A DNA stretch of 64,000 bases from Gemmatimonas phototrophica. Lineage in GTDB: Bacteria; Gemmatimonadota; Gemmatimonadetes; Gemmatimonadales; Gemmatimonadaceae. Within the stretch, counting starts at the first letter, position 1. Each line of letters starts with the position of its first letter. A program made the position numbers and the translations under genes. The DNA is taken from the NCBI RefSeq assembly GCF_000695095.2, contig NZ_CP011454.1, positions 2,232,001 to 2,296,000 on the forward strand. The letters run 5' to 3'. Below the pieces are notes generated by a model. It was not told the DNA's origin and ran no database searches. It saw only the letters and a program-made list of their open reading frames with translations. Positions 1 to 64,000 of the stretch are shown here, piece after piece.

Positions 1-1150
1 CCTGCGAGTGCTCCAGCAGCTTGGCCAGTTCGGCCGTGTTGGCCCCCGCCAGACGCAGGGAGGCACGTTCAATGGACGCGCGCGCCGGTGACGACGGCGC
101 GGCGCCGAGCCAGGCCACCAGTGGCTCAAGGGCCGTGGGGCGCAACTCGGCAAACAGGCCCTCAAGCAACGACGCCACCGGGGTGCGGGCGCTTTCGTCG
201 AGCGCATGCAGCAATTGCGCAATGACGTGCGGTTCGCTCAGGCGCGCGGGCAGTTCCCGCAGCCCGTCGGCGACTTTCACATTCACGGACTCCTGACGGG
301 CGGTGGCCGCGGCTTCGCGCAGAGTATAGGCCACCAACTCGTACTCCCCCAACGTCAGACACTCAAGGACCAGCTGGTCGAGGATGGCCAGCGCTTCCAG
401 TTGCGCTTCGGCCTTCGGCTGCAATTCGACGATGTCGAACAGGCTCGCCAGCACCAGCTTTCGCTGATCCTCCGTATACTCACGTTTCAACTCATCCTGC
501 AGATACGCCGCCTCACGCGGCTCCAGAAAGTACAGAGTGGAGTCGAAGTCATCCACGCGCACCAGCCCCGGAGGGCCGTCGCCAGGCGCCTGGGTTTCCG
601 CCGGCGGAACGGCGAGGGGCAGTTCACCAGGCAGCTGACTCGCAACGCCCGGTCGATCCCCTGAGGCCATGACCAAGTCGGTGGCCCCATTGCTCTCGAT
701 GTAGCGATAGGTCACGCAGGCCAGGTCAGCCACCCAGAGCATCGTGACGAGATCGTCATCGTCGGTGGATGCGGTGCGTGCCTTGTGGAGGAGCCCCAGT
801 ACCGTCTCGATGTCCTCACCCTCAAACCCGGGGAGAAACGACATCGTGCGAATTCCGTCGCGATAGAGGAACCACGGAAGGGATTCGGTGCCCCGCTCGA
901 CATCCTGATACACCACCCGCTCCTCGAACATGAACGAGGCTTCGCGCACCTGAATGTCGAGAGGCGATGCATACGGCCAGACTCGCATGAACGCCTGCCT
1001 CGCCTGCTCAAGACTCTGGGCGCGGGTCGGGTTGTTCGGCAGATACAACTGAACGGCACGAAGCGCCTTCGCGAATGCGCGCAGCGCATCCTCGACGGCC
1101 GAAATCGCCTGCGGCGATATCACTTCTGCTTCATGTGCCGAAACGGTCAT
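1..1150 (-). CDS. HEAT-repeat-like conserved protein, 3' end outside window
   Basis: An open frame runs without a stop from the ATG at 1150 to the left edge (383 codons visible, no end seen). The ATG overlaps the trpB stop as ATGA, so it is probably translationally coupled to trpB. The product is soluble, acidic and helical. The first 200 residues contain no recognised motif. From about residue 215 the chain is a run of Leu/Ala-rich amphipathic helices with acidic turns, resembling HEAT or armadillo-type repeats (for example [20 protein letters not shown]). There is no signal peptide and no membrane segment. No enzyme motif is visible and I do not recognise a named family. A scaffold or regulatory role is a guess from the helical-repeat look alone. 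Its place at the end of the trp run does not imply a role in tryptophan synthesis. Confidence 0.75.
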
Positions 1151-2349
1151 ACCTCTGGGAGCGTGTATTGGCTGATGGTACCGACATCCTTGTCGCCGCG
1201 ACCGCTGACGCAGAGCAGCACGGGTTCCTGTTCGGACCACCGACCGGCTTCCCGTTCGATCCACGCCACGGCGTGCGCCGTCTCGAGCGCCGGAATGATA
1301 CCCTCCAGACGACTGAGCAAGGCCACTCCACGCAACGCATCCGTATCGGTGACCGCGACATACTCGGCCCGACCGCTATCGTGGAGCCAGGCGTGCTCGG
1401 GGCCGACGCCGGGATAGTCGAGTCCCGCCGAGATGGAGTGGGCGGGGTGCACCTGACCGGCGGCGTCCTGAAGCAGATAGGAGAGTGATCCGTGCAGCAC
1501 CCCCGGCGTCCCCTTGGTGATGGAGGCGCTGTGGCGATCGGTATCCAGCCCTTCTCCGGCGGCTTCCACCCCGACCAGTTCCACATCGGGATCCTGCACA
1601 AAGCCAGCAAAGATCCCCATGGCGTTTGAGCCACCGCCCACACAAGCCACCACGGTTTTGGGCAACTGCCCCACCTTGGCCAGCATCTGCGCCCGGGCTT
1701 CATGGCCAATCACCGACTGGAACTCACGTACCATGCGGGGATACGGCGCCGGACCAACCACGGAGCCGATGATGTAGTGGCTGTCGTTGACGTTCGTGAC
1801 CCAGTCACGAATCGCTTCCGTGGTGGCGTCTTTCAGTGTGCGGGTACCAGACGTAACCGGCACCACCGTGGCCCCCATGAGGCGCATACGAAAGACATTG
1901 AGCGCCTGGCGCTGCATATCTTCCTCGCCCATGTACACCACGCAGGTCAGGCCAAATCGTGCGCAGATGGTCGCCGTGGCCACGCCATGCTGACCGGCAC
2001 CGGTCTCGGCGATGATGCGCGTCTTCCCCATGCGGCGCGCCAGCATCGCCTGCCCTACCGTATTGTTGATTTTGTGGGCGCCGGTATGATTGAGATCTTC
2101 GCGCTTCATCCACACCGGAGCGCCAATGCGCGCGCTGAGACGCGGTGCGAAGGTCAGTGCGGTGGGCCGTCCCACGTACTCCCGCAGCAAACCATCGAGT
2201 TCCGCCTGAAACGCGGCATCGTGACGGATCGCCTCGAATGAGGCCTCCAGGTGATCCAGTGCCGGTATGAGGGTTTCCGGCACATATCGACCACCGAAGG
2301 GACCGAAACGATCAGTTGTCGCCGTCCCCGCGCTCTCGACCATCGTCAT
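1147..2349 (-). CDS. trpB: tryptophan synthase beta chain
   Basis: PLP enzyme that condenses indole with L-serine, the last step of tryptophan synthesis, working with a TrpA subunit. 400 residues, a normal family length. Visible: the N-terminal [13 protein letters not shown] signature, the PLP lysine in HTGAHKINN (Lys93), the GAGQHG loop and the Gly-rich phosphate-binding CVGGGSNA. The frame is open further upstream, but that extension is antisense-like Gly/Arg-rich sequence lying inside trpF. The start at 2349 is chosen because it overlaps the trpF stop as ATGA. It forms a run with trpC and trpF. trpA, its usual partner, is not in the window; the gene that follows trpB is a helical-repeat protein instead. 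Confidence 0.97.
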
Positions 2350-3032
2350 TGCTGCGTCTCCGCGGCGCCACGCACCGCTGTCACGAACTGTTGTACCAGC
2401 GCCGGATCCTTCACACCGGGCGCCGCTTCCACACCGGAAGATACGTCGACGACCTGCGGCGAAAGCAACTGGATGGCCTGCGCCACATTTGCGGGCCGCA
2501 GCCCTCCGGCCAGAATCAGCTGGACCAACGGAACCTGCTGCCGAAGGGCCTCCACCGCAGCGCGCAGTCCGGACCAATCCAATGCGACTCCGGTCCCTCC
2601 CAACTGTCCCACCACATGCGCATCGAGCACGAGATAGCCCGTCGCTCGTGCCAATGCCACCGCATGGCCGGGCAACGTGCTGCCCGCCACCCGGAGCACC
2701 GGCCACACCGTCCGCGCCGTTATCTGCGCGAGGTGCGCTACCTCGTCCACTGTTTGGGTCCCGTGCAACTGTATCACATCGAGATCGAGCTCTTGAGCGA
2801 TGACGCGTATCTCCTCCACCTTCTGCTCGCCAAAGACGGCGACGCGTCGCACGGTGTGACGACGCGGGCCAAGGACGACACGCGCCGCGTCGAGCGAGAG
2901 CAATCGCGGGCCGCCGGCGAGAATGCCCCCGAGGAAGGAGGCACCCAGACGCTCGGCATCAGCGGCGTCCGCGGGCCGGGTCAGCCCACAGATTTTGATG
3001 GCGGGCGATGACGGGAACGCACCGGAAACCAT
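2346..3032 (-). CDS. trpF: phosphoribosylanthranilate isomerase
   Basis: Amadori isomerisation of phosphoribosylanthranilate to CdRP, the third step of the tryptophan branch. 228 residues, a TIM barrel. Visible: IKICGLTR near the N-terminus (catalytic Cys of the KICG motif), LDVIQLHG in mid-barrel (QLHG motif), LILAGGL and the C-terminal VDVSSGVE phosphate-binding motif. It lies six bases after trpC and overlaps trpB by four bases, so trpC-trpF-trpB is one transcription unit. Confidence 0.97.
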
Positions 3033-3038
3033 GTCCGG

Positions 3039-3896
3039 TCAGCCCGCAATTCGGTCGCGGGCGTCTGCGGCCTGCCGTGGACTGAGGCGCCGGGACACGC
3101 CAGCCAATGCCCGGACCTGATCGGCCGGATCGGCGGCGGCGGAGATGGCGCTTCCCACCAGAATGGCATCCGCGCCGGCCTCTGCCGCTGGACCGACATC
3201 GGCCACCGTTCGCATTCCGCTTTCGGCGACCGCGATACAGTGCGCCGGAATGCAGGGGATGAGGCCGGGTGCCGTAGCCGGATCAATGACCAGCGTTTCG
3301 AGGTTGCGATTGTTGACGCCAATGACCGTCGCGTTCACGGCGAGCGCGCGGTCGAGTTCTCCCAGGTCGCGGATTTCCACCAGAGTGGAGAGGCCGGCTT
3401 CGGCGGCGGCGTCGATCATGGTACGCAGTTCCTGCGGAGACAGGGCGCGCACGATGAGCAGGGCGGCAGATGCCCCGGCAGCACGGGCTTCCCAGAGTTG
3501 AACGGGGTGTACCAGAAAGTCTTTGCGAATGGCCGGGACGGCGACCGCCCGGGCGACGGCATCCAGATCGGCGAGCGTCCCACCAAAGCGGCTGGGTTCG
3601 GTGAGCACCGAGATTGCGGCCGCGCCGCCGGCCACATACGCGGCGGCCTGCGCCGCGGCGTCGAGTCCAGGCGCAATGAGCCCCTTGGAGGGCGAGGCGC
3701 GCTTAACCTCCGCGATGACCTGGAGGTGGGGACCACGCAGCGCGCTGGCAAACGGGATGGGCGGCGGCGCATCCAGGGCCCGCGCCCGCAGTTCGCCGAG
3801 ACTGCCCTGAACGGCGGCGGCCCGGGCATGGGCGTCTTGCGTCAAGGCGCCCAGGGTGCCGCCGGGAAAGGACCATGGGGTCGATGAAAAAAACAC
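3039..3896 (-). CDS. trpC: indole-3-glycerol phosphate synthase
   Basis: Cyclises CdRP to indole-3-glycerol phosphate. The barrel carries VIAEVKRASPSKG (catalytic Lys and phosphate site), AISVLTEPSRFGG, RKDFLVHPVQL, GVNNRNLETL and VAESGM, all typical of TrpC. The start is uncertain. The frame stays open to 4049, but that reaches into lexA. The GTG at 3896 gives 285 residues, close to the family's 255-270, and leaves a divergent promoter region free; no clear ribosome site precedes it. Because lexA intervenes on the other strand, trpC cannot be read through from trpD and must have its own promoter between 3897 and 3987, where a repeated operator-like element lies. Confidence 0.93.
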   Translation of the reverse strand: MFFSSTPWSFPGGTLGALTQDAHARAAAVQGSLGELRARALDAPPPIPFASALRGPHLQVIAEVKRASPSKGLIAPGLDAAAQAAAYVAGGAAAISVLTEPSRFGGTLADLDAVARAVAVPAIRKDFLVHPVQLWEARAAGASAALLIVRALSPQELRTMIDAAAEAGLSTLVEIRDLGELDRALAVNATVIGVNNRNLETLVIDPATAPGLIPCIPAHCIAVAESGMRTVADVGPAAEAGADAILVGSAISAAADPADQVRALAGVSRRLSPRQAADARDRIAG

Positions 3897-3955
3897 TTGC
3901 ACTTCGGCCTGTCTTCGGTTAGCGTGGCGGGTGGTTGGATTCGGCCTGTTTTCGG
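3897..3955 (+). promoter_or_regulatory. lexA promoter with two operator-like direct repeats
   Basis: A candidate promoter reads TTGCAC (3897-3902), 17-bp spacer, TAGCGT (3920-3925). The spacer is almost entirely TTCGGCCTGTCTTCGG (3903-3918). A second copy, TTCGGCCTGTTTTCGG (3940-3955), lies 37 bp further on and differs at one base. Each copy is itself a direct repeat, TTCGG-N6-TTCGG, with an 11-bp period. Position and period suggest a LexA operator for self-repression; the second copy would sit just downstream of the transcription start. The same region must hold the divergent trpC promoter. Promoter and operator roles are inferred; the repeats are seen directly. Confidence 0.6.
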
Positions 3956-3987
3956 GCACGACCAGTCCCCCTCTTCGAGGAGCTACC

Positions 3988-4596
3988 ATGCCGCTTACCA
4001 AGCGACAGCGGGAAATTTTGTCGTACCTGTCGGAGTACAACGAAGCCAACGGCTACGCGCCCAGCTTCGAAGAAATCGCCTCGCAGTTCAACTATAACTC
4101 GCTGGCTACGGTCCACGAGCATCTCACCAATCTCGAGCGCAAGGGCTACATCAAGCGCTCGTACAACGAGAGTCGTGCCATCGAGATTCTCCCATCGGAG
4201 ATCTACCAGCGATCGGTAGAGCTTCCGCTGCTTGGTTCGGTGGCGGCCGGTGCGCCGCTGGAAGCGATGCACACGGGCGAAACCATGGCGGTGCCCGATG
4301 GGTTCCTGCGAAAGAGCGGGAGTCATTACGTGTTGCGCGTCAAAGGCGACTCCATGATCGAGGAGCAGATCCGCGACGGCGATTACGTGGTCATCAACGA
4401 CAAACAAGCGGCCGATAACGGGGAAATGGTTATCGCCTTGCTGGACGGGTCGGGGGCGACGGTCAAGCGCTATTATCGGGAGCGGGATGGTCGCATTCGC
4501 CTGCAACCAGCCAACGAGACCATGCAGCCCATGTTCGTCCATGAGGATAGCGTGCGCATTCAGGGAATCGTGGTCGGCGTGCTCCGGCGGTACTGA
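3988..4596 (+). CDS. lexA: LexA SOS repressor / S24 autoprotease
   Basis: Transcriptional repressor that self-cleaves when RecA filaments form, releasing the DNA damage response. 202 residues, normal length. The N-terminal winged helix (1-65) includes APSFEEIASQF and a recognition segment NSLATVHEHL that differs from the E. coli sequence. The cleavage site is Ala87-Gly88 (SVAAGAP); the dyad is Ser122 (GDSMIE) and Lys160 (ATVKRYY). The start at 3988 follows GAGGAG at 3977-3982; a longer open frame begins at 3856 but lacks family similarity. It sits between trpD and trpC on the opposite strand, an unusual place. Upstream direct repeats suggest autoregulation. Confidence 0.96.
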   Translation: MPLTKRQREILSYLSEYNEANGYAPSFEEIASQFNYNSLATVHEHLTNLERKGYIKRSYNESRAIEILPSEIYQRSVELPLLGSVAAGAPLEAMHTGETMAVPDGFLRKSGSHYVLRVKGDSMIEEQIRDGDYVVINDKQAADNGEMVIALLDGSGATVKRYYRERDGRIRLQPANETMQPMFVHEDSVRIQGIVVGVLRRY

Positions 4597-4604
4597 ACCG
4601 ACAA

Positions 4605-4620
4605 CGGGCCAACGCGCCCG
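4605..4620. terminator. small hairpin between convergent lexA and trpD
   Basis: CGGGC (4605-4609) can pair with GCCCG (4616-4620) across a six-base loop, in the 27-bp gap where lexA (plus) and trpD (minus) converge. There is no T-run on either side, so it is at best a weak or factor-dependent bidirectional terminator. Confidence 0.3.
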
Positions 4621-4623
4621 CTG

Positions 4624-5679
4624 TCAGCGTGCGCGCGGCCAGCGGGTGGCCGCCGTGCGCGACGCGGCGCGTAACCGTCCGAGCGCGGCAAACCCTGCCC
4701 CGGCGTCGAGCGCGAGGCGTGTGTCGGCAACGGCGTCGGCGAAGCTCATGTCATCCCGGCTCACGTAGCGTGCCGCCGCCGCGTTCAACAGCACGGCGGC
4801 ACGCGCGCCGGCCGGGCCGTTCCCCTGCAGTACCGCCTCAATGACCTCGGCGTTCTGGGTTGGGTCGCCACCCGCCAAATCTTCCAGATTGACGGCGGGA
4901 ATGCCGTAGTCCGCCGGGTCAATCATCCAATCGCGCGCCGACCCGTTGGCGATTTCCCGAACATAGGTGGGGCCGAGAGGCGAAATCTCATCGAGCCCGG
5001 GCTCACCGTGCACGACCATCGCCCGAACACTCCCCAAGGCGTTGAGCGTATCTGCCAGTAATGCCAGTCGCCCACGTTCGGCAACACCCACCACCTGCCG
5101 TCCGGCGCGGGCGGGATTCGCCAACGGGCCCACGATGTTCATCACGGTGGGCACCGCAAGCTCTCGGCGAATGGGCCCCACATGCCGCAGTGCCGGATGC
5201 ATGAGGGGGGCGAACATGAAAACGATCCCCGCCTCCTCGAGGGTGCTGGCCATGGCTTCGGGGGTCATGTCAACAATCACGCCCAACGCTTCCAGAACAT
5301 CAGCACTGCCCGACCGCGATGTAAAGGAGCGATTGCCATGCTTGGCCACACGGACGCCCATCCCGGCGGCAAGCAGGGCGGCGGCCGTGGAAATATTAAA
5401 TGTGGTCAGAGAACCGCCGCCGGTCCCACAGGTATCCACCAGGGACTCCGGCGCCTCGGCAGGCAACACGATCATGGCATCGCGAAGGGCTTGGACCACG
5501 CCGGCCACCTCGTCGGCCGTTTCTCCCTTCACGCGCAATCCCATCAGCAATCCCGCAACCTGCACGGGGGAGCCCTCACCGCGCATGATCGCGCCGAATG
5601 CTGAACGCAGCGCCTGGGCATCGAGTTGGTCGTGCTGCGCAAGCCGTTTGACAGCGTGCGCCAGTGCTTCACCGGACAT
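4624..5679 (-). CDS. trpD: anthranilate phosphoribosyltransferase
   Basis: Transfers phosphoribose from PRPP to anthranilate, the second step of tryptophan synthesis. 351 residues. Visible: the PRPP-binding DTCGTGGG, the loop KHGNRSFTSRSGSADVLEALG-type motif (short form HGNRS...SADVLEALG), MNIVGPLANPA and GLDEISPLG, as in the TrpD/GTase family fold. Its 5' end overlaps the 3' end of the GAF-domain gene by 11 bp, so those two are co-transcribed. It is cut off from trpCFB by lexA on the other strand. The C-terminal tail is Arg/Ala-rich. No trpE or trpG is visible in the window. Confidence 0.97.
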   Translation of the reverse strand: MSGEALAHAVKRLAQHDQLDAQALRSAFGAIMRGEGSPVQVAGLLMGLRVKGETADEVAGVVQALRDAMIVLPAEAPESLVDTCGTGGGSLTTFNISTAAALLAAGMGVRVAKHGNRSFTSRSGSADVLEALGVIVDMTPEAMASTLEEAGIVFMFAPLMHPALRHVGPIRRELAVPTVMNIVGPLANPARAGRQVVGVAERGRLALLADTLNALGSVRAMVVHGEPGLDEISPLGPTYVREIANGSARDWMIDPADYGIPAVNLEDLAGGDPTQNAEVIEAVLQGNGPAGARAAVLLNAAAARYVSRDDMSFADAVADTRLALDAGAGFAALGRLRAASRTAATRWPRAR

Positions 5680-6979
5680 CCAGCGTCTCCAGCAGTCGAT
5701 CAGGAAGCCCGTTGCGTGAGGCGATCAGCGAAATAACGAGCCCCAGCAGGCGCACGCGCTCCACGTCTTCGTCCGTATAAACCCCACGTTGCGCGCGATT
5801 GGTGAGGTTGAGCACCCCTACCAATTCCCCGTGATAGACCAGCGGAAAGCTGATAAAGCTCCCGGTGGTAAAGTACTGATCACGGAGCAACGGATGTTGC
5901 GCTGCTTCCCGAACGTCTTGCACAAGCAACGGTTCCCGCGCGGCGGCGACGCGCCCGGCGACCCCTTCACCAATGCGAATGCGCATGCCTTCCACGACAT
6001 TGGGCGCAATCCCGCGGGCCGCGGCCAGGTAGAGATAGTCCGGCTCCGGCGAGCGCAACATCAGCGAACAGCGCTGTGCCTGCATATCGTCACCCACCAG
6101 CGCCAGCAGCGCGTCAACCAAACGACGGGCGTCGGTAGTTTCGGCGTCCAGCGTCAGGGCGCGATCCACCAGGTACAATGTGCGCGTCCGCTGCCGAAGC
6201 GCCTCGCTCCGCCGATGTAACTCGATATGCGCCTGCTCCAATTGCGACACGGCCGACGTGAGCTGCTGGTCAGCAAGTTCGGCTTTGCGGGCTGCTCGCC
6301 GTGCTTCTTCCACAGCGCGCGCGGCTTCCGCCTGAACAGCGATCATTTCGGCCGGATTGATCGCGGGAACCTCTCGCGGCGTATTGCGGACCTCGCGCAG
6401 CTCCGCTTCCAAGACACTCAACTTGCGCACGTATTCGCCGTGCACCCGCTGGGTCACGTCTTCGAGTGTGCGTACGGCCTCTTCACGGGCATCCCGTTCA
6501 GCCAGCCGCACATAGGCGAGGTCGAACAAGGCAATGGCCGGGGCAAGCCGCTCGGTGGTGCGGGTACCGAAGATCTTCCGAGGCTCATACAGCGCCAGCA
6601 CGGCGCCCAGCAGTCCCTCCACCTTCACGCCGCGTACGGACAGCACTCCACCCTCCAGCATCGTGGAAAAACCACAGAGCCGGGCATAGTCCGCGGAGCG
6701 GTCAGTCACGTCGATAAAGGGACCACCCGCGAGAATTCGCGTGCGCACCGGTTCCGGCAGGTGGTCAAACGTCGTCTCCATGCTACTGCGGACGACTTGC
6801 GCCCCCACCGGGGTCAAGCGGTCCCGGAGCATCTCCCGTCGGGCGTCAAACTGGATAAGCGCGAGCGACGCCCCCCGATCCAACTCCGCCAGGCACTCGC
6901 CAAGGGCGATGAGGGCGTTGTCGAGGTCGGGGGCCGCCGCAAGGGCATGGGCCAGCGAAGCGAGTGAGCGTGGAGGCAT
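5669..6979 (-). CDS. GAF-domain protein with central coiled coil
   Basis: 436 residues, soluble. Residues about 1-160 form an alpha/beta region that looks like a degenerate GAF or regulatory domain. Residues about 160-270 are a long charged helix (many Glu, Arg, Ala; a coiled coil). Residues about 280-430 are a typical GAF domain (sorting of small ligands or redox signals), recognised by the GIAPNVVEGMRIRIGEGVAGRVA and FPLVYHGELVGVLNLTNR type motifs. There is no kinase, GGDEF or output domain, so it probably acts through partners. It is the first gene of a pair with trpD (11-bp overlap) and is divergent from truA. Whether its ligand bears on tryptophan supply is unknown. Confidence 0.85.
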   Translation of the reverse strand: MPPRSLASLAHALAAAPDLDNALIALGECLAELDRGASLALIQFDARREMLRDRLTPVGAQVVRSSMETTFDHLPEPVRTRILAGGPFIDVTDRSADYARLCGFSTMLEGGVLSVRGVKVEGLLGAVLALYEPRKIFGTRTTERLAPAIALFDLAYVRLAERDAREEAVRTLEDVTQRVHGEYVRKLSVLEAELREVRNTPREVPAINPAEMIAVQAEAARAVEEARRAARKAELADQQLTSAVSQLEQAHIELHRRSEALRQRTRTLYLVDRALTLDAETTDARRLVDALLALVGDDMQAQRCSLMLRSPEPDYLYLAAARGIAPNVVEGMRIRIGEGVAGRVAAAREPLLVQDVREAAQHPLLRDQYFTTGSFISFPLVYHGELVGVLNLTNRAQRGVYTDEDVERVRLLGLVISLIASRNGLPDRLLETLDVR

Positions 6980-7099
6980 GGTTTGGATGGAGACGTGGAG
7001 AAAACGTCATTCGGCGTCTCGGCGCAATGGTTGGGCACCGTGCCCTGGGGTTCAGAGAGCAATTTGGGGGGCGGATCCGGATTTTGTGTGCCGAATGAG

Positions 7100-7128
7100 T
7101 TGAAGCCGACCAGCGAGGTGCCTAGCTT
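7100..7128 (+). promoter_or_regulatory. truA promoter, leaderless type
   Basis: TTGAAG (7100-7105), 17-bp spacer, TAGCTT (7123-7128). The truA ATG begins only nine bases after the -10 element, so transcription would start at or within a few bases of the start codon. No Shine-Dalgarno sequence precedes the ATG. Confidence 0.55.
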
Positions 7129-7137
7129 CCTCGCGGC

Positions 7138-7914
7138 ATGGACCCGCGACCGATCCTCCTGGTAACCCAGTACGACGGAGGGCGCTTCGCCGGCTGGCAG
7201 CGCCAACCCGTTGCCCGCACCGTTCAGGGCGAAATGGAAGCAGTACTGGGCCGGCTCTGTACGGTACACATTCCGGCCGTCGGGGCGGGACGCACCGACG
7301 CCGGCGTTCACGCCCATGGCCAGGGGGTTGGTGTACGGGTCCCGGCCCATTGGACCCCCGAGCGGCTGCGCCGCGCCATGAACTCGCTCCTGCCCGATGA
7401 TATCTGGGTGGCCGAAGCGACCCGGATGACCCCGGATTTTCATCCCCGGCGGAGCGCAATCGAGCGCCGATATGGTTATCTTGTGGGGACAGACGAATCG
7501 GCACGATCGCCCTTCCGTCGGCGTACCGAATGGGCCGTCCCTCGGCCTCTCGATCCGGCGGCGTTACATGCGGAAGCCGCCTGTCTGTTGGGAGAACACA
7601 CGTTTCGTGCTTTTGCCGTCGCTCACACAGCGCCGGTCGACGATCATCACCGCTGCCTTATTCATCATGCGGCGTGGATACCGCGCGACGGCGGCTGGAC
7701 GTTTGAAATTGCGGCAAACCGATTTCTCCATCACATGGTGCGTTTTCTGGTTGGAACGATGATCGATGTGGCGCAGGGACGCCGTCCGCGCGGTACCATC
7801 GCGCGGTTGCTCGTTGCGTCCACAAACGCCGAGACCGCTCCGCCGGCACCTCCGCACGGTCTCTCGCTCCGTCAGGTCATTTACCCCGCGTCGTGCTACG
7901 CGGCAGACGCGTGA
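7138..7914 (+). CDS. truA: tRNA pseudouridine(38-40) synthase
   Basis: Isomerises uridines 38-40 in the anticodon arm of tRNAs. 258 residues, normal length. The catalytic aspartate is Asp54 in GAGRTDAGVHAHGQ; other family marks are the N-terminal YDGGRFAGWQRQP and the C-terminal FLHHMVRFLVGTMIDVAQGR. The start at 7138 has no ribosome site but lies nine bases after a good -10 hexamer, consistent with a leaderless message. The HtrA-type lipoprotein gene follows after 37 bp. Confidence 0.97.
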   Translation: MDPRPILLVTQYDGGRFAGWQRQPVARTVQGEMEAVLGRLCTVHIPAVGAGRTDAGVHAHGQGVGVRVPAHWTPERLRRAMNSLLPDDIWVAEATRMTPDFHPRRSAIERRYGYLVGTDESARSPFRRRTEWAVPRPLDPAALHAEAACLLGEHTFRAFAVAHTAPVDDHHRCLIHHAAWIPRDGGWTFEIAANRFLHHMVRFLVGTMIDVAQGRRPRGTIARLLVASTNAETAPPAPPHGLSLRQVIYPASCYAADA

Positions 7915-7951
7915 GCTCAGCCCTCGTGTCGCGTCGCGCCCTCAAACGCTG

Positions 7952-9379
7952 ATGTCTTCACGCCTCTCAGTCATCGGACTGCTGACCCTCGCCCTGGTGG
8001 GTTGCGAGGGGGCCAATCCTTCGCGTTCAGAAGCGCAGTCGCGCACGCTCCCCCCAGCAGCACCACTTCCCGCGGGACCGGTCCCTGCCCAATCCCTCGC
8101 CGCGTCGCGACGGACGGCGATCACCACGGCGGTGGAACGGGTGTCCCCGGCGGTCGTGACGGTGCAGACCGAGACCGTGGAACGTATTCCGGTGGATTTC
8201 TACGAGTACTTCATGGGCGGTCGTTCGGGCGAACGCCGCAACGCGGGCATCGGTTCGGGATTTGTCGTGCGCGGAGACGGGGTCATTGTGACGAACGCGC
8301 ACGTGATTGCTGGCGCCACGCGCGTTTCGGTCGCGATGCGCGACGGCACAACTTACGACGCGACCGTCGTGGGGGCTGACGAATCGAATGACCTGGCCGT
8401 GGTACGCATCAAAGCCAGGGATTTGCCGGTCGCTCCACTTGGACGTTCGTCCGAGTTGATGGTCGGCGAGTGGACAATTGCCATCGGCAACCCGTTTGGC
8501 TTCGTGCTTGGCAATAACGAGCCGAGCGTATCAGTGGGGGTGGTCAGCGCCGTTGGTCGCAATCTGGCAGGGCGCGGTGAAGGCGGTGGCGCCTATATCG
8601 ACATGATTCAGACCGACGCGGCGATCAATCCCGGCAATTCCGGCGGACCGTTGGTCAACGCCTCCGGCGAGGTGATTGGCGTGAATAGCTCGATCTATTC
8701 GCCCAGTGGTGGATCGGTGGGCTTGGGCTTCGCCATTCCCATTGATCGGACTAAGCGGATTGTCGAGGACTTGCTCGAGCATGGGAGTGTGCGGCAGCCT
8801 TGGGTCGGCATCCGACTGGAAACGCCCCAGGCGCAGAGTGCCCGCGATGTGGCGAAGTCCGGTGCCATTGTGGCGCGAGTGGTTCCGGGGTCACCGGCCG
8901 CGAACGCCGGGGTGCAGACGGGCGATCAGGTCGTCGGCGCCGGAACGCGTCCCGTAAGGAACCCGTTCGACTGGGAGGCGCGCTTGCTCGACCTGCGCGT
9001 CGGCGAAACCCTCCCCGTGACGGTGCGACGCGGGGGCCGCGAGATCCGCCTGTCGCTCAAGGTGGCCGAGGCGCCCGAAGTGTCGGCTCGCAAAGTCACG
9101 GTGCTCCAGGAGCTGCAGCTGATCACACTTACCGACGCCATCCGACAGGAACGTGGCATCGCGTCGCGTGCAGGCGCGGTGGTGTACCGCGTTTCCGATC
9201 GGATCCGTGACGAAATCGGTTTGCAGGAAGGCGATGTGATTGCGCAAGTCGGGCAAACACGCATCAACTCGGCCGAGGCGGCATCCACGGCCATCGATCG
9301 CACCGGGGCCCGTGGGCCGGTGTTCCTGGTGTTCGAACGCAATCGCCAGTATTACCAGTCGTCGTTTTACCTCCGCTGA
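7952..9379 (+). CDS. HtrA/DegP-type periplasmic serine protease, lipoprotein
   Basis: Trypsin-like protease for envelope protein quality control. 475 residues. The start at 7952 gives a lipoprotein signal with lipobox LVGC (Cys18); an open frame extends upstream into truA but lacks this signal. Catalytic triad: His117 (TNAHVIAG), Asp147 (SNDLAVV) and Ser230 (PGNSGGPLV). Two PDZ-like regions follow: about 280-380 (PWVGIRLETPQ..., SPAANAGVQTGDQV) and about 390-475 (IGLQEGDVIAQVGQTRI), giving a DegP/DegQ layout. A membrane-anchored lipoprotein form is less usual than the soluble periplasmic form. A proline-rich linker follows the lipid Cys. Confidence 0.93.
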   Translation: MSSRLSVIGLLTLALVGCEGANPSRSEAQSRTLPPAAPLPAGPVPAQSLAASRRTAITTAVERVSPAVVTVQTETVERIPVDFYEYFMGGRSGERRNAGIGSGFVVRGDGVIVTNAHVIAGATRVSVAMRDGTTYDATVVGADESNDLAVVRIKARDLPVAPLGRSSELMVGEWTIAIGNPFGFVLGNNEPSVSVGVVSAVGRNLAGRGEGGGAYIDMIQTDAAINPGNSGGPLVNASGEVIGVNSSIYSPSGGSVGLGFAIPIDRTKRIVEDLLEHGSVRQPWVGIRLETPQAQSARDVAKSGAIVARVVPGSPAANAGVQTGDQVVGAGTRPVRNPFDWEARLLDLRVGETLPVTVRRGGREIRLSLKVAEAPEVSARKVTVLQELQLITLTDAIRQERGIASRAGAVVYRVSDRIRDEIGLQEGDVIAQVGQTRINSAEAASTAIDRTGARGPVFLVFERNRQYYQSSFYLR

Positions 9380-9383
9380 TCAG

Positions 9384-9411
9384 TTGCTGATCGTTTGCCG
9401 TTTTCCATTGT
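9384..9411 (+). promoter_or_regulatory. candidate purB promoter
   Basis: TTGCTG (9384-9389), 16-bp spacer, CATTGT (9406-9411), ending nine bases before the purB GTG. The -10 is weak but keeps A at position 2 and T at position 6. It would head the purine run and again predicts a near-leaderless start. Confidence 0.35.
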
Positions 9412-9420
9412 CATCGTGCC

Positions 9421-10860
9421 GTGACCGCTTCCGATAGATCGACCTACCAGTCTCCACTTGCCGACCGTTACGCATCACGGGCCATGCTCACGTTGTGGGG
9501 GCCGCAGCTGCGCTATGGCTTGTGGCGTCGGCTGTGGCTGGCGCTGGCCGAGTCCCAACAGGCGTTGGGCATCGCGATTCCCGACGAAGCGATTGCCGCC
9601 ATGCGGGAGCATTTGGACGACATCGACTTTGAAGTGGTCGCTGGGTACGAGAAGAAGTTCCGGCATGATGTCATGGCGCACGTGCACGCCTTTGGGGATG
9701 TCGCGCCTGCAGCGCGCAAGTTCATTCACCTTGGTGCCACCAGCTGTTACGTCACCGACAACGCCGAGTTGATACTGATGCGGCGGGGGCTGATACTCCT
9801 GCGCGAGAAGCTGCTCGATGCGCTCGAGGCGCTTGGCGGCTTTGCACGCGAGTGGAAGAACGTGCCGGCCCTTGGCTATACCCACTTGCAGCCGGCGCAG
9901 CTGACCACAGTCGGCAAGCGCGCCACGTTGTGGATGCAGGACATCCTACTGGATCTTGAGGATCTGGAATATCGACTGTCGACCATGCCGTTCCGTGGCG
10001 TGAAGGGGACCACCGGGACACAGGCCAGTTTCCTGTCGTTGTTCGAAGGCGATCACGCAAAAGTGCGTGAGCTGGACCGGATGGTGTGCGCCAAGATGGA
10101 GTTCGCGAGCAGTATTCCGGTGAGCGGACAGACCTACTCCCGGAAGGTGGACGCGCAGGTGCTCGGGGTGGTCGCGGGGATTGCCGCAACGGCGTCGAAA
10201 TTCTCCGGTGATATCCGCATGCTGCAGGCCTTCGGGGAAATCGAAGAACCGTTTGAGAAGAATCAGATTGGTTCTTCGGCCATGGCCTACAAGCGGAATC
10301 CGATGCGTTCGGAGCGCATTGCCGCGTTGGCGCGCTTTGTTCTGTCGCTCGAACCCAACGCGAACCAGACCCACGCGGTGCAGTATTTTGAGCGAACGCT
10401 TGATGATTCTGCCAATCGCCGGCTCGCCATTCCCGAATCGTTCCTCGCGACCGACGCCATCCTGGTCCTGTTGCAGAATGTGGTGCGGGGACTCGAGGTC
10501 CATCCCGCCCGGATCCGCCGCCGTGTGGAAGACGAACTGCCCTTCATGGCCACGGAAGAGCTGATCGTGCGCTTTGTCCGGGCCGGAGGTGACCGGCAGG
10601 AGGCACACGAGATCATCCGCGGGCACAGCATTGATGCGGCGCGGGCCGTGAAGGATGGCGCGCCGAAAAACGACATGCTGGAACGCCTGGCGGCAGATCC
10701 TGCCTTCGGACTTCCGCTTGAGGATTTGCAGGCGGTCGCCGACCCAACGCGTTTCGTGGGGCGGTCCCCCGAACAGGTCGTCGAATTTCTCGACGAACAT
10801 GTTGCCCCGTGGCTCGCTCGTGAGCGCACGGTGACGGAAGTGGAAGAGGTGCGGGTATGA
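9421..10860 (+). CDS. purB: adenylosuccinate lyase
   Basis: Removes fumarate from SAICAR and from adenylosuccinate, so it acts twice in purine synthesis. 479 residues, starting at GTG 9421. The fumarase/aspartase signature [11 protein letters not shown] is present at about residue 282-292, with the upstream [10 protein letters not shown] and [18 protein letters not shown] active-site segments. First gene of a plus-strand purine run; it overlaps purC by four bases (ATGA). Confidence 0.97.
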
Positions 10861-11801
10861 GCGGGGCCACGGTTATGCAGACCGACCTCCCGTTGCCGCT
10901 CGTCCGCCGTGGCAAGGTACGTGACGTTTACGAGGTGGATGCCGATCGGTTGCTGCTCGTTACCACAGACCGGATCAGCGCGTTTGACGTGGTCATGCAG
11001 GAAGCCATTCCCTACAAGGGGGTCGTGCTCACGCAGTTGACGGCGTGGTGGCTGGAGCAGTTGGCCGACACGCTGGAGCATCACCTGATCACCGCCGACA
11101 CCAACGCCATCATCGCGGCGGTGCCGGCGCTGGCGCCCTTTCGTGCCACGCTGGCCGGTCGCACCATGCTGACACGCAAGGCCGAGGTGGTGCCCATTGA
11201 GTGCGTGATTCGCGGGTATATCACCGGATCGGCGTGGAAGGAGTATCAGGCGACCGGGACGTTGGCTGGTGAGGCGCTCCCGTCGGGGCTTCGCGAAAGC
11301 GACCGACTGACGCCGCCCATGTTCAGCCCGGCCACGAAGGCGGAAACGGGACACGACGAGAACATCACCATCGGAACCGTGGTCGATCGTGTTGGCGCCG
11401 ACACGGCTGCCGAATTGGAGCGTCTGGCCAGGACCGTGTACGAGTTCGGTCGGGCCACCGCCGAACCGCGAGGCATTATCCTCGCGGATACCAAGTTCGA
11501 GTTTGGTTGGCGCGACGGACGCCTCCTGCTGATTGATGAAGTGCTGACACCGGACAGTTCCCGGTTTTGGCCGGCCGACAGTTACGAACCAGGACGCGGT
11601 CAGCCGAGTTTCGACAAACAGCCCCTGCGCGATTGGCTGGATGTGGAGCGAAAGGCCGGACGCTGGAACGGCGACGCGCCGCCCCCAACGCTTCCCTCCG
11701 AGATCATCCGCACGACCAGCCTTCGATATCGCGACGCGTTTTTCCGGTTGACCGGTGCCGCCCTCGATCTGGCCGCGCTCGGTCTTCCCGAGGATCGGTA
11801 A
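10857..11801 (+). CDS. purC: SAICAR synthetase
   Basis: ATP-dependent ligation of aspartate to CAIR. 314 residues, the longer bacterial/yeast-like form. Visible: [12 protein letters not shown] (ATP-binding N-lobe), [22 protein letters not shown]-type motif ([16 protein letters not shown]) and the [15 protein letters not shown] signature. It overlaps purB by four bases, so the two are translated as a pair; PurB acts on its product SAICAR. Confidence 0.97.
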
Positions 11802-11805
11802 CGCC

Positions 11806-11961
11806 ATGATTGTGCGCGAGGGCTACCCGGTCATTCTTGGCGCCATGACGGCAGCAGTCGTGCTGTTTGCTGCGGCATTGCGTCTGCGTTCCTGGCCGGT
11901 GTGGTTGATGGCTCTCGCGGCAACCGTGGGTACCCTCATCATTTCATGGAGGTACCGGTGA
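11806..11961 (+). CDS. 51-residue membrane peptide resembling the N-terminus of phosphatidylserine decarboxylase
   Basis: A short frame of 51 residues in the 156-bp space between purC and pssA. It begins MIVREGYPVILG, then two hydrophobic segments (about 8-24 and 30-46), and ends SWRYR. The REGYP start, paired short membrane spans and the aromatic/Arg end match the membrane anchor of the short phosphatidylserine decarboxylases (Psd), which continue FFRDPER and then the catalytic domain. That domain, including its GST/LGST cleavage site, is absent here: the next coding sequence is pssA. The TGA stop overlaps the pssA GTG (GTGA), so it is probably translated and coupled. Either a decayed psd remnant or a retained small membrane protein. 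The homology is judged by eye. Confidence 0.6.
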   Translation: MIVREGYPVILGAMTAAVVLFAAALRLRSWPVWLMALAATVGTLIISWRYR

Positions 11962-12845
11962 GCGCTGGAGAGACCCCTGAACGCCGTCGGATGCGTCCCC
12001 GTCAGGCCGCGGCCATCGCTCTGCCGAACGGGTTCACGCTGGCCAATCTTTTCTTCGGCATCTTTGGAATTGTCGCCGCGTCCCGCGGTGACTTTGACGC
12101 CGCAGCACGGTTCATCGTGTTTGGTGCCATTGCGGACACACTCGATGGCCGAATCGCGCGCGCCACCAAGTCAGGCTCTCGGTTCGGGGAGGAACTTGAC
12201 TCGCTGGTCGATGCCATTTCGTTTGGCACCGCACCGGCGCTGATCATGTACTTCGCCGTGTTCCAGAGCAGTCGATGGGAATGGATCTTCTGCTTCTTTT
12301 TCACGGCCTGCGCCGTCATGCGACTGGCCCGTTTCAACGTGGAACAGGCCGGGCGCAAGAATACCCATTTTACAGGCCTCCCCAGCCCTGCTGCCGGCAT
12401 CACGCTGGCGACCTACTATTGGTTCAGCCAGACCCCGTTGTACACCGAAACCATCATCGGTGATCTCCCGTGGCACCAGATGCTGCGCTGGGTCATGCTG
12501 GGCCTTGGCATGCTCATGATCAGCAACGTCCAGTATGCCAAAGTCCCCACGGTGAATTTCCATTCGCTCAAGGGGATTCTCGGATTTCTGCTGGTTACCG
12601 GCACGTTCATCGGCGTCATTTTCCTGCCGAAGAAGTTCTTCTTTCCTGCGTCGATGGCGTATGTCCTGTACGGCATTCTGCGCACCGTCTTTCTTGGCCT
12701 GCTGGATCGACTCCCCGGACGCGAACATCCGGATGACGATGAAGAGGACGAGGATGATGTCCCACCCCGTCGCCGTCGCCGGCGGCGGCGTCCCAATAGA
12801 AACCAATCCGGTTCCGATACCGGTCGCGAGGAGTCACCCGCATGA
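11958..12845 (+). CDS. pssA: CDP-diacylglycerol-serine O-phosphatidyltransferase
   Basis: Makes phosphatidylserine from CDP-diacylglycerol and serine in the inner membrane. 295 residues. The CDP-alcohol phosphotransferase motif D-G-x2-A-R-x8-G-x3-D-x3-D is complete (DGRIAR...GEELDSLVD, about residues 63-84). Several membrane helices follow. The start is GTG 11958, preceded by GGAGG at 11948-11952; an ATG at 11946 in frame is the alternative. Odd feature: residues about 255-295 form a charged tail, first acidic (DDDEEDEDD) then eight arginines. It is embedded between purC and purS with coupled overlaps on both sides, so a phospholipid enzyme is co-expressed with purine genes. Confidence 0.95.
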   Translation: MSAGETPERRRMRPRQAAAIALPNGFTLANLFFGIFGIVAASRGDFDAAARFIVFGAIADTLDGRIARATKSGSRFGEELDSLVDAISFGTAPALIMYFAVFQSSRWEWIFCFFFTACAVMRLARFNVEQAGRKNTHFTGLPSPAAGITLATYYWFSQTPLYTETIIGDLPWHQMLRWVMLGLGMLMISNVQYAKVPTVNFHSLKGILGFLLVTGTFIGVIFLPKKFFFPASMAYVLYGILRTVFLGLLDRLPGREHPDDDEEDEDDVPPRRRRRRRRPNRNQSGSDTGREESPA

Positions 12846-13099
12846 CCCGTTTCCGTTGCGCCATTCATATCGTTCCGCGGCGTGGTATCCTCGATCCGCA
12901 GGGGAAAGCCGTGGCTGATGCCCTGCACTCCCTGGGCTTCGGCGCCGTCGGCGACGTGCGCGTTGGGCGTTACGTGGTCGTTGACACGGATGCGGCGTCG
13001 GCAGATGCGGCCCGTGCGTCGGTCACGGCCATGTGCGAGAAATTGCTGGCCAATCCCGTGACGGAAGATTTCGAAATCGCCAGCGTGGAGCAGGCGTGA
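12842..13099 (+). CDS. purS: phosphoribosylformylglycinamidine synthase, PurS subunit
   Basis: Small structural subunit of the three-part FGAM synthase (PurS-PurQ-PurL). 85 residues, normal. Visible features: beta strand [17 protein letters not shown], the conserved ALHSLGF and the GRYVVVD strand. Overlaps pssA by four bases (ATGA) and purQ by four (GTGA). Its presence predicts the small type of PurL, which is what follows. Confidence 0.93.
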
Positions 13100-13800
13100 A
13101 GGCCGGGATCGTTCGCTTTCCGGGATCGAACTGCGATGAGGACGCGTACCACGCGGTTGCGGATGTCCTCGGACAGGAAGCCGTCTATCTCTGGCACAAG
13201 GATCACGACCTGCAGGGGGTCGATCTGGTGATTCTCCCGGGGGGATTCAGCTACGGGGATTATCTGCGCGCCGGGGCCATTGCGCGGTTCAGCCCGATCA
13301 TGCAGGAAGTGGTGCAACACGCGAAACGTGGTGGATTGGTGCTGGGGATCTGCAATGGATTCCAGATTGCCTGCGAAGCCGGCCTGTTGCCCGGCGCGCT
13401 GTTGCGCAACGACACACTGCGCTTTGTCAGTGCACCAGTCTCGCTGCGCGTTGAAAGCATCGCGACCGCATTCACCTCACAGTATCACCTCGGACAGGTA
13501 GTCTCCATTCCGGTGGCTCACGGTGATGGTCGGTATACAGCCGATGGGGATACGCTTGCGCGTCTGGAGGGTGAAGGTCATGTGGTGTTTCGCTACGTCA
13601 CCGGTGAAGGCGAAGCCACGACATCGGCGAATCCGAACGGCTCATTGCGGAACATTGCCGGTATCGTAAGCGCCGAGGGCAACGTCCTCGGCATGATGCC
13701 ACATCCGGAGCGTGCGCTCGAAACCGCCCTGGGCTCCACAGACGGTCTTCCTCTCTTTCGGTCCATCCTCGAATCGATGCTCGGAGGCGTTCCGGCATGA
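13096..13800 (+). CDS. purQ: phosphoribosylformylglycinamidine synthase, glutaminase subunit
   Basis: Class I glutamine amidotransferase that feeds ammonia to PurL. 234 residues from GTG 13096, which overlaps the purS stop as GTGA. The nucleophile is Cys86 in GICNGFQI; the His/Glu pair lies in MMPHPERA. The N-terminal [10 protein letters not shown] is a PurQ hallmark. Overlaps purL by four bases. Confidence 0.96.
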
Positions 13801-16130
13801 GCACCCCCACATCTGCGACCGGATCAACGGTTGTCTCACGTCCTGGCGATCCGGTCATTACGCCGGCATTGGTCGCCGAGCATGGCATCACGGAGTTCGA
13901 GTACGAGCGATTGGTCAACATGCTGGGCCGCACGCCCACATTCACCGAGATCGGGGTAGTCAGTGCTCTCTGGAGCGAGCACTGCTCGTACAAGCACTCC
14001 CGCCCGATGCTCAAGACGCTCCCCACCAAGGCGCCGTGGGTTCTGCAGGGACCAGGGGAAAACGCTGGCGTGATCTCTGTTGGCGATGGCTGGGCGGTGG
14101 CCTTCAAGATCGAATCGCACAACCACCCCTCGGCGGTCGAACCGTATCAGGGCGCTGCCACCGGCGTGGGGGGGATCCTGCGCGATGTCTTTACCATGGG
14201 CGCGCGTCCCATTGCCCTGCTCAACTCACTGCGCTTTGGACCGTTAACGTCCTCGCGAGTGCGCTGGCTGTTTGCCGGTGTCGTGAAGGGAATTGGCGAT
14301 TACGGGAATTGCGTAGGGGTCCCGACTGTCGGCGGCGAGGTCGTGTTCGACCCGTCGTATGAAGGCAACCCCTTGGTTAACGCCATGTGTGTAGGCCTCA
14401 TGCGCGAGGATGAACTCATCCGCGCCGTGGCTTCCGGTGTGGGGAACCCCATCATGGCGGTTGGTGCACGAACGGGACGTGATGGCATTCACGGCGCCTC
14501 CTTTGCCTCGGAAGACCTGTCGGAATCGAGTGAGGCGAAACGGCCCATGGTGCAGGTCGGTGACCCGTTCACCGAAAAGCTGCTGCTCGAAGCCTCGCTT
14601 GAACTGATCCGCAGCGGCTTCATCGTGGCCATTCAGGACATGGGAGCGGCAGGCCTGACCTCCTCGTCGGCGGAAATGGCCGAGCGCGGAGATGTTGGTG
14701 TCACGATTGATGTCACCAAGGTGCCCGTGCGCGAGCAGGGCATGACGCCCTATGAGATTCTGTTATCGGAATCACAGGAACGCATGCTGGTGGTCGCCAA
14801 GCTCGGCCACGAAGACGACGTTCGCGCGATTCTCGCGAAGTGGGATCTTGAAGCGGCCGTCATTGGTGAGGTCATTGCCGAACCGGTGTATCGTGTCACC
14901 GAGGGGAGTACGGTGGTGGCCGAGTTCCCCGGTTCACGCCTCGTGACCGAGTGTCCGCAGTACGTGTTGGAGCCGAAGGAAAGCGAGACGCTCAAGAGTG
15001 CGCGAGGCAAGGATCCTCTGGCGGTGAAACCGCTGGACGAGGAACGGGATCATTCGTGGACACTCGAGAAGCTGCTGTCATCGCCGACGATCGCCAGCAA
15101 GCGGTGGGTGTGGCAGCAGTACGATTCCACCGTCCGCACGAGCACCGTTCGTGGTCCCGGAAGCGACGCTGCCGTTGTACGTCTGCGCGGCACCGACAAG
15201 GCCATTGCGTTGTGCATCGACGGAAACGGTCGGCATGTCGCGCTGTCGCCACGGAACGGAGGGCGAGCGGCCGTGTGCGAAGCGGCCCGCAATGTGGCCT
15301 GCAGTGGTGCCCGACCGATGGCGATTACCAACAACCTGAACTTCGGGAATCCCAAGAAGCCTGAAGTGTATTTCCAGCTCAGTGAAGCCATTGCCGGGAT
15401 GGGCGAAGCGTGCACCGTGCTCGAGACGCCCGTAACCGGTGGCAACGTTTCGCTGTACAACGAAAATCCGCAGGGTGCCATTCATCCAACCCCAACCATC
15501 GGTATGGTTGGCCTTGTGGAATCCATGGCCCACGTCACCCCCTCGGCGTTTCAGCAGGTTGGTGACGACATCGTACTGCTAGGTGAATGCACCGATGAAC
15601 TGGGGGCCAGTGAATACCTGCTGTCGATTCATGGGCTCACCATTGGCGAGCCACCGGTATGCGATCCGAAGGCGGAGCGTGGCCTGATTGATGCGCTGCT
15701 GGAGTCCATCAAGCAGGGAGCCGTTCGCTCGGCCCACGATTGCAGTGATGGCGGACTCGCCGTAGCGCTAGCGGAATGTGCCATGATGGCGCGTGGCGCC
15801 ACTTTTGGGTTTTCCGTCGATCTGTCACCGTGGGCAGCGCTCCCCCACCGGGCGCTGCTGTTCGGCGAAGCGCACGGCCGTGTGGTGGTCTCAACGTCGA
15901 ACAGCGCCGAGGTGCTGCAGATCGCGCAGCGGCACGGGGTACCGGCTCGCGTCATCGGTCAGGTGACCGACGCGTCGGCAGGCGCAAGTTTCACCATTTC
16001 CGACGATACGTTTTCGGCGCCCGTGGCCTGGCTTGCCAAGGCGTTTCATGAAGCGATCCCGCAGGCAATGGACGGCGAGACGCCGGCCGAGCATGTGGTG
16101 GCCGCATCGCACGCTCCTACCAACGACTGA
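13797..16130 (+). CDS. purL: phosphoribosylformylglycinamidine synthase, synthetase subunit
   Basis: ATP-dependent conversion of FGAR to FGAM. 777 residues, the 'small' PurL that needs PurS and PurQ, both encoded just upstream. Visible: [20 protein letters not shown] near the N-terminus, the [19 protein letters not shown] nucleotide loop (short form [18 protein letters not shown]), [15 protein letters not shown] and the second-half [14 protein letters not shown]. The start overlaps the purQ stop as ATGA. The C-terminal tail of about 15 residues is unconserved. Confidence 0.97.
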
Positions 16131-16144
16131 CGGGGAGTTCTCCC

Positions 16145-17548
16145 ATGTGTGGTATTTTCGGCGTCTACGGCCATAAGGATGCGGCCGCCCTGACGCAGTT
16201 GGGCCTGTACTCGTTGCAGCATCGCGGGCAGGAGTCAGCGGGCATTGTGGCCGTGGATGATATCGGTCACGCCCGGGTCAGTCGTGCGATGGGATTGGTG
16301 TCGGAGGGATTTGCCGACGATGAGATGGCGGTCCTCCAGGGCCCCATCGCCATCGGGCATACCCGCTACAGCACCGCGGGCTCCTCGGCCATCGAGAACG
16401 CGCAGCCTGTACTGGCGCGGGTGCGACGGAGTCATATCGCGCTGGCGCACAACGGGAACCTCACGAATGCCGTTGAACTTCGGCGCGCACTCGAAGACGA
16501 CGGGGCCATTTTTTCCAGTACGATGGACTCGGAGGTCATCGTCCACCGGATTGCCCGCGCAACGGGCGACACACCTGAGGCGAAGGTCGCGGAAGCGCTG
16601 CAGGGTGTAGAAGGCGCCTACTGTCTCCTCGTGGTACTCGATGAGACGGTCATTGTGGCGCGTGATCCCCACGGGTGGCGGCCGTTGGTGATGGGCCGTC
16701 TGGCCGACAGCATTGTTTTTGCCTCGGAAACCTGTGCGCTGGATATCGTTGGCGCTGTCGTCGAGCGCGAGATTCAACCCGGGGAAATCGTTGCCGTTGA
16801 CAGTCACGGCATTCGCTCGCTCCGCGCCCTGGAAAGCGCGCCACTCAATCGCTGCGTGTTCGAGCACGTGTATTTCGCGCGCCCTGACAGCAAAGTGTTT
16901 GGGGGATCGGTGGATCGTTCGCGGCGAGCGTTGGGGCGTCAGTTGGCGCGCGAGTGCCCTGCGATTGGTGCCGAGGTCGTTTTTGCCGTCCCGGATTCAT
17001 CAAACTCCGCCGCGTTGGGCTTCGCGGAAGAGTCCGGCATCCCGTACGAGCTGGCACTCATTCGCAATCACTACGTGGGACGTACCTTCATTCAGCCAAC
17101 GCAATCAGGGCGAAATGCGAAGGTCAAGGTGAAGTACAACCCGGTGCGCGAAATCATTGAAGGCAAGAAGGTCGTCATGGTGGACGACTCGATCGTCCGG
17201 GGGACTACGACCCGTGGGTTGGTGTCGCTGGTGCGGGCGGCAGGCGCGAAGGAAGTACACATGCGTGTCTCCAGTGCACCGATCATCAGTCCCTGCTACT
17301 ACGGCATTGATACCCCTCGGCGCGAAGAACTCATCGCGGCGCAGATGACCCACGAGGAACTCGTGCGCCATCTCGGCGTTGACTCGCTGGGCTATCTCTC
17401 CATCGACGGGATGTTGTCAGCCATGCCCGAAGGGCCCTCGGGCTATTGCCACGCCTGTTTCTCCGGTCGGTATCCCACGGCCACGCCGGCCGATCCGGAA
17501 CTGTTGCGTGCTGGCAGCGCCGCCGGTGTGCCGGTTGGCGTCGCCTGA
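16145..17548 (+). CDS. purF: amidophosphoribosyltransferase
   Basis: First committed step of purine synthesis: PRPP plus glutamine to phosphoribosylamine. 467 residues. The nucleophile Cys follows the initiator Met directly (MCGIFGVYGH), so there is no propeptide. The Ntn glutaminase domain shows SLQHRGQESAGI and HNGNLTN; the phosphoribosyltransferase domain has the PRPP motif VVMVDDSIVRGTT. A GGGGAG ribosome site lies just upstream of 16145. Last purine gene of the run; regulation by purine nucleotides is expected from the family. Confidence 0.97.
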   Translation: MCGIFGVYGHKDAAALTQLGLYSLQHRGQESAGIVAVDDIGHARVSRAMGLVSEGFADDEMAVLQGPIAIGHTRYSTAGSSAIENAQPVLARVRRSHIALAHNGNLTNAVELRRALEDDGAIFSSTMDSEVIVHRIARATGDTPEAKVAEALQGVEGAYCLLVVLDETVIVARDPHGWRPLVMGRLADSIVFASETCALDIVGAVVEREIQPGEIVAVDSHGIRSLRALESAPLNRCVFEHVYFARPDSKVFGGSVDRSRRALGRQLARECPAIGAEVVFAVPDSSNSAALGFAEESGIPYELALIRNHYVGRTFIQPTQSGRNAKVKVKYNPVREIIEGKKVVMVDDSIVRGTTTRGLVSLVRAAGAKEVHMRVSSAPIISPCYYGIDTPRREELIAAQMTHEELVRHLGVDSLGYLSIDGMLSAMPEGPSGYCHACFSGRYPTATPADPELLRAGSAAGVPVGVA

Positions 17549-17585
17549 CCCGCACCGCCTCATTCACTCATTGGGAGATCTCCAC

Positions 17586-20249
17586 GTGACGCAGTCGGTC
17601 TACTTCTTCGGGAACGGCACGGCTGACGGCACGCGGGAGATGAAAGCGGTGCTTGGTGGAAAGGGGGCGAACCTTGCCGAGATGACCAATCTCGGCGTCC
17701 CGGTGCCCCCGGGGTTTACGATTGCAGCCGATCAGTGCGTCTCGTACCTGGAGCATGGCGGCATCACGGAGGCCTTGCGTACCGAGGTGCAACACGCGCT
17801 GGTGCGGCTGGAGAGCGCCAGCGGAAAACGGTTCGGCGACGCCGGAAATCCTTTGCTGGTATCCGTGCGCTCTGGTGCAGCCGTGAGTATGCCCGGAATG
17901 ATGGAGACAATCCTGAACCTGGGATTGAATGATGTCACCGTGGAAGGATTGGCGGCCGCCAGTGGCAATCCGCGCTTCGCGTACGATTCGTATCGACGCT
18001 TTTTACAGATGTATGCAGACGTCGTCTTGGGTGTCAGCATTCATCGCTTCGAGCAGCTGCTGAGCACCAAGCGATTGACCAATGGCGTCTCGACAGATGC
18101 CGAGCTGAGCGCCGACGCCCTGCGATCGCTGGTCCATGAGTACCAGCAACTGGTGCGCTCCGTGACGGGAGCGGACTTTCCCATGGATCCTCAGGTGCAG
18201 TTGTGGGGCGCCATTGAGGCCGTCTGGAAGTCATGGACGCTCAAGAAGGCGATCGACTATCGCAAGGTCAATGGTATTCCACACACGCTTGGTACCGGCG
18301 TAAACATCGTCTCCATGGTGTTTGGCAACATGGGCGATGATTCCGGCACCGGTGTGGCCTTCACGCGTGATCCGAGTACCGGTGAACATCGGTTCTACGG
18401 TGAATTTCTCGTGAACGCGCAGGGTGAAGATGTTGTGGCGGGTATCCGGACACCGCTTCACATCGACGAAATGGCGCAACGCCTGCCAGGTGCATACGAG
18501 CAGTTGCTCGATACGCAGGCGCGATTGGAACGGCACTTTCGTGACATGCAGGACATCGAGTTTACCGTGGAACGTGGCACGCTGTATCTGCTGCAGACGC
18601 GGACCGGTAAACGCACCACAGCGGCGGCACTGCAGATTGCCCTCGACATGGTGACCGAAGGGTTGATTTCGCAGCGGGAAGCGGTGCTGCGACTGCAGCC
18701 CAACCAGCTTGATCAACTCCTGCATCGTGTCATCGCCACGACCTCGCAGTCCACGCCGATCGCCGTAGGGCTGCCGGCCAGCCCCGGAGCAGCCAGCGGG
18801 ATTGTCGTGTTCGATCCCGACGTGGCTGAACGGCGTCACCAGCAGGGTGAGCAAGTCATTCTGGTGCGCGAGGAAACCACCCCGGAGGATTTCCACGGCA
18901 TTGTCGCAGCGCGCGCGGTCCTTACCGCACGCGGCGGGATGACCAGCCATGCCGCCGTCGTGGCACGCGGCATGGGAAAGTGCGCCATCGTGGGGTGCAC
19001 CGCGGTGGAAATTCTTCCCGATCAGCGCAGCATGCGCATCGGTGATGCGGTGATTGCCGAAGGGGATTGGCTGACGCTCGACGGCGGCACGGGACGCGTC
19101 TTTGCCGGTGACCTGCCAACGCAGCCGAGTGAGGTGATGCGTGTCATCAATGGGCAGCAGGCGGAGAGCGATGCGCCCACCTATCAGGGATTCGCCAAGC
19201 TGATGGGATGGGCCGACAGTCACCGACGCCTCCGGGTGCGTGCCAATGCGGATACACCTCGTGATGCCCGCATGGCGCGCAACTTCGGAGCCGAAGGGAT
19301 CGGCCTCTGTCGCACCGAACATATGTTTTTTGAGGGCGATCGGATCACGGCCATGCGTGAGATGATCGTCGCCCGCGACGAGGGTGGTCGCCGCCGCGCT
19401 CTGGAAAAACTACTTCCCATGCAGCGGGCGGATTTTGAGGGAATTTTTCAGGCGATGGATGGCTATCCGGTCACCATCCGCCTGCTCGATCCGCCGCTGC
19501 ATGAGTTCCTGCCGCATGGAGGCGAGGAGAGTTCACTCCTGGCGGCGTCGCTGCATCTCTCCCGACAGGAGCTGTCGCGCATTGTGTCGTCGTTGCGCGA
19601 AACGAATCCCATGTTGGGACATCGCGGATGCCGACTCGGCATCGTGTACCCCGAAATCACCGAGATGCAGGCGCGCGCCATCTTTGAGGCCGCGGTACGC
19701 GCGTATCGTCGGGGGATTGATGTGCACCCCGAGATCATGGTACCCCTGATCTCTGATGTCACCGAGTTCCGCCATCAGCGTGCAATCATCGAACGCGCGG
19801 CCGACCAGGTCATGGGGGTGATGGGCGAGCGCGTTCCCTATCTCATCGGCACCATGATCGAATTGCCGCGGGCAGCCCTCACGGCCGATGAGATTGCTGC
19901 GGAGGCCGACTTCTTTTCGTTCGGTACGAACGATCTCACGCAGACCACGTTCGGCTTGAGTCGTGATGATGCTGGTCGGTTTCTGCCGCAATATGTTGAG
20001 CGTGGCATCTATCCCGATGATCCGTTTCAGGTGCTCGACACCAAGGGCGTTGGAAAGTTGGTAAGATGGGCGGTCCGTGATGGACGTGAGGCGAAGCCGG
20101 GCCTGAAGGTTGGCATCTGCGGAGAGCATGGTGGAGAACCGCGTAGTGTGGCCTTCTGCCACTCGGTGGGTCTCGACTACGTGTCCTGCTCACCCTACCG
20201 GGTACCTGTAGCCCGACTGGCGGCCGCGCACGCGTCGCTGGCGGATTGA
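17586..20249 (+). CDS. ppdK: pyruvate, phosphate dikinase
   Basis: Interconverts pyruvate, ATP and phosphate with PEP, AMP and PPi. 887 residues from GTG 17586, preceded by GGGAG; the frame is open upstream but only inside purF. The N-terminal ATP-grasp domain begins YFFGNGTADG and has GGKGANLAEM. The swivelling domain carries the phosphorylated His455 in GGMTSHAAVVARGMGK, the same number as in the Clostridium symbiosum enzyme. The C-terminal PEP domain has the catalytic CGEHGGEP. It follows purF after 37 bp and ends the plus-strand run at a strong hairpin. Confidence 0.97.
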   Translation: MTQSVYFFGNGTADGTREMKAVLGGKGANLAEMTNLGVPVPPGFTIAADQCVSYLEHGGITEALRTEVQHALVRLESASGKRFGDAGNPLLVSVRSGAAVSMPGMMETILNLGLNDVTVEGLAAASGNPRFAYDSYRRFLQMYADVVLGVSIHRFEQLLSTKRLTNGVSTDAELSADALRSLVHEYQQLVRSVTGADFPMDPQVQLWGAIEAVWKSWTLKKAIDYRKVNGIPHTLGTGVNIVSMVFGNMGDDSGTGVAFTRDPSTGEHRFYGEFLVNAQGEDVVAGIRTPLHIDEMAQRLPGAYEQLLDTQARLERHFRDMQDIEFTVERGTLYLLQTRTGKRTTAAALQIALDMVTEGLISQREAVLRLQPNQLDQLLHRVIATTSQSTPIAVGLPASPGAASGIVVFDPDVAERRHQQGEQVILVREETTPEDFHGIVAARAVLTARGGMTSHAAVVARGMGKCAIVGCTAVEILPDQRSMRIGDAVIAEGDWLTLDGGTGRVFAGDLPTQPSEVMRVINGQQAESDAPTYQGFAKLMGWADSHRRLRVRANADTPRDARMARNFGAEGIGLCRTEHMFFEGDRITAMREMIVARDEGGRRRALEKLLPMQRADFEGIFQAMDGYPVTIRLLDPPLHEFLPHGGEESSLLAASLHLSRQELSRIVSSLRETNPMLGHRGCRLGIVYPEITEMQARAIFEAAVRAYRRGIDVHPEIMVPLISDVTEFRHQRAIIERAADQVMGVMGERVPYLIGTMIELPRAALTADEIAAEADFFSFGTNDLTQTTFGLSRDDAGRFLPQYVERGIYPDDPFQVLDTKGVGKLVRWAVRDGREAKPGLKVGICGEHGGEPRSVAFCHSVGLDYVSCSPYRVPVARLAAAHASLAD

Positions 20250-20258
20250 GGGGGCGAA

Positions 20259-20284
20259 CCCCATCGCCCACTCTGGCGATGGGG
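20259..20284 (+). terminator. hairpin after ppdK
   Basis: CCCCATCGCC (20259-20268) pairs perfectly with GGCGATGGGG (20275-20284) around a six-base loop, ten bases after the ppdK stop. There is no T-run, so it may be a weak intrinsic terminator or an RNA 3'-end stabiliser. Confidence 0.55.
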
Positions 20285-20309
20285 CTGACCAGCGGATAAC
20301 GTGGCACCC

Positions 20310-20885
20310 ATGACCTGCCATCGTAATCTCTGGTTGTCCGTGGCCGTTGCCACGGCCGTGACCGTCGCCGGTGCGCCCGCCCATGCGCAAGCACCGGCCC
20401 CCGTCCCCGCCAAAGCCGTGTCGGCACGTCCGGCTGATGTCGCGTCGCTCGACGCCATTCTCGCGGCGCTGTACGATGTGATTTCCGGCCCGGCCGGCCA
20501 GCAGCGGGATTGGGATCGGTTCCGTTCGCTGTTCGCTCCAGGCGCGCGACTGATTCCAACGGGTGGCCCCGCCGGACAACCCGCTCGGGCCACGGTGCTG
20601 ACGCCGGATGAATACGTCCTGCGAGCCGCCCCTGGTCTGGAGCGCGATGGCTTCTTTGAGCGGGAAATCGGTCGCAGTGTGGATACCTTCGGCCGGATTA
20701 CCCAGGTATTCAGTGCCTACGATTCCAAACGACTCCCGACCGATGCCGCTCCCTTTCAACGCGGCATCAACAGCATTCAACTGTTGAACGACGGTACCCG
20801 TTGGTGGGTGATGACGGTGTACTGGGATGCCGAGCGCGCCGACAACCCGATTCCCGCGCGGTACCTGAAGCCATCCGGACGCTGA
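20310..20885 (+). CDS. secreted NTF2-like (SnoaL-type) protein of unknown function
   Basis: About 191 residues. Residues 1-27 are a cleavable signal peptide ending AHAQ. The rest has the pattern of a compact alpha+beta cone fold: helices DAILAALYDVISGPAGQQRDW, WDRFRSLFAPGARLIP, then strands, with VFSAYDSK and INSIQLLNDGTRWWVMTVYWD. This resembles NTF2/SnoaL-like proteins (DUF4440 type), by eye only. No catalytic residues can be assigned. The GTG at 20301 is an alternative start; ATG 20310 is preferred because GATAAC ends nine bases before it, matching other leaderless starts here. Function not known. Confidence 0.75.
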   Translation: MTCHRNLWLSVAVATAVTVAGAPAHAQAPAPVPAKAVSARPADVASLDAILAALYDVISGPAGQQRDWDRFRSLFAPGARLIPTGGPAGQPARATVLTPDEYVLRAAPGLERDGFFEREIGRSVDTFGRITQVFSAYDSKRLPTDAAPFQRGINSIQLLNDGTRWWVMTVYWDAERADNPIPARYLKPSGR

Positions 20886-20915
20886 CACGCGACACCTCTC
20901 ACCGCACCAATCCCC

Positions 20916-22205
20916 ATGTTATCTCCTGCCGCGCGTATCGCCGTCATCGGGGCCGGTCCGTCGGGGATTACGGCCGTCAAGCACCTCCGTGAGGCGGGAT
21001 TTGACCACGTCGTCTGCTTTGACCGGAATGATGCCGTGGGAGGAAACTGGCTCTATCGTCCCGACTCCTCCCACTCCAGCGTCTTTGAAACCACACACAT
21101 CATCAGTTCGAAGACGCTCTCGTCGTACCATGCGTATCCCATGCCGGCGTCGTATCCCGACTATCCGTCGCACGCGCAGTTAGCCGCCTATTTTCAAGGT
21201 TACGCGGACCGGTTCGATGTGACGCGTCATGTCACGTTTGGCGTCGAGGTACGGCAGGCGGTGCCCCTCCCCGGCGATCGGTGGCGGCTGGAGATTGCGG
21301 AGCATGGTGTGGCACGCACCGAGGAGTTTGATGCCCTGGTGGTAGCCAATGGGCACCATTGGAAACCTCGAATGCCTGCCTACCCTGGACAATTCACCGG
21401 GGAACTGCTGCACTCACACGACTACAAGCGGGCCGCACCATTTGCAGGACGTCGGGTGCTGGTCATCGGAGGCGGAAACTCCGCCTGTGATGTGGCCGTC
21501 GAAACGTCGCGAGTGTCGGCCGCGACTCACATTTCGTGGCGGCGCGGCTATTACATCGTTCCGAAGTTCATCTTCGGCCAGCCCGGCGACGTCATCAACG
21601 CTCGCTCACTCTGGCTTCCGCGCGCCATCAAGACGCGAGTCAACGAGTGGCTGTTACGCCTTGTTCAAGGTAGGAATCGGGAGTACGGCTTGCCCGATCC
21701 GTCCTACCGGTTTGGGGCAACGCACCCCACCATCAACTCCGAACTGTTTTACGCCATTCGCCACGGGCATATCACTCCGCGGCGCGACATCGCACGCTAC
21801 GACGGTTCAACGGTGCACTTCGTTGACGGATCGCAGGGCGACTACGATGTGATCATTGCGTGTACCGGCTATTGGATTGCGCACCCGTTTTTTTCACCGG
21901 ATGTCCTCGACTACTCCACTGGCGCAGTACCGCTCTATCTGCGAATGCTGCCGGCACAGTATCGCACGCTTTCGTTCATCGGCTTGTTCCAACCACTCGG
22001 ATGCATCTGGCCCGCGGCCGAGTTGCAGAGCGAATTGTTGGCCCGGTATCTGCGCGGACAATGGACGCCGCCAGGAGACCTGACATCGTTGATTCAGCGG
22101 GAGATTCGCTCTCCCGATTTCGAACAGCTCGATACCCCTCGTCATACCATCACGGTGGACTATCACGCGTTTCGCGGTCGCCTGCTGTCGCAACTGGGGC
22201 GCTGA
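20916..22205 (+). CDS. flavin-containing monooxygenase
   Basis: FAD/NADPH monooxygenase of the class B family, oxidising soft nucleophiles (N or S); substrate unknown. 429 residues. Visible: FAD-binding GAGPSG near residue 12, the FMO identifying segment FTGELLHSHDY (about 161-171), the NADPH-binding GGGNSACD (about 184) and the downstream ACTGYW (about 312). Length is like the short bacterial FMOs. It follows the NTF2-like gene by 30 bp and ends at a bidirectional terminator. Confidence 0.93.
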   Translation: MLSPAARIAVIGAGPSGITAVKHLREAGFDHVVCFDRNDAVGGNWLYRPDSSHSSVFETTHIISSKTLSSYHAYPMPASYPDYPSHAQLAAYFQGYADRFDVTRHVTFGVEVRQAVPLPGDRWRLEIAEHGVARTEEFDALVVANGHHWKPRMPAYPGQFTGELLHSHDYKRAAPFAGRRVLVIGGGNSACDVAVETSRVSAATHISWRRGYYIVPKFIFGQPGDVINARSLWLPRAIKTRVNEWLLRLVQGRNREYGLPDPSYRFGATHPTINSELFYAIRHGHITPRRDIARYDGSTVHFVDGSQGDYDVIIACTGYWIAHPFFSPDVLDYSTGAVPLYLRMLPAQYRTLSFIGLFQPLGCIWPAAELQSELLARYLRGQWTPPGDLTSLIQREIRSPDFEQLDTPRHTITVDYHAFRGRLLSQLGR

Positions 22206-22233
22206 CCACGACTCAGCGGCCGCCGCATGCGCC

Positions 22234-22275
22234 AAAAAGGCCGGTGCCCCCGAGACGGGAGGCACCGGCCTTTTT
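22234..22275. terminator. bidirectional intrinsic terminator
   Basis: AAAAAGGCCGGTGCC (22234-22248) and GGCACCGGCCTTTTT (22261-22275) form a perfect 15-bp inverted repeat. Read as plus it ends in TTTTT for the monooxygenase; read as minus it ends in TTTTT for tmRNA. It separates the convergent units. Confidence 0.9.
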
Positions 22276-22288
22276 CTGTCGCTGCTAG

Positions 22289-22643
22289 TGGAGGTGAGGG
22301 GAATCGAACCCCTGTCCGAGACTAGATCGACCCCAGCTTCTACGTGCGTATTCCATTGATTGAGGTCTCCCTTGGCTGGCCAATGGAAAGCCCACCTCGG
22401 GACAAGCGTTCTAGAGTTTCGCCTTTTGACGGAACGCGCACCGAAAGACTAGCCCAGATTTGCGATACTCACGTGCCGCCCCGGGCGGGCTGCCGCGTGA
22501 GCACTGCTACGTAACCCGAAGGTTAGGCAGCGAGCGCGAGGTTGTTGTTCGCGATTGGAATTTTCCCGAGTGTTTTACCAGGTGCTCGAGGACCTGGGCA
22601 CGCTACCAGAGCTTCACCAACCCCGTCGAAGCCAGTCACCCCC
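22289..22643 (-). ncRNA. ssrA: transfer-messenger RNA
   Basis: About 355 nt. The 5' end (22643) starts GGGGGTGACTGGCTTCGACG and the 3' end finishes GGGGTTCGATTCCCC...CACCTCCA; the two pair as a seven-base acceptor stem with one G-U. CCA is not encoded. The resume frame runs from GCG at 22552 to TAA at 22523 and encodes the tag A-N-N-N-L-A-L-A-A, nine residues ending in the LAA proteolysis signal. It rescues stalled ribosomes with SmpB. Transcribed from the same strand as dusB, and terminated by the bidirectional hairpin at 22234-22275. Confidence 0.95.
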
Positions 22644-22733
22644 GGTTCGAACGGTCCTGCCACAACCCACCGCTTTGTACACTACACGACCACCGGGGGT
22701 TCCGGCAACAGCGGCGCCCCTTTGACGTTCAGG

Positions 22734-23795
22734 TCAGGCCGCTTCGCAGGTCATCGACGAAACATCCGGATCGTCCGACTTGAGCCCACGGGCGACGTAC
22801 TCGGCATAGAACGTGAGGTAGTTCGAAAAGATGGCTTCCACCTCGGCGAAATCACGGACCTGATGCAGCTTGGCGCGCAGATCGGCGGAGTTGGGCAGCC
22901 CCTTCACGTACCAGCCGAGGTGCTTCCGAAACTCAATCGCCGCGCCAATGGGATCGACCTCGTAATCCTGTACCATGCGGGCATGATCAAGCGCCACGGC
23001 GAACCGCTCATTGACGCCAGGGGTTGCCGGCAGCGGCTCGCCGTTGATGAGTGCGCGAGTCTGCCGGAAGATCCACGGCTGGCCGTACGAGCCACGCCCG
23101 ATCATCAGGCCATCCGCCTTGGTATGGTCGAGCATCCGCTTGGCGTCTTCGGCGGTCTTGATATCGCCGTTGCCTAGCACCGGGATATCCAACGCCTCAG
23201 CCACTTTTGCGATCTCGTCCCAATTGGCCTGCCCCGTGTACATCTGCGTCCGTGTACGGGCATGGAGTGCAAAGACCCGGGCCCCGGCATCCTGCATGCG
23301 CAAGGCAATTCCGACCGGGTCTCTCATCTCTTCGTTCCACCCGCTGCGGGTCTTTACCGTGACCGGCAAATGCGTCGCCTTCGACACCGCACGAATGATC
23401 TCCTGCACCAGATCCAAGTCCTTCAGGCAGCCAGAGCCACCGTTGCGGCGGACCACCTTTTTTACCGGACAACCGAAGTTGATATCGACGAAGTCCGGCA
23501 TGAAAAGATCGGTGACCATGGCCGCTGCATCGGCCATCGCTGCTGGGTCCGCCCCGAAGATCTGCACCCCGATAGGATGTTCGTCGGCATTGAAGCGCAA
23601 CTTGCTGATCGTGGCTTCGTTTTCCCGCCGGATTCCCTCTGCCGACAAAAACTCGGTCACCACGACGTCGGCGCCGTGTCCGTGGCACAAACGGCGAAAT
23701 GGCGATTCCGAAACGCCAGCCATGGGCGCCAGGTACAATGGCGTCTGGTGGGGCACCTTGAAAGGAAAGGTCTTGCGCGACAATGACTTGGACAT
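22734..23795 (-). CDS. dusB: tRNA-dihydrouridine synthase (DusB type)
   Basis: FMN enzyme that reduces uridines in tRNA D-loops. 353 residues from ATG 23795. Visible: PLYLAPMAGVSESPFRRL (N-terminal FMN site), GVQIFGADP, DINFGCPVKKV with its Cys, RSGWNEE, ALHARTRTQMYTG, VLGNGDI and MIGRGSYGQPWIF. These match DusB/NifR3. The frame is open to 23831, but the ATG at 23795 lies seven bases after a -10 hexamer, so the shorter start is chosen. It is divergent from the PTS IIA gene, and tmRNA lies just downstream. Confidence 0.95.
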   Translation of the reverse strand: MSKSLSRKTFPFKVPHQTPLYLAPMAGVSESPFRRLCHGHGADVVVTEFLSAEGIRRENEATISKLRFNADEHPIGVQIFGADPAAMADAAAMVTDLFMPDFVDINFGCPVKKVVRRNGGSGCLKDLDLVQEIIRAVSKATHLPVTVKTRSGWNEEMRDPVGIALRMQDAGARVFALHARTRTQMYTGQANWDEIAKVAEALDIPVLGNGDIKTAEDAKRMLDHTKADGLMIGRGSYGQPWIFRQTRALINGEPLPATPGVNERFAVALDHARMVQDYEVDPIGAAIEFRKHLGWYVKGLPNSADLRAKLHQVRDFAEVEAIFSNYLTFYAEYVARGLKSDDPDVSSMTCEAA

Positions 23796-23802
23796 GTACT
23801 GG

Positions 23803-23831
23803 AAGCTAGCGCGCCCGGCCGACCTGAGCAA
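23803..23831 (-). promoter_or_regulatory. dusB promoter, leaderless type
   Basis: On the minus strand: TTGCTC (23831-23826), 17-bp spacer, TAGCTT (23808-23803), then seven bases to the dusB ATG at 23795. The same TAGCTT hexamer is used at truA, hisS and the acyl-CoA carboxylase. Confidence 0.55.
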
Positions 23832-23840
23832 CGCGACCGT

Positions 23841-23868
23841 TTGACTCCGGGCGTTGGGCGGTTAGGAT
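23841..23868 (+). promoter_or_regulatory. promoter of the PTS IIA gene, leaderless type
   Basis: TTGACT (23841-23846), 16-bp spacer, TAGGAT (23863-23868), then eight bases to the ATG at 23877. No ribosome site. The back-to-back dusB promoter lies immediately upstream. Confidence 0.55.
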
Positions 23869-23876
23869 ACAGGGCT

Positions 23877-24329
23877 ATGGAACTTCGCGAGTTTTTTTCA
23901 GAAGAGGCCGTCCAGCTTGAGCTTCAGGGCACCAGCAAGGACGAAATTCTCAAGGAACTGATCGGGCTGCTCAAGCTCGACGAAAAGTCCGAGGGCATGC
24001 TGTTCAAGATGCTCAAGCGGCGAGAGAATCTTGGGTCCACGGGCATTGGTCGTGGAATCGCGATTCCGCATTGTCGCTCCCTTGTCGTCAACCGTCTTCG
24101 CGTGGCGTTCGGGCGCAAGAAGGACGGGGTGGATTTCAAGGCCATCGACGACAAACCGGTCAATTTCTTCTTCCTGATCGTTGCGCCGCCGCTGGAGGTC
24201 TCCAATCAATACCTCCCGGTGCTCGGAAAGATCGCGCAGTTCAGCAAGGAAGGTGATGTGCCTGGTCGTCTGCTTGAGATTACCTCACCCGCCGAATTCA
24301 TGGCCCTGCTGGAAGAGAAGCGCGTCTAG
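23877..24329 (+). CDS. PTS IIA-like protein (PtsN family)
   Basis: 150 residues, a stand-alone mannitol/fructose-class IIA domain. The phosphorylated histidine is His65 in GIGRGIAIPHCRS. Other family features: FSEEAVQLELQGTSKDEIL, VAFGRKKDGVDFKAIDDKPVNFFFLIVAP. PtsN proteins regulate nitrogen or potassium metabolism rather than carry sugar; this is inference, as no EI, HPr or rpoN gene is in the window. The start at 23877 lacks a ribosome site but sits eight bases after a -10 element. Confidence 0.9.
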   Translation: MELREFFSEEAVQLELQGTSKDEILKELIGLLKLDEKSEGMLFKMLKRRENLGSTGIGRGIAIPHCRSLVVNRLRVAFGRKKDGVDFKAIDDKPVNFFFLIVAPPLEVSNQYLPVLGKIAQFSKEGDVPGRLLEITSPAEFMALLEEKRV

Positions 24330-24353
24330 TTTCTCTTCGCGCTCGACCACATG

Positions 24354-25709
24354 TCAGTGGTCGATGCGCACGCGGGTCAGGGTATCCTGCAGTCGCGAGT
24401 ACACGCGAACGCTTTGCAGGAGTGCAGCCGTGGCCAGTCCGGCCACGAGTCCCATCCACAGCCCGCGCTCTCTGAGCGCGGTGTGGAAACCGAGGTAGTA
24501 TCCCAGCGGGATCCCGACGCCCCAGAACGCCACCATGTGCAGCACGGCGGGCACGCGGGTATCGCCCGTCCCCCGCAACACCCCGCTGGTGACGGCCTGC
24601 AGGCCGTCGAAGACCTGAAACCACCCGGCCAGGGGGATCAATGTCACCGCCACGGCGACCGTGGCGGTCTCGCCGGTGTACAGGGACGTCAGCCACTCCG
24701 GCGCGAGAATGAAGACCAGTGCGCTGACGCACATGAATCCCACGCCGCACACGATGGCGGCAATGGCATCTCGTCGTGCGGCTACCATATCGCCGCGTCC
24801 AATGGCGCGACCAATCACGGCGGCAGCGGCGCCGGAAATGCCAAGTGGGACCATGAAGGTGAGGGCCGCCATGTTGAGGGCAATCTCATGGCCAGCAAGG
24901 GACGCGGTACCCATCCAACCCATGAAGAGTGCCGTCAGCCCAAAGGCAAAGCCTTCAAAGAACCACTGAATCCCTATCGGCACCCCAATGCGCAGCATCC
25001 GCGACATTGGAGCCCACAGGAATGATTCCGGTCGCCACGGCAGCACCATTTCCCGAAGCAGCGACCATGCCGTGACGGCCAGAACGAGCGCCATGATCCA
25101 CGTGGAAATGGCGGTGGCATACCCAGCGCCTTCTACCCCCAGCGCTGGTGCCCCACCGTGCCCGAAGATCAGCAACCAATTGGCGGCCGCATTCACCAGG
25201 TTGGCGATGAACGCGGCGATGAGAATCGGCCGCACAGGTCCCATGGCCTGCAGGGTCTGTCGCATCACGGTAAAGGCAAAAAACGGAATGGTGCCGAGTA
25301 AGCGACGACGTGCGTACACCGCCGTCTCCTGGACCACCTCCGCCGGTTGATTGAGCGCACTGAGCAACCACTCGCCGGGAAGCAACGCGGCCATGACCAC
25401 GACGGAGACAAGCGCCGATAGCAGCAGGCCACGCTGCACCCCACGCGCCGCCCCCTCGCGATCTCCTGCCCCTATCGCCTGTGACACCACGGGATCGAGT
25501 GCGAAGAGCAGACCAATACCGAACACACTGACATTGAAAAAGTAAAAATTGCCCAAGGCCACTGCGGCGATCGCCGCGCCGCCAAGCTTGCCCACCATGA
25601 GCGTATCTACCACACCCATGGCCTGCACACCAAGATTGATAAGGACTACCGGCGAAGCGACCTGCACCATGTCCCGCAGATCGCCCCGCCACCCTCTATC
25701 CTGCGTCAC
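24354..25709 (-). CDS. MATE family efflux transporter
   Basis: Cation-coupled drug or metabolite exporter, inner membrane. About 451 residues with twelve hydrophobic segments, in two bundles that start near PVVLINLGVQAMGVVDTLMVG and IGVPIGIQWFFEGFAFGLTALF. The first carries the typical DTLMVGKLG and LDPVVSQAIGAGDR motifs. The start is uncertain: TTG 25724, GTG 25709 or ATG 25670. It is the last gene of the minus-strand run and lies just after the amidohydrolase gene. Convergent with the PTS IIA gene, with only a 24-bp gap and no hairpin. Confidence 0.92.
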   Translation of the reverse strand: MTQDRGWRGDLRDMVQVASPVVLINLGVQAMGVVDTLMVGKLGGAAIAAVALGNFYFFNVSVFGIGLLFALDPVVSQAIGAGDREGAARGVQRGLLLSALVSVVVMAALLPGEWLLSALNQPAEVVQETAVYARRRLLGTIPFFAFTVMRQTLQAMGPVRPILIAAFIANLVNAAANWLLIFGHGGAPALGVEGAGYATAISTWIMALVLAVTAWSLLREMVLPWRPESFLWAPMSRMLRIGVPIGIQWFFEGFAFGLTALFMGWMGTASLAGHEIALNMAALTFMVPLGISGAAAAVIGRAIGRGDMVAARRDAIAAIVCGVGFMCVSALVFILAPEWLTSLYTGETATVAVAVTLIPLAGWFQVFDGLQAVTSGVLRGTGDTRVPAVLHMVAFWGVGIPLGYYLGFHTALRERGLWMGLVAGLATAALLQSVRVYSRLQDTLTRVRIDH

Positions 25710-25728
25710 ACCGCCAGCGCGCAACGGA

Positions 25729-27228
25729 TCACCGCGTACGCGCCGCCTTCACGAGCGCACGGACCTCGGACAACATGCGCGGCGCGTCGTACGGGATGCC
25801 GTCCTTGATCGTCCACTGCACACCACCGCCCGGGCCGGCGGCAGCATCCGCGCGCTGGGGATAGAGGGCCTTGAGATCCTCCAACGGATTGCCATTCACC
25901 ACCACGAGATCAGCAAGAAACCCGGCACGTATACGACCGAGGCGCTGCTCCTCACCGAGAATTTTGGCGTTGTTGGCCGTGACGTGCTGCAACACCTTGA
26001 GCGTGGAAAAGCCGGCTTCCTGATGCAGCTCCAACTCGCGCACCAGGCCGAATCCATAAACCTGATAAATGAAGCCGGCATCTTCGCCCGCACCGATCAC
26101 GCCCCCGAGCCGTTCGAAATCACGCACGGCCCGGAACCAGATCTGGTAATTCTCTTTCCAGAACGCTTCGTCGGTGCTGCTCCAATTCGCGAAGTACGAT
26201 CCATGATTCGCCGCATCGGGGCGGAAGTACTTCTCGAGCGTCGGGTGCAGATACTCGGTAAACCACGGCTGCGTCTCCGCACGCTGCAGATCGCGACTCG
26301 CCTCATAGATATCGAGCGTCGGATTCCACGCGACGCCCCCCTGCACCATCGCCTTCAGCACCTCCTGCAGGCGCGCGGGATCGGCTTCCCGCCACAAGCG
26401 CCCCGCGTAGCGGAAACGCATGCCTTCGTCGGCATAGTTGAAATTGGAGGGGAATTGCTGCGCACCACTGAGCAAGGCCGCATCGGGTACACCATACCAA
26501 TGCTCAATGCTCGTCAGTCCACCTTTGGCCGCATCCCACGCGTTGGTTTCATCAACCGCCATGTGGTGCGCCGTCCGCAGCCCCAGCTTCTTTGCTTCAT
26601 CCAGAACAGGCGCGTACACATCTTTGTCCATGCCGAAGAGCTTGAGACCGTCCACCCCTTGTGCCTTGAGGTCGCGGACCCGTTGCCTGGCTTCCACCTC
26701 GTTCTTGGGAACGGGCATGTACGCGTATCGGGCGTAGACGTACAGGCGAGGTGCGGCAACCTCACCGGCGGCACTGCGGGTGCGGAGCTGGAGCGTTTTT
26801 GGCGTCTCACTCGACACATCGCGAACCGAGGTAATGCCCATGCCAAGCCACAACTTCAGCTGATACTCCAGCGGCTGAGGAATACCTCCCCGCTCGTCCT
26901 GCACATGCCCATGGAGATTGATGAGCCCTGGCATGACGTACTTCCCGGTGGCATCAATCTCGACGTCAGCGGGAATACGCTTCACCTCACCCATCTTGAC
27001 GGCCACCGGATCCAACGACACCACGTCGATGATCCGGTTCCCCTCAAGGATGATGTCCTTGGGGCCCTCGGCCGGCGTGCCGTTCCCTTCAATCACCATG
27101 GCATTCCGGATGGCCAGGCGACGGGGACGCACCCCATGGGTAGGTGCCGTCTGTGCCGCGACCGCCGGCGCATCCAGCAGCAGCAGACCAGCAGCCAGTA
27201 TACGCGTGAACACGTTCAGACGGCGCAT
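25729..27228 (-). CDS. secreted metal-dependent amidohydrolase
   Basis: 499 residues. Residues 1-25 are a signal peptide (cut near AVAA-Q), so it is periplasmic. The amidohydrolase barrel has the metal motif H-x-H at His106/His108 (PGLINLHGH), a lysine in DGLKLFG, HHMA, SIEHW and a late Asp in GAGEDAGF. The beta-sandwich subdomain at both ends (IRNAMVIEGNG..., RAGFLADLVVVNGNPLED) is typical of the imidazolonepropionase/prolidase-like group, which includes peptide and cyclic amide hydrolases. Substrate unknown. It lies four bases after guaA, so it is co-transcribed with it; the MATE gene follows. Confidence 0.9.
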   Translation of the reverse strand: MRRLNVFTRILAAGLLLLDAPAVAAQTAPTHGVRPRRLAIRNAMVIEGNGTPAEGPKDIILEGNRIIDVVSLDPVAVKMGEVKRIPADVEIDATGKYVMPGLINLHGHVQDERGGIPQPLEYQLKLWLGMGITSVRDVSSETPKTLQLRTRSAAGEVAAPRLYVYARYAYMPVPKNEVEARQRVRDLKAQGVDGLKLFGMDKDVYAPVLDEAKKLGLRTAHHMAVDETNAWDAAKGGLTSIEHWYGVPDAALLSGAQQFPSNFNYADEGMRFRYAGRLWREADPARLQEVLKAMVQGGVAWNPTLDIYEASRDLQRAETQPWFTEYLHPTLEKYFRPDAANHGSYFANWSSTDEAFWKENYQIWFRAVRDFERLGGVIGAGEDAGFIYQVYGFGLVRELELHQEAGFSTLKVLQHVTANNAKILGEEQRLGRIRAGFLADLVVVNGNPLEDLKALYPQRADAAAGPGGGVQWTIKDGIPYDAPRMLSEVRALVKAARTR

Positions 27229-27232
27229 CTGA

Positions 27233-28783
27233 TTACTCCCACTCGATGGTGGCGGGGGGCTTGGAGCTGATGTCGTACACCACGCGGTTCACGCCGTCCA
27301 CTTCGTTGATGATGCGATTGGAAATCCGCCCCAGCACATCATGGGGGAACGCATACCAATCGGCCGTCATCCCGTCCGTGCTGGTCACGGCACGCAGCGC
27401 GATCACGTGTTCATAGGTACGGCCATCGCCCATGACACCAACGGAGCGCACCGGGAGGAACACCGCAAACGCCTGCCAAATTTCGGGGTACAGTCCAGCG
27501 GCCCGGATTTCTTCGAGGTAGATGGCGTCGGCGCGGCGAAGAATATCCAGTGCATAGGGTGAGACTTCGCCCAACACCCGAATCGCCAGTCCTGGTCCCG
27601 GGAATGGATGACGTCCAACCATTTCTTCAGGGAGCCCCAATTCGCGTCCCACGTTGCGGACTTCGTCCTTGAACAGTTCACGCAATGGCTCGATCAAACC
27701 GAACTTCATGTCCTTTGGCAGGCCACCCACATTGTGGTGAGTCTTGATCGTCGCGGACGGTCCGCCCTTGGCACTCACGGATTCAATCACGTCGGGGTAC
27801 AGGGTACCCTGCACCAGGAACGCCGCGTTCTTTCCCGCCTCCTCCGACGCGCTTTCAAAGACGCGGATGAAGTGCTCGCCAATGATCTTCCGCTTGCGTT
27901 CAGGCTCTCCGACACCCGCAAGCGCCGTGAGAAAGCGGTCCTCCGCGCGAACCGTGATGAGCTTCATGCCGAGATGCTGTCCCATGGTGCGTTCGACCTG
28001 CTCGCGCTCATGCAGCCGCAGCAGCCCGGTATCCACAAAGATGCACGTCAGCTGGTCGCCAATCGCCTTGTGGACAAGCGCCGCGGCAACACTGGAGTCT
28101 ACGCCGCCGGAAAGCCCACAAATAACCTGGCGGTCACCGACGAGCGCACGGATCTTGGCGACTTCCTGATCAATGAAATGCCCCGGCGTCCAATCAGGGG
28201 TGCAGTGGCACACGCCGAACAGGAAATTCTGAATGATCTCGGCGCCGCGCACGGTGTGGTGCACTTCGGAGTGAAACTGGATAGCATAGATCGGCTTCTG
28301 CTCATGGCGGAACCCCGCGCACGTGCTGCCACTATGCGCCGTGGCGACATAGCCAGGCGGCACCTGCTCCACGTGATCCCCATGGCTCATCCAGACTGTC
28401 GTGCGCTCTCCCTGATCAAACCCGGCAAAGAGCCCCGACGGTTCGTCTACCACGACCTCGGCGCGACCATACTCCCGACGACCGCCTCCCACGACGGCAC
28501 CGCCCTCGAGATGTGCGATGAGCTGCATGCCGTAGCACACGCCGAGGACCGGAGCGATGTCAAGCAGTTCGCGGGACACCGTAGGCGCGCCTTCATCCGT
28601 TACCGAACTCGGACCACCCGACAGAACGATGCCCGTGGGATTCCACGCCCGTATCCACTCCAACGATTGTGTGGGCGGATGAATCTCGGAATAGACCCGC
28701 GCTTCACGGACCCGGCGAGCAATGAGCTGCGTGAACTGCGATCCGCAGTCAAGAATGAGGATGCGACTCGACGTGTTCCGCAT
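27233..28783 (-). CDS. guaA: GMP synthase (glutamine-hydrolysing)
   Basis: Aminates XMP to GMP. 516 residues from ATG 28783, which shares one base with the phosphoesterase stop (TGATG). The glutaminase domain has nucleophile Cys83 (GVCYGMQ) and a His/Glu pair in QFHSEVHH. The synthetase has the PP-loop [13 protein letters not shown] and the C-terminal dimer domain ends [15 protein letters not shown]. An ATG 12 bases upstream is an alternative. Not linked to the purine run at 9421-17548. Confidence 0.97.
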
Positions 28784-29295
28784 CAGACCTTCCACTCCGG
28801 TCCCGTGAGCTTGAGGAATTCAACTGCTTTCGTCTCGAGGTCGAGAATGGCCCCGGTGGGCGCCCCGTGCAGCCAGCCACAGCCTTCGCCCGGGTTGACC
28901 AGCAAGGACTCGCCTCGCGCCTTCATTTCCGGGACATGCGTAAAGCCATGGACGATGACCTCATGTCCGTCGATGGAGCGCTGGTGCACGTCGGCGAGAT
29001 CGTGAATCAGCAGCACCGACTTGCCACCAAGATCGAAGCTGTGGGGGGACTCGTAGAGTTCCGCCGCACCGAATCCCGTCTTCGCAGCGGCCATCAAGGC
29101 GTCGCGATCTCCATCGTTTCGACCGAAGACGCCCAACAGCGGCAGCGACAGATCATGAAACGGCTGCAAGGAAAATGGTGAGCAATAATCCCCAGCATGC
29201 ATCACCAGCGACACACCACCGGCAACCATCTGCTCGAGTAATGCACGAATGGCGGGCACGCGATCATGGGTGTCCGACAACAGGCCGATCCGCAT
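28783..29295 (-). CDS. YfcE/MJ0936-type metallophosphoesterase
   Basis: 170 residues, a single calcineurin-like domain. The metal ligands line up as SDTHD (Asp8, His10), HAGDY, GRNDGD (the family has GNCD or GNHD), LIHD and HGFTH (family HGHTH, so one histidine is replaced by Phe). Expected activity is a phosphodiesterase on small nucleotide or ester substrates; the Phe may alter a metal site. Start and stop are fused to neighbours: TGATG with lysA upstream and TGATG with guaA downstream, so lysA-phosphoesterase-guaA are tightly coupled. Confidence 0.9.
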
Positions 29296-30566
29296 CAGGC
29301 AGTTCTCCAGTGGAGGGGTGCGCGCTCAAGGCGCACGAGATCTTCTTGGCTCTCACGCACGCCAACGACGGCGAACTGTTCGCCATCCACCAACACCTCG
29401 GCGGGGCGTGCGCGTGAGTTGTAGTTCGAGGCCATTGAAAAACCGTAGGCCCCCGCGGTGCGCACGGCGAGCAGCGCGCCGGCCTGCACATCGGGAACGG
29501 CTCGATCCTTCGCAAAGAAATCGCCGGACTCGCAGATCGGTCCAACGATATCAGCCACCACAGCCCCATCGGTGATCACCACCGGGTCGATGGCATGATA
29601 GGCCTGGTACAGTGCCGGGCGAATGAGATCGTTCATCCCGGCATCGGTCACGACGAAGTCTTTGCCGGCGGCATGCTTGCGATACAGCACTTCGGTCAGA
29701 AGCACTCCGGCTTCGGCCACCAGAAAGCGTCCCGGCTCGAGCAGCAGCGTCAATCCGGTGTCGAGTGCCGCCGCCCGGACAATGCGGGCATAGTCGTCGA
29801 TGTCCGCTTCCGTTTCGTGCGCTTCGTAGGGCACCGACAGTCCACCGCCAACGTCGAGAAACGCAATGGGTTGACCCGCGGCCCTCGCCTGTTCCAACGC
29901 TGACAGCAAGCGCGGGAGGGCGTCCCGCAGCGGATCCGCGTTACCGATCTGCGAGCCGAGGTGCATCCCCAAACCACGCAGCTGCACGTTGGGCAAGTCA
30001 GGCAGGCAGGCAACGAGGCGGGAAACGTCATCCCGAGGAATCCCAAACTTCTGCCCCTTTTCGCCGGTCTTGATATAGGCGTGCGGCGTATCAACCGTGA
30101 CTTCGGGGTTCACGCGAATAGCAATTGGCGCGATCACCCCAAGACGCTCGGCCACCGCATTCACTGTGACCAGTTCCGCTTCCGACTCGATGTTGATGAG
30201 TTGCACGCCGGCGTTGAGCGCCTGCGCGATTTCGTGAACAGTCTTGCCGACACCACTGAACACCACATCGCGGCCGTGAAAGCCTGCGGCGAGCGCACGA
30301 TACAGCTCGCCCCCGGACACGATGTCGACGCCGGCCCCCAGCGATCGCAGCAGCGACAGGATCGAGAGATTGGAGTTGGCCTTGACGGCGAAATGAATGT
30401 GATGCGGCACCCCATGGAACGCCTGATCCAGTTGGTGAAACCGGTGGCGGATGGTGTTGGCGCAGTACACGTAGGTGGGCGTCCCCACGGCCGACGCGAT
30501 CGTCGGCAGTGGGACCTCTTCGGCGTGCAGCACGCCGGCCCGATAGTCGAACCCGGTGGACGTCAC
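29295..30566 (-). CDS. lysA: diaminopimelate decarboxylase
   Basis: PLP enzyme that makes L-lysine from meso-diaminopimelate. 423 residues from GTG 30566. The PLP lysine is Lys62 in HFAVKANSN; other features are HLGSQI, the Gly-rich VGGGLSVPYE, LLEPGRFLVAEAG and CESGDFF with the cysteine of the second active site. The frame is open to 30749, but that part lies inside proS; GTG 30566 is the first start after the proS stop, with AGGA about 12 bases before it. In the coupled chain hisS-proS-lysA. Confidence 0.95.
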   Translation of the reverse strand: MTSTGFDYRAGVLHAEEVPLPTIASAVGTPTYVYCANTIRHRFHQLDQAFHGVPHHIHFAVKANSNLSILSLLRSLGAGVDIVSGGELYRALAAGFHGRDVVFSGVGKTVHEIAQALNAGVQLINIESEAELVTVNAVAERLGVIAPIAIRVNPEVTVDTPHAYIKTGEKGQKFGIPRDDVSRLVACLPDLPNVQLRGLGMHLGSQIGNADPLRDALPRLLSALEQARAAGQPIAFLDVGGGLSVPYEAHETEADIDDYARIVRAAALDTGLTLLLEPGRFLVAEAGVLLTEVLYRKHAAGKDFVVTDAGMNDLIRPALYQAYHAIDPVVITDGAVVADIVGPICESGDFFAKDRAVPDVQAGALLAVRTAGAYGFSMASNYNSRARPAEVLVDGEQFAVVGVRESQEDLVRLERAPLHWRTA

Positions 30567-30586
30567 GAGGCAGTATTCCTGGATGC

Positions 30587-32056
30587 TCAGTACGATCGGG
30601 CCCAGAGCACTTCGTACTTCGCGGGCTCTCCGGTCACCATGCACGTGGTTGGCGCCACGGGCGAGCGGAATTCCGGATCGGGGATGCAGCGAATGGTGGC
30701 CTTGGTCTCTTCCTTGACTCGAGCCTCCACGGCCGGATCGCCATTCCATCCCGCATACACGAATGCTCCCGGACCGTCCATGATCTCCTTGAACTTGTCG
30801 TAGCTGATGGGCTCCCGAATGCTGTTGGCTTCCAGCCGTGCCTTGGCCGCCGCAAACATGTCGGCCTGAATCTGGTCCAGGATGACCGGCAATTCCGTGC
30901 GGAGCGCGTCAAGAGCAATCGGGCGCTTCTCGCGCGTGTCCCGGCGCACCAGCATGCCGCTGGACTGCGCCAGGTCGCGAGGGCCGATCTCCATGCGCAA
31001 CGGAATCCCCCGCAGTTCCCAGTGGTAGTACTTCGCGCCGGGCTTGATGCCGATACGGTCGTCCACGTGGCAGCGGATCCGTTCATGATCGGGGCGCTTG
31101 AAACTGCCCAGTTCCTCGGCAATGCGCTTGGCCGCCTCGATCGTGGCGGCCCGCTCCTCGTCGGACTTCCAGATGGGGACAATCACCATCTGGATGGGTG
31201 TGAGCTTGGGCGGTAACCGCAGTCCGGCATCGTCCCCATGCGTCATGACCAACCCGCCGATCATGCGCGTGGAGACGCCCCACGACGTGTTCCACGCAAA
31301 GTCCTGCTGCCCGGCTTCGTTCTGGAACGTGAGGTCGAACGCTTTCGCGAAATTCTGCCCGAGGTTGTGGGACGTTCCGGCCTGCAGCGCCTTGTTGTCC
31401 TGCATGAGCGCCTCGCACGCGTAGGTGCGCAGTGCTCCCGCAAACTTCTCGCTGTCCGTCTTCTGACCTGTTACCACCGGCATGGCCATATGGCCTTCCA
31501 TAAACTCGCGGTACACGCCCAACATGCGGCGTGTTTCCTCCTCCGCCTCATCGTGCGTGGCGTGCGCGGTGTGCCCTTCCTGCCAGAGAAATTCCATGGT
31601 ACGCAGGAACAACCGGGTCCGCATTTCCCAGCGTACCACGTTGGCCCACTGGTTGTAGAGCAATGGGAGATCGCGATAGCTCTGCACCCACTTCGCGAAC
31701 ATCGAATAGATGATCGTTTCCGAAGTCGGGCGTACCACCAGGCGCTCCTCCAGCAGTTTGCCACCACCGTGCGTGACAACCGCGCACTCCGGCGCGAACC
31801 CCTCGACGTGCTCCGCCTCCTTCGAGAGGAAACTCTCAGGAATGAACAGCGGAAAGTAGGCGTTGACGTGGCCCGTCGCCTTGAACATGTCATCGAGGGC
31901 CCGCTGCATGCGCTCCCAGATGCCATAGCCGTGCGGACGGATCACCATGCACCCACGGACCGGCGAATAATCGGCCAGTTCGGAGCGCAATACGAGTTCG
32001 TTGTACCAGTCGCTGAAGTTCTCAGCGCGGCTTGTCAGCTTCTTGTCGTCACTCAT
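30587..32056 (-). CDS. proS: prolyl-tRNA synthetase (archaeal/eukaryote-like form)
   Basis: Charges tRNA(Pro). 489 residues. This is the short form without the inserted editing domain found in E. coli ProRS, and it ends in the conserved C-terminal Tyr (LWARSY). Class II motifs: RPTSETIIY, the motif 2 [25 protein letters not shown]-type region (short form [14 protein letters not shown]) and [19 protein letters not shown]. The start at 32056 overlaps the hisS stop as ATGA, although the frame is open to 32149. Without an editing domain, mischarged Ala-tRNA(Pro) would need a separate trans-editor. Confidence 0.96.
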
Positions 32057-33357
32057 GACCGGGATCCGTTCTGCAGAGAGGCCCAGGCGCACAGCGCCTC
32101 GAGCGTGGTGAAAATCTGATCGTCGTGTCCGGCACGTCGGACGCGCCACGGCGCGTCGGTGCTGGCGGTATCCACGATGACAAAAGCATGGGCCCCGGCT
32201 TTCCGGCCAGCGTCCACTTGCTTGTCGAGCTTCTGCGCCTTGAGGGCGTATTCCACAGTGCAGCCGGCCTGGCGCATGGCCGTTGCCGTCTGCAGGGCAC
32301 CAGCGGGCGCTGACGCCTGCTCCGGTGACTGCGCAATCCAGAATTCGAGTGCCGTCCCGCGTGACTGCATCAGCCCGCGGGACCGGAGCAGTTCTCCAAT
32401 GACCACATCGCCCATGCCAAAGCCGAGCGCGGGCAGATCGGCCCCTCCCAGCGACTTGAGCAGATTGTCATACCGACCGCCCCCACAGATCGCGCGAAAC
32501 TCTCCGACGTTGTCAAACAGTTCGAACACGATGCCCGTGTAGTACGCGAGGCCGCGCACGATCGTGAGATCAAAACGGATCCACGAGGCGACGCCCAGCG
32601 CGTCGAGATGCGCCAGGTATTCCGCAAACCGATCCAGATGCGGTTTGACCGCGGGCGCTTCACCGTATCGGGCCTGCACCGCTGCAAAATCGAGTGTCGC
32701 GAAACCCAGAATGATCTCGGCGGTTTCGGTCGGAAGCCCTGCCGCTGCCAGTTTTTCGGCAGACACCTCGCGCGGCTGCCGCTCGAGCTTGTCGAGCACC
32801 GCATACACCGCAGGCCACGACGTGTCGGGGATCGCCAGATGTTCCAGCAGGCCGTTCAACAGACGGCGATCACTGACACGAGCACGCACATCCGTGTTCG
32901 TCAGTCCGAAGCTGCGCATGATTTCGATGGCCATCGAAATCAGTTCGGCGTCCGCCAGCACATCGCTCTCGCCCACGATGTCCACGTTGAGCTGAAAGTG
33001 CTCGCGTAATCGCCCCTTCTGCGTGCGCTCGTACCGGAAGAGCTGGGGAAGAGAGAACCAGCGGACCGGCTTGCGCAGTGTCTGCGCCTTGGCGCCCACC
33101 ATGCGCGCGAAGGTCGGCGTCATTTCCGGACGCATGGCCACCGGTCGGTCACCCTTGTCCACAAAATTGTACAGCTGGGTGACGATTTCATCGCCACTCT
33201 TCTGGGTGTACAACTCCAGCGGCTCGAGCGGCGGCCCGTCGTACTCCAGAAACGCATAGCGCCGCACGATGCGGCGCCAGGTTTCGAAGATGTGGGCTCG
33301 CTCGGCGAATTGTTCGGGGTAGAAATCGCGGAAACCGGGCAGTGGCTTTTGGGACAT
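32053..33357 (-). CDS. hisS: histidyl-tRNA synthetase
   Basis: Charges tRNA(His). 434 residues. Class II motifs: [13 protein letters not shown] start, motif 2 around [21 protein letters not shown], the HisA motif [11 protein letters not shown] and [10 protein letters not shown]-terminal anticodon domain from about 335. Start ATG 33357 has no ribosome site; TAGCTT ends six bases upstream, and its TAG is the folC stop codon. So hisS may have its own leaderless promoter inside the 3' end of folC. Confidence 0.96.
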
Positions 33358-33363
33358 CCGGGA

Positions 33364-33393
33364 AAGCTACCGAGCCAACGGATGCACCTGCAA
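33364..33393 (-). promoter_or_regulatory. hisS promoter, leaderless type, inside folC
   Basis: Minus strand: TTGCAG (33393-33388), 18-bp spacer, TAGCTT (33369-33364), then six bases to the hisS ATG at 33357. The -10 overlaps the folC stop codon (TAG at 33369-33367). Confidence 0.45.
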
Positions 33394-34569
33394 CCGTTCC
33401 ATGGCATCCCCTACCGTGTGAAAGGACCCGGTTACCAGGACAGTGGCAGCCTCTGCGCGGGCATGGGCCAGCGCACTCGTGAAATCATCGATACGAAGGA
33501 TGGGAAGTCCTTGCGTCCGTGCCCATGACTCCACCTCGAGCAGATCCCACGTCCGGTTGGCCGGAGCCGTCGGGGCCATAGTGACCACGATCTTTTCCGC
33601 CGCTCGTGCCACCGCGGTCAGAATACCGCGCCAGTCCTTGTCCCGCAGCACACAGACGACGGCCGTAATGGGATGGGGCAGGCCGACCGCGACGAGGTTG
33701 GCAACCACCGTGGCCGCCCCGTCAGCATTGTGCGCCACATCGAACAGCCAGGGAGCCGCAAGATGGAACCGCCCCGCCAGATGCACTCCAGGCAACAGTG
33801 TGGCGGCATTCGCCTCGATGTCGGCCCAGCGCCCCCCTGCCCCACGAAGCATGGCGAGGGCCACCGCCGTATTGTGCGCCTGAAAATGTCCTACCAACGG
33901 CGTCGTGAGGCGCCTTTCCGTCCCCCCCGATGCCAGCGTGAAGCTCGTGCCAAGTGCATCGACCACCACGTCACGGACCTGCCAGTCTTCACCCGTAACC
34001 AGCACGGGAGTCGCCCCCGCGCCGACCGCCCGCGCCCGCAGGAACTCGCGAATAGCTGGCTGCGTGTCCCCAACGACCGCGACGGTCACGGGCTTGAAGA
34101 TCCCTGCCTTCTCCGTCGCGATGGCCTCGAGCGTCTCCCCGAGAAACTCCATGTGGTCAAACCCGATCTGCGTGACCCCGGCGGCCAGCGGCGAGACCAC
34201 ATTGGTCGCGTCGAGTCTTCCCCCGAGGCCCACTTCGACGATCGCGACATCTACCCCCGCTGCCGCGAAGTAGCTGAGCGCCATCGCCGTTGTGGCTTCG
34301 AAAAACGTGGCCCCCAGTTCCGTGAGGCGAGGTTCCCAACGGGTGAGCCATTCGGTAATGGCCGCGTGCGACATTGGCACACCATCGATCACGATGCGCT
34401 CGGAGAAGTCCACGAGATGTGGCGACGTGTAGCGACCCACCCGTAACCCGGAACCGCGCAGCAGGGCATCCAAAGTGGCAACGGTACTTCCCTTGCCGTT
34501 GGTGCCCGCGACGTGGAAGACCGGATAAGCGTCCTGTGGCTGGCCAAGGTCGGCCAGCAGCGCCGACAC
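33367..34569 (-). CDS. folC: folylpolyglutamate/dihydrofolate synthase
   Basis: Adds glutamate to folates, and may also make dihydrofolate. 400 residues from GTG 34569. Visible: P-loop HVAGTNGKGST, RYTSPHLVDFSERI, EVGLGGRLDATN, DHMEFLGETLEAIATEKAGIFK and the C-terminal FDVAHNADG. Odd: the frame is open up to 34725, and the stretch just before the GTG (34569-34635) encodes a helix YHAAL..LF....AWRLGLER that other FolC proteins carry as their normal N-terminus. No ATG, GTG or TTG lies in that open stretch. So either the protein starts short at GTG 34569, or a CTG (34713 or 34695) is used, or there is a sequence error. Follows accD. Confidence 0.92.
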   Translation of the reverse strand: MSALLADLGQPQDAYPVFHVAGTNGKGSTVATLDALLRGSGLRVGRYTSPHLVDFSERIVIDGVPMSHAAITEWLTRWEPRLTELGATFFEATTAMALSYFAAAGVDVAIVEVGLGGRLDATNVVSPLAAGVTQIGFDHMEFLGETLEAIATEKAGIFKPVTVAVVGDTQPAIREFLRARAVGAGATPVLVTGEDWQVRDVVVDALGTSFTLASGGTERRLTTPLVGHFQAHNTAVALAMLRGAGGRWADIEANAATLLPGVHLAGRFHLAAPWLFDVAHNADGAATVVANLVAVGLPHPITAVVCVLRDKDWRGILTAVARAAEKIVVTMAPTAPANRTWDLLEVESWARTQGLPILRIDDFTSALAHARAEAATVLVTGSFHTVGDAMERLQVHPLAR

Positions 34570-34709
34570 GCGCTCAAGGCCAAGGCGCCACGCCCCGCCG
34601 GTACGCGCAAAAAGACGACGGAGCGCCGCGTGGTACGCCGTTTCCGTTTCGTCAGGCCGTTGGGGCGCGACGGTCCGTGGTGCCCGTGGGTCCAGCGGGC
34701 GCTCGCCGG

Positions 34710-35579
34710 TCAGCTTTCCTGCTGGTCATAACCGGCAGCCGACGGCCGACCAGTCATGTGCCGCAGCAAGCGGGACAACGTGGCGCGCATCTCCTTCCGG
34801 TGCACCACGCGATCCACCATCCCCTTTTCCAGCAGGAACTCCGCGGTCTGGAACCCCTCAGGCAAATCCTGGCCAAGCGTCTGCTTGATGACACGCGGAC
34901 CGGCAAACCCGATGACCGCGCCCGGCTCCGCCAGAATGGCATCGCCCAACATGGCATAGCTCGCGCTTACGCCACCCGTGGTGGGATTGGTGAGCACCGA
35001 GATGTACGGAATCCGCCGCTCAGCGAGCTGCGACAAGACCGCCGAGGCCTTGGCCATTTGCATGAGCGACAGGATACCCTCCTGCATGCGGGCGCCGCCC
35101 GACTGCGAGACGATGACCAGGGGGTGCTTCTTTTCAAGCGAGCGCTGGCCAAGGCGGGCGATTTTCTCACCCACAACCGAGCCCATGGAACCGCCCATGA
35201 AGGCAAAATCCATCACGCCGATGCCTACCGGCATCCCTTCCAGCTGGCCGACCACGGTCAGGATGGCATCACTGTCGCCGGCATTGGCCAGGGCGCGCTT
35301 GAGGCGGGCCGGATAATCGGGGAACCCGAGCGGATCGACCGAGCGCAGTTCGCCCCCGATTTCGTTCAGCGTCCCCTCGTCAATCAATGACCCGGCGTAG
35401 TCCCACGCCCGCATGCGCCGGTGGAAGTCACACGCCGGGCACACGTTGAGGTTCCTCAAAAACTTGTCACGGATATCCGTGTGCCCACAGGCCTCGCACT
35501 TCTCCCACGTATCGGGGGGAATCTCGAGGCGTTCACGTCGCGGCTGACGGGGCTTTCTTTCTTTCCGAAACCAGGCCAT
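34710..35579 (-). CDS. accD: acetyl-CoA carboxylase carboxyltransferase beta subunit
   Basis: First step of fatty-acid synthesis, with AccA, biotin carboxylase and BCCP. 289 residues. The zinc ribbon uses Cys28, Cys31, Cys47 and Cys50 (CEACG...CPACD); the crotonase fold has GGSMGSVVGEK, SGGARMQEG and LTNPTTGGVSASYAML, and GFAGPRVI. Starts at ATG 35579; the longer open frame runs into rodA. The partner accA is not in the window, and a separate acyl-CoA carboxylase set is at 58123-63173. Confidence 0.96.
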   Translation of the reverse strand: MAWFRKERKPRQPRRERLEIPPDTWEKCEACGHTDIRDKFLRNLNVCPACDFHRRMRAWDYAGSLIDEGTLNEIGGELRSVDPLGFPDYPARLKRALANAGDSDAILTVVGQLEGMPVGIGVMDFAFMGGSMGSVVGEKIARLGQRSLEKKHPLVIVSQSGGARMQEGILSLMQMAKASAVLSQLAERRIPYISVLTNPTTGGVSASYAMLGDAILAEPGAVIGFAGPRVIKQTLGQDLPEGFQTAEFLLEKGMVDRVVHRKEMRATLSRLLRHMTGRPSAAGYDQQES

Positions 35580-35689
35580 AGGAGGGATAAGATCGGAACT
35601 TCGGGCGCGGAAGGCTAGACCTTGCGAATAGCCCAGCCCGTTAAACTGCGCCCTCCGGCCCTGCTTCGAGGGGAAGGCTGGGGGGGACG

Positions 35690-36955
35690 TCATAACCCCA
35701 GCGCGTCCGGTTGCCCCCGCCCCTCTGCGGATATTCGGAGCAGCACCGCGACGGAAAGCCAGCTGACGAGCAGGAATGAGCCACCGGCGCTGAAGAAGGG
35801 GAGCGGGATGCCGGTGACCGGCATGAGGTTGAGCGTCATCCCGACATTGACGATGACATGAACGAACCACGCGGACATCAACCCGAAGGCCACGAGACTG
35901 GGGAAGGCGTCGGCCGCACGGGTTGCCACCCGGGTGCTGCGCAGAAACAGCGCCAGGAACAGCGACAAGGCAACGCACACCCCGACAAACCCCAACTCTT
36001 CGCCAACGACGGAAAAAATGAAGTCGGTCTGGCGTTCCGGCAGAAAGCTCAGGCGTTTCTGGGTGCCGAGGGTGAAGCCCTTGCCGAACAAACCACCAGA
36101 GCCGATGGCCACCTTGCTCTGAATGACGTTGTAGCCGGCACCTTGCGCGTCATACGCCGGGTCAATGAAGACCAGGAATCGTCGCTGCTGATACGGCTTG
36201 AGCTTGTCCCAAAGCAGCGGCGCCACGACGCCCATGACCACGTTGGCCACAATCAGGACGACCCCTTCAACCAGGAACGGACGAAACCAGAGCACAAGCG
36301 CCACGAGGATGAGAAACCACGCCCCCCACAACCCGGTGCTGAACGCCAGGATCAGGCTCACCCCCGGACTGGCCAGCATCACCAGCAGTGGCCACGGGAC
36401 ACCGGCCCAAAACAGCATGGCGAAACAAATGCCGACAAAGACCATGCCGGTGCCAAGGTCTGGCTGCAGCATGACGAGAACCCACGGTACGCCAACGATC
36501 GTCAGGGGCTTCCATAGCTCCAGCAAGGATCGGACGGTATCCCGCTGCATGGCCAGCGTTCTGGCGAGCATCAGCGTGGTGGCGAGCTTTGCCAACTCGG
36601 ACGGTTGTCCGACCCGCCGACCGGCGATCGTCAGCCAGCCATTCATGCTCCGCGCCGTCCCGCCGCCGCTCCCGACGAACAAGACGGCAATCAGCAGCAC
36701 GATACTCATGAGATACAGCGGCCAGGCGCTCCACTCAATGAGCCGCACCGATCCGCGGGTGACGGTCCATGCCGCTCCCAGCGCGAGAACGACCCACGTG
36801 ATCTGCCGCTTCCACAACCCTTCCAGGGCCGGGTCGGGCACGTCCATCTGGCCAGCCGAAAACACCATCGCCAACCCGAACAGGGTCAGCAGCAAGGCGG
36901 TCAGCAGCAGTGGGACATCAACACTCTGCCGCCTGAGGATACCCGTGGAGGCCAT
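35690..36955 (-). CDS. rodA: rod shape protein RodA (SEDS glycosyltransferase)
   Basis: Polymerises lipid II in the lateral wall, with PBP2. 421 residues, about ten membrane helices. SEDS marks: GWLTIAGRRVGQPSELAK (the W..... PSE motif), QPDLGTG in the large loop region (catalytic Asp environment), YNVIQSKVAIGSGGLFGKG, LPERQTDFIFSVVGEELGF and the C-terminal TGIPLPFFSAGGS. Follows mrdA by four bases, in the mre/mrd cluster. Confidence 0.95.
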   Translation of the reverse strand: MASTGILRRQSVDVPLLLTALLLTLFGLAMVFSAGQMDVPDPALEGLWKRQITWVVLALGAAWTVTRGSVRLIEWSAWPLYLMSIVLLIAVLFVGSGGGTARSMNGWLTIAGRRVGQPSELAKLATTLMLARTLAMQRDTVRSLLELWKPLTIVGVPWVLVMLQPDLGTGMVFVGICFAMLFWAGVPWPLLVMLASPGVSLILAFSTGLWGAWFLILVALVLWFRPFLVEGVVLIVANVVMGVVAPLLWDKLKPYQQRRFLVFIDPAYDAQGAGYNVIQSKVAIGSGGLFGKGFTLGTQKRLSFLPERQTDFIFSVVGEELGFVGVCVALSLFLALFLRSTRVATRAADAFPSLVAFGLMSAWFVHVIVNVGMTLNLMPVTGIPLPFFSAGGSFLLVSWLSVAVLLRISAEGRGQPDALGL

Positions 36956-36959
36956 TGGC

Positions 36960-38720
36960 TCAGTCGTTGGTAACGGCGGTCATGGTCAGCTTAGCCTTCA
37001 GATAGCGTTCCATGAGCTTGGTGGCAACCTTGGCGGCCGTTGAACCGTGCAGCCCTTCTTCGATAATGATGGCCAGCACGATTCTCGGCTTGTCTGCCGG
37101 CGCATAGCCGACGAACCAGGCGTAGTCTTCCTGCCCAGTGACCTGTGCCGTGCCCGTCTTGCCGGCAATGGTCAGTCCCTGAATCTGGGCACCCGCCGCC
37201 GTGCCACGGCTCACGACATCGGCCAGCGCCACTTGAATGCTCTTGATCTGTTCGGCGTTGAGATTGAGCAGCTTCTTGCGTTCCGGAGTACGCGCGACAA
37301 TCTGCGGCGTGGCGGCGTAGCCGTCCGTGGCGAGCGCCGTATAAAAGCGCGCCATGTTGATGGGCGTCTGTGAGTTGTCCGCCTGTCCAATGGACAGGCT
37401 CAACACCACCGACTTGTTCCAGCCGCGAGGCCCGTACGTGCGGTCAAAGTACTCCGTGCTGCGCGGCCAGATGGAACGCTTTTCTCCGGGCATATCAATG
37501 CCCGTGGGTTCGCCGAAACCCAGCCGCACACCGCCCGCGAGCAACCGCGTGATGCCGATCTTGAGCCCGAGCTGATAGAAGTACACGTCGCACGACTTGG
37601 CGATCGCCTGCGCCAGCGTGATATCCCCGTGTCCACGCTTGTCCCAGCATTTGAAGACACGCCCGTAGTAGTAGCCGCCCGTACAGGGCGTCTCCATGTG
37701 CGTCTCCATGGTGACGAGGCCAAGCTCCATGCCCAGGGCGGCCGTGGCCAGCTTCCAGGTGGACGCGGGCGGATATCGCCCCGACAACGCGCGGTTGAAG
37801 AGCGGCGTGTACTGGTGCTCCTGCAATTCCTTGTAGTACGCATTCGACACTCCACCGATGAACCGGTTGATGTCGTAGCTGGGGGCGCTGTAGATGGCGA
37901 GTACACCGCCCGTCTGCGGCTCGAGGGCCACCACGGCACCACGCAGCGAGTCGCCGAAGTACTCATGCGAATACCGCTGGAGATCGAGATCGATGTTGGT
38001 GCGCAATGGCGGTGGCGCCTCGGGTTGTACCTCCGGGCGCACGCCATTGTCGCGAACCACACGATTCTTCGCATCCACCTCGACGAACCGACTCCCTTCA
38101 CGAGCGCGCAACTGCTCTTCGTACTGCAGTTCGAGTCCGCCTTTGCCCACCTGTTGTCCCGCCTTGTAGGCATCGTAGCGCGGCAGCTCGAGCTGCTCCG
38201 GGGAAATTTCACCGGTATATCCAACCAGCGCCGCGACCGCCTGCGCATCCGGATAGTAGCGTTTGGGTGCGCTTTGAATGATCAACCCGGGAAACTCCGA
38301 GCGTCGCTCCTCCAGCACGGACACCACTTGAAAGCTGGCATCGTTGAAGATCACGGCCGGTCGTGTTGGCGCTGCCCGATAGCGACGAATGGCCAGCGCC
38401 TGCTGCGCCGAATCGATCTCGATGATGCGCGACAGGGACCGTAACGCCGATCGCAAGGAGTCCGTGGTTGGACTCAGGATCGAGACGGAGTAACCGGGGA
38501 GGTTTTCGGCAATGATGGCGCCATGGCGGTCGTAAATGATGCCGCGCGCCCCCGGAAGTGGTACCTCCCGCAAACGATTGCTTTCCGATGCCAGCACGAA
38601 CTCGGCATTCTGCAAGACCTGCGTGCGGAAGAACGCACCGCCAAGCACGGTAAAAATGAGCACCAGCAGCGCCCGCGCCACCCGCGCGCGGCGCAAGACG
38701 GAATTGGGATGGTAACTCAT
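36960..38720 (-). CDS. mrdA: penicillin-binding protein 2
   Basis: Class B transpeptidase of the elongasome, anchored in the inner membrane. 586 residues. One N-terminal membrane helix (about 12-30), then a pedestal (GARGIIYDRHGAIIAENLPGYSV at about 54), then the transpeptidase with the Ser nucleophile in STWK (about 318), SCD in AKSCDVYFYQLG, and KTGT in AGKTGTAQV. In an operon with rodA downstream and mreD upstream. Confidence 0.95.
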   Translation of the reverse strand: MSYHPNSVLRRARVARALLVLIFTVLGGAFFRTQVLQNAEFVLASESNRLREVPLPGARGIIYDRHGAIIAENLPGYSVSILSPTTDSLRSALRSLSRIIEIDSAQQALAIRRYRAAPTRPAVIFNDASFQVVSVLEERRSEFPGLIIQSAPKRYYPDAQAVAALVGYTGEISPEQLELPRYDAYKAGQQVGKGGLELQYEEQLRAREGSRFVEVDAKNRVVRDNGVRPEVQPEAPPPLRTNIDLDLQRYSHEYFGDSLRGAVVALEPQTGGVLAIYSAPSYDINRFIGGVSNAYYKELQEHQYTPLFNRALSGRYPPASTWKLATAALGMELGLVTMETHMETPCTGGYYYGRVFKCWDKRGHGDITLAQAIAKSCDVYFYQLGLKIGITRLLAGGVRLGFGEPTGIDMPGEKRSIWPRSTEYFDRTYGPRGWNKSVVLSLSIGQADNSQTPINMARFYTALATDGYAATPQIVARTPERKKLLNLNAEQIKSIQVALADVVSRGTAAGAQIQGLTIAGKTGTAQVTGQEDYAWFVGYAPADKPRIVLAIIIEEGLHGSTAAKVATKLMERYLKAKLTMTAVTND

Positions 38721-38742
38721 GCCGCCATCCTCACCTGATCGG

Positions 38743-38758
38743 GGCGCACCCGTGCGCC
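38743..38758 (-). other. hairpin between mreD and mrdA
   Basis: GGCGCA (38743-38748) and TGCGCC (38753-38758) form a six-bp stem with a four-base loop in the 42-bp gap. No T-run; it may be an RNA processing or stability element between the two coding sequences. Confidence 0.3.
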
Positions 38759-38762
38759 ACCA

Positions 38763-39272
38763 TTACAACGAGTGTGGTCGATACAACGGACGGAACAACA
38801 CCAGCAACAGGACCGCGATGATGGCCGTCAGCGCCGCCGACAGTGGCGCCCAGACCAACAGTGACACCAACAGGGACACACCCGCACCAACCCCGGTGAG
38901 CAACGTCATGGCAATATCAAACAGCCACTTGGCGCCAAAGACAAACAACCCGGTGAGTGCCACGTGGTCGGCAAAGAACACGGCTTTGAGCCACGATGCC
39001 CCAAAGGCCACGAGCGTGAGCACAATGGCACTGGCACCAAAACTTCCCGGAGCCAAGGCATCAAGCGCGAGCCCGGTGAGAAAGCCGGTCAATGCCGCAT
39101 ACCCCGGACGCATACGTACGGCAGAGAAGAGCACCGCGATCACGGCGAAGTCCGCCGCGGCGCGCCCGGCAATGAGTGGACGCACGCTGAACTGCGCGAC
39201 AATGAGCAGGGCAAACCCGAGCCACGCGCGCAGGGCGCTGCCGATTCCGGGAGACTGTGAAGCGGACCGCAT
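38763..39272 (-). CDS. mreD: rod shape protein MreD
   Basis: Integral membrane partner of MreC. 169 residues, about five to six hydrophobic segments with few charges. MreD is weakly conserved; the assignment rests on length, membrane pattern (AADFAVIAVLFSAVRMRPGYAALTGFLTGLALDALAPGSFGASA-like loop, here LTGLALDALAPGSFG) and position between mreC and mrdA. The start ATG 39272 shares a base with the mreC stop (TGATG). Confidence 0.85.
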   Translation of the reverse strand: MRSASQSPGIGSALRAWLGFALLIVAQFSVRPLIAGRAAADFAVIAVLFSAVRMRPGYAALTGFLTGLALDALAPGSFGASAIVLTLVAFGASWLKAVFFADHVALTGLFVFGAKWLFDIAMTLLTGVGAGVSLLVSLLVWAPLSAALTAIIAVLLLVLFRPLYRPHSL

Positions 39273-40405
39273 CAACGACGCTCCCTTGGCGGCACCGTGG
39301 GACGGGCCAAGGGGGGACGCGGCGCCAGAGCGCGTACCGGCAATGGCACGCGCACGGTGCCGGAGTCCGGACGTCGGATCCGCGTGCTATCCCCTCGAAG
39401 GCTGCTGTCGGCACGGGTGCCGAACCCGCCGCCAATGGTATCCGCCAGCGACAGACTGTCGGCACTCAGGGAGTCCAGCGCGGCACGACGGGCGGCCAGT
39501 TCATCGAGAGCGGTGACGCGCGCCAGCGAATCGCCCGCGGCGGCGACCGCACGTGCGGCGCTGTCCGCTGCTGCCGCGCTTGTCCACACCCCATTCACGC
39601 CGCGCTGCGCTCGTCCCGGCAACAAGACCAGCACCGGACCAATATTCTCCGGCAACACCGCAGGTTTCACCAGATACGTCCGGGCCCACTTTTCCGGTGT
39701 GCTCAATTCCCCGATCACCGTGCCGACAGGAATGCCGCGGGGATAGGTGGCCCCGAGCCCGGAACTCACAATGAGGGTTCCGGTATCCAGTTTGGCGCGA
39801 AACGGCACGCCCCGCATTTCCAGCAACCACCGCTCGGCGCCTTCTGCCAGATGGGGCTGCATAATTCCGAAGGCGTTCTGATCAGCACTCATGACGCTCA
39901 CCCGAAAATCGGGATGTGCCCACGTGAGCGCCGTGCTCGTCGTGCGATCGACAGAAACCACCATGCCCACCAGACCATCAGCGGTCACCACCGGCTGATA
40001 CGGCTGCACGCCAACGTCACTCCCCACCGTTAACGCAATGGAGAATTCGTCCCCACCACGAATGGGCAACAGCTCCGCCGGCACAAAGCCATCCTGCAAG
40101 CGCGCCGACAACCCAAGCAGTTGGCGGAGTGTTCTGTTCTCGTCGCTGATGGCACGCAGGCTCAGCGTGTCCGTGACCGCACGCCCGCGTGTGACCAGCA
40201 AGTCATTGCGCGCCACCACAGCGGCGCGAATGGTGGCGGCTCGCCCTTCGAGTTGCACCAGCGGCGACAGCACCGTGGCGCGCAGCAGCGCGGCCACGTC
40301 TTCACGCGTGCGCCGCGGAGAAAGAAAAGCCAGGACCGACAATGCCACGCACACCAGCACGAGGCCGGTGTCGAGACGCCCTTCGCCGCGAACGTTCCGT
40401 GCCAC
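39272..40405 (-). CDS. mreC: rod shape protein MreC with long C-terminal extension
   Basis: Periplasmic scaffold that activates PBP2-RodA. 377 residues. Short cytoplasmic start, membrane helix at about 14-30, coiled coil about 50-100, then the MreC beta barrel (VGSDVGVQPYQPVVTADGLVG, SGLGATYPRGIPVGTV). Beyond residue 275 is a tail of about 100 residues with low complexity, rich in Ala, Asp, Ser, Arg and finally Pro/Arg (PRPPLARPTVPPRERR). Such a tail is not part of the usual MreC core. Between mreB and mreD. Confidence 0.92.
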   Translation of the reverse strand: MARNVRGEGRLDTGLVLVCVALSVLAFLSPRRTREDVAALLRATVLSPLVQLEGRAATIRAAVVARNDLLVTRGRAVTDTLSLRAISDENRTLRQLLGLSARLQDGFVPAELLPIRGGDEFSIALTVGSDVGVQPYQPVVTADGLVGMVVSVDRTTSTALTWAHPDFRVSVMSADQNAFGIMQPHLAEGAERWLLEMRGVPFRAKLDTGTLIVSSGLGATYPRGIPVGTVIGELSTPEKWARTYLVKPAVLPENIGPVLVLLPGRAQRGVNGVWTSAAAADSAARAVAAAGDSLARVTALDELAARRAALDSLSADSLSLADTIGGGFGTRADSSLRGDSTRIRRPDSGTVRVPLPVRALAPRPPLARPTVPPRERR

Positions 40406-40440
40406 GCGTATTCAGCGAGTGAAAAGGGGAATGATGTGAC

Positions 40441-41478
40441 TCAGGTGGTCAACACCGACCAGTACTTCTCTTCATCATCAAGAATCTTGCCGGTCCCACG
40501 CACGACACACGTGAGCGGATCCTCGTCAACATGAATGGGCAGCCCCGTTTCCTGAGAGAGCAGCACATCCAGTCCGCGAATGAGCGCTCCGCCGCCGGTC
40601 ATCACGATGCCGCGATCCACGATGTCCGAGGCCAACTCCGGCGGGGTGATTTCGAGCGCGCGCCGCACCGCATCCACAATCTGCTGAATGGGTTCCTGCA
40701 CCGCTTCCCGAATTTCACTGGAGTGCACGCGCACCGTCTTGGGAATGCCAGAGACCAGATCGCGCCCCTTCACTTCCATTTCACGTTCTTCGCCCACCGG
40801 ATACGCCGAACCGATCTGAATCTTGATCTGCTCCGCCGTGGGCTCACCGATCAGCAGATTGTAGTTCTTGCGCATGAACTGCACGATGCTGATGTCCAGC
40901 TCATCGCCACCAGTACGAATGGAGGTATCGCTGACGATGCCAGACAGCGCGATGACGGCGATCTCCGTGGTGCCCCCGCCGATGTCGATCACCATGTTGC
41001 CCGTGGGCGACTCCACCGGAAGACCCACGCCGATGGCCGCCGCCATGGGTTCCGTCACCATGAAGACTTCTTTGGCGCCAGCGCCGAGTGCCGAGTCTCG
41101 CACGGCGCGCTTTTCCACTTCCGTAATGCCCGACGGCACGCACACGATCACGCGCGGCTTCACCTTGAAGACGTGCTTGTCGATCACCAGCGTCAGGAAA
41201 TAGCGCAGCATCTTTTCCGTCACATCGAAGTCGGCGATCACGCCGTCCTTCATGGGCCGGACGGCCATGATGCCATCGGGGGTCCGCCCGAGCATGCGCT
41301 TGGCCTCGAGGCCAACGCCCTTGATCTTCTTGGTCTCACGGTCGAGCGCGACGACAGAGGGCTCGTTCAGCACGATCCCCTCGCCTTTCACATAGATCAG
41401 CGTATTGGCAGTGCCAAGGTCTACGGCGATGGCATTCGCCGGGAAGAACGAGTTCGACTTACTGAAGGGCCAGAACAT
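40441..41478 (-). CDS. mreB: rod shape-determining protein MreB
   Basis: Actin-like filament that positions the elongasome under the inner membrane. 345 residues, normal. Visible: [12 protein letters not shown] (phosphate 1), [28 protein letters not shown] (phosphate 2) and GGALIRGLD. The start at 41478 has the N-terminal MFWPFSKSN, a likely amphipathic membrane-binding segment. First gene of the mreBCD-mrdA-rodA cluster. Confidence 0.97.
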
Positions 41479-41547
41479 CCAGAGAGACCGGGGCGGCGCG
41501 ACACCGGAGGGTGGCGCCTGTGAAAAACGGGCAGCGACGTATACGGT

Positions 41548-41576
41548 AACGTATTGGCTCACGCCAGAGCGGACAA
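41548..41576 (-). promoter_or_regulatory. candidate mreB promoter
   Basis: Minus strand: TTGTCC (41576-41571), 17-bp spacer, TACGTT (41553-41548). A perfect inverted repeat ATACG-GTAA-CGTAT (41541-41554) overlaps the -10. It lies about 70 bp before the mreB ATG at 41478. Weak to fair. Confidence 0.35.
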
Positions 41577-41657
41577 GCTGTTGGAATATCGTGACCTAGC
41601 GCACTGCCGCCGTCAGCGGTCAGGTCCGTGGTGGCCGCAAAGTTCCGCGGTCACACC

Positions 41658-41692
41658 AAAAAAAGCGGCCGGTCCCATCAGGGACCGGCCGC
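41658..41692 (-). terminator. intrinsic terminator of ald
   Basis: GCGGCCGGTCCC (41665-41676) and GGGACCGGCCGC (41681-41692) form a perfect 12-bp stem with loop ATCA. On the minus strand it is followed by seven Ts (41664-41658). Ends the rpsO-pnp-peptidase-ald unit. Confidence 0.9.
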
Positions 41693-41750
41693 GTGCCATC
41701 AGGGGCAGCTACCAAGGCGATCGTCGGGCACCAGTGGCCCCCCATACCGG

Positions 41751-42863
41751 TCAGAGGAACGAAGAGGGGTCGGTGAGCTCCATCCCGAACGCTTCCGCCA
41801 CTCCCGGAAAGGTGACCTTTCCGCCGGACATGTTGAGCCCCTTCAGCAGCGCGCCATTGTCCTTCAGCGCCTTCTTCCATCCCTTGTTCGCCAGCTGCAG
41901 CGTATAGGGCAACGTCGCATTGGTGAGCGCCAAGGTGGACGTGCGCGGCACGGCCCCTGGCATGTTGGCGACGCCATAGTGGATGATACCGTCCACGGTG
42001 TACGTGGGATTCTCATGTGTGGTCGGCTTGATCGTCTCCACGCAACCACCCTGATCCACCGCCACGTCCACGATTACCGCTCCCGGACGCATCTTGGCCA
42101 GATCGGCGCGCCGCACGAGCTTGGGGGCTTTGGCACCCGGAATGAGCACTCCACCAATGACCAGGTCACAGGTGCTGATCTGCTCAAGGATGTTGTGTCG
42201 GTTGGAGTGAACAAGCTGCACGTTGGCCGGCATGACGTCGGACAGGTAGCGCAGGCGCTCCAACGACAGGTCGAGCACCACCACCTTGGCACCGAGTCCC
42301 GCCGCCATCTTCGCGGCGTTCACGCCCACAATGCCGCCGCCCAGAATTACGACCTTGGCCGGCGCCACGCCCGGCACGCCACCCAGCAGTACGCCACGAC
42401 CACCATACAGCTTTTCGAGGTACTTGGCCCCTTCCTGCACCGCCATGCGCCCCGCCACCTCAGACATTGGAATCAGCAACGGCAGATCGCGATTCGGGAG
42501 TTCGACGGTCTCGTACGCAATGCAGGTGGCTCCGCTGGCCAGGTGCGCCTGGGTCAGCGCTTCATCGGCGGCAAAATGGAAATACGTGAACAGCGTGAGG
42601 TCCGGGCGCAGATACTGCCACTCCGGCGCGATGGGCTCCTTGACCTTGAGAAGCAGCTCCGCTTTCCCCCACGCGGAGGCCGCGTCGGGAACGATCTGAG
42701 CGCCAACGGCCACGTAGGCCGCATCTTCGAAACCGCTGCCAATGCCGGCCCCGGTTTCGATGAAAACGTCGTGGCCCGATGCCACCAGCGCCTCCGCGCC
42801 AGCCGGGACCAAAGCCACACGGTTCTCGTTGGTCTTGATCTCCTTCGGTACACCGATACGCAT
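41751..42863 (-). CDS. ald: alanine dehydrogenase
   Basis: NAD-dependent oxidation of L-alanine to pyruvate and ammonia. 370 residues, normal. Catalytic Lys75 (LLKVKEP) and His96 (YFHFAAD) are at the canonical positions. The N-terminal MRIGVPKEIKTNENRVAL and the NAD site VVILGGGIVGVNAAKMA are typical. Last gene of its unit, 26 bp after the peptidase stop and before a strong terminator. Confidence 0.97.
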   Translation of the reverse strand: MRIGVPKEIKTNENRVALVPAGAEALVASGHDVFIETGAGIGSGFEDAAYVAVGAQIVPDAASAWGKAELLLKVKEPIAPEWQYLRPDLTLFTYFHFAADEALTQAHLASGATCIAYETVELPNRDLPLLIPMSEVAGRMAVQEGAKYLEKLYGGRGVLLGGVPGVAPAKVVILGGGIVGVNAAKMAAGLGAKVVVLDLSLERLRYLSDVMPANVQLVHSNRHNILEQISTCDLVIGGVLIPGAKAPKLVRRADLAKMRPGAVIVDVAVDQGGCVETIKPTTHENPTYTVDGIIHYGVANMPGAVPRTSTLALTNATLPYTLQLANKGWKKALKDNGALLKGLNMSGGKVTFPGVAEAFGMELTDPSSFL

Positions 42864-42889
42864 AGTCGATTCTGGATAGGGGGAGTTCG

Positions 42890-44173
42890 TCAGCGGACCG
42901 CTTTGGGGCCGAGACTGACGAGAATGTGTCGATCCGGATCGAAGAAATCGCGCGCCACGTCGCGCACCTGATCTTCGTCGATGGCATCCACGAGCGCCAT
43001 CAGCTCGTCAATCGTGCGGAACGGCTCGCCGTACAGCGCGGTCGTTGCCGCCCGATACATGCGCGAGGAGACGCCTTCCATGGACATCACCAACTGCCCA
43101 CGTAACTGACGCTTTCCCGCCGCCAACTCACTGGCCGTCAAACCATTCAGTGCCACTCCACGCAGAACCTCACGGACCGCGTCGATGGCCTGTTGCGCCG
43201 TCTCCGGTGCACTCGCCAGATACACACCGTGCGATCCGGTATCGGCGTACGCGCTGCTGAAGCTGTGCACGCTGTATGCGAGGCCTAGCTCCTCGCGGAC
43301 CCGCTGAAACAGGCGCGAACTCATACCGCCGCCCAACAACATGTCGATCAACGCAAAGGCATAACGGCGATCATCGCCATGAGCGATGCCCTGCCCGCCA
43401 AGCACGATGTGCGTCTGGCCGATGTCCTTGCGCTTGATGTGCTCCGCATGCGGTCCAGCCACTTCCACCGGATCCACCGGGAACGGCGTGACATCACCTT
43501 TCGGGATGTCCATCCACCCGGTCTGTCGCAGTGTTTCAAGCAGCTGCTCATGCTCAACACGTCCCGACGCGGCAACCACCAATCGCCCGGGATGATATGC
43601 CCGCGCGTGGAGGGCCCGGATGTCCGGGACATCGAGTGTCTTGACCGTGTCGCGGGTTCCGAGAATCGCGAAGCCGTGAGGATGGTCTCCCCACAGCGCA
43701 CGGTTGTGCACATCGAAAATGATGTCGTCGGGCGTGTCCTCCACCATGCTGATCTCTTCAAGGATCACCTTGCGCTCAAGCGCGAGATCCTCCGATCGCA
43801 GCAGCGGATGAAAGATGAGTTCCCCAATGACATGCGCGGCTTCCGCCAGATGCTCGTCGAGCACACGAGCCTGATAGGACGTGTGCTCGCGTTCGGTGTA
43901 CGCATCGAGCGAGCCCCCGAGGGTTTCGAGGGACAACGCGATTTCCTGGGCACTCCGCGATCGGGTGCCCTTGAACACCATGTGTTCGAGCAAATGGGAG
44001 ACCCCCATCTGCTCGGGGTGTTCATGCAATGTCGCTGCGCGAACCCAGGCGCCGAAAGCAACCGACCGCGCTCCCGGAACGGCTTCCGAGAGCACGGTCA
44101 GTCCATTGGGAAGGTCCGTACGGTGCAGCGTGGGCGCCGGAGCGCCCAGAGGCTTAGCGCCGATCGCGACCAC
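42890..44173 (-). CDS. M16 family zinc metallopeptidase
   Basis: About 427 residues, the single-chain processing-peptidase type (PqqL/YmxG-like), usually two domains. The inverted zinc motif H-x2-E-H is HLLEH (His60-Glu63-His64) and the third ligand Glu lies in LERKVILEEI, about 75 residues on. Start uncertain: an open frame reaches 44233, but that would overlap pnp by 80 bp; GTG 44173 overlaps by 20 bp. Sits between pnp and ald. Soluble; no signal peptide from this start. Confidence 0.9.
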   Translation of the reverse strand: MVAIGAKPLGAPAPTLHRTDLPNGLTVLSEAVPGARSVAFGAWVRAATLHEHPEQMGVSHLLEHMVFKGTRSRSAQEIALSLETLGGSLDAYTEREHTSYQARVLDEHLAEAAHVIGELIFHPLLRSEDLALERKVILEEISMVEDTPDDIIFDVHNRALWGDHPHGFAILGTRDTVKTLDVPDIRALHARAYHPGRLVVAASGRVEHEQLLETLRQTGWMDIPKGDVTPFPVDPVEVAGPHAEHIKRKDIGQTHIVLGGQGIAHGDDRRYAFALIDMLLGGGMSSRLFQRVREELGLAYSVHSFSSAYADTGSHGVYLASAPETAQQAIDAVREVLRGVALNGLTASELAAGKRQLRGQLVMSMEGVSSRMYRAATTALYGEPFRTIDELMALVDAIDEDQVRDVARDFFDPDRHILVSLGPKAVR

Positions 44174-46349
44174 CGCCGTTCCGTCCACCACGTCCACCAC
44201 GATCGCCGCCACCGCTGCGCTCACCGTCTTCACGACGGGGGCGCTCCGGCTCGTCGGCCATGCCTTCCGGCTTGGGCAGCAACGCCTTCATGCTGAGGCG
44301 CAGGCGGCCACGCTCATCGCGGTCAACGAGCTTGACCGTGACACGATCACCCTTCTTGCACACGTCTTCGGGCTTCTCGACACGCTCCCACTTCATCTCG
44401 GAGACGTGCAGCAGCGCTTCAGTGCCGGGCATGATCTCGACGAAGGCGCCGAACGCGGTGACCGTCTTCACGGTGCCTTCGTACGTCTCACCGACCACCG
44501 CTTCCGCGGTGATGGCCTGCACCATCTGCTTCGCGCGCTCCATGCTCTCGCCGCCGACAGCAGCAATCGTCACGGTACCGTCGTCATCCACGGTGAGCTC
44601 GGCACCCGTCTCTTCCTGAATGCCGCGGATGTTCTTGCCCTTCGGACCGATCAGTTCACCAATCTTGTCGACCGGGATCTGCACCGTCACGATGCGTGGC
44701 GCGTACTTGGACAGCTCCGTCCGCGGCGTCGCGAGCGACTTGCTCATTTCACCGAGAATGTGGAGACGTCCTTCCTTGGCCTGCGTGAGGGCCTCTTCCA
44801 TGATCTTGAGGTCGAGCCCTTCGATCTTGATGTCCATCTGGATAGACGTGATGCCTTCCGTCGTGCCCGCGACCTTGAAGTCCATATCGCCGAGATGATC
44901 TTCGGTGCCAAGGATGTCGGTGAGGATCGCGTACTTCTTGCCTTCCTTGATCAGACCCATTGCGACGCCGGCGACGGCCGCCTTCATGGGCACGCCGGCA
45001 TCGAACAGGGCGAGCGAGCCGCCACACACCGACGCCATCGACGACGAGCCGTTCGACTCGAGCACGTCGGAGACGATGCGGATGGTGTACGGGAAGTCGG
45101 CGAAGTCGGGGAGCACGCCCTGAATGGCACGCTCGGCGAGATTGCCGTGACCGATTTCGCGGCGGCTGGTGCCACGCATCGGACGCACTTCACCGGTGGA
45201 GAACGGCGGGAAGTTGTAGTGCAACATGAACGAGCGCGTGACTTCGCCCGCTTCCTTGATGGAATCGAGACGTTGCGCGTCCTTCGCAGTACCGAGGGTC
45301 GCGGCCACGAGCGCCTGCGTCTGACCACGCGTGAAGAGCGACGAGCCATGCGCGCGCGGCAGCACACCGTTGTCGATGCTGATGCCACGCACTTCGTTCG
45401 GCTTGCGCCCGTCGACACGCAGATTGGTATCGAGCACCTGCGCACGCAGTTCGTGATATTCGACGTCGCCGAGGATGGTGTGAATGTCCTTGGCGTTGTC
45501 GGGGAACTCTGCCAGCAGGCCTTCGGCGAGTTCCTTCTTGGTGCGCTCCACGGCCTCGACGCGCGTGTGCTTGTCCTTCTGATTGAGCGCTTCACGCACT
45601 CGACCCGATGCAAGCTCCTTCACGCGCACCACGATGCCTTCCGGCGTCTCGGCCTTCGTCCACGACATTTTCGGCTGCTGTACCTTGGCGAGCAGTTCCT
45701 CCTGCGCCGCAATAAGCTCACGAATGCCGTCGTGCGACAGGCGCAGCGACTCGAGCACGTCCTCTTCAGACACTTCGAGCGCGCCACCTTCCACCATCAC
45801 GATGGAATCCTTCGAACCGGCGACCACGAGCTCCAGGTCGGAGAACGCGAGCTGCTGGAACGTGGGGTTGAGCACCCAGTGTCCCTGCACGCGACCGACA
45901 CGCACGCCGGCGATGGGGCCGAGGAACGGAATCTTCGACGCGTTCAGCGCGAAGGAAGCCGCGACGAGCGCGAGTACATCGGCGTCATTCTCCTGGTCGG
46001 CCGAGATGACGTAGATGAAGACCTGCACTTCGTTCTGGAAGCCTTCCGGGAACAATGGCCGGATGGAGCGGTCGATGATGCGCGCCGCAAGGATCTCGTG
46101 ATCATGCGGACGCCCTTCGCGCTTGATGAACCCACCCGGAATCTTGCCGGCGGCGTAGGTCTTTTCCTTGTACTCGACCGTCAGCGGGAAGAACGGGAGC
46201 GGGCTCTTGTTCTCGCTGACCGTCACGGCGGCGAGCACCATGGTCTCGCCGAACTGCACTACTGCGGAACCCGCTGCCTGCTTCGCCATACGTCCGGTTT
46301 CGATAACCAGAGGGCGACCGGCGAACGTCCGCTCGATTCGATGCATCAT
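44154..46349 (-). CDS. pnp: polyribonucleotide nucleotidyltransferase with RGG-rich tail
   Basis: Phosphorolytic 3'-5' exoribonuclease of the degradosome. 731 residues. Two RNase PH domains (ETMVLAAVTVSENKSPLPFFPLTVEYKEK region; second half TGEVRPMRGTSRREIGHGNLAERA), a KH domain (GKNIRGIQEETGAEL) and a C-terminal S1 domain (GETYEGTVKTVTAFGAFVEI). Residues about 699-731 are a Gly/Arg/Asp tail with RGG repeats. Starts at ATG 46349 or 46346 after GAGG; ATG 46376 is a longer option. Downstream of rpsO with a hairpin between, as in E. coli. Confidence 0.96.
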   Translation of the reverse strand: MMHRIERTFAGRPLVIETGRMAKQAAGSAVVQFGETMVLAAVTVSENKSPLPFFPLTVEYKEKTYAAGKIPGGFIKREGRPHDHEILAARIIDRSIRPLFPEGFQNEVQVFIYVISADQENDADVLALVAASFALNASKIPFLGPIAGVRVGRVQGHWVLNPTFQQLAFSDLELVVAGSKDSIVMVEGGALEVSEEDVLESLRLSHDGIRELIAAQEELLAKVQQPKMSWTKAETPEGIVVRVKELASGRVREALNQKDKHTRVEAVERTKKELAEGLLAEFPDNAKDIHTILGDVEYHELRAQVLDTNLRVDGRKPNEVRGISIDNGVLPRAHGSSLFTRGQTQALVAATLGTAKDAQRLDSIKEAGEVTRSFMLHYNFPPFSTGEVRPMRGTSRREIGHGNLAERAIQGVLPDFADFPYTIRIVSDVLESNGSSSMASVCGGSLALFDAGVPMKAAVAGVAMGLIKEGKKYAILTDILGTEDHLGDMDFKVAGTTEGITSIQMDIKIEGLDLKIMEEALTQAKEGRLHILGEMSKSLATPRTELSKYAPRIVTVQIPVDKIGELIGPKGKNIRGIQEETGAELTVDDDGTVTIAAVGGESMERAKQMVQAITAEAVVGETYEGTVKTVTAFGAFVEIMPGTEALLHVSEMKWERVEKPEDVCKKGDRVTVKLVDRDERGRLRLSMKALLPKPEGMADEPERPRREDGERSGGGDRGGRGGRNGGGRDRR

Positions 46350-46378
46350 CTGCTTTGTAGCCTCATGAGAACGCAAAT

Positions 46379-46407
46379 CGCGCGGCAGGCAGTGGTGCCC
46401 CCGCGCG
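46379..46407 (-). other. rpsO-pnp intergenic hairpin
   Basis: CGCGCGG (46379-46385) pairs with CCGCGCG (46401-46407), and the inside AGGCA/TGCCC part adds about four pairs with one bulge. It lies between rpsO and pnp in the 78-bp gap. In E. coli the same gap holds a processed hairpin that controls pnp; a similar role is inferred. Confidence 0.5.
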
Positions 46408-46427
46408 ACGACGTGACAGAACCGCTT

Positions 46428-46688
46428 TTAGTAGCGGAGTCCAAGGTCCTGCACGAGCGTGCGATACTGCTGCACGTCCGTACGCTTCAAATAGTCCAGC
46501 AGACGGCGGCGCTTGCCAACCATCTTGAGGAGGCCGCGACGACCATGATGGTCCTTCGCATGCGTACGGAAATGACCCGTCAGGTAGTTGATGCGCTCCG
46601 TGAGGAGGGCAATCTGTACGCGGGTCGAACCGGTGTCCCCTTCGTGGGCCCGGTACTTGTCGATCGTGGTAGCCTTGTCGAACGCCAT
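46428..46688 (-). CDS. rpsO: ribosomal protein S15
   Basis: Small-subunit protein that binds the 16S central domain. 86 residues, near the usual 88-89. Visible: [52 protein letters not shown] (the 16S-binding motif HHGRRGLL and KRRRLLDYL). Begins its unit; divergent from the kinase gene with 137 bp between start codons. Confidence 0.96.
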
Positions 46689-46825
46689 CGTCGTTGTATT
46701 CTCAGCCGTTATCCGAGCTGTCGTCGCGCAAGTTGGTGCGTGACATTCACCGCGGGTTTAGAGCGCGCAATTGCAGGAAGCACGGTAGCTTACTCGACTT
46801 AGCCCCCCCTGTAAAGGACCAAGAC

Positions 46826-48430
46826 GTGCCCGACCGCTATCTGGGGCGAACAATCGGGAAGTACCGGGTGACCCGTCATTTGGGGACGGGCGCCTTTTCG
46901 TGGGTCTATGAGGCGGTGGATCTCGATCTGGAGATCCCGGTCGCCCTCAAGATTCTCCGTCCCGAATACGCCGGCCAAGACCTCGCTGAAGCCCGATTCC
47001 GACGGGAGGCCGCCACGGCGGCGCGCTTGCGGCACCCGAACATCGTGACGGTGCGCGACGTGGGACAGGTGGACGGGGCGGCCTTTGTGGCTATGGACCT
47101 GTACCCGCTGACGCTCGGGCGGCGGCTGAATCTGGTGGGACGGTTGCCTGAGGCCGATGTCGTCCGGCTCGGCATCGGGATCGCCGCGGCCCTGTCGGTC
47201 GCCCACGCCAGCCAGGTCGTTCATCGCGACATCAAGCCGGACAATATCCTGCTGGACCAGGATGGCGATGCCGTCGTGGCCGATTTCGGGCTCGCCCGCG
47301 CCCTCGCGGTCGGGACGTCGCTGGGAGACACCAATCAGGTGCAGGGGACCCCGCACTACTTCAGTCCGGAACAGGCCCGCGGGAAAGAGCTCGATGGGCG
47401 CAGTGACTTGTACTCTCTCGGGGTGACGCTCTACCGGGCCGCCACCGGTGCCCTGCCCTTTGATGGCGATGACTGGTACGCCGTCGCGCGGGATCACATT
47501 GAGACGCCCCCCCCGGACCCTCGCTCCTTGGTACCGGAGCTGACGCCCGAGTTTGGAGCACTGCTACTTCGGCTGATGGCCAAGGAGCCCGGCGCGCGGT
47601 TTACCAATGCCCTTCAGGTGGTCGATGCCCTCGCCGCCCTGCCTACCGCCCCCGACCGCAGTACCGGGCTTCCCCGCCTGGGCTCCAACACGGTGGATGC
47701 CTTCCGAGCGCCACTCCCGTCCGTCTCTCGGTTCTGGCCGGTGCTCGCCCTGCTGTCTGTGGGCGCGGTCATTGGCTGGATGGCGTGGGATCGGCCGCTG
47801 CAAGTCAATGCGGGGGGCGTCGCCACCGACACCCTTCGACTCCGCTCGGACAGTGCGGTCGCGGTGGCCGCGGGCGGCGATTCCGCCATGGCGGCGCCTC
47901 TCGTGCTCGATAGCCTGCCCGCGAAACGCGACACCCCACCAGGGAGGCGCGCCCGCACGCCCCTCCCGCGCACCGTGACCCTTGAGCTGTCAACCACCGA
48001 TTCGGCCCTCCTGTACATCGACAATCGCCTAATGGGTACCGGCCGGTTCAGCGGCGAGGTGCCGGTGACGGCACGCCTGGCGGTCAAGGCGGTGGTTCCC
48101 GACGCTCCCACGACCTGTCGGACGGCGCTCCGGGATACCGTGCTGACTCAGCTCAAGGCGGGTCAGGTCGTCACGCTGGAGCTGCCAGTCCGGGGATGCG
48201 CGGTGGTGCGGTTCCGGGTCGAACCCCGTGATGCCCGCGTCACTTTTGTGCCGGTGGACGGCGGCCGCAGCTACGAAACGCGAGCCGACAGTACGGAATC
48301 CTATTCCCTGCCCACCGGCCGCTATGTCATGCGCATCGCCGCCCCCTACTGCATTCAGTTCGCCGATACCGTCGTGGTGACCAGGGGCGGATTCCCAACC
48401 GTCGTCCCCAGAAAGCTCGTCTGCAGCTGA
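46826..48430 (+). CDS. membrane serine/threonine protein kinase
   Basis: 534 residues from GTG 46826, preceded by AAAGGA. Kinase domain 12-275: Gly loop LGTGAFSWVY, Lys42, catalytic loop HRDIKPDN (Asp135), DFGLA (Asp153) and GTPHYFSPEQA. A single membrane helix lies at about 303-321, then an extracytoplasmic part of about 210 residues with a low-complexity linker and two beta-rich repeats (TVTLELSTTDSALLYIDNRLMGTG; VVRFRVEPRDARVTFVPVDGG) resembling PEGA-type surface domains, by eye. Typical of Hanks-type sensor kinases. The frame is open back to 46694 without a plausible ribosome site there. Convergent with the lipoprotein gene. Confidence 0.93.
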   Translation: MPDRYLGRTIGKYRVTRHLGTGAFSWVYEAVDLDLEIPVALKILRPEYAGQDLAEARFRREAATAARLRHPNIVTVRDVGQVDGAAFVAMDLYPLTLGRRLNLVGRLPEADVVRLGIGIAAALSVAHASQVVHRDIKPDNILLDQDGDAVVADFGLARALAVGTSLGDTNQVQGTPHYFSPEQARGKELDGRSDLYSLGVTLYRAATGALPFDGDDWYAVARDHIETPPPDPRSLVPELTPEFGALLLRLMAKEPGARFTNALQVVDALAALPTAPDRSTGLPRLGSNTVDAFRAPLPSVSRFWPVLALLSVGAVIGWMAWDRPLQVNAGGVATDTLRLRSDSAVAVAAGGDSAMAAPLVLDSLPAKRDTPPGRRARTPLPRTVTLELSTTDSALLYIDNRLMGTGRFSGEVPVTARLAVKAVVPDAPTTCRTALRDTVLTQLKAGQVVTLELPVRGCAVVRFRVEPRDARVTFVPVDGGRSYETRADSTESYSLPTGRYVMRIAAPYCIQFADTVVVTRGGFPTVVPRKLVCS

Positions 48431-48459
48431 TTCACCACCCGGCCGCGCTCCGCTCCCGC

Positions 48460-48915
48460 CTACCGCACGACCGCCACGCTGCCAGCGCCCACTGTCACCC
48501 CCAACAATGTCCCCGCCCAGAAAACCCGCGACTGCCACCAGGGGCGATCAGGCCGGACGACCAGCAGAAAGTGGTCCGTTTTCACCCGGGACACCTGCCC
48601 GGTAACGAGGGCGGTTGCAGTCGCACTATCGCGGGCAATGACTCTGAGCCGCGCTACCAGGCCGTCGCGCTGCAGGGGATCGACCACATAACTCGAAAGC
48701 CCCGGGCGCACCCAACGGGCTTCCTGCACCCGGAAGGTGGCGGTCGAATCGGTGACACTGTCAATCTCGAACCGGGCGGCATCTCGCGGAATGCGCGGCA
48801 GCATTGAGGCTGCCGGTGTGCCCGTGAATGGGACGCGATTCCACGTTGGAAGCCGAAGCCGGTGGCACCCGGCCAACAAGACCGCCGCGCACAGCACGAC
48901 GATCAGCTGTTTCAC
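48460..48915 (-). CDS. small lipoprotein with C-terminal hydrophobic segment
   Basis: 151 residues. Lipobox LAGC at Cys17. The middle (about 40-115) is a beta-rich domain of unknown type with Asp/Arg/Thr-rich strands (ARFEIDSVTDSTATFRVQEARWV). The C-terminus has a hydrophobic helix (VFWAGTLLGVTVGAGSVAVV). No family is recognised. Its ATG overlaps the rseP stop as ATGA, so it is coupled to the site-2 protease gene. Confidence 0.75.
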   Translation of the reverse strand: MKQLIVVLCAAVLLAGCHRLRLPTWNRVPFTGTPAASMLPRIPRDAARFEIDSVTDSTATFRVQEARWVRPGLSSYVVDPLQRDGLVARLRVIARDSATATALVTGQVSRVKTDHFLLVVRPDRPWWQSRVFWAGTLLGVTVGAGSVAVVR

Positions 48916-50099
48916 CGCGTAAAGACCGAGCGAAGGTCGTTGAACGTCACCAGAAGGATGAGAGCCAGCACCGACAGCACGCCCACTCTGGCGAACGCTT
49001 CCCGGGTGCGCATGCTGAACGATCCGCCCTTCAGACGCTCGGCGAGCACCAGCAGAATCTGACCGCCATCGAGTACAGGAATGGGGACCAGATTCAGAAT
49101 GGCAATATTGAGGCTGAGAAACGCGATGAGTGACCAGAGTGTCTCAGCGCCGTTCTTCGCGGCCTGCACGGAGGTACGGGCAATCTGAATGGGGCCGCCG
49201 AGATTCTTCGCCGACACTTCACCGGAGACGAGCCCACCCAACACGGTGACCACGTTTCGTGCCATCCCCCACGTGGCGCGGGTTCCGTTGGACACGGCCT
49301 GCGCCATGGACACCGGCTCGCGCACCACCGAGTCGCGCACCATGATGCCCACGCGACCCACCTTCTTCGCGGCCCCGGTGACCGGGTCCTGGGCATCAGC
49401 CACCTGCGGCGTGATCACGCGCTGCAGACGCTCGGCGCCACGCTGGACATCGATGGTTACCGTGCCCGACGTGACGGGCGAAACGCGCACCAGGACTTCA
49501 TCCCAGCCCCGTACCGCTTCCCCGTTGATTGCCACAATCCGATCGCCGGCAGCCAGCCCCGCCGCCGCAGCGGGTGCACCCGCCACCACGGAATCGATGA
49601 CGGCCGGCAAATACGGGTTACCGTACTTGTAGTAAATCCCGCTTGTCACCGTCATGGTGAGCAGAATGTTCATGATCACCCCCGCCGCGAGAATGAACAC
49701 GCGAGCCGAGGTGGACTTGCTTTCCACCCAGCGATCGGCGGGAACCGCTTTCGGCCCGAAGGGGGCCATCCCCTGCGGATCCCACAATGAGCCCGGCACG
49801 TTGGAGGGCTTTTCGGGGGCATCCTGCAGCGACCCGCGGTCGGCGTCTCCGCCCTCGATACCGGCCAATGCATCATCATCGCGCGAGGCCATACGGACAT
49901 AGCCCCCCAACGGAATGAGCGACACCCGATAGTCAGTTTCGCCGCGCTTCCATCCCAAAATGCGACGCCCCCACCCGAGCGAGAACACCGGGGCGTACAC
50001 CCCACACAACTTGGCCGCTACAAAATGCCCGAGCTCGTGCACAAACACGACGAGCCCGAACACCAACAACGGCGCGATATACACGGTCAACGACGACAT
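48912..50099 (-). CDS. rseP: site-2 metalloprotease RseP
   Basis: Intramembrane zinc protease that cleaves anti-sigma factors and signal peptides. 395 residues. Zinc motif HELGH at His21-His25 in the first helix, second motif VLDGGQ near the C-terminus (Asp of LDG), and two PDZ-like regions between (AAAAGLAAGDRIVAINGEAVRG). Four membrane segments. In the order usual for Gram-negative bacteria: frr-uppS-cdsA-dxr-rseP. Confidence 0.95.
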   Translation of the reverse strand: MSSLTVYIAPLLVFGLVVFVHELGHFVAAKLCGVYAPVFSLGWGRRILGWKRGETDYRVSLIPLGGYVRMASRDDDALAGIEGGDADRGSLQDAPEKPSNVPGSLWDPQGMAPFGPKAVPADRWVESKSTSARVFILAAGVIMNILLTMTVTSGIYYKYGNPYLPAVIDSVVAGAPAAAAGLAAGDRIVAINGEAVRGWDEVLVRVSPVTSGTVTIDVQRGAERLQRVITPQVADAQDPVTGAAKKVGRVGIMVRDSVVREPVSMAQAVSNGTRATWGMARNVVTVLGGLVSGEVSAKNLGGPIQIARTSVQAAKNGAETLWSLIAFLSLNIAILNLVPIPVLDGGQILLVLAERLKGGSFSMRTREAFARVGVLSVLALILLVTFNDLRSVFTR

Positions 50100-50104
50100 A
50101 CGAT

Positions 50105-51289
50105 TCAGGACTCCCTGGCAATACGAGACTGCACATGCTGCCGTGCCGCCGCATCAGCGGCAAGCAACGCCTCCAGCGAATCACCGGGCAGACGACCCAA
50201 CTCCTGCAGGGCCGCATCCACCCGCTCGGCGATGCCACTGAAGTGCAGTGCGCCCTCCAGAAACTGTGCGACGGCGACTTCGTTCGCCGCATTGAAGACG
50301 GCCGGCGCGGCACCACCGGCACGCCCCGCAGCGATACCCAATCCCAGCATGGGAAAGGCATCATGGCGGACATGCTCAAAGGTCAGGCCGCCAAGCGCCA
50401 CCGGATCAAATGGTGGTACGCCACTGTCGGGCACGCGTTCCGGCCAGGTCAGCGCATACAGAATGGGCAATTCCATGCTTGGCACCCCCATCTGGGCCAG
50501 GACACTGCCGTCCACAAACTCCACGAACGAGTGGATGATGCTCTGCGGATGGACAACCACATCGATGCGATCATACGGCACGCCGAACAGGTGATGCGCC
50601 TCGATCACCTCCAGCGCCTTGTTCGCCAGTGTCGCACTGTCGATGGTGATCTTGCTCCCCATTTGCCACGTCGGATGCTTGAGCGCATCCGCCCGGGTTG
50701 CCCCAGCAATGCGCTCCGCCGGCCACGTGCGAAAGGGCCCACCGGAGGCGGTGAGGATCAGCCGTTTGACCTCATGCGGCTGGCGTCCCGCCAGACACTG
50801 CAGGATGGCGGAATGCTCGCTGTCCACCGGCACCAGCTCACCGCCATGCTCACGGGCCATTCGGGTGACAATGTCACCGGCCACCACCAGTGTCTCCTTG
50901 TTGGCGAGCGCCACCCGCTTCCCGTGGCGCAACGCCGCAAGCGTCGCGGGCAGCCCTGCCGCGCCCACGACGGCATTGATGACCACCTGGGCATCGGGGT
51001 GGGTGGCTGCTTCAACAAGGCACGACGGGCCGCGGCCCCAACCCCCAGGCGCCTCCGGGCAGTCCTGCACCAGTCCGACGTAGGCGGGCGAAAAACGGGC
51101 CACCTGCTCCGCCAATGCGGCCAGATTGCCGTTGGCCGTCATGGCGACCGGCACAAAGCGCTCCTGCTGGCGCTCCAGGACACGCAACGCACTGGTGCCA
51201 ATGGATCCCGTGGCCCCCAGCAACGCGACGCCTACGGGGCGCTGGGCGGCCGTGGTGGCAGCCTCCGAACGGCTGGCGTAAGCGCTCAT
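50105..51289 (-). CDS. dxr: 1-deoxy-D-xylulose 5-phosphate reductoisomerase
   Basis: First committed step of the MEP isoprenoid route, NADPH-dependent. 394 residues. Visible: ALLGATGSIGTSALRVL (NADPH site), ALANKETLVVAG, VDSEHSAILQCL (metal/substrate site), TASGGPFR and GSKITIDSATLANKALEVIEAH. An N-terminal stretch of about 17 residues precedes the fold. Overlaps cdsA by four bases (ATGA) and lies five bases before rseP. Confidence 0.97.
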   Translation of the reverse strand: MSAYASRSEAATTAAQRPVGVALLGATGSIGTSALRVLERQQERFVPVAMTANGNLAALAEQVARFSPAYVGLVQDCPEAPGGWGRGPSCLVEAATHPDAQVVINAVVGAAGLPATLAALRHGKRVALANKETLVVAGDIVTRMAREHGGELVPVDSEHSAILQCLAGRQPHEVKRLILTASGGPFRTWPAERIAGATRADALKHPTWQMGSKITIDSATLANKALEVIEAHHLFGVPYDRIDVVVHPQSIIHSFVEFVDGSVLAQMGVPSMELPILYALTWPERVPDSGVPPFDPVALGGLTFEHVRHDAFPMLGLGIAAGRAGGAAPAVFNAANEVAVAQFLEGALHFSGIAERVDAALQELGRLPGDSLEALLAADAAARQHVQSRIARES

Positions 51290-52149
51290 CGTGCGCCCGG
51301 TGCGGGAATGAGCAAGAGATCATACAGGGCGTACGCCGCCGGCAGCACGAAAAACAGTGAATCAAGACGGTCGAGCACGCCCCCGTGCCCGGGAAACAAC
51401 GTCCCGCTGTCTTTCACACCGGCCTCACGCTTGAGCAGCGACTCCGCCAGATCCCCGATCTGCGCGACGATACTGATGGCCACGCCAAAGATCACCAGCC
51501 CCCACGGGGTAAATGCCAACTGGGCCTTCGGAATCAGCAGCCCATACACAAAAGCGTACGTCACGCCCACGGTCACGACCAGCGCCCCAACGGCCCCGGC
51601 AACGGTCTTTCCCGGGCTCACCGATGGAATGAGCTTGCGACCACCAATCAGGTGTCCACTAAAATACGCCCCGGTATCGCTCGCCCAGGTCAACACCACC
51701 GGAAAGATCACGGCCAGGGCCCCGGCGGTATCCCCCACCGCGTAGTTGTGGTACCGGAGCACATAGACAAAACTCAGTGTGCCTCCGGTATACAACGCAC
51801 CAAATACCGTCGTGCTCGCCGCCCCCAGAGGCTTGCCATCCACCCCACGCGTCCAGATGGCCGCACCGAGCACGGCCACGACGCTGAGGACCCAGGCATA
51901 CACCGGGACCTGTACCACGCCCAGATAATGGGCATGCACCCCGAGCGGAATAAGCGCGGCCAGTACGATCCCAATGACGCTCATGGGCGTGCTGCCACCT
52001 TCCCGGGCAATCCGATAGAACTCCCACGCGGCGAGCCCGGACAGGCCTCCAGCCAGCGTGGCAAGTGCAGCATCACCAATCCAGATGACACCGAGAACCA
52101 GCGGCGCTCCGATGAGCGCCACAATGGCACGACGACCCAGTTCGTTCAC
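51286..52149 (-). CDS. cdsA: phosphatidate cytidylyltransferase
   Basis: Makes CDP-diacylglycerol from phosphatidic acid and CTP; supplies pssA (11958). 287 residues, about eight membrane helices. C-terminal signature LKREAGVKDSGTLFPGHGGVLDRLDSLFF is complete in short form (KDSGTLFPGHGGVLDRLDS). Starts at GTG 52149; overlaps dxr by four bases. Fourteen bases after uppS. Confidence 0.95.
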   Translation of the reverse strand: MNELGRRAIVALIGAPLVLGVIWIGDAALATLAGGLSGLAAWEFYRIAREGGSTPMSVIGIVLAALIPLGVHAHYLGVVQVPVYAWVLSVVAVLGAAIWTRGVDGKPLGAASTTVFGALYTGGTLSFVYVLRYHNYAVGDTAGALAVIFPVVLTWASDTGAYFSGHLIGGRKLIPSVSPGKTVAGAVGALVVTVGVTYAFVYGLLIPKAQLAFTPWGLVIFGVAISIVAQIGDLAESLLKREAGVKDSGTLFPGHGGVLDRLDSLFFVLPAAYALYDLLLIPAPGAR

Positions 52150-52162
52150 GACGCGGCCGGAA

Positions 52163-52912
52163 TTACGTACTCACCTTGCCGAAGCGCCGGTCGCGACGTT
52201 GGAAGTCGCAAATGGCTTCGTACAGTGCCGCCCGATCAAAATCGGGCCACAGGACGCTGGAGATGTAAAGCTCCGCGTAGGCGACCTGCCAGAGCAGGAA
52301 GTTTGAGAGACGCTGCTCCCCGGAGGTCCGGATCAGCAGGTCGGGATCAGGGCAACCGGCGGTGAACAGTCGGTTACGGAATTCATGCTCGTCGATGGCG
52401 TCGGGAGTGAGCACGCCCCTCTGGACATCATGTGCCAGCAGCCGCGCCGCACGCACCAGCTCCGAGCGTCCGCCATAGGAGATAAACAGGTTGAGTCCCA
52501 GTCGCGTTCCGGTGGCGGTCTGCTGACGCACGCGTTCGACCGCCGCGGCAGCGGCTGGACTCAGTCGCTCCAGATCACCGTGCACATGCACGCAGACCCC
52601 CTGTGCGGCCAGATCTGAGGCTTCGCGCGCGATGTACTCCTCGAGCAGCGACATGAGGGCCGAGACTTCGTGCGGCGGGCGCTGCCAGTTCTCCTGTGAG
52701 AACGCAAAGAGCGAGAGCCACTCCACCCCGGCTTCCAGACAGCCCTCCACCACCGCGCGTACCGCCTTCATTCCGGAACGATGGCCAAATGGGCGGGGCA
52801 TATGACGCTCCCTCGCCCATCGGCCATTACCGTCCATGATAATTGCAATGTGCCGCGGCACCGCCCCGTGCACGCGAATGCGGGCCAACAGATCCGACTC
52901 AGTGTCAGTCAT
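52163..52912 (-). CDS. uppS: isoprenyl (undecaprenyl) diphosphate synthase
   Basis: cis-Prenyltransferase that makes the C55 lipid carrier for wall synthesis. 249 residues. Active site Asp27 in IAIIMDGNGRWARERHMPRP; other marks are FAFSQENWQRP, NLFISYGGRSEL and the C-terminal DLLIRTSGEQRLSNFLLWQ with YAELYISSVLWPDF. Lies 48 bp after frr, from which a hairpin separates it. Confidence 0.96.
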   Translation of the reverse strand: MTDTESDLLARIRVHGAVPRHIAIIMDGNGRWARERHMPRPFGHRSGMKAVRAVVEGCLEAGVEWLSLFAFSQENWQRPPHEVSALMSLLEEYIAREASDLAAQGVCVHVHGDLERLSPAAAAAVERVRQQTATGTRLGLNLFISYGGRSELVRAARLLAHDVQRGVLTPDAIDEHEFRNRLFTAGCPDPDLLIRTSGEQRLSNFLLWQVAYAELYISSVLWPDFDRAALYEAICDFQRRDRRFGKVST

Positions 52913-52944
52913 GATGGACGGGGGCGGTGATTGTTACAGCGCAC

Positions 52945-52964
52945 GTGAGTCCGCAGGGACTCAC
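52945..52964 (-). other. hairpin at the frr 3' end
   Basis: GTGAGTCC (52945-52952) and GGACTCAC (52957-52964) form a perfect eight-bp stem with loop GCAG, overlapping the frr stop codon. No T-run; a possible attenuator or RNA end before uppS. Confidence 0.4.
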
Positions 52965-53515
52965 ACTTCCATGATTTCGGCTTCCTTCGCCTTCAGCAGC
53001 ACTTCGAGCTTCGCGATCTCGTCGTCGTGCACCTTCTGGAGATCCTTCTCCGCATGCTTCTTGTCGTCTTCCGACACGCCATCGACCTTCTTGATCTTGT
53101 CGCGCGCATCTGTCCGGGCATGACGAATGGCGATCTTGCCATCTTCCGCCTGCTTGTGCAGCACCTTCGCGAGTTCCTTGCGACGCTGTTCCGTCATGCT
53201 GGGCAGCGGCACGCGAATCACGCCGTTCTGGTGGGCCGGATCCAATCCGAGATCCGATTCGCGAATGGCCTTCTCAATGGCCTTGGCTTGCCCCTTGTCG
53301 AAGGGGGTGACCAGGAGAATCCGCGGCTCGGGGGCGGAGACCGACGCCACCTGATTGAGTGGCACCAGCGCACCGTACGCCTCGACCCGGATGGTGTCGA
53401 GCATGTTCGGCGACGCCTTCCCGGTACGGACACCGGAAAACTCACGCTTCGTGTTGTCGAGGGCCTTTTCCATGCCGGCCTTCGCATCCTTCAGGATCTG
53501 CGCAATTGTGCTCAT
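52961..53515 (-). CDS. frr: ribosome recycling factor
   Basis: Splits post-termination ribosomes with EF-G. 184 residues, the usual 185. Visible: [26 protein letters not shown] (helix 1), [18 protein letters not shown] and the RDARDKIK-like helix. The ATG overlaps the pyrH stop as ATGA, a very common frr-pyrH arrangement. Confidence 0.97.
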
Positions 53516-54246
53516 GAAACCAGTGTCCCTACGCGTTCGCCCCGGATGGCGCGTTCGATGGCGCCAGGGCGGTGGAGGTTGAGTACCACGATCGGCAGCT
53601 GATTCTCCTTGCAGAGCGTAATGGCCGTTTGGTCCATGACGCGCAGTTCCTCAAGCATGACATCGCGGTAGCTGATCGTTTCGTACATGATGGCGTTCGG
53701 ATCCTTCTTCGGATCAGCCGAATACACGCCGTCCACGCTGGTGGCCTTGATGATGACGTCCGCCTTCATCTGGATGGCCCGCAGCACCGCCGCCGTGTCC
53801 GTGGAAAAATACGGATTCCCGGTTCCGGCGGCAAAGATCACGGTACGCCCCTTCTCAAAATGACGCAGCGCCCGCCGGCGAATGTACGGCTCCGCGAGTT
53901 CTTCCATGCGGATGGCCGTCATGACGCGGGTATCGAGCCCCTTCTTCTCCAGGACGTCCTGCAACGCCATGGCATTGATGACGGTCCCGAGCATGCCCAT
54001 GTAGTCGGCCCCGACGCGATCCATCCCCATCTGCGACAGCTGGGTTCCGCGCACGATGTTGCCACCACCAATCACCAGGCCGAGCTGCACGCCCATCCTG
54101 GCCACTTCGACGATCTGGTCGGCAAAGAACCCGATCCGATCGAAATCAAACCCCACCCCACGCTCTCCGGCGAGCGCTTCGCCGGAGAGCTTGAGCAGAA
54201 TGCGCTTGAAGCGCAGGTCGGACCCGCTGTTCGCGGCGTCGCTCAT
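53512..54246 (-). CDS. pyrH: UMP kinase
   Basis: Phosphorylates UMP to UDP. 244 residues. Amino acid kinase fold: [42 protein letters not shown] and [18 protein letters not shown]. Four-base overlap with frr; five bases after tsf. Confidence 0.97.
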
Positions 54247-54251
54247 GGCTA

Positions 54252-55133
54252 TTACTCGGCGCCGAGCTGCAAACGGGCGAAACGGTCCACCGTAATCTCA
54301 CCGCCCGCCTTCTTCGCGTGGTCGGCAACCAGCTGCGCGATGGTCAGGCTCGCGTCGCGCACCCAGGGCTGCGGCAACAGCGTCACGTCCTTCAGGAACG
54401 CTTCCACCTTGCCCGTGGCGATCTTCGCGATCATCGCGTCGGGCTTGCCCGTCTCGCGGGCCTGCTCTTCGGCAATGCGCTTCTCGCTCTCGATCTTTTC
54501 CGCCGGCACCCCGTTGCGATCGACGGCGATCGGTGCCGATGCCGCAACGTGCTCCGCGATGTACTTCACCAACTCGAGCGTGGCTTCGTGAGCCGCCACT
54601 TCCGGCGACGACGCCGTGATCTGCACGATGGTGGCGAGCTTGCCGTTGTGGTGCTTGTACATGCCGACCTGGCCGTTGGCGCCGGCATCGAAGCGCACCG
54701 AGCGCTTCACGTTCACCGCTTCGCCCGTCCGCGCCGACGCGCCCTTCACGAACTCGGCCACCGATTCGGTGGGGTTCGACGACAGGGGCTCGGCGAGCAA
54801 CGCCTCAAGATCCGTGGCGCTCGACTGGACGCGGTGCGCGACCAGCGTGGCCACGACCTTGCCGAAATCTTCGTTGCGCGCCACGAAGTCCGTTTCGCAG
54901 GCAACCTCGATGAGCGCCGCCGAGGTGCCATTGTTGAACACCTCACCGCCAACGATGCCTTCGCTCGTGGAGCGATCGGCACGCTTCTCGGCCTTGGCGA
55001 TGCCCTTCTTGCGGAGATACTCAACCGCGGCATCCATGTCGCCGCTGGTCTCCTCGAGGGCCTTCTTGCAATCCATCATGCCAGCGCCCGTGCGCTGGCG
55101 GAGTTCCGAGACGTCCTTGGCCGTGATCGCCAT
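54252..55133 (-). CDS. tsf: elongation factor Ts
   Basis: Nucleotide exchange factor for EF-Tu. 293 residues. N-terminal UBA-like domain with [25 protein letters not shown] (EF-Ts signature 1) and a second signature [12 protein letters not shown]. Preceded by AGGAAC. Lies 211 bp after rpsB, with a perfect hairpin between. Confidence 0.97.
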
Positions 55134-55246
55134 CGTCAGTTCCTGTCTATCGCTGAAGTGAGCGGAGTAATACGTCAGAGGGTCCTGCCTGATGCCGTGA
55201 TTCTCTGGGTGAGAACACCCAAAGGAGCCACGGTCCTGCTACAACA

Positions 55247-55273
55247 ACGCCGCCGGGAATGTGCCGGCGGCGT
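55247..55273 (-). other. perfect hairpin between rpsB and tsf
   Basis: ACGCCGCCGG (55247-55256) and CCGGCGGCGT (55264-55273), ten-bp perfect stem with a seven-base loop, in the 211-bp space after rpsB. On the minus strand it is followed by TGTTGTAG, a poor T-run. A partial terminator or processing site that would tune tsf relative to rpsB. Confidence 0.5.
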
Positions 55274-55344
55274 CGCGGTCCTGCATCCAGTGAGTCGGCG
55301 CCCCGAAAGGCACCGTGTCCGGATTCCGAGCGTGCAGCCGGTGC

Positions 55345-56307
55345 TTACTCGGCAGATTCAGCGCTACCCGCGTCATCACCAGCCGGGGCGTCGCCCGCCG
55401 GGCTCTCCCCAACCTTGAGGCGCGCCGCGATGGCTTCCGGCTTGGCCCGACGGCGGCGCGGACGACGATCGTTGCCGCCACTACCGCCGCGGTTGTCACC
55501 GCCACGGTCGCCGCCACCACGATTGTCACCGCCACGGCCACGGTCACCACGATCCGCGCGCTCAGCGCCGCGGTCGCTGGAGAACGTGTACGCTTCCTGC
55601 TCGTCGTCGCTTGGACGAGCGGGCGCCTCGCGGCGCGCCTCGTCGATGGTATCAGCGATGACCTTCGCGATCAGCTCCACCGACCGGATGGCATCGTCGT
55701 TACCGGCGATCGGCACCGTGATGAGATCGGGATCGGCGTTCGTGTCCACGATGGCAACGATCGGCACGCCGAGCTTGTTGGCTTCGGAAACGGCGATGCG
55801 TTCCTTCTTGGAGTCGATGATGAACAGCAGCCCCGGGAGGCGGTTCATCGTCTTGATGCCGGAGAGGTACTTGGACAGCTTCTCGCGCTGACGCGACATG
55901 AGGAGCTGTTCCTTCTTGGTGTAGTTCAGCAGGCTGCCGTCTTCCGTACCGGCCTCAAGTTCCTTGAGCTTCTTGACCTGCTTCTTGACCGTCTGGTAGT
56001 TGGTCAGCATGCCGCCGAGCCAACGCTCCGTGACGAACATGCCGCCGCAGCGCGTGGCCTCGTCCTTCACGATCGCGGCCAGCTGGCGCTTGGTGCAGAC
56101 GAACAGCACGTTCTCGCCGCGCAGGACGACCTCGCGGACGAGCTTCTGCGCCAGTTCGATCTGACGGAGCGTCTTCTGCAGGTCGATGATATGAATGCCG
56201 TTGCGCTCGGCGAAAATGAACCGGCGCATCTTGGGGTTCCAACGACGGGTCTGGTGCCCGAAGTGAACGCCCGCGGCGAGCAACTGCTCGAGTGACGGAC
56301 TAGCCAT
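55345..56307 (-). CDS. rpsB: ribosomal protein S2 with RGG-rich C-terminal extension
   Basis: Small-subunit protein. 320 residues from ATG 56307; an E. coli S2 has about 241. Residues 1-230 match S2 (LLAAGVHFGHQTRRWNPKM, MLTNYQTVKK, LPGLLFIIDSKKERIAVSEANKLGVPIVAIVDTN). Residues 245-320 are extra: RGD/RGG/NRGGG repeats (about 250-280), a basic run RRPRRRR (281-287) and an acidic Ala/Gly end. Such tails bind RNA in other proteins. An open frame to 56400 lacks S2 similarity. First gene of the rpsB-tsf-pyrH-frr-uppS run. Confidence 0.96.
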   Translation of the reverse strand: MASPSLEQLLAAGVHFGHQTRRWNPKMRRFIFAERNGIHIIDLQKTLRQIELAQKLVREVVLRGENVLFVCTKRQLAAIVKDEATRCGGMFVTERWLGGMLTNYQTVKKQVKKLKELEAGTEDGSLLNYTKKEQLLMSRQREKLSKYLSGIKTMNRLPGLLFIIDSKKERIAVSEANKLGVPIVAIVDTNADPDLITVPIAGNDDAIRSVELIAKVIADTIDEARREAPARPSDDEQEAYTFSSDRGAERADRGDRGRGGDNRGGGDRGGDNRGGSGGNDRRPRRRRAKPEAIAARLKVGESPAGDAPAGDDAGSAESAE

Positions 56308-56432
56308 GGTGAATTGCCCTGAGGGTTTTTTGTAGAATCGTCCGCGGTCGTCACCGTCCGTGGCGACTGCGCCCCCTAAGGGCACAGCACCCGCCACCAA
56401 CTCGGACCGCGTGTGAGATGTACTGGTTGAGT

Positions 56433-56455
56433 GCCCGGAACCAGCGGCTCCGGGC
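56433..56455 (-). other. hairpin between rpsI and rpsB
   Basis: GCCCGGA (56433-56439) and TCCGGGC (56449-56455), a seven-bp stem with a nine-base loop, nine bases after the rpsI stop. No T-run. Confidence 0.35.
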
Positions 56456-56463
56456 TTGCTCGA

Positions 56464-56853
56464 TTAACGCTTCGAGAACTGGAAGCGCTTGCGGGCGCCA
56501 GCGCGGCCCGGCTTCTTACGCTCGACCTCACGCGCATCGCGCGTGAGCAGGCCGAACTCACGAAGCTTCTTGCGGTTGCTCTCGTCAAGCTTGACGAGAG
56601 CACGGGCCACCGCGAGGCGCACGGCGCCCGCCTGACCCGACATGCCGCCACCGTTCAGCGTCGCCTTGACGTCGAACTTGCCGAGCGCGTCGGTGAGCGT
56701 GAACGGCTGCTGAATGGCCGACACGAGCGTCGGACGCGGGAAGTAGTCACCCAGCGTACGGCCGTTGACTTCCCACTTGCCCGTACCAGGCGTGAGATAG
56801 AGGCGGCATACCGCCTCCTTGCGACGGCCGACGGCCTGAATCTGTTCCGACAT
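56464..56853 (-). CDS. rpsI: ribosomal protein S9
   Basis: Small-subunit protein whose C-terminal tail reaches the P-site tRNA. 129 residues. Visible: AVGRRKEAVCRLYLTPGTG, NGRTLGDYFPR, GGGMSGQAGAVRLAVARAL and the C-terminal KKPGRAGARKRFQFSKR. The ATG shares a base with the rplM stop (TAATG), as in the usual rplM-rpsI pair. Confidence 0.96.
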   Translation of the reverse strand: MSEQIQAVGRRKEAVCRLYLTPGTGKWEVNGRTLGDYFPRPTLVSAIQQPFTLTDALGKFDVKATLNGGGMSGQAGAVRLAVARALVKLDESNRKKLREFGLLTRDAREVERKKPGRAGARKRFQFSKR

Positions 56854-57302
56854 TACTTGGCCTCGGCGGTGGAGAAGGAAAGCGTGGCCGGGCTCTGCGC
56901 AATGTGCGGATGCTCGGCGCCAGCGAAAACGCGCAGCTTACGGCGCAGCACCTGACGGCCAAGAGCCGTCTTGGGCAGCATGCCATACACGGCCTTTTCG
57001 ATGACCCGCTCCGGGTGCTTGGCCAGCATCGTGGCGAAGGGCGTGTGCTTCTCGTGGCCCATGTAGCCCGTGTGACTGAAGTAGGTCTTCTGCTCCGCCT
57101 TGCGGCCAGTGACCTGCACCTTGGACGCATTGATCACGATGACGAAGTCACCCGTGTCCATGTGCGGGGTGTACATGGGCTTATGCTTGCCGCGGATGAT
57201 CTTCGCGACTTCCGACGCGAGCCGGCCAAGGACCATTCCTTCCGCGTCGACGATGTACCACCGACGGTCGATATCCTTCGGGGTCGCGCTGTAGGTCTTC
57301 AT
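56853..57302 (-). CDS. rplM: ribosomal protein L13
   Basis: Large-subunit protein and known autoregulator of its operon in some bacteria. 149 residues from ATG 57302. Visible: [60 protein letters not shown] and [21 protein letters not shown]-like segment ([19 protein letters not shown]). The open frame extends to 57350 without family similarity. Confidence 0.96.
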
Positions 57303-57464
57303 GCTAACGTGATCCGTGCGTGTTGCGGAGAAGCCGTGGACCGTGGGCACTCCGCCCGCGGATCGGCCCCCGGCAAAGGGTTACCGTGTAGACCCGCCGG
57401 CACTCGCTGGCGGGGGTGCGTCTGTCCAGACGCATACAGACACGTGTCCCGGGAAAACGGGACA
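57303..57464 (-). promoter_or_regulatory. structured leader RNA of rplM-rpsI
   Basis: The 160-nt stretch from the predicted start (about 57464) to the rplM ATG has three successive hairpins on the minus strand: TGTCCCG/CGGGACA (57464-57458 with 57451-57445), TGCGTC/GACGCA (57434-57429 with 57422-57417; the eight-base arms are TGCGTCTG and CAGACGCA) and CCCGCC/GGCGGG (57414-57409 with 57398-57393). The first hairpin starts at the likely first nucleotide. The layout suggests a ribosomal-protein leader, perhaps for L13 self-control. The rest of the 403-bp gap, 57501-57705, shows no gene; it must hold the mscL promoter, for which I see no convincing boxes. Confidence 0.5.
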
Positions 57465-57471
57465 GACTCGT

Positions 57472-57500
57472 AGCTTACACAGCTCTGAAGTGCCTGTCAA
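57472..57500 (-). promoter_or_regulatory. rplM-rpsI promoter
   Basis: Minus strand: consensus -35 TTGACA (57500-57495), exactly 17-bp spacer, -10 TAAGCT (57477-57472). Predicted transcription start near 57464. It is the strongest sigma-70 match in the window, fitting a ribosomal protein operon. Confidence 0.75.
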
Positions 57501-57705
57501 TGTGGAGCTTGTGTCCGGTTTCCTCACTTGACCGTCATTTTTCCGTCGAAATTCCAAAACTACGAATGCCTTCCCGTCTCCGCGGCCCGACAATCCATCA
57601 ACACTGGCCCCTTGCCAGCGCGTGTACGGCGGTTCATGCTGCCCCTTCGCAATACCCGGTTCGCGGGGACAGGACGCCCCGCCTCACCCCTCATGGAGTA
57701 GCTGC

Positions 57706-58059
57706 ATGTCGATGATGTCGGAGTTCAAGGAATTTGCCATGAAGGGCAGCGTGATGGACCTCGCCATTGGCGTGGTCATCGGCGGTGCTTTTCAAAAGAT
57801 TGTCGACAGCATGGTCGGCGACATCATCATGCCGGTGGTGGGATTGCTCACCGGCGGTATCGACTTCACCAACCGCTTCCTGACGGTCGGTGGTGGAACC
57901 TTTGCCACCCTCGAAGAGGCCAAGAAAGCGGGTGCACCAACCGTGGCCTACGGCCTGTTTCTCAACCAGGTGCTGACGTTTCTCATCGTTGCCTTTACCC
58001 TCTTCCTGGTCATCAAGGGAGTCAATCGCATGCGTCGGAACGAACCGGCGAAGGGCTGA
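57706..58059 (+). CDS. mscL: large-conductance mechanosensitive channel
   Basis: Pentameric inner-membrane safety valve opened by membrane tension in hypo-osmotic shock. 117 residues from ATG 57706 (family 110-150). N-terminal amphipathic helix [27 protein letters not shown] (first helix and gating Gly pattern), second membrane helix [20 protein letters not shown] and short basic tail. Preceded by GGAG. ATG 57712 or 57715 are alternatives. Confidence 0.95.
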
Positions 58060-58073
58060 CCGCGCCCCGCGGG

Positions 58074-58103
58074 GGTGCGAGCGACAACCTGGTCGCCCGC
58101 ACC
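58074..58103. terminator. hairpin between convergent mscL and biotin carrier gene
   Basis: GGTGCG-A-GCGAC (58074-58085) pairs with GTCGC-C-CGCACC (58092-58103): 11 pairs with one A/C mismatch, loop AACCTG. It serves both convergent genes, without T-runs. Confidence 0.5.
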
Positions 58104-58122
58104 AGCCCCCTGGCCCGGCGGA

Positions 58123-58635
58123 TTATTCCGGAAGAGGCCCCAGTTCCACCAGGAGGGCTCCCTTGTCCACCGCCTGCCCCGCCGTCACCCGCACGGCGAT
58201 GACCACGCCGGGGGCCGCGGTGCGGAGTTCATTCTCCATCTTCATGGCCTCGATCATGACGAGGCCCTGCCCAGCGGTGACCATGTCGCCAACCGCTACG
58301 GCAATCCGGACCACCAGCCCCGGCATTGGTGCCACCAACGGAGCCGGCCCACTGGATGCGGTGGCGGCGGCCGTCAGGTCCTTGATGGCCCGCATGCGCT
58401 CGTCCAGCGCCTCGGCATCCACTCGGGTGCCGTCGACATCCAACTGCCAGTGCCCGCGCCCCTGACCACGCCGGGCCACCACACGATGCACCTGTTCCCC
58501 GATGCGCACGAGTCGCACCGGCGTTCCCGGAACCGGTGACAGCAATACCTCATGGCGCGTGCCGTCAACGGTTGCGTGGGCACCCTCCAATTCCACGGTG
58601 ATACGCTCGCCGTTCACATCCACGAGATACTTCAT
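58123..58635 (-). CDS. biotin carboxyl carrier protein (acyl-CoA carboxylase)
   Basis: 170 residues from ATG 58635. The last 70 residues form a biotinyl domain with Lys132 in IEAMKMENE as the biotin site and PMPGLVVRIAV upstream. The first 90 residues are beta-rich and unlike E. coli AccB; they resemble the linker region between biotin carboxylase and carrier of fused propionyl-CoA carboxylase alpha chains. So it seems a split alpha subunit with biotin carboxylase encoded at 60067. Overlaps the methyltransferase stop by four bases (ATGA). Confidence 0.9.
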   Translation of the reverse strand: MKYLVDVNGERITVELEGAHATVDGTRHEVLLSPVPGTPVRLVRIGEQVHRVVARRGQGRGHWQLDVDGTRVDAEALDERMRAIKDLTAAATASSGPAPLVAPMPGLVVRIAVAVGDMVTAGQGLVMIEAMKMENELRTAAPGVVIAVRVTAGQAVDKGALLVELGPLPE

Positions 58636-60053
58636 CGGGGCCCCCGCTGCAGCACGCACACCGTCTCCACGTGCGCGGTCTGCGGAAACATGTCAAAGCA
58701 CTGAACGGCCGCGACTTGCCACGACGGAAGGCGCGACAGATCCCGAGCCAACGTGGCAGGATCACAACTGATATAGACCACACCGCGAAGCCCGTGCTGG
58801 GCATCTGCCTCCAACCAGGTCGTCACGTCGGCGTGCACGCCGCGGCGCGGCGGATTCAGCACCACCGTGTCGGGGCGTTCACCCGAACCCAGCGATGGCA
58901 ACGCACGCTCCACCAGGTCGCAGAGGACCCGGCTGGACGCTGACGGCCCGGAGGCGGCCACCTGCACCTTCTCTACCGCCGACGCCGCACCGGCGGGATC
59001 CGCTTCAATGGCCAACACCGAAATCCCCGCCGTTGCCAATCGTGCGGCCAGCGCCCCCGAGCCGGCGTACGCATCCACAACCCGTGTCGGCGCGAAGGTC
59101 CCCACGGCGTCGAACACATAATCGCGCAGAGCCGTGGCCACGACCGGATTGACCTGAGCGAATGCCAGCGCCTCACGCGCCTGCGGCGCGTACTCGGCCG
59201 GCGCGGCGTCGTTCTTCGTGTCACGAACGGCGGTGGTCGGTGCCGTTGGGGTATACCACACGCCGCTGATGCGCGGGTCGGCGGCGCGTGCCGCCACCGT
59301 CCACGACTCCTGATCCGGCCAGTGGGTCCCGCCCTCAACGACGAGGGCAACCGTCAACGCCGCCGTGGCCTCCGCGCCCTCTGGGCTTTCGTCCAACCGC
59401 AGACCCAACCGGAGCGTCTCACCTACCGGCAAGGCAGGACTGCCTTTCCGAATGAGGGGGCGCAGCGTCTGCCAGACGGACACCAACGCCGGATGGGCAA
59501 TGTGACAGGTCTCAAGCGCGAACACGCGCGCCGGATCATCGTGCGGATGCAGACCACCAACCCAGCCGGCACTCCGTCGCAACAGCGTGAGCGTGAGTCT
59601 GCTGCGATACCCCCATGCCACATCCGACACCAACGCCGGCAACGGAATGTCCCGTTTGCCAATGCGCGCCACGGTGTCCTGTACGATATGGCGCCGGGCC
59701 TCGGTTTGTGCGTCGGCGTTCAGATGCTGCAGCTGGCAACCGCCACAGCGATCCTGCGTGTAGTGGACACATATCGGCTCTACCCGTGCGGCCGATGGTG
59801 TGAGTACCTGCAGCACCCGTCCACGCGCGTGCCGAGCATGCGTGACGTATGCCACCTGCACCACATCCCCCGGCGCCGTCCGCGGCACAAATACCGCCAG
59901 ACCATCGAGGCGGCCGACCCCATCGCCACCGGCCGCAATGCGATCAATGGTGAGGGTAGCAACCGACTCGGGAAGGCGCGACGAACGCGAACGATCCGCG
60001 TTACGGCCGCGGCCGCGAGACAAGGAACGACGGGTCACCGGCTCACCTGGCAA
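58632..60053 (-). CDS. RNA uracil C5-methyltransferase (RumA/RlmD family)
   Basis: SAM-dependent methylation of uracil in 23S rRNA or tRNA. 473 residues. N-terminal TRAM domain (LTIDRIAAGGDGVGRLDGLAVFVPRTAPGD), CysRCGGCQLQHL-type cysteines (CVHYTQDRCGGCQLQHL) suggesting an iron-sulphur cluster, SAM motif DAYAGSG, LNPPRRG and the nucleophile Cys in YISCDPATLARD. TTG 60053 or GTG 60038 is the start; neither has a clear ribosome site. It sits inside the acyl-CoA carboxylase genes with overlaps, so co-expression is likely but no functional tie is known. RlmC, RlmD or TrmA specificity cannot be told. Confidence 0.93.
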   Translation of the reverse strand: MPGEPVTRRSLSRGRGRNADRSRSSRLPESVATLTIDRIAAGGDGVGRLDGLAVFVPRTAPGDVVQVAYVTHARHARGRVLQVLTPSAARVEPICVHYTQDRCGGCQLQHLNADAQTEARRHIVQDTVARIGKRDIPLPALVSDVAWGYRSRLTLTLLRRSAGWVGGLHPHDDPARVFALETCHIAHPALVSVWQTLRPLIRKGSPALPVGETLRLGLRLDESPEGAEATAALTVALVVEGGTHWPDQESWTVAARAADPRISGVWYTPTAPTTAVRDTKNDAAPAEYAPQAREALAFAQVNPVVATALRDYVFDAVGTFAPTRVVDAYAGSGALAARLATAGISVLAIEADPAGAASAVEKVQVAASGPSASSRVLCDLVERALPSLGSGERPDTVVLNPPRRGVHADVTTWLEADAQHGLRGVVYISCDPATLARDLSRLPSWQVAAVQCFDMFPQTAHVETVCVLQRGPR

Positions 60054-60066
60054 AAGAGAGGATGCA

Positions 60067-61611
60067 TCACGAACGAAGTCCTTCGCGGCGTGCCACCGCC
60101 GCCCACCCAGCCAGCGGAGCGGTCACCGCCGTCGCATCTGCGCCCGCAACGGCGGTCCCTGATGACACCCGCCCCGCCGTGCGCTCCTCATGCGCGACCA
60201 GCGCGGCGGCGATGGCGGCCAACCGGAGCGTGTCGCGATCGGTGCTGGGCGCCGTCAATGAGGCCAATCGCTGCTCCAGCCACTGAATGCTAATGTCCCC
60301 GGACTGAAACTCGGGGTCATCCATGACCCGGAGATGAAACCCGCGCGACGTTTCTACGCCGTCGATCGTGAGTTCATGCAAGGCACGGCGCATTCGGGCA
60401 ATGGCCAGGGGGCGCGTCGGCGCATGCACAATCAGCTTTGCCAACATGGGATCGTAGTGCAGTCCCACTTCACTGCCCGCCTCGATGCCACCGTCCCACC
60501 GAACACCGGGCCCGCTGGGAAGATGCAGATAATCGATACGACCGGTACTCGGAAGAAATCCGTTGGCAGGATCTTCGCTGGTGATGCGGCACTCCATCGC
60601 CCACCCGCGCGGCGTGAATTCGCGCTGCGCAAACGGCAGCACCTCGCCGGCGGCAATACGAATCTGCCACTGCACCAGATCCAGCCCCATCACCAGCTCC
60701 GTCACCGGATGCTCCACCTGAATCCGGGTGTTCATCTCGAGGAAGTAGTACTGACCATCCCGGTCGAGCAGAAACTCACAGGTCCCGGCATTCACGTAGC
60801 CCGCCGCTCTCGCGGCGGCCACCGCCGTCGCCCCCATCCGTGCCCGCAATTCGGGTGACACGGCAACGCTGGGCGCTTCTTCAATCATCTTCTGGTGCCG
60901 GCGCTGCACAGAGCATTCCCGCTCGCCGAGATGCACGACGTTGCCGTGACTATCGGCGAGCACCTGGATCTCCACGTGCCGCGGCCCTTCGATGTACTTC
61001 TCCACGTACACCGCGTCGTCACCAAAGGCGTTCAGCGACTCGCGTCGGGCCGATGCCAACGCGTCGGCCAGATCATCCCGATGGCGTACAATGCGCATGC
61101 CTTTGCCGCCACCGCCAGCGGCGGCCTTGAGCAGGACCGGGAAGCCGTAGGCTTCGGCAATCGCGATGGCTTCGTCGGCGTCCCGAACCCCTTCCGCATT
61201 GCCAGGCACCACGGGCACGCCAGCGGCGATCGCCAATTGCCGGGCGGCCGTCTTGGAGCCCATCGCTTCGATCGCCTCGGCCGGCGGACCAATGAACACC
61301 AATCCCGCCTCACGGACGGCGCGCGCAAACCACGCACGTTCCGAGAGAAACCCGTACCCGGGGTGAATGGCCTCTGCTCCCATGCGCTTGGCAACGTCGA
61401 TGAGCGTGTGGCCCAGCAGATAGCTCTGACTGGAGGGAGCCGGCCCGACCAACACGGCCTCATCGGCTTCGCGCACATGAGGGGCACTGGCATCGGCCTC
61501 GGAGTACACCGCAACCGTCTTGACGCCGAGCTCCTGGCAGGCGCGAATCACGCGAAGCGCGATCTCACCGCGATTGGCCACCAATACCTTGCTGAACATG
61601 GCGGCGCTCAC
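60067..61611 (-). CDS. biotin carboxylase subunit of an acyl-CoA carboxylase
   Basis: ATP-grasp enzyme that carboxylates biotin. 514 residues. Visible: [33 protein letters not shown], the glycine loop [38 protein letters not shown] and [14 protein letters not shown]. The last 65 residues beyond about 450 are an Ala-rich tail. Start is GTG 61611 overlapping the carboxyltransferase stop (GTGA), or ATG 61599. Similar to propionyl- or methylcrotonyl-CoA carboxylase alpha N-terminus. Confidence 0.95.
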
Positions 61612-63173
61612 AGCGGAAGGTTGCCGTGCTTCTTGGGCGGGTTGCGATCCCGCTTGCCCTGCAGCGAATCCAGCGCGTCAATGAGTCGTGGACGAGTATC
61701 CCGTGGATCAATCACGTCATCCACGTAGCCGCGTGCGGCGGCAATGTAGGGATTGGCGAACTTCTCCGTGTACTCCGCGACGCGCGCATCCAGTGCCGCC
61801 TGCTTGTCCGGCGCCTCCGCAATCTCCTTGCGGTACAGAATTTCAACCGCCCCCTTGGGACCCATGACCGCAATCTCGGCGGTCGGCCACGCCACATTGA
61901 AATCACCGCGGATGTGTTTGGAGCTCATCACGTCGTACGCACCGCCATATGCCTTGCGGGTGATGACGGTGAGCTTGGGCACGGTGGCTTCGCAGTACGC
62001 ATACAGCAGTTTGGCCCCATGCTTGATGATGCCGCCATGTTCCTGCGCCAATCCCGGCAGAAAGCCTGGTACATCCTCGAAGGTGACCAGCGGAATGTTG
62101 AAGCAGTCGCAGAAGCGGACAAAGCGCGCGGCTTTCATGGAGGCGTTGATGTCGAGCACGCCAGCGAGCACGGCGGGTTGGTTGGCGACAATACCAACAC
62201 TGTAGCCGCCGAGGTGGGCAAAACCCACGAGGATGTTGGCGGCGTAGTCGGGCTGCACTTCGTACAACAGTCCGTCGTCCACGACGCGCGTGATGACTTC
62301 GCGCATGTCGTAGGGTTTGTTCGGATTGTCGGGCACCACGTCGAGCAGCGACTCCTCGCGGCGATCTCGCGGGTCGCGACCGCTGCCGCGCGGCGGATTG
62401 TCCACGTTGTTGCCGGGGACATAGCGAAACAACTCGCGAATGTGCTGCAGGCAGGCGAGTTCGGAATCGCAGGCGAAATGCGCCACACCGCTGGTGCCGG
62501 CGTGCGCGTCGGCCCCGCCCAATTGCTCCATGGTCACATCTTCGTGCGTCACGGTCTTCACGACATTCGGGCCGGTGACGAACATGTAGCTCGTCCCGCG
62601 CACCATGTAGATGAAGTCGGTAATGGCCGGTGAATACACGGCCCCGCCGGCACATGGGCCGAGGATCGCCGAGATCTGCGGAATGACTCCCGACGCCAGC
62701 GTATTCTTGAGGAAGATGTCGGCGTATCCGCCGAGCGAAACCACGCCCTCCTGAATGCGCGCGCCACCGGAATCATTCAGACCGATGATCGGGGCTCCAT
62801 TGCGCATGGCGAGGTCCATGACCTTGCAGATCTTGGCCGCGTGGGCCTCGGAGAGCGAGCCGCCAAACACGGTGAAGTCCTGCGAAAACACGTACACCAG
62901 GCGTCCTTCGATGCGCCCGTGCCCGGTCACCACCCCATCGCCATAGACGGGCGCCTCACCCTCAGCGAGGGATCGAGAGGTGACGAAGCGATCGATTTCC
63001 ACGAAGGAGCCGTCATCGAGCAGCACGTCCAGGCGCTCGCGGGCGGACAGTTTACCCTTGGCGTGTTGCTGGGCAATGCGGGCAGCGCCGCCACCTTGTT
63101 CCGAGGCGTCGCGGGCCACAGCGAGGCGCTCAAGCTTTTCACGCATGGCAGAAGACGGGGAGGTCTGGGTCAT
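61608..63173 (-). CDS. acyl-CoA carboxylase carboxyltransferase (propionyl-CoA carboxylase beta type)
   Basis: Carboxyltransferase of a biotin enzyme, probably propionyl-CoA to methylmalonyl-CoA. 521 residues, as PccB. Two crotonase halves: [53 protein letters not shown] and the second half [21 protein letters not shown] with the C-terminal KKHGNLPL. Substrate choice is not certain; acetyl-CoA carboxylase is less likely as accD is encoded at 34710. TAGCTT ends eight bases before the ATG, predicting a leaderless start. Confidence 0.93.
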
Positions 63174-63181
63174 GCTGCCGG

Positions 63182-63187
63182 AAGCTA
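63182..63187 (-). promoter_or_regulatory. -10 element of the acyl-CoA carboxylase operon
   Basis: TAGCTT on the minus strand (63187-63182), eight bases before the ATG at 63173. No good -35 is seen at 16-18 bp (CTCGTT at 17 bp); the upstream bases belong to the preceding terminator's T-run. Confidence 0.35.
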
Positions 63188-63200
63188 GCGAGCGATCCGG

Positions 63201-63237
63201 GAAAAACGAGGAGCCGACCCGAACTGGGGCCGGCTCC
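63201..63237 (-). terminator. intrinsic terminator of the TonB-like gene
   Basis: GGAGCCG (63210-63216) and CGGCTCC (63231-63237) pair, with an inner CCC/GGG, and on the minus strand the stem is followed after three bases by TTTTT (63206-63202). Lies between the tonB-like stop and the carboxylase genes. Confidence 0.75.
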
Positions 63238-63287
63238 GGTGCTCTGCCGTAATGAACGCGGGATGAACTCCCGGGACCATCCGGTGC

Positions 63288-63695
63288 TTACGGCTTGTAA
63301 ATAATGGGGAGCGTCACTTTTACGCGCACCGGAGAGCCGTTCACTTTGGCCGGATTGAAATCGAGCTTCGTGACCACCTTCTTGGCCGCCTCGCCCAGCG
63401 CGGTCTGGGTGGCGTCCACCACCTCGACCGAGCTCGGATCCACCTTCCCCTTGGCGTCCACGACAAACTGCAGTTCGACCATTCCACCCACGCCGCGGCT
63501 CTTCAGGTCGGCCGGATACGAATCGGCAATGATACGGGCGGCGACCACCGAGCTGGCGAGCTTGGGCGGGGCCTGCACATCGGAGATGGCGTAGACCTTG
63601 TCATCCTGCGCCTGTGCTGTCGAAACGAAGGGGCCAGCCACAAAGGCGGCAGCAATCGCGGGAATGAGGGCAAGACGGAACGAAAGCGTGGACAT
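63288..63695 (-). CDS. periplasmic TonB C-terminal domain protein
   Basis: 135 residues. Residues 1-29 are a signal peptide (cut near AQA-QD), so it is secreted to the periplasm, unlike classical TonB, which is anchored by its N-terminus. The rest is a TonB C-terminal domain: SYPADLKSRGVGGMVELQFVVDAKGKVDPSSVEVVDAT (short form GGMVELQFVVDAKG) and FNPAKVNGSPVRVKVTLPI. No Pro-rich spacer. Preceded by GAGGAT. Probable role in outer-membrane or energy-linked partner binding; exact function unknown. Confidence 0.88.
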   Translation of the reverse strand: MSTLSFRLALIPAIAAAFVAGPFVSTAQAQDDKVYAISDVQAPPKLASSVVAARIIADSYPADLKSRGVGGMVELQFVVDAKGKVDPSSVEVVDATQTALGEAAKKVVTKLDFNPAKVNGSPVRVKVTLPIIYKP

Positions 63696-63719
63696 GAAGG
63701 AAGATCCTCAGGGTTCACT

Positions 63720-63772
63720 GTAATCACGGGGGGATTCCGGACAGTCAACCGACCGCCGGTCATCGTTGACTG
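63720..63772 (-). promoter_or_regulatory. promoter of the TonB-like gene overlapping an inverted repeat
   Basis: Minus strand: TTGACT (63748-63743), 17-bp spacer, GATTAC (63725-63720). The -35 lies in an inverted repeat: CAGTCAAC (63742-63749) and GTTGACTG (63765-63772), with a second nested pair GACCG/CGGTC inside. It may be an operator or a transcript hairpin of the upstream ORF. Confidence 0.4.
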
Positions 63773-63978
63773 AGCCCCGAAGTCGGAACCAGCCGCGACA
63801 CAGTTTCCTCTATCGGATGGTCTCCGAAGGAGCTGAAGCATTCCTCACGGGAAGCATGTACATTGTCACACTCCCGGCACACGACGCGGATAATTGGACG
63901 TCCGGGCGCTGTTTCGGCCGAGCCTGCTGGAACGTCCTTTGCACAGCACGGTCCCATTGAACGTCCCTCAATCATCAT
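63760..63978 (-). CDS. possible small Cys-rich protein, doubtful
   Basis: An open frame of 72 codons upstream of the tonB-like gene. It has Cys-Cys in MGPCCAKD and CRECDN with a later Cys, like a short zinc ribbon, but nothing recognisable. Its third codon positions are less GC-rich than in neighbouring genes, and its end overlaps the inverted repeat, so it may be non-coding. The region 63773-63996 otherwise shows no gene; the ATG at 63997-63999 may begin one that continues outside the window. Confidence 0.25.
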   Translation of the reverse strand: MMIEGRSMGPCCAKDVPAGSAETAPGRPIIRVVCRECDNVHASREECFSSFGDHPIEETVSRLVPTSGLSQR

Positions 63979-64000
63979 TTGCCGCCTCCACCACCTATGT

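Follow-up and report, generated by a model that had tools for sequence, protein, structure and literature searches.

The described systems closest to the small open reading frame (ORF) reported here are the short-type phosphatidylserine decarboxylase (Psd), the long-type Psd and the general class of small membrane proteins that act as helpers of a larger enzyme in the membrane. The peptide corresponds to the first 51 residues of a short-type Psd (NF003678/PRK05305, TIGR00164; PF02666), with which it shares two helices, a tight loop and then an Arg, as well as the same place in the operon. It differs from that enzyme in being a free peptide devoid of the catalytic domain, in which the REG.PF and FFRDP motifs are relaxed and the loop R[SN]W..W[LI] is conserved. 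The long-type Psd (TIGR00163, the kind of E. coli Psd) probably decarboxylates PS in these genomes, as judged by family match, but the peptide is no part of that enzyme, which is encoded elsewhere. With the small assisting membrane proteins, the peptide has in common its size, its hairpin form and its co-encoding with an enzyme gene, whereas it stands apart from them as the leftover anchor, in several lineages, of the next enzyme of the pathway, and with an assisting role that is proposed here. A search of open papers returned none on Psd with Gemmatimonas, and no stand-alone Psd anchor appeared in titles among the matches listed. We consider the product of the ORF to be a small membrane protein derived from the anchor of an enzyme, recurrent and under selection.

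The window, that is, the whole stretch of DNA that was analyzed, comprises 64,000 nucleotides of the Gemmatimonas phototrophica genome (4.72 Mb, one contig), and the features given by window position lie on its forward strand. The gene order is purB, purC, the 51-codon ORF, pssA, purS, purQ, purL and purF, where the pur gene names, purC included, are presumed from the sequences and from the order purB-purC-pssA-purS-purQ-purL-purF rather than from a family library. Directly upstream lies purC (SAICAR synthetase, 10857-11801), which appears in the ORF list and in the same order around the relatives. The ORF (11806-11961) begins with ATG at 11806, runs for 51 codons and ends with TGA at 11959-11961. 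It is followed by pssA (11958-12845, open to its stop), which encodes a PS synthase of the CDP-alcohol phosphatidyltransferase type (PF01066, E 2e-23) and whose structural relatives in the PDB are 7b1k and 7pow, both CDP-diacylglycerol-serine O-phosphatidyltransferase (E 1.1e-15). The GTG of pssA at 11958-11960 shares the sequence GTGA (11958-11961) with the stop of the ORF, and a GGAGG at 11948-11952, in the last codons of the ORF and 5 nt before this GTG, is the likely ribosome-binding site of pssA. The original prediction, which had described the stop as fused to the pssA GTG and the catalytic domain of Psd as missing, was right on both counts: between the end of purC at 11801 and pssA there is nothing but the 51-aa ORF, and no catalytic Psd domain is present there. 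This ORF is real beyond chance, because relatives match it at the same place between purC and pssA and its frame is under selection. As a separate observation, the C-terminal end of PssA (12720-12810) carries an acidic stretch, DDDEEDEDD, and after it a stretch of basic Arg residues.

Within the genus, the peptide finds 20 of the 29 other genomes at E values from 5e-17 to 1.3e-6, and the only strong matches are those at pssA; at E <= 1 it matches 29 of the 30 genus genomes, the weak matches probably by chance. The place between purC and pssA was readable in 26 genus genomes, the window's own included, and four were left out of the reading, namely G006 and G009 (no PssA match), G016 (PssA fragment) and G024, where only the end of an anchor-like frame is present at a contig edge. 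The frame stops after 50-59 aa in 19 of the 26 genomes read, and in seven of the 30 (G001, G010, G011, G012, G017, G018 and G029) the matching frame stays open and encodes a complete short Psd, about 216 aa long. The original prediction saw in the ORF a truncated N-terminus of a short Psd, kept as a small membrane peptide coupled to pssA, and the relatives and the omega values given below back this reading. Of the checks proposed with it, alignment with Psd anchors gave 45-57% identity to the peptide over residues 1-51 of the seven full short Psds found at the same place, and the reading frame is open in all 28 anchor-only genomes of the family and under selection. To judge from these alignments, the peptide originated as the two-helix anchor at the N-terminus of a short-type Psd, and it is almost certain that it both has this origin and is a selected protein. 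A possible scar is seen at the ends of some free anchors (RTPAGLPT in G026), which resemble FFRNP joined to the short-Psd ends LPAT and LPTG; such ends would fit an in-frame internal deletion, in a stretch that is too short for proof.

In family models the likeness of the peptide to a Psd anchor is weak, and the firm link is the one through the relatives. The best NCBIfam match is the short Psd model NF003680 (E 0.0023; 17.3 bits vs. a cut-off of 262), which aligns residues 1-38 to profile positions 9-46, and against NF003678 the peptide scores 13 bits vs. a cut-off of 225; short-Psd family scores below cut-off are what is expected of a quarter-length fragment. In Pfam, the window peptide matched no family above cut-off and gave no match to PF02666, and no model exceeded its cut-off for the free anchors run (one of 28 in Pfam, four in NCBIfam), a set of small proteins, for which no family model passes, that this work yields. 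The two membrane spans of the original prediction agree with the helical hairpin predicted by AlphaFold2 (model m0dcaccfb6eb5), whose helices comprise residues 7-27 (11824-11886) and 30-49 (11893-11952), with a mean pLDDT of 87 in the best model and of 65-69 in three of the five models. Between the helices lies the motif RSWPVWL (residues 28-34, 11887-11907), found conserved when 28 stand-alone anchors were compared, and the approximate charge is +2 in the loop, 0 at the N-terminal end and +1 at the C-terminal end. For the short Psd of G001, AlphaFold2 predicts helices at 4-27 and 30-49 together with a beta domain (mean pLDDT 91), and in a Foldseek comparison the predicted structure resembles E. 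coli Psd and PsiD (E 6e-5 to 9e-4; TM-score 0.43-0.50 of the query). A profile of the short Psd matched no PDB sequence at 1e-5, and that of the stand-alone anchor gave only weak, chance-like matches to sensory rhodopsin II (E 0.29-0.67). The ORF is thus predicted to encode a conserved small hairpin protein.

The suggestion, made with the original prediction, that the organism might lack the route from PS to PE did not survive a genome-wide search, which found a long-type Psd 1.6 Mb from the anchor ORF (G000:C1:3860890-3861534, 285 aa). It is the sole PF02666 match of the window genome (E 2.5e-57) and scores 197.7 bits with TIGR00163, whose cut-off is 111.75. With this enzyme encoded at 3.86 Mb, loss of the route was rejected; by family match, the PS-to-PE route is probably kept in the window genome.

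A Psd match is present in 168 of 179 genomes of the family, where the usual state is a short Psd beside pssA (115 such pairs were read) and a long Psd occurs in several genera. In 31 of the family genomes read, the interval from purC to pssA is visible with no short Psd in it: 28 are anchor-only and three (G109, G149 and G156) have no anchor. The 28 were picked by blast and frame reading and their frames then located by the pattern R[SN]W, no interval among the 31 being dropped for want of this motif. Their ORFs, of 50-91 aa, belong to genera g1 (19), g10 (5), g16 (2), g15 (1) and g31 (1). A Psd match is encoded elsewhere in 25 of the 28, truncated at the end of a contig in G073 and G075, and none was found in G003, G021 and G077, which are 70, 83, and 64% complete, respectively; the long-Psd genomes G009, G034 and G134, having no PssA match, were left unplaced. 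The position is always directly upstream of pssA, in the 28 family genomes as in the two found outside the family, and a possible in-frame PssA start overlaps the anchor stop in 25 of the 28, the exceptions being G008, G014 and G087. Four free anchors (L067, L070, L072 and L073, from G073, G076, G088 and G090) have longer tails past helix 2, with total lengths of 72-91 aa, unlike those of the window clade, which have short ends. In a sample of 395 genomes of the phylum, 37 of those listed with a long-type Psd outside the family were taken; a PssA match was obtained for 36 of them and the locus was read in 30, giving three with a short Psd beside pssA, two with a stand-alone anchor (G270 and G364), one with no purC in view and 24 free of the anchor. 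In the longer run, therefore, the anchor is often absent, since at these 24 loci pssA follows purC without it. It is not kept wherever PssA is, being absent alongside PssA in 3 of the 31 family genomes and in 24 of the 26 long-Psd genomes read outside the family, all but G270 and G364.

The free anchor ORF is under purifying selection on its amino acids. A one-ratio codon model gave omega values of 0.09, 0.23, and 0.09 in three anchor-only clades (11, 8, and 5 genomes), each different from 1 at p < 1e-17, and smaller subsets gave 0.07 (4 genomes) and 0.21 (5 genomes). As a control, the two alternative frames of this DNA gave values between 1.6 and 7.4, the latter being the fitting bound. These omega values are rough, as some deep branches reach a fitting bound of about 10 changes per codon; the 5-genome subset, in which no branch is above 0.94, agrees with a low omega. 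The fused anchors of the seven genus genomes gave 0.07, and PssA over 172-178 codons in the same three clades 0.015, 0.004, and 0.017.

The constraint has moved along the peptide: REG.PF and FFRDP, which lie beside the lost domain, are relaxed, and the inter-helix loop R[SN]W..W[LI] is kept. Among the 28 free anchors, A24, R28, W30 and W33 are invariant and L25, S29 and L34 nearly so, while the A, E, G and F of AREG.PF and the FF of FFR.P, invariant or nearly so in 100 fused anchors, are variable in the free ones. The motif [RK]EG is present in 12 of 28 free anchors vs. 113 of 115 fused ones (exceptions: G038 with SEG and G144 with GEG), and R[SN]W in 28 of 28 vs. 80 of 115, the latter counts being neither blind, since the motif served to locate the free frames, nor independent, since 24 of the 28 come from two genera. 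Part of the conservation of the loop motif is shared descent for this same reason; the motif is found as well in the four free anchors from g15, g16 and g31, and the outside-family anchors of G270 and G364 retain SW..WL and have a G where the others have R (GSW, not RSW). The fused anchors were located by an FFR.P-like pattern, which makes that end conserved partly by construction, and the count of invariance covers 100 of the 115 rows, E and G being found in 100 of 100 without selection for [RK]EG; the structure alignment holds 74 of the 113 [RK]EG rows, and there the invariance of E and G is partly by construction.

On a tree of purC and PssA from 48 genomes, the anchor-only state needs seven changes, of which at least five are forced by well-supported branches. 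The long Psds of the window clade and of the G002 clade, both of the same genus, are 39-41% identical and fall in separate well-supported clades. Since two anchor-only clades of one genus carry such divergent long Psds, the Psd was replaced more than once within it, and by inference the catalytic domain was dropped more than once as well. The long Psds of G270 and G364 form a third clade. That the seven genus genomes with a short Psd re-acquired it by transfer was also considered and is unsupported, as their catalytic domains group together with G111, as they do in the purC/PssA tree; the catalytic-domain tree is modestly supported, with 4 of 14 inner branches starred, and orders the genus differently from the purC/PssA tree.

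Starting from the descent, repeated occurrence, purifying selection and shift of constraint to the loop, all established by computation, we explain the ORF as what is left of a short-type Psd, namely its N-terminal membrane hairpin. Decarboxylation of PS would have passed to a long-type Psd with its gene at another place, after which the catalytic domain of the short Psd would have been deleted and the hairpin would have persisted as an independent small protein under selection, with its ORF immediately before pssA. Inside the Psd, the hairpin may already have been a partner of PssA, holding the decarboxylase near the source of its substrate, and with its R[SN]W..W[LI] loop and its helices it may still serve PssA in assembly, in stability or in placement; synthesis immediately before PssA would match the amounts of the two proteins. 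A second role that predates the loss, with PssA as partner, is suggested because the relaxed parts adjoin the lost domain, the loop is kept, the position is always upstream of pssA and the long Psds belong to three groups. We give this whole account, a hairpin retained after replacement as a partner of PssA, an even chance of being correct, and to PssA as the partner slightly less than that. The anchor's own role can be separated from the enzyme that it carried, for the catalytic part was lost several times and the anchor kept under selection, which suggests that what passes for a mere anchor can itself be functional. Also, a physical cooperation of bacterial PS synthase and PS decarboxylase becomes directly testable. 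A wider reading, in which many Gemmatimonadaceae have a PssA with a small hairpin subunit, the anchor of the enzyme that follows in the pathway, kept after replacement by the long type, and in which short Psd anchors generally are PssA-binding modules handing PS to Psd, is offered tentatively, as possible rather than probable.

The partnership with PssA was sought in the sequences themselves. Over 139 pairs of anchor and PssA (effective number 52), mean-field coupling yielded no signal that stands out from shuffles within genera, 2 of 20 of which reach the observed top-ten mean. PssA residue 172 (12471-12473) is Trp in 139 of the 139 family rows that have the residue, four more being gapped. 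Outside the family, W172 is found in five of five genomes with a short Psd or an anchor beside pssA, in 26 of 29 further genomes with a short-Psd match beside pssA, and in 16 of 28 genomes without short Psd or anchor, the other 12 having a different residue. This position was picked by a scan: among 45 columns with a conservation of at least 97%, it alone is retained in fewer than 75% of anchor-free genomes. A test on independent pairs, of low power (6 pairs on starred branches, on average 5.7 without difference), gave p = 1; W172 is therefore only a lead. Instead, the hairpin may be a membrane protein in its own right that works with neither PssA nor Psd, its partner being, for example, a protease, an insertase or an envelope-stress factor, as conservation of sequence alone was seen and neither the coupling nor the W172 test established PssA. 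We regard it as unlikely, though still a serious contender, since the hairpin is directly upstream of pssA in every case read (28 genomes in the family, two outside) and originates in an enzyme of the same pathway; the search for anchors at other places covered the genus, and its strong matches all lie at pssA.

The overlap of stop and start, possible in 25 of 28 genomes, and the GGAGG inside the ORF end would also be expected of a translational leader, kept only so that terminating ribosomes start pssA, with amino acids immaterial beyond an open frame. Such a leader would not call for the strong amino-acid selection seen here and absent in the shifted frames, nor for conserved loop residues, and it is not needed in anchor-free genomes, where pssA lies directly behind purC: the distance from the purC stop to the PssA match is 2-35 nt in 19 of the 24 anchor-free genomes outside the family, and similar in G109 and G149. 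We consider it improbable. Nor do we give much weight to a hairpin that serves the replacing long-type Psd by docking that enzyme at the membrane near PssA. Such docking would agree with the Psd match elsewhere in 25 of 28 anchor-only genomes, the other three being 64-83% complete, but RSW anchors accompany two divergent groups of long Psd and the GSW anchors of G270 and G364 a third, and the relaxed parts, REG and FFRDP, are those next to the lost catalytic domain. This pairing with three groups points away from the new Psd as the partner.

A neutral remnant of the deleted gene would explain why some lineages have no anchor, in one instance with the difference falling between near relatives (G137 and G149 share one long-Psd clade and only G137 has the anchor), and why it evolves faster than PssA, which is far more constrained (omega 0.004-0.017 vs. 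0.07-0.23 for the free anchor); with omega far below 1 in three clades, shifted frames above 1 and a frame open in all 28 genomes, this reading is very improbable. The reverse order, a free hairpin first and its later fusion to a Psd catalytic domain, for which no supporting observation was found, is hardly credible, as a short Psd with an N-terminal anchor is the norm across the family and is also seen in other families of this phylum, and the general short-Psd model NF003678 itself spans the anchor (residues 2-213 to profile 8-217).

Some further observations concern the distribution of these enzymes. G011 (L041 and L017) has both a short Psd beside pssA and, on a 5-kb contig, a divergent long Psd that is 35% identical to that of the window genome, a double set that represents either an intermediate of replacement or contamination. 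Genus g78 of family f7 may lack Psd, as six of its genomes (G204, G208, G214, G215, G218 and G225) are without a PF02666 match at 94-98% completeness. Finally, L226, a record titled Candidatus Kuenenia stuttgartiensis that is probably a misnamed bin, contains a pssA with 79% identity to the one in the window.
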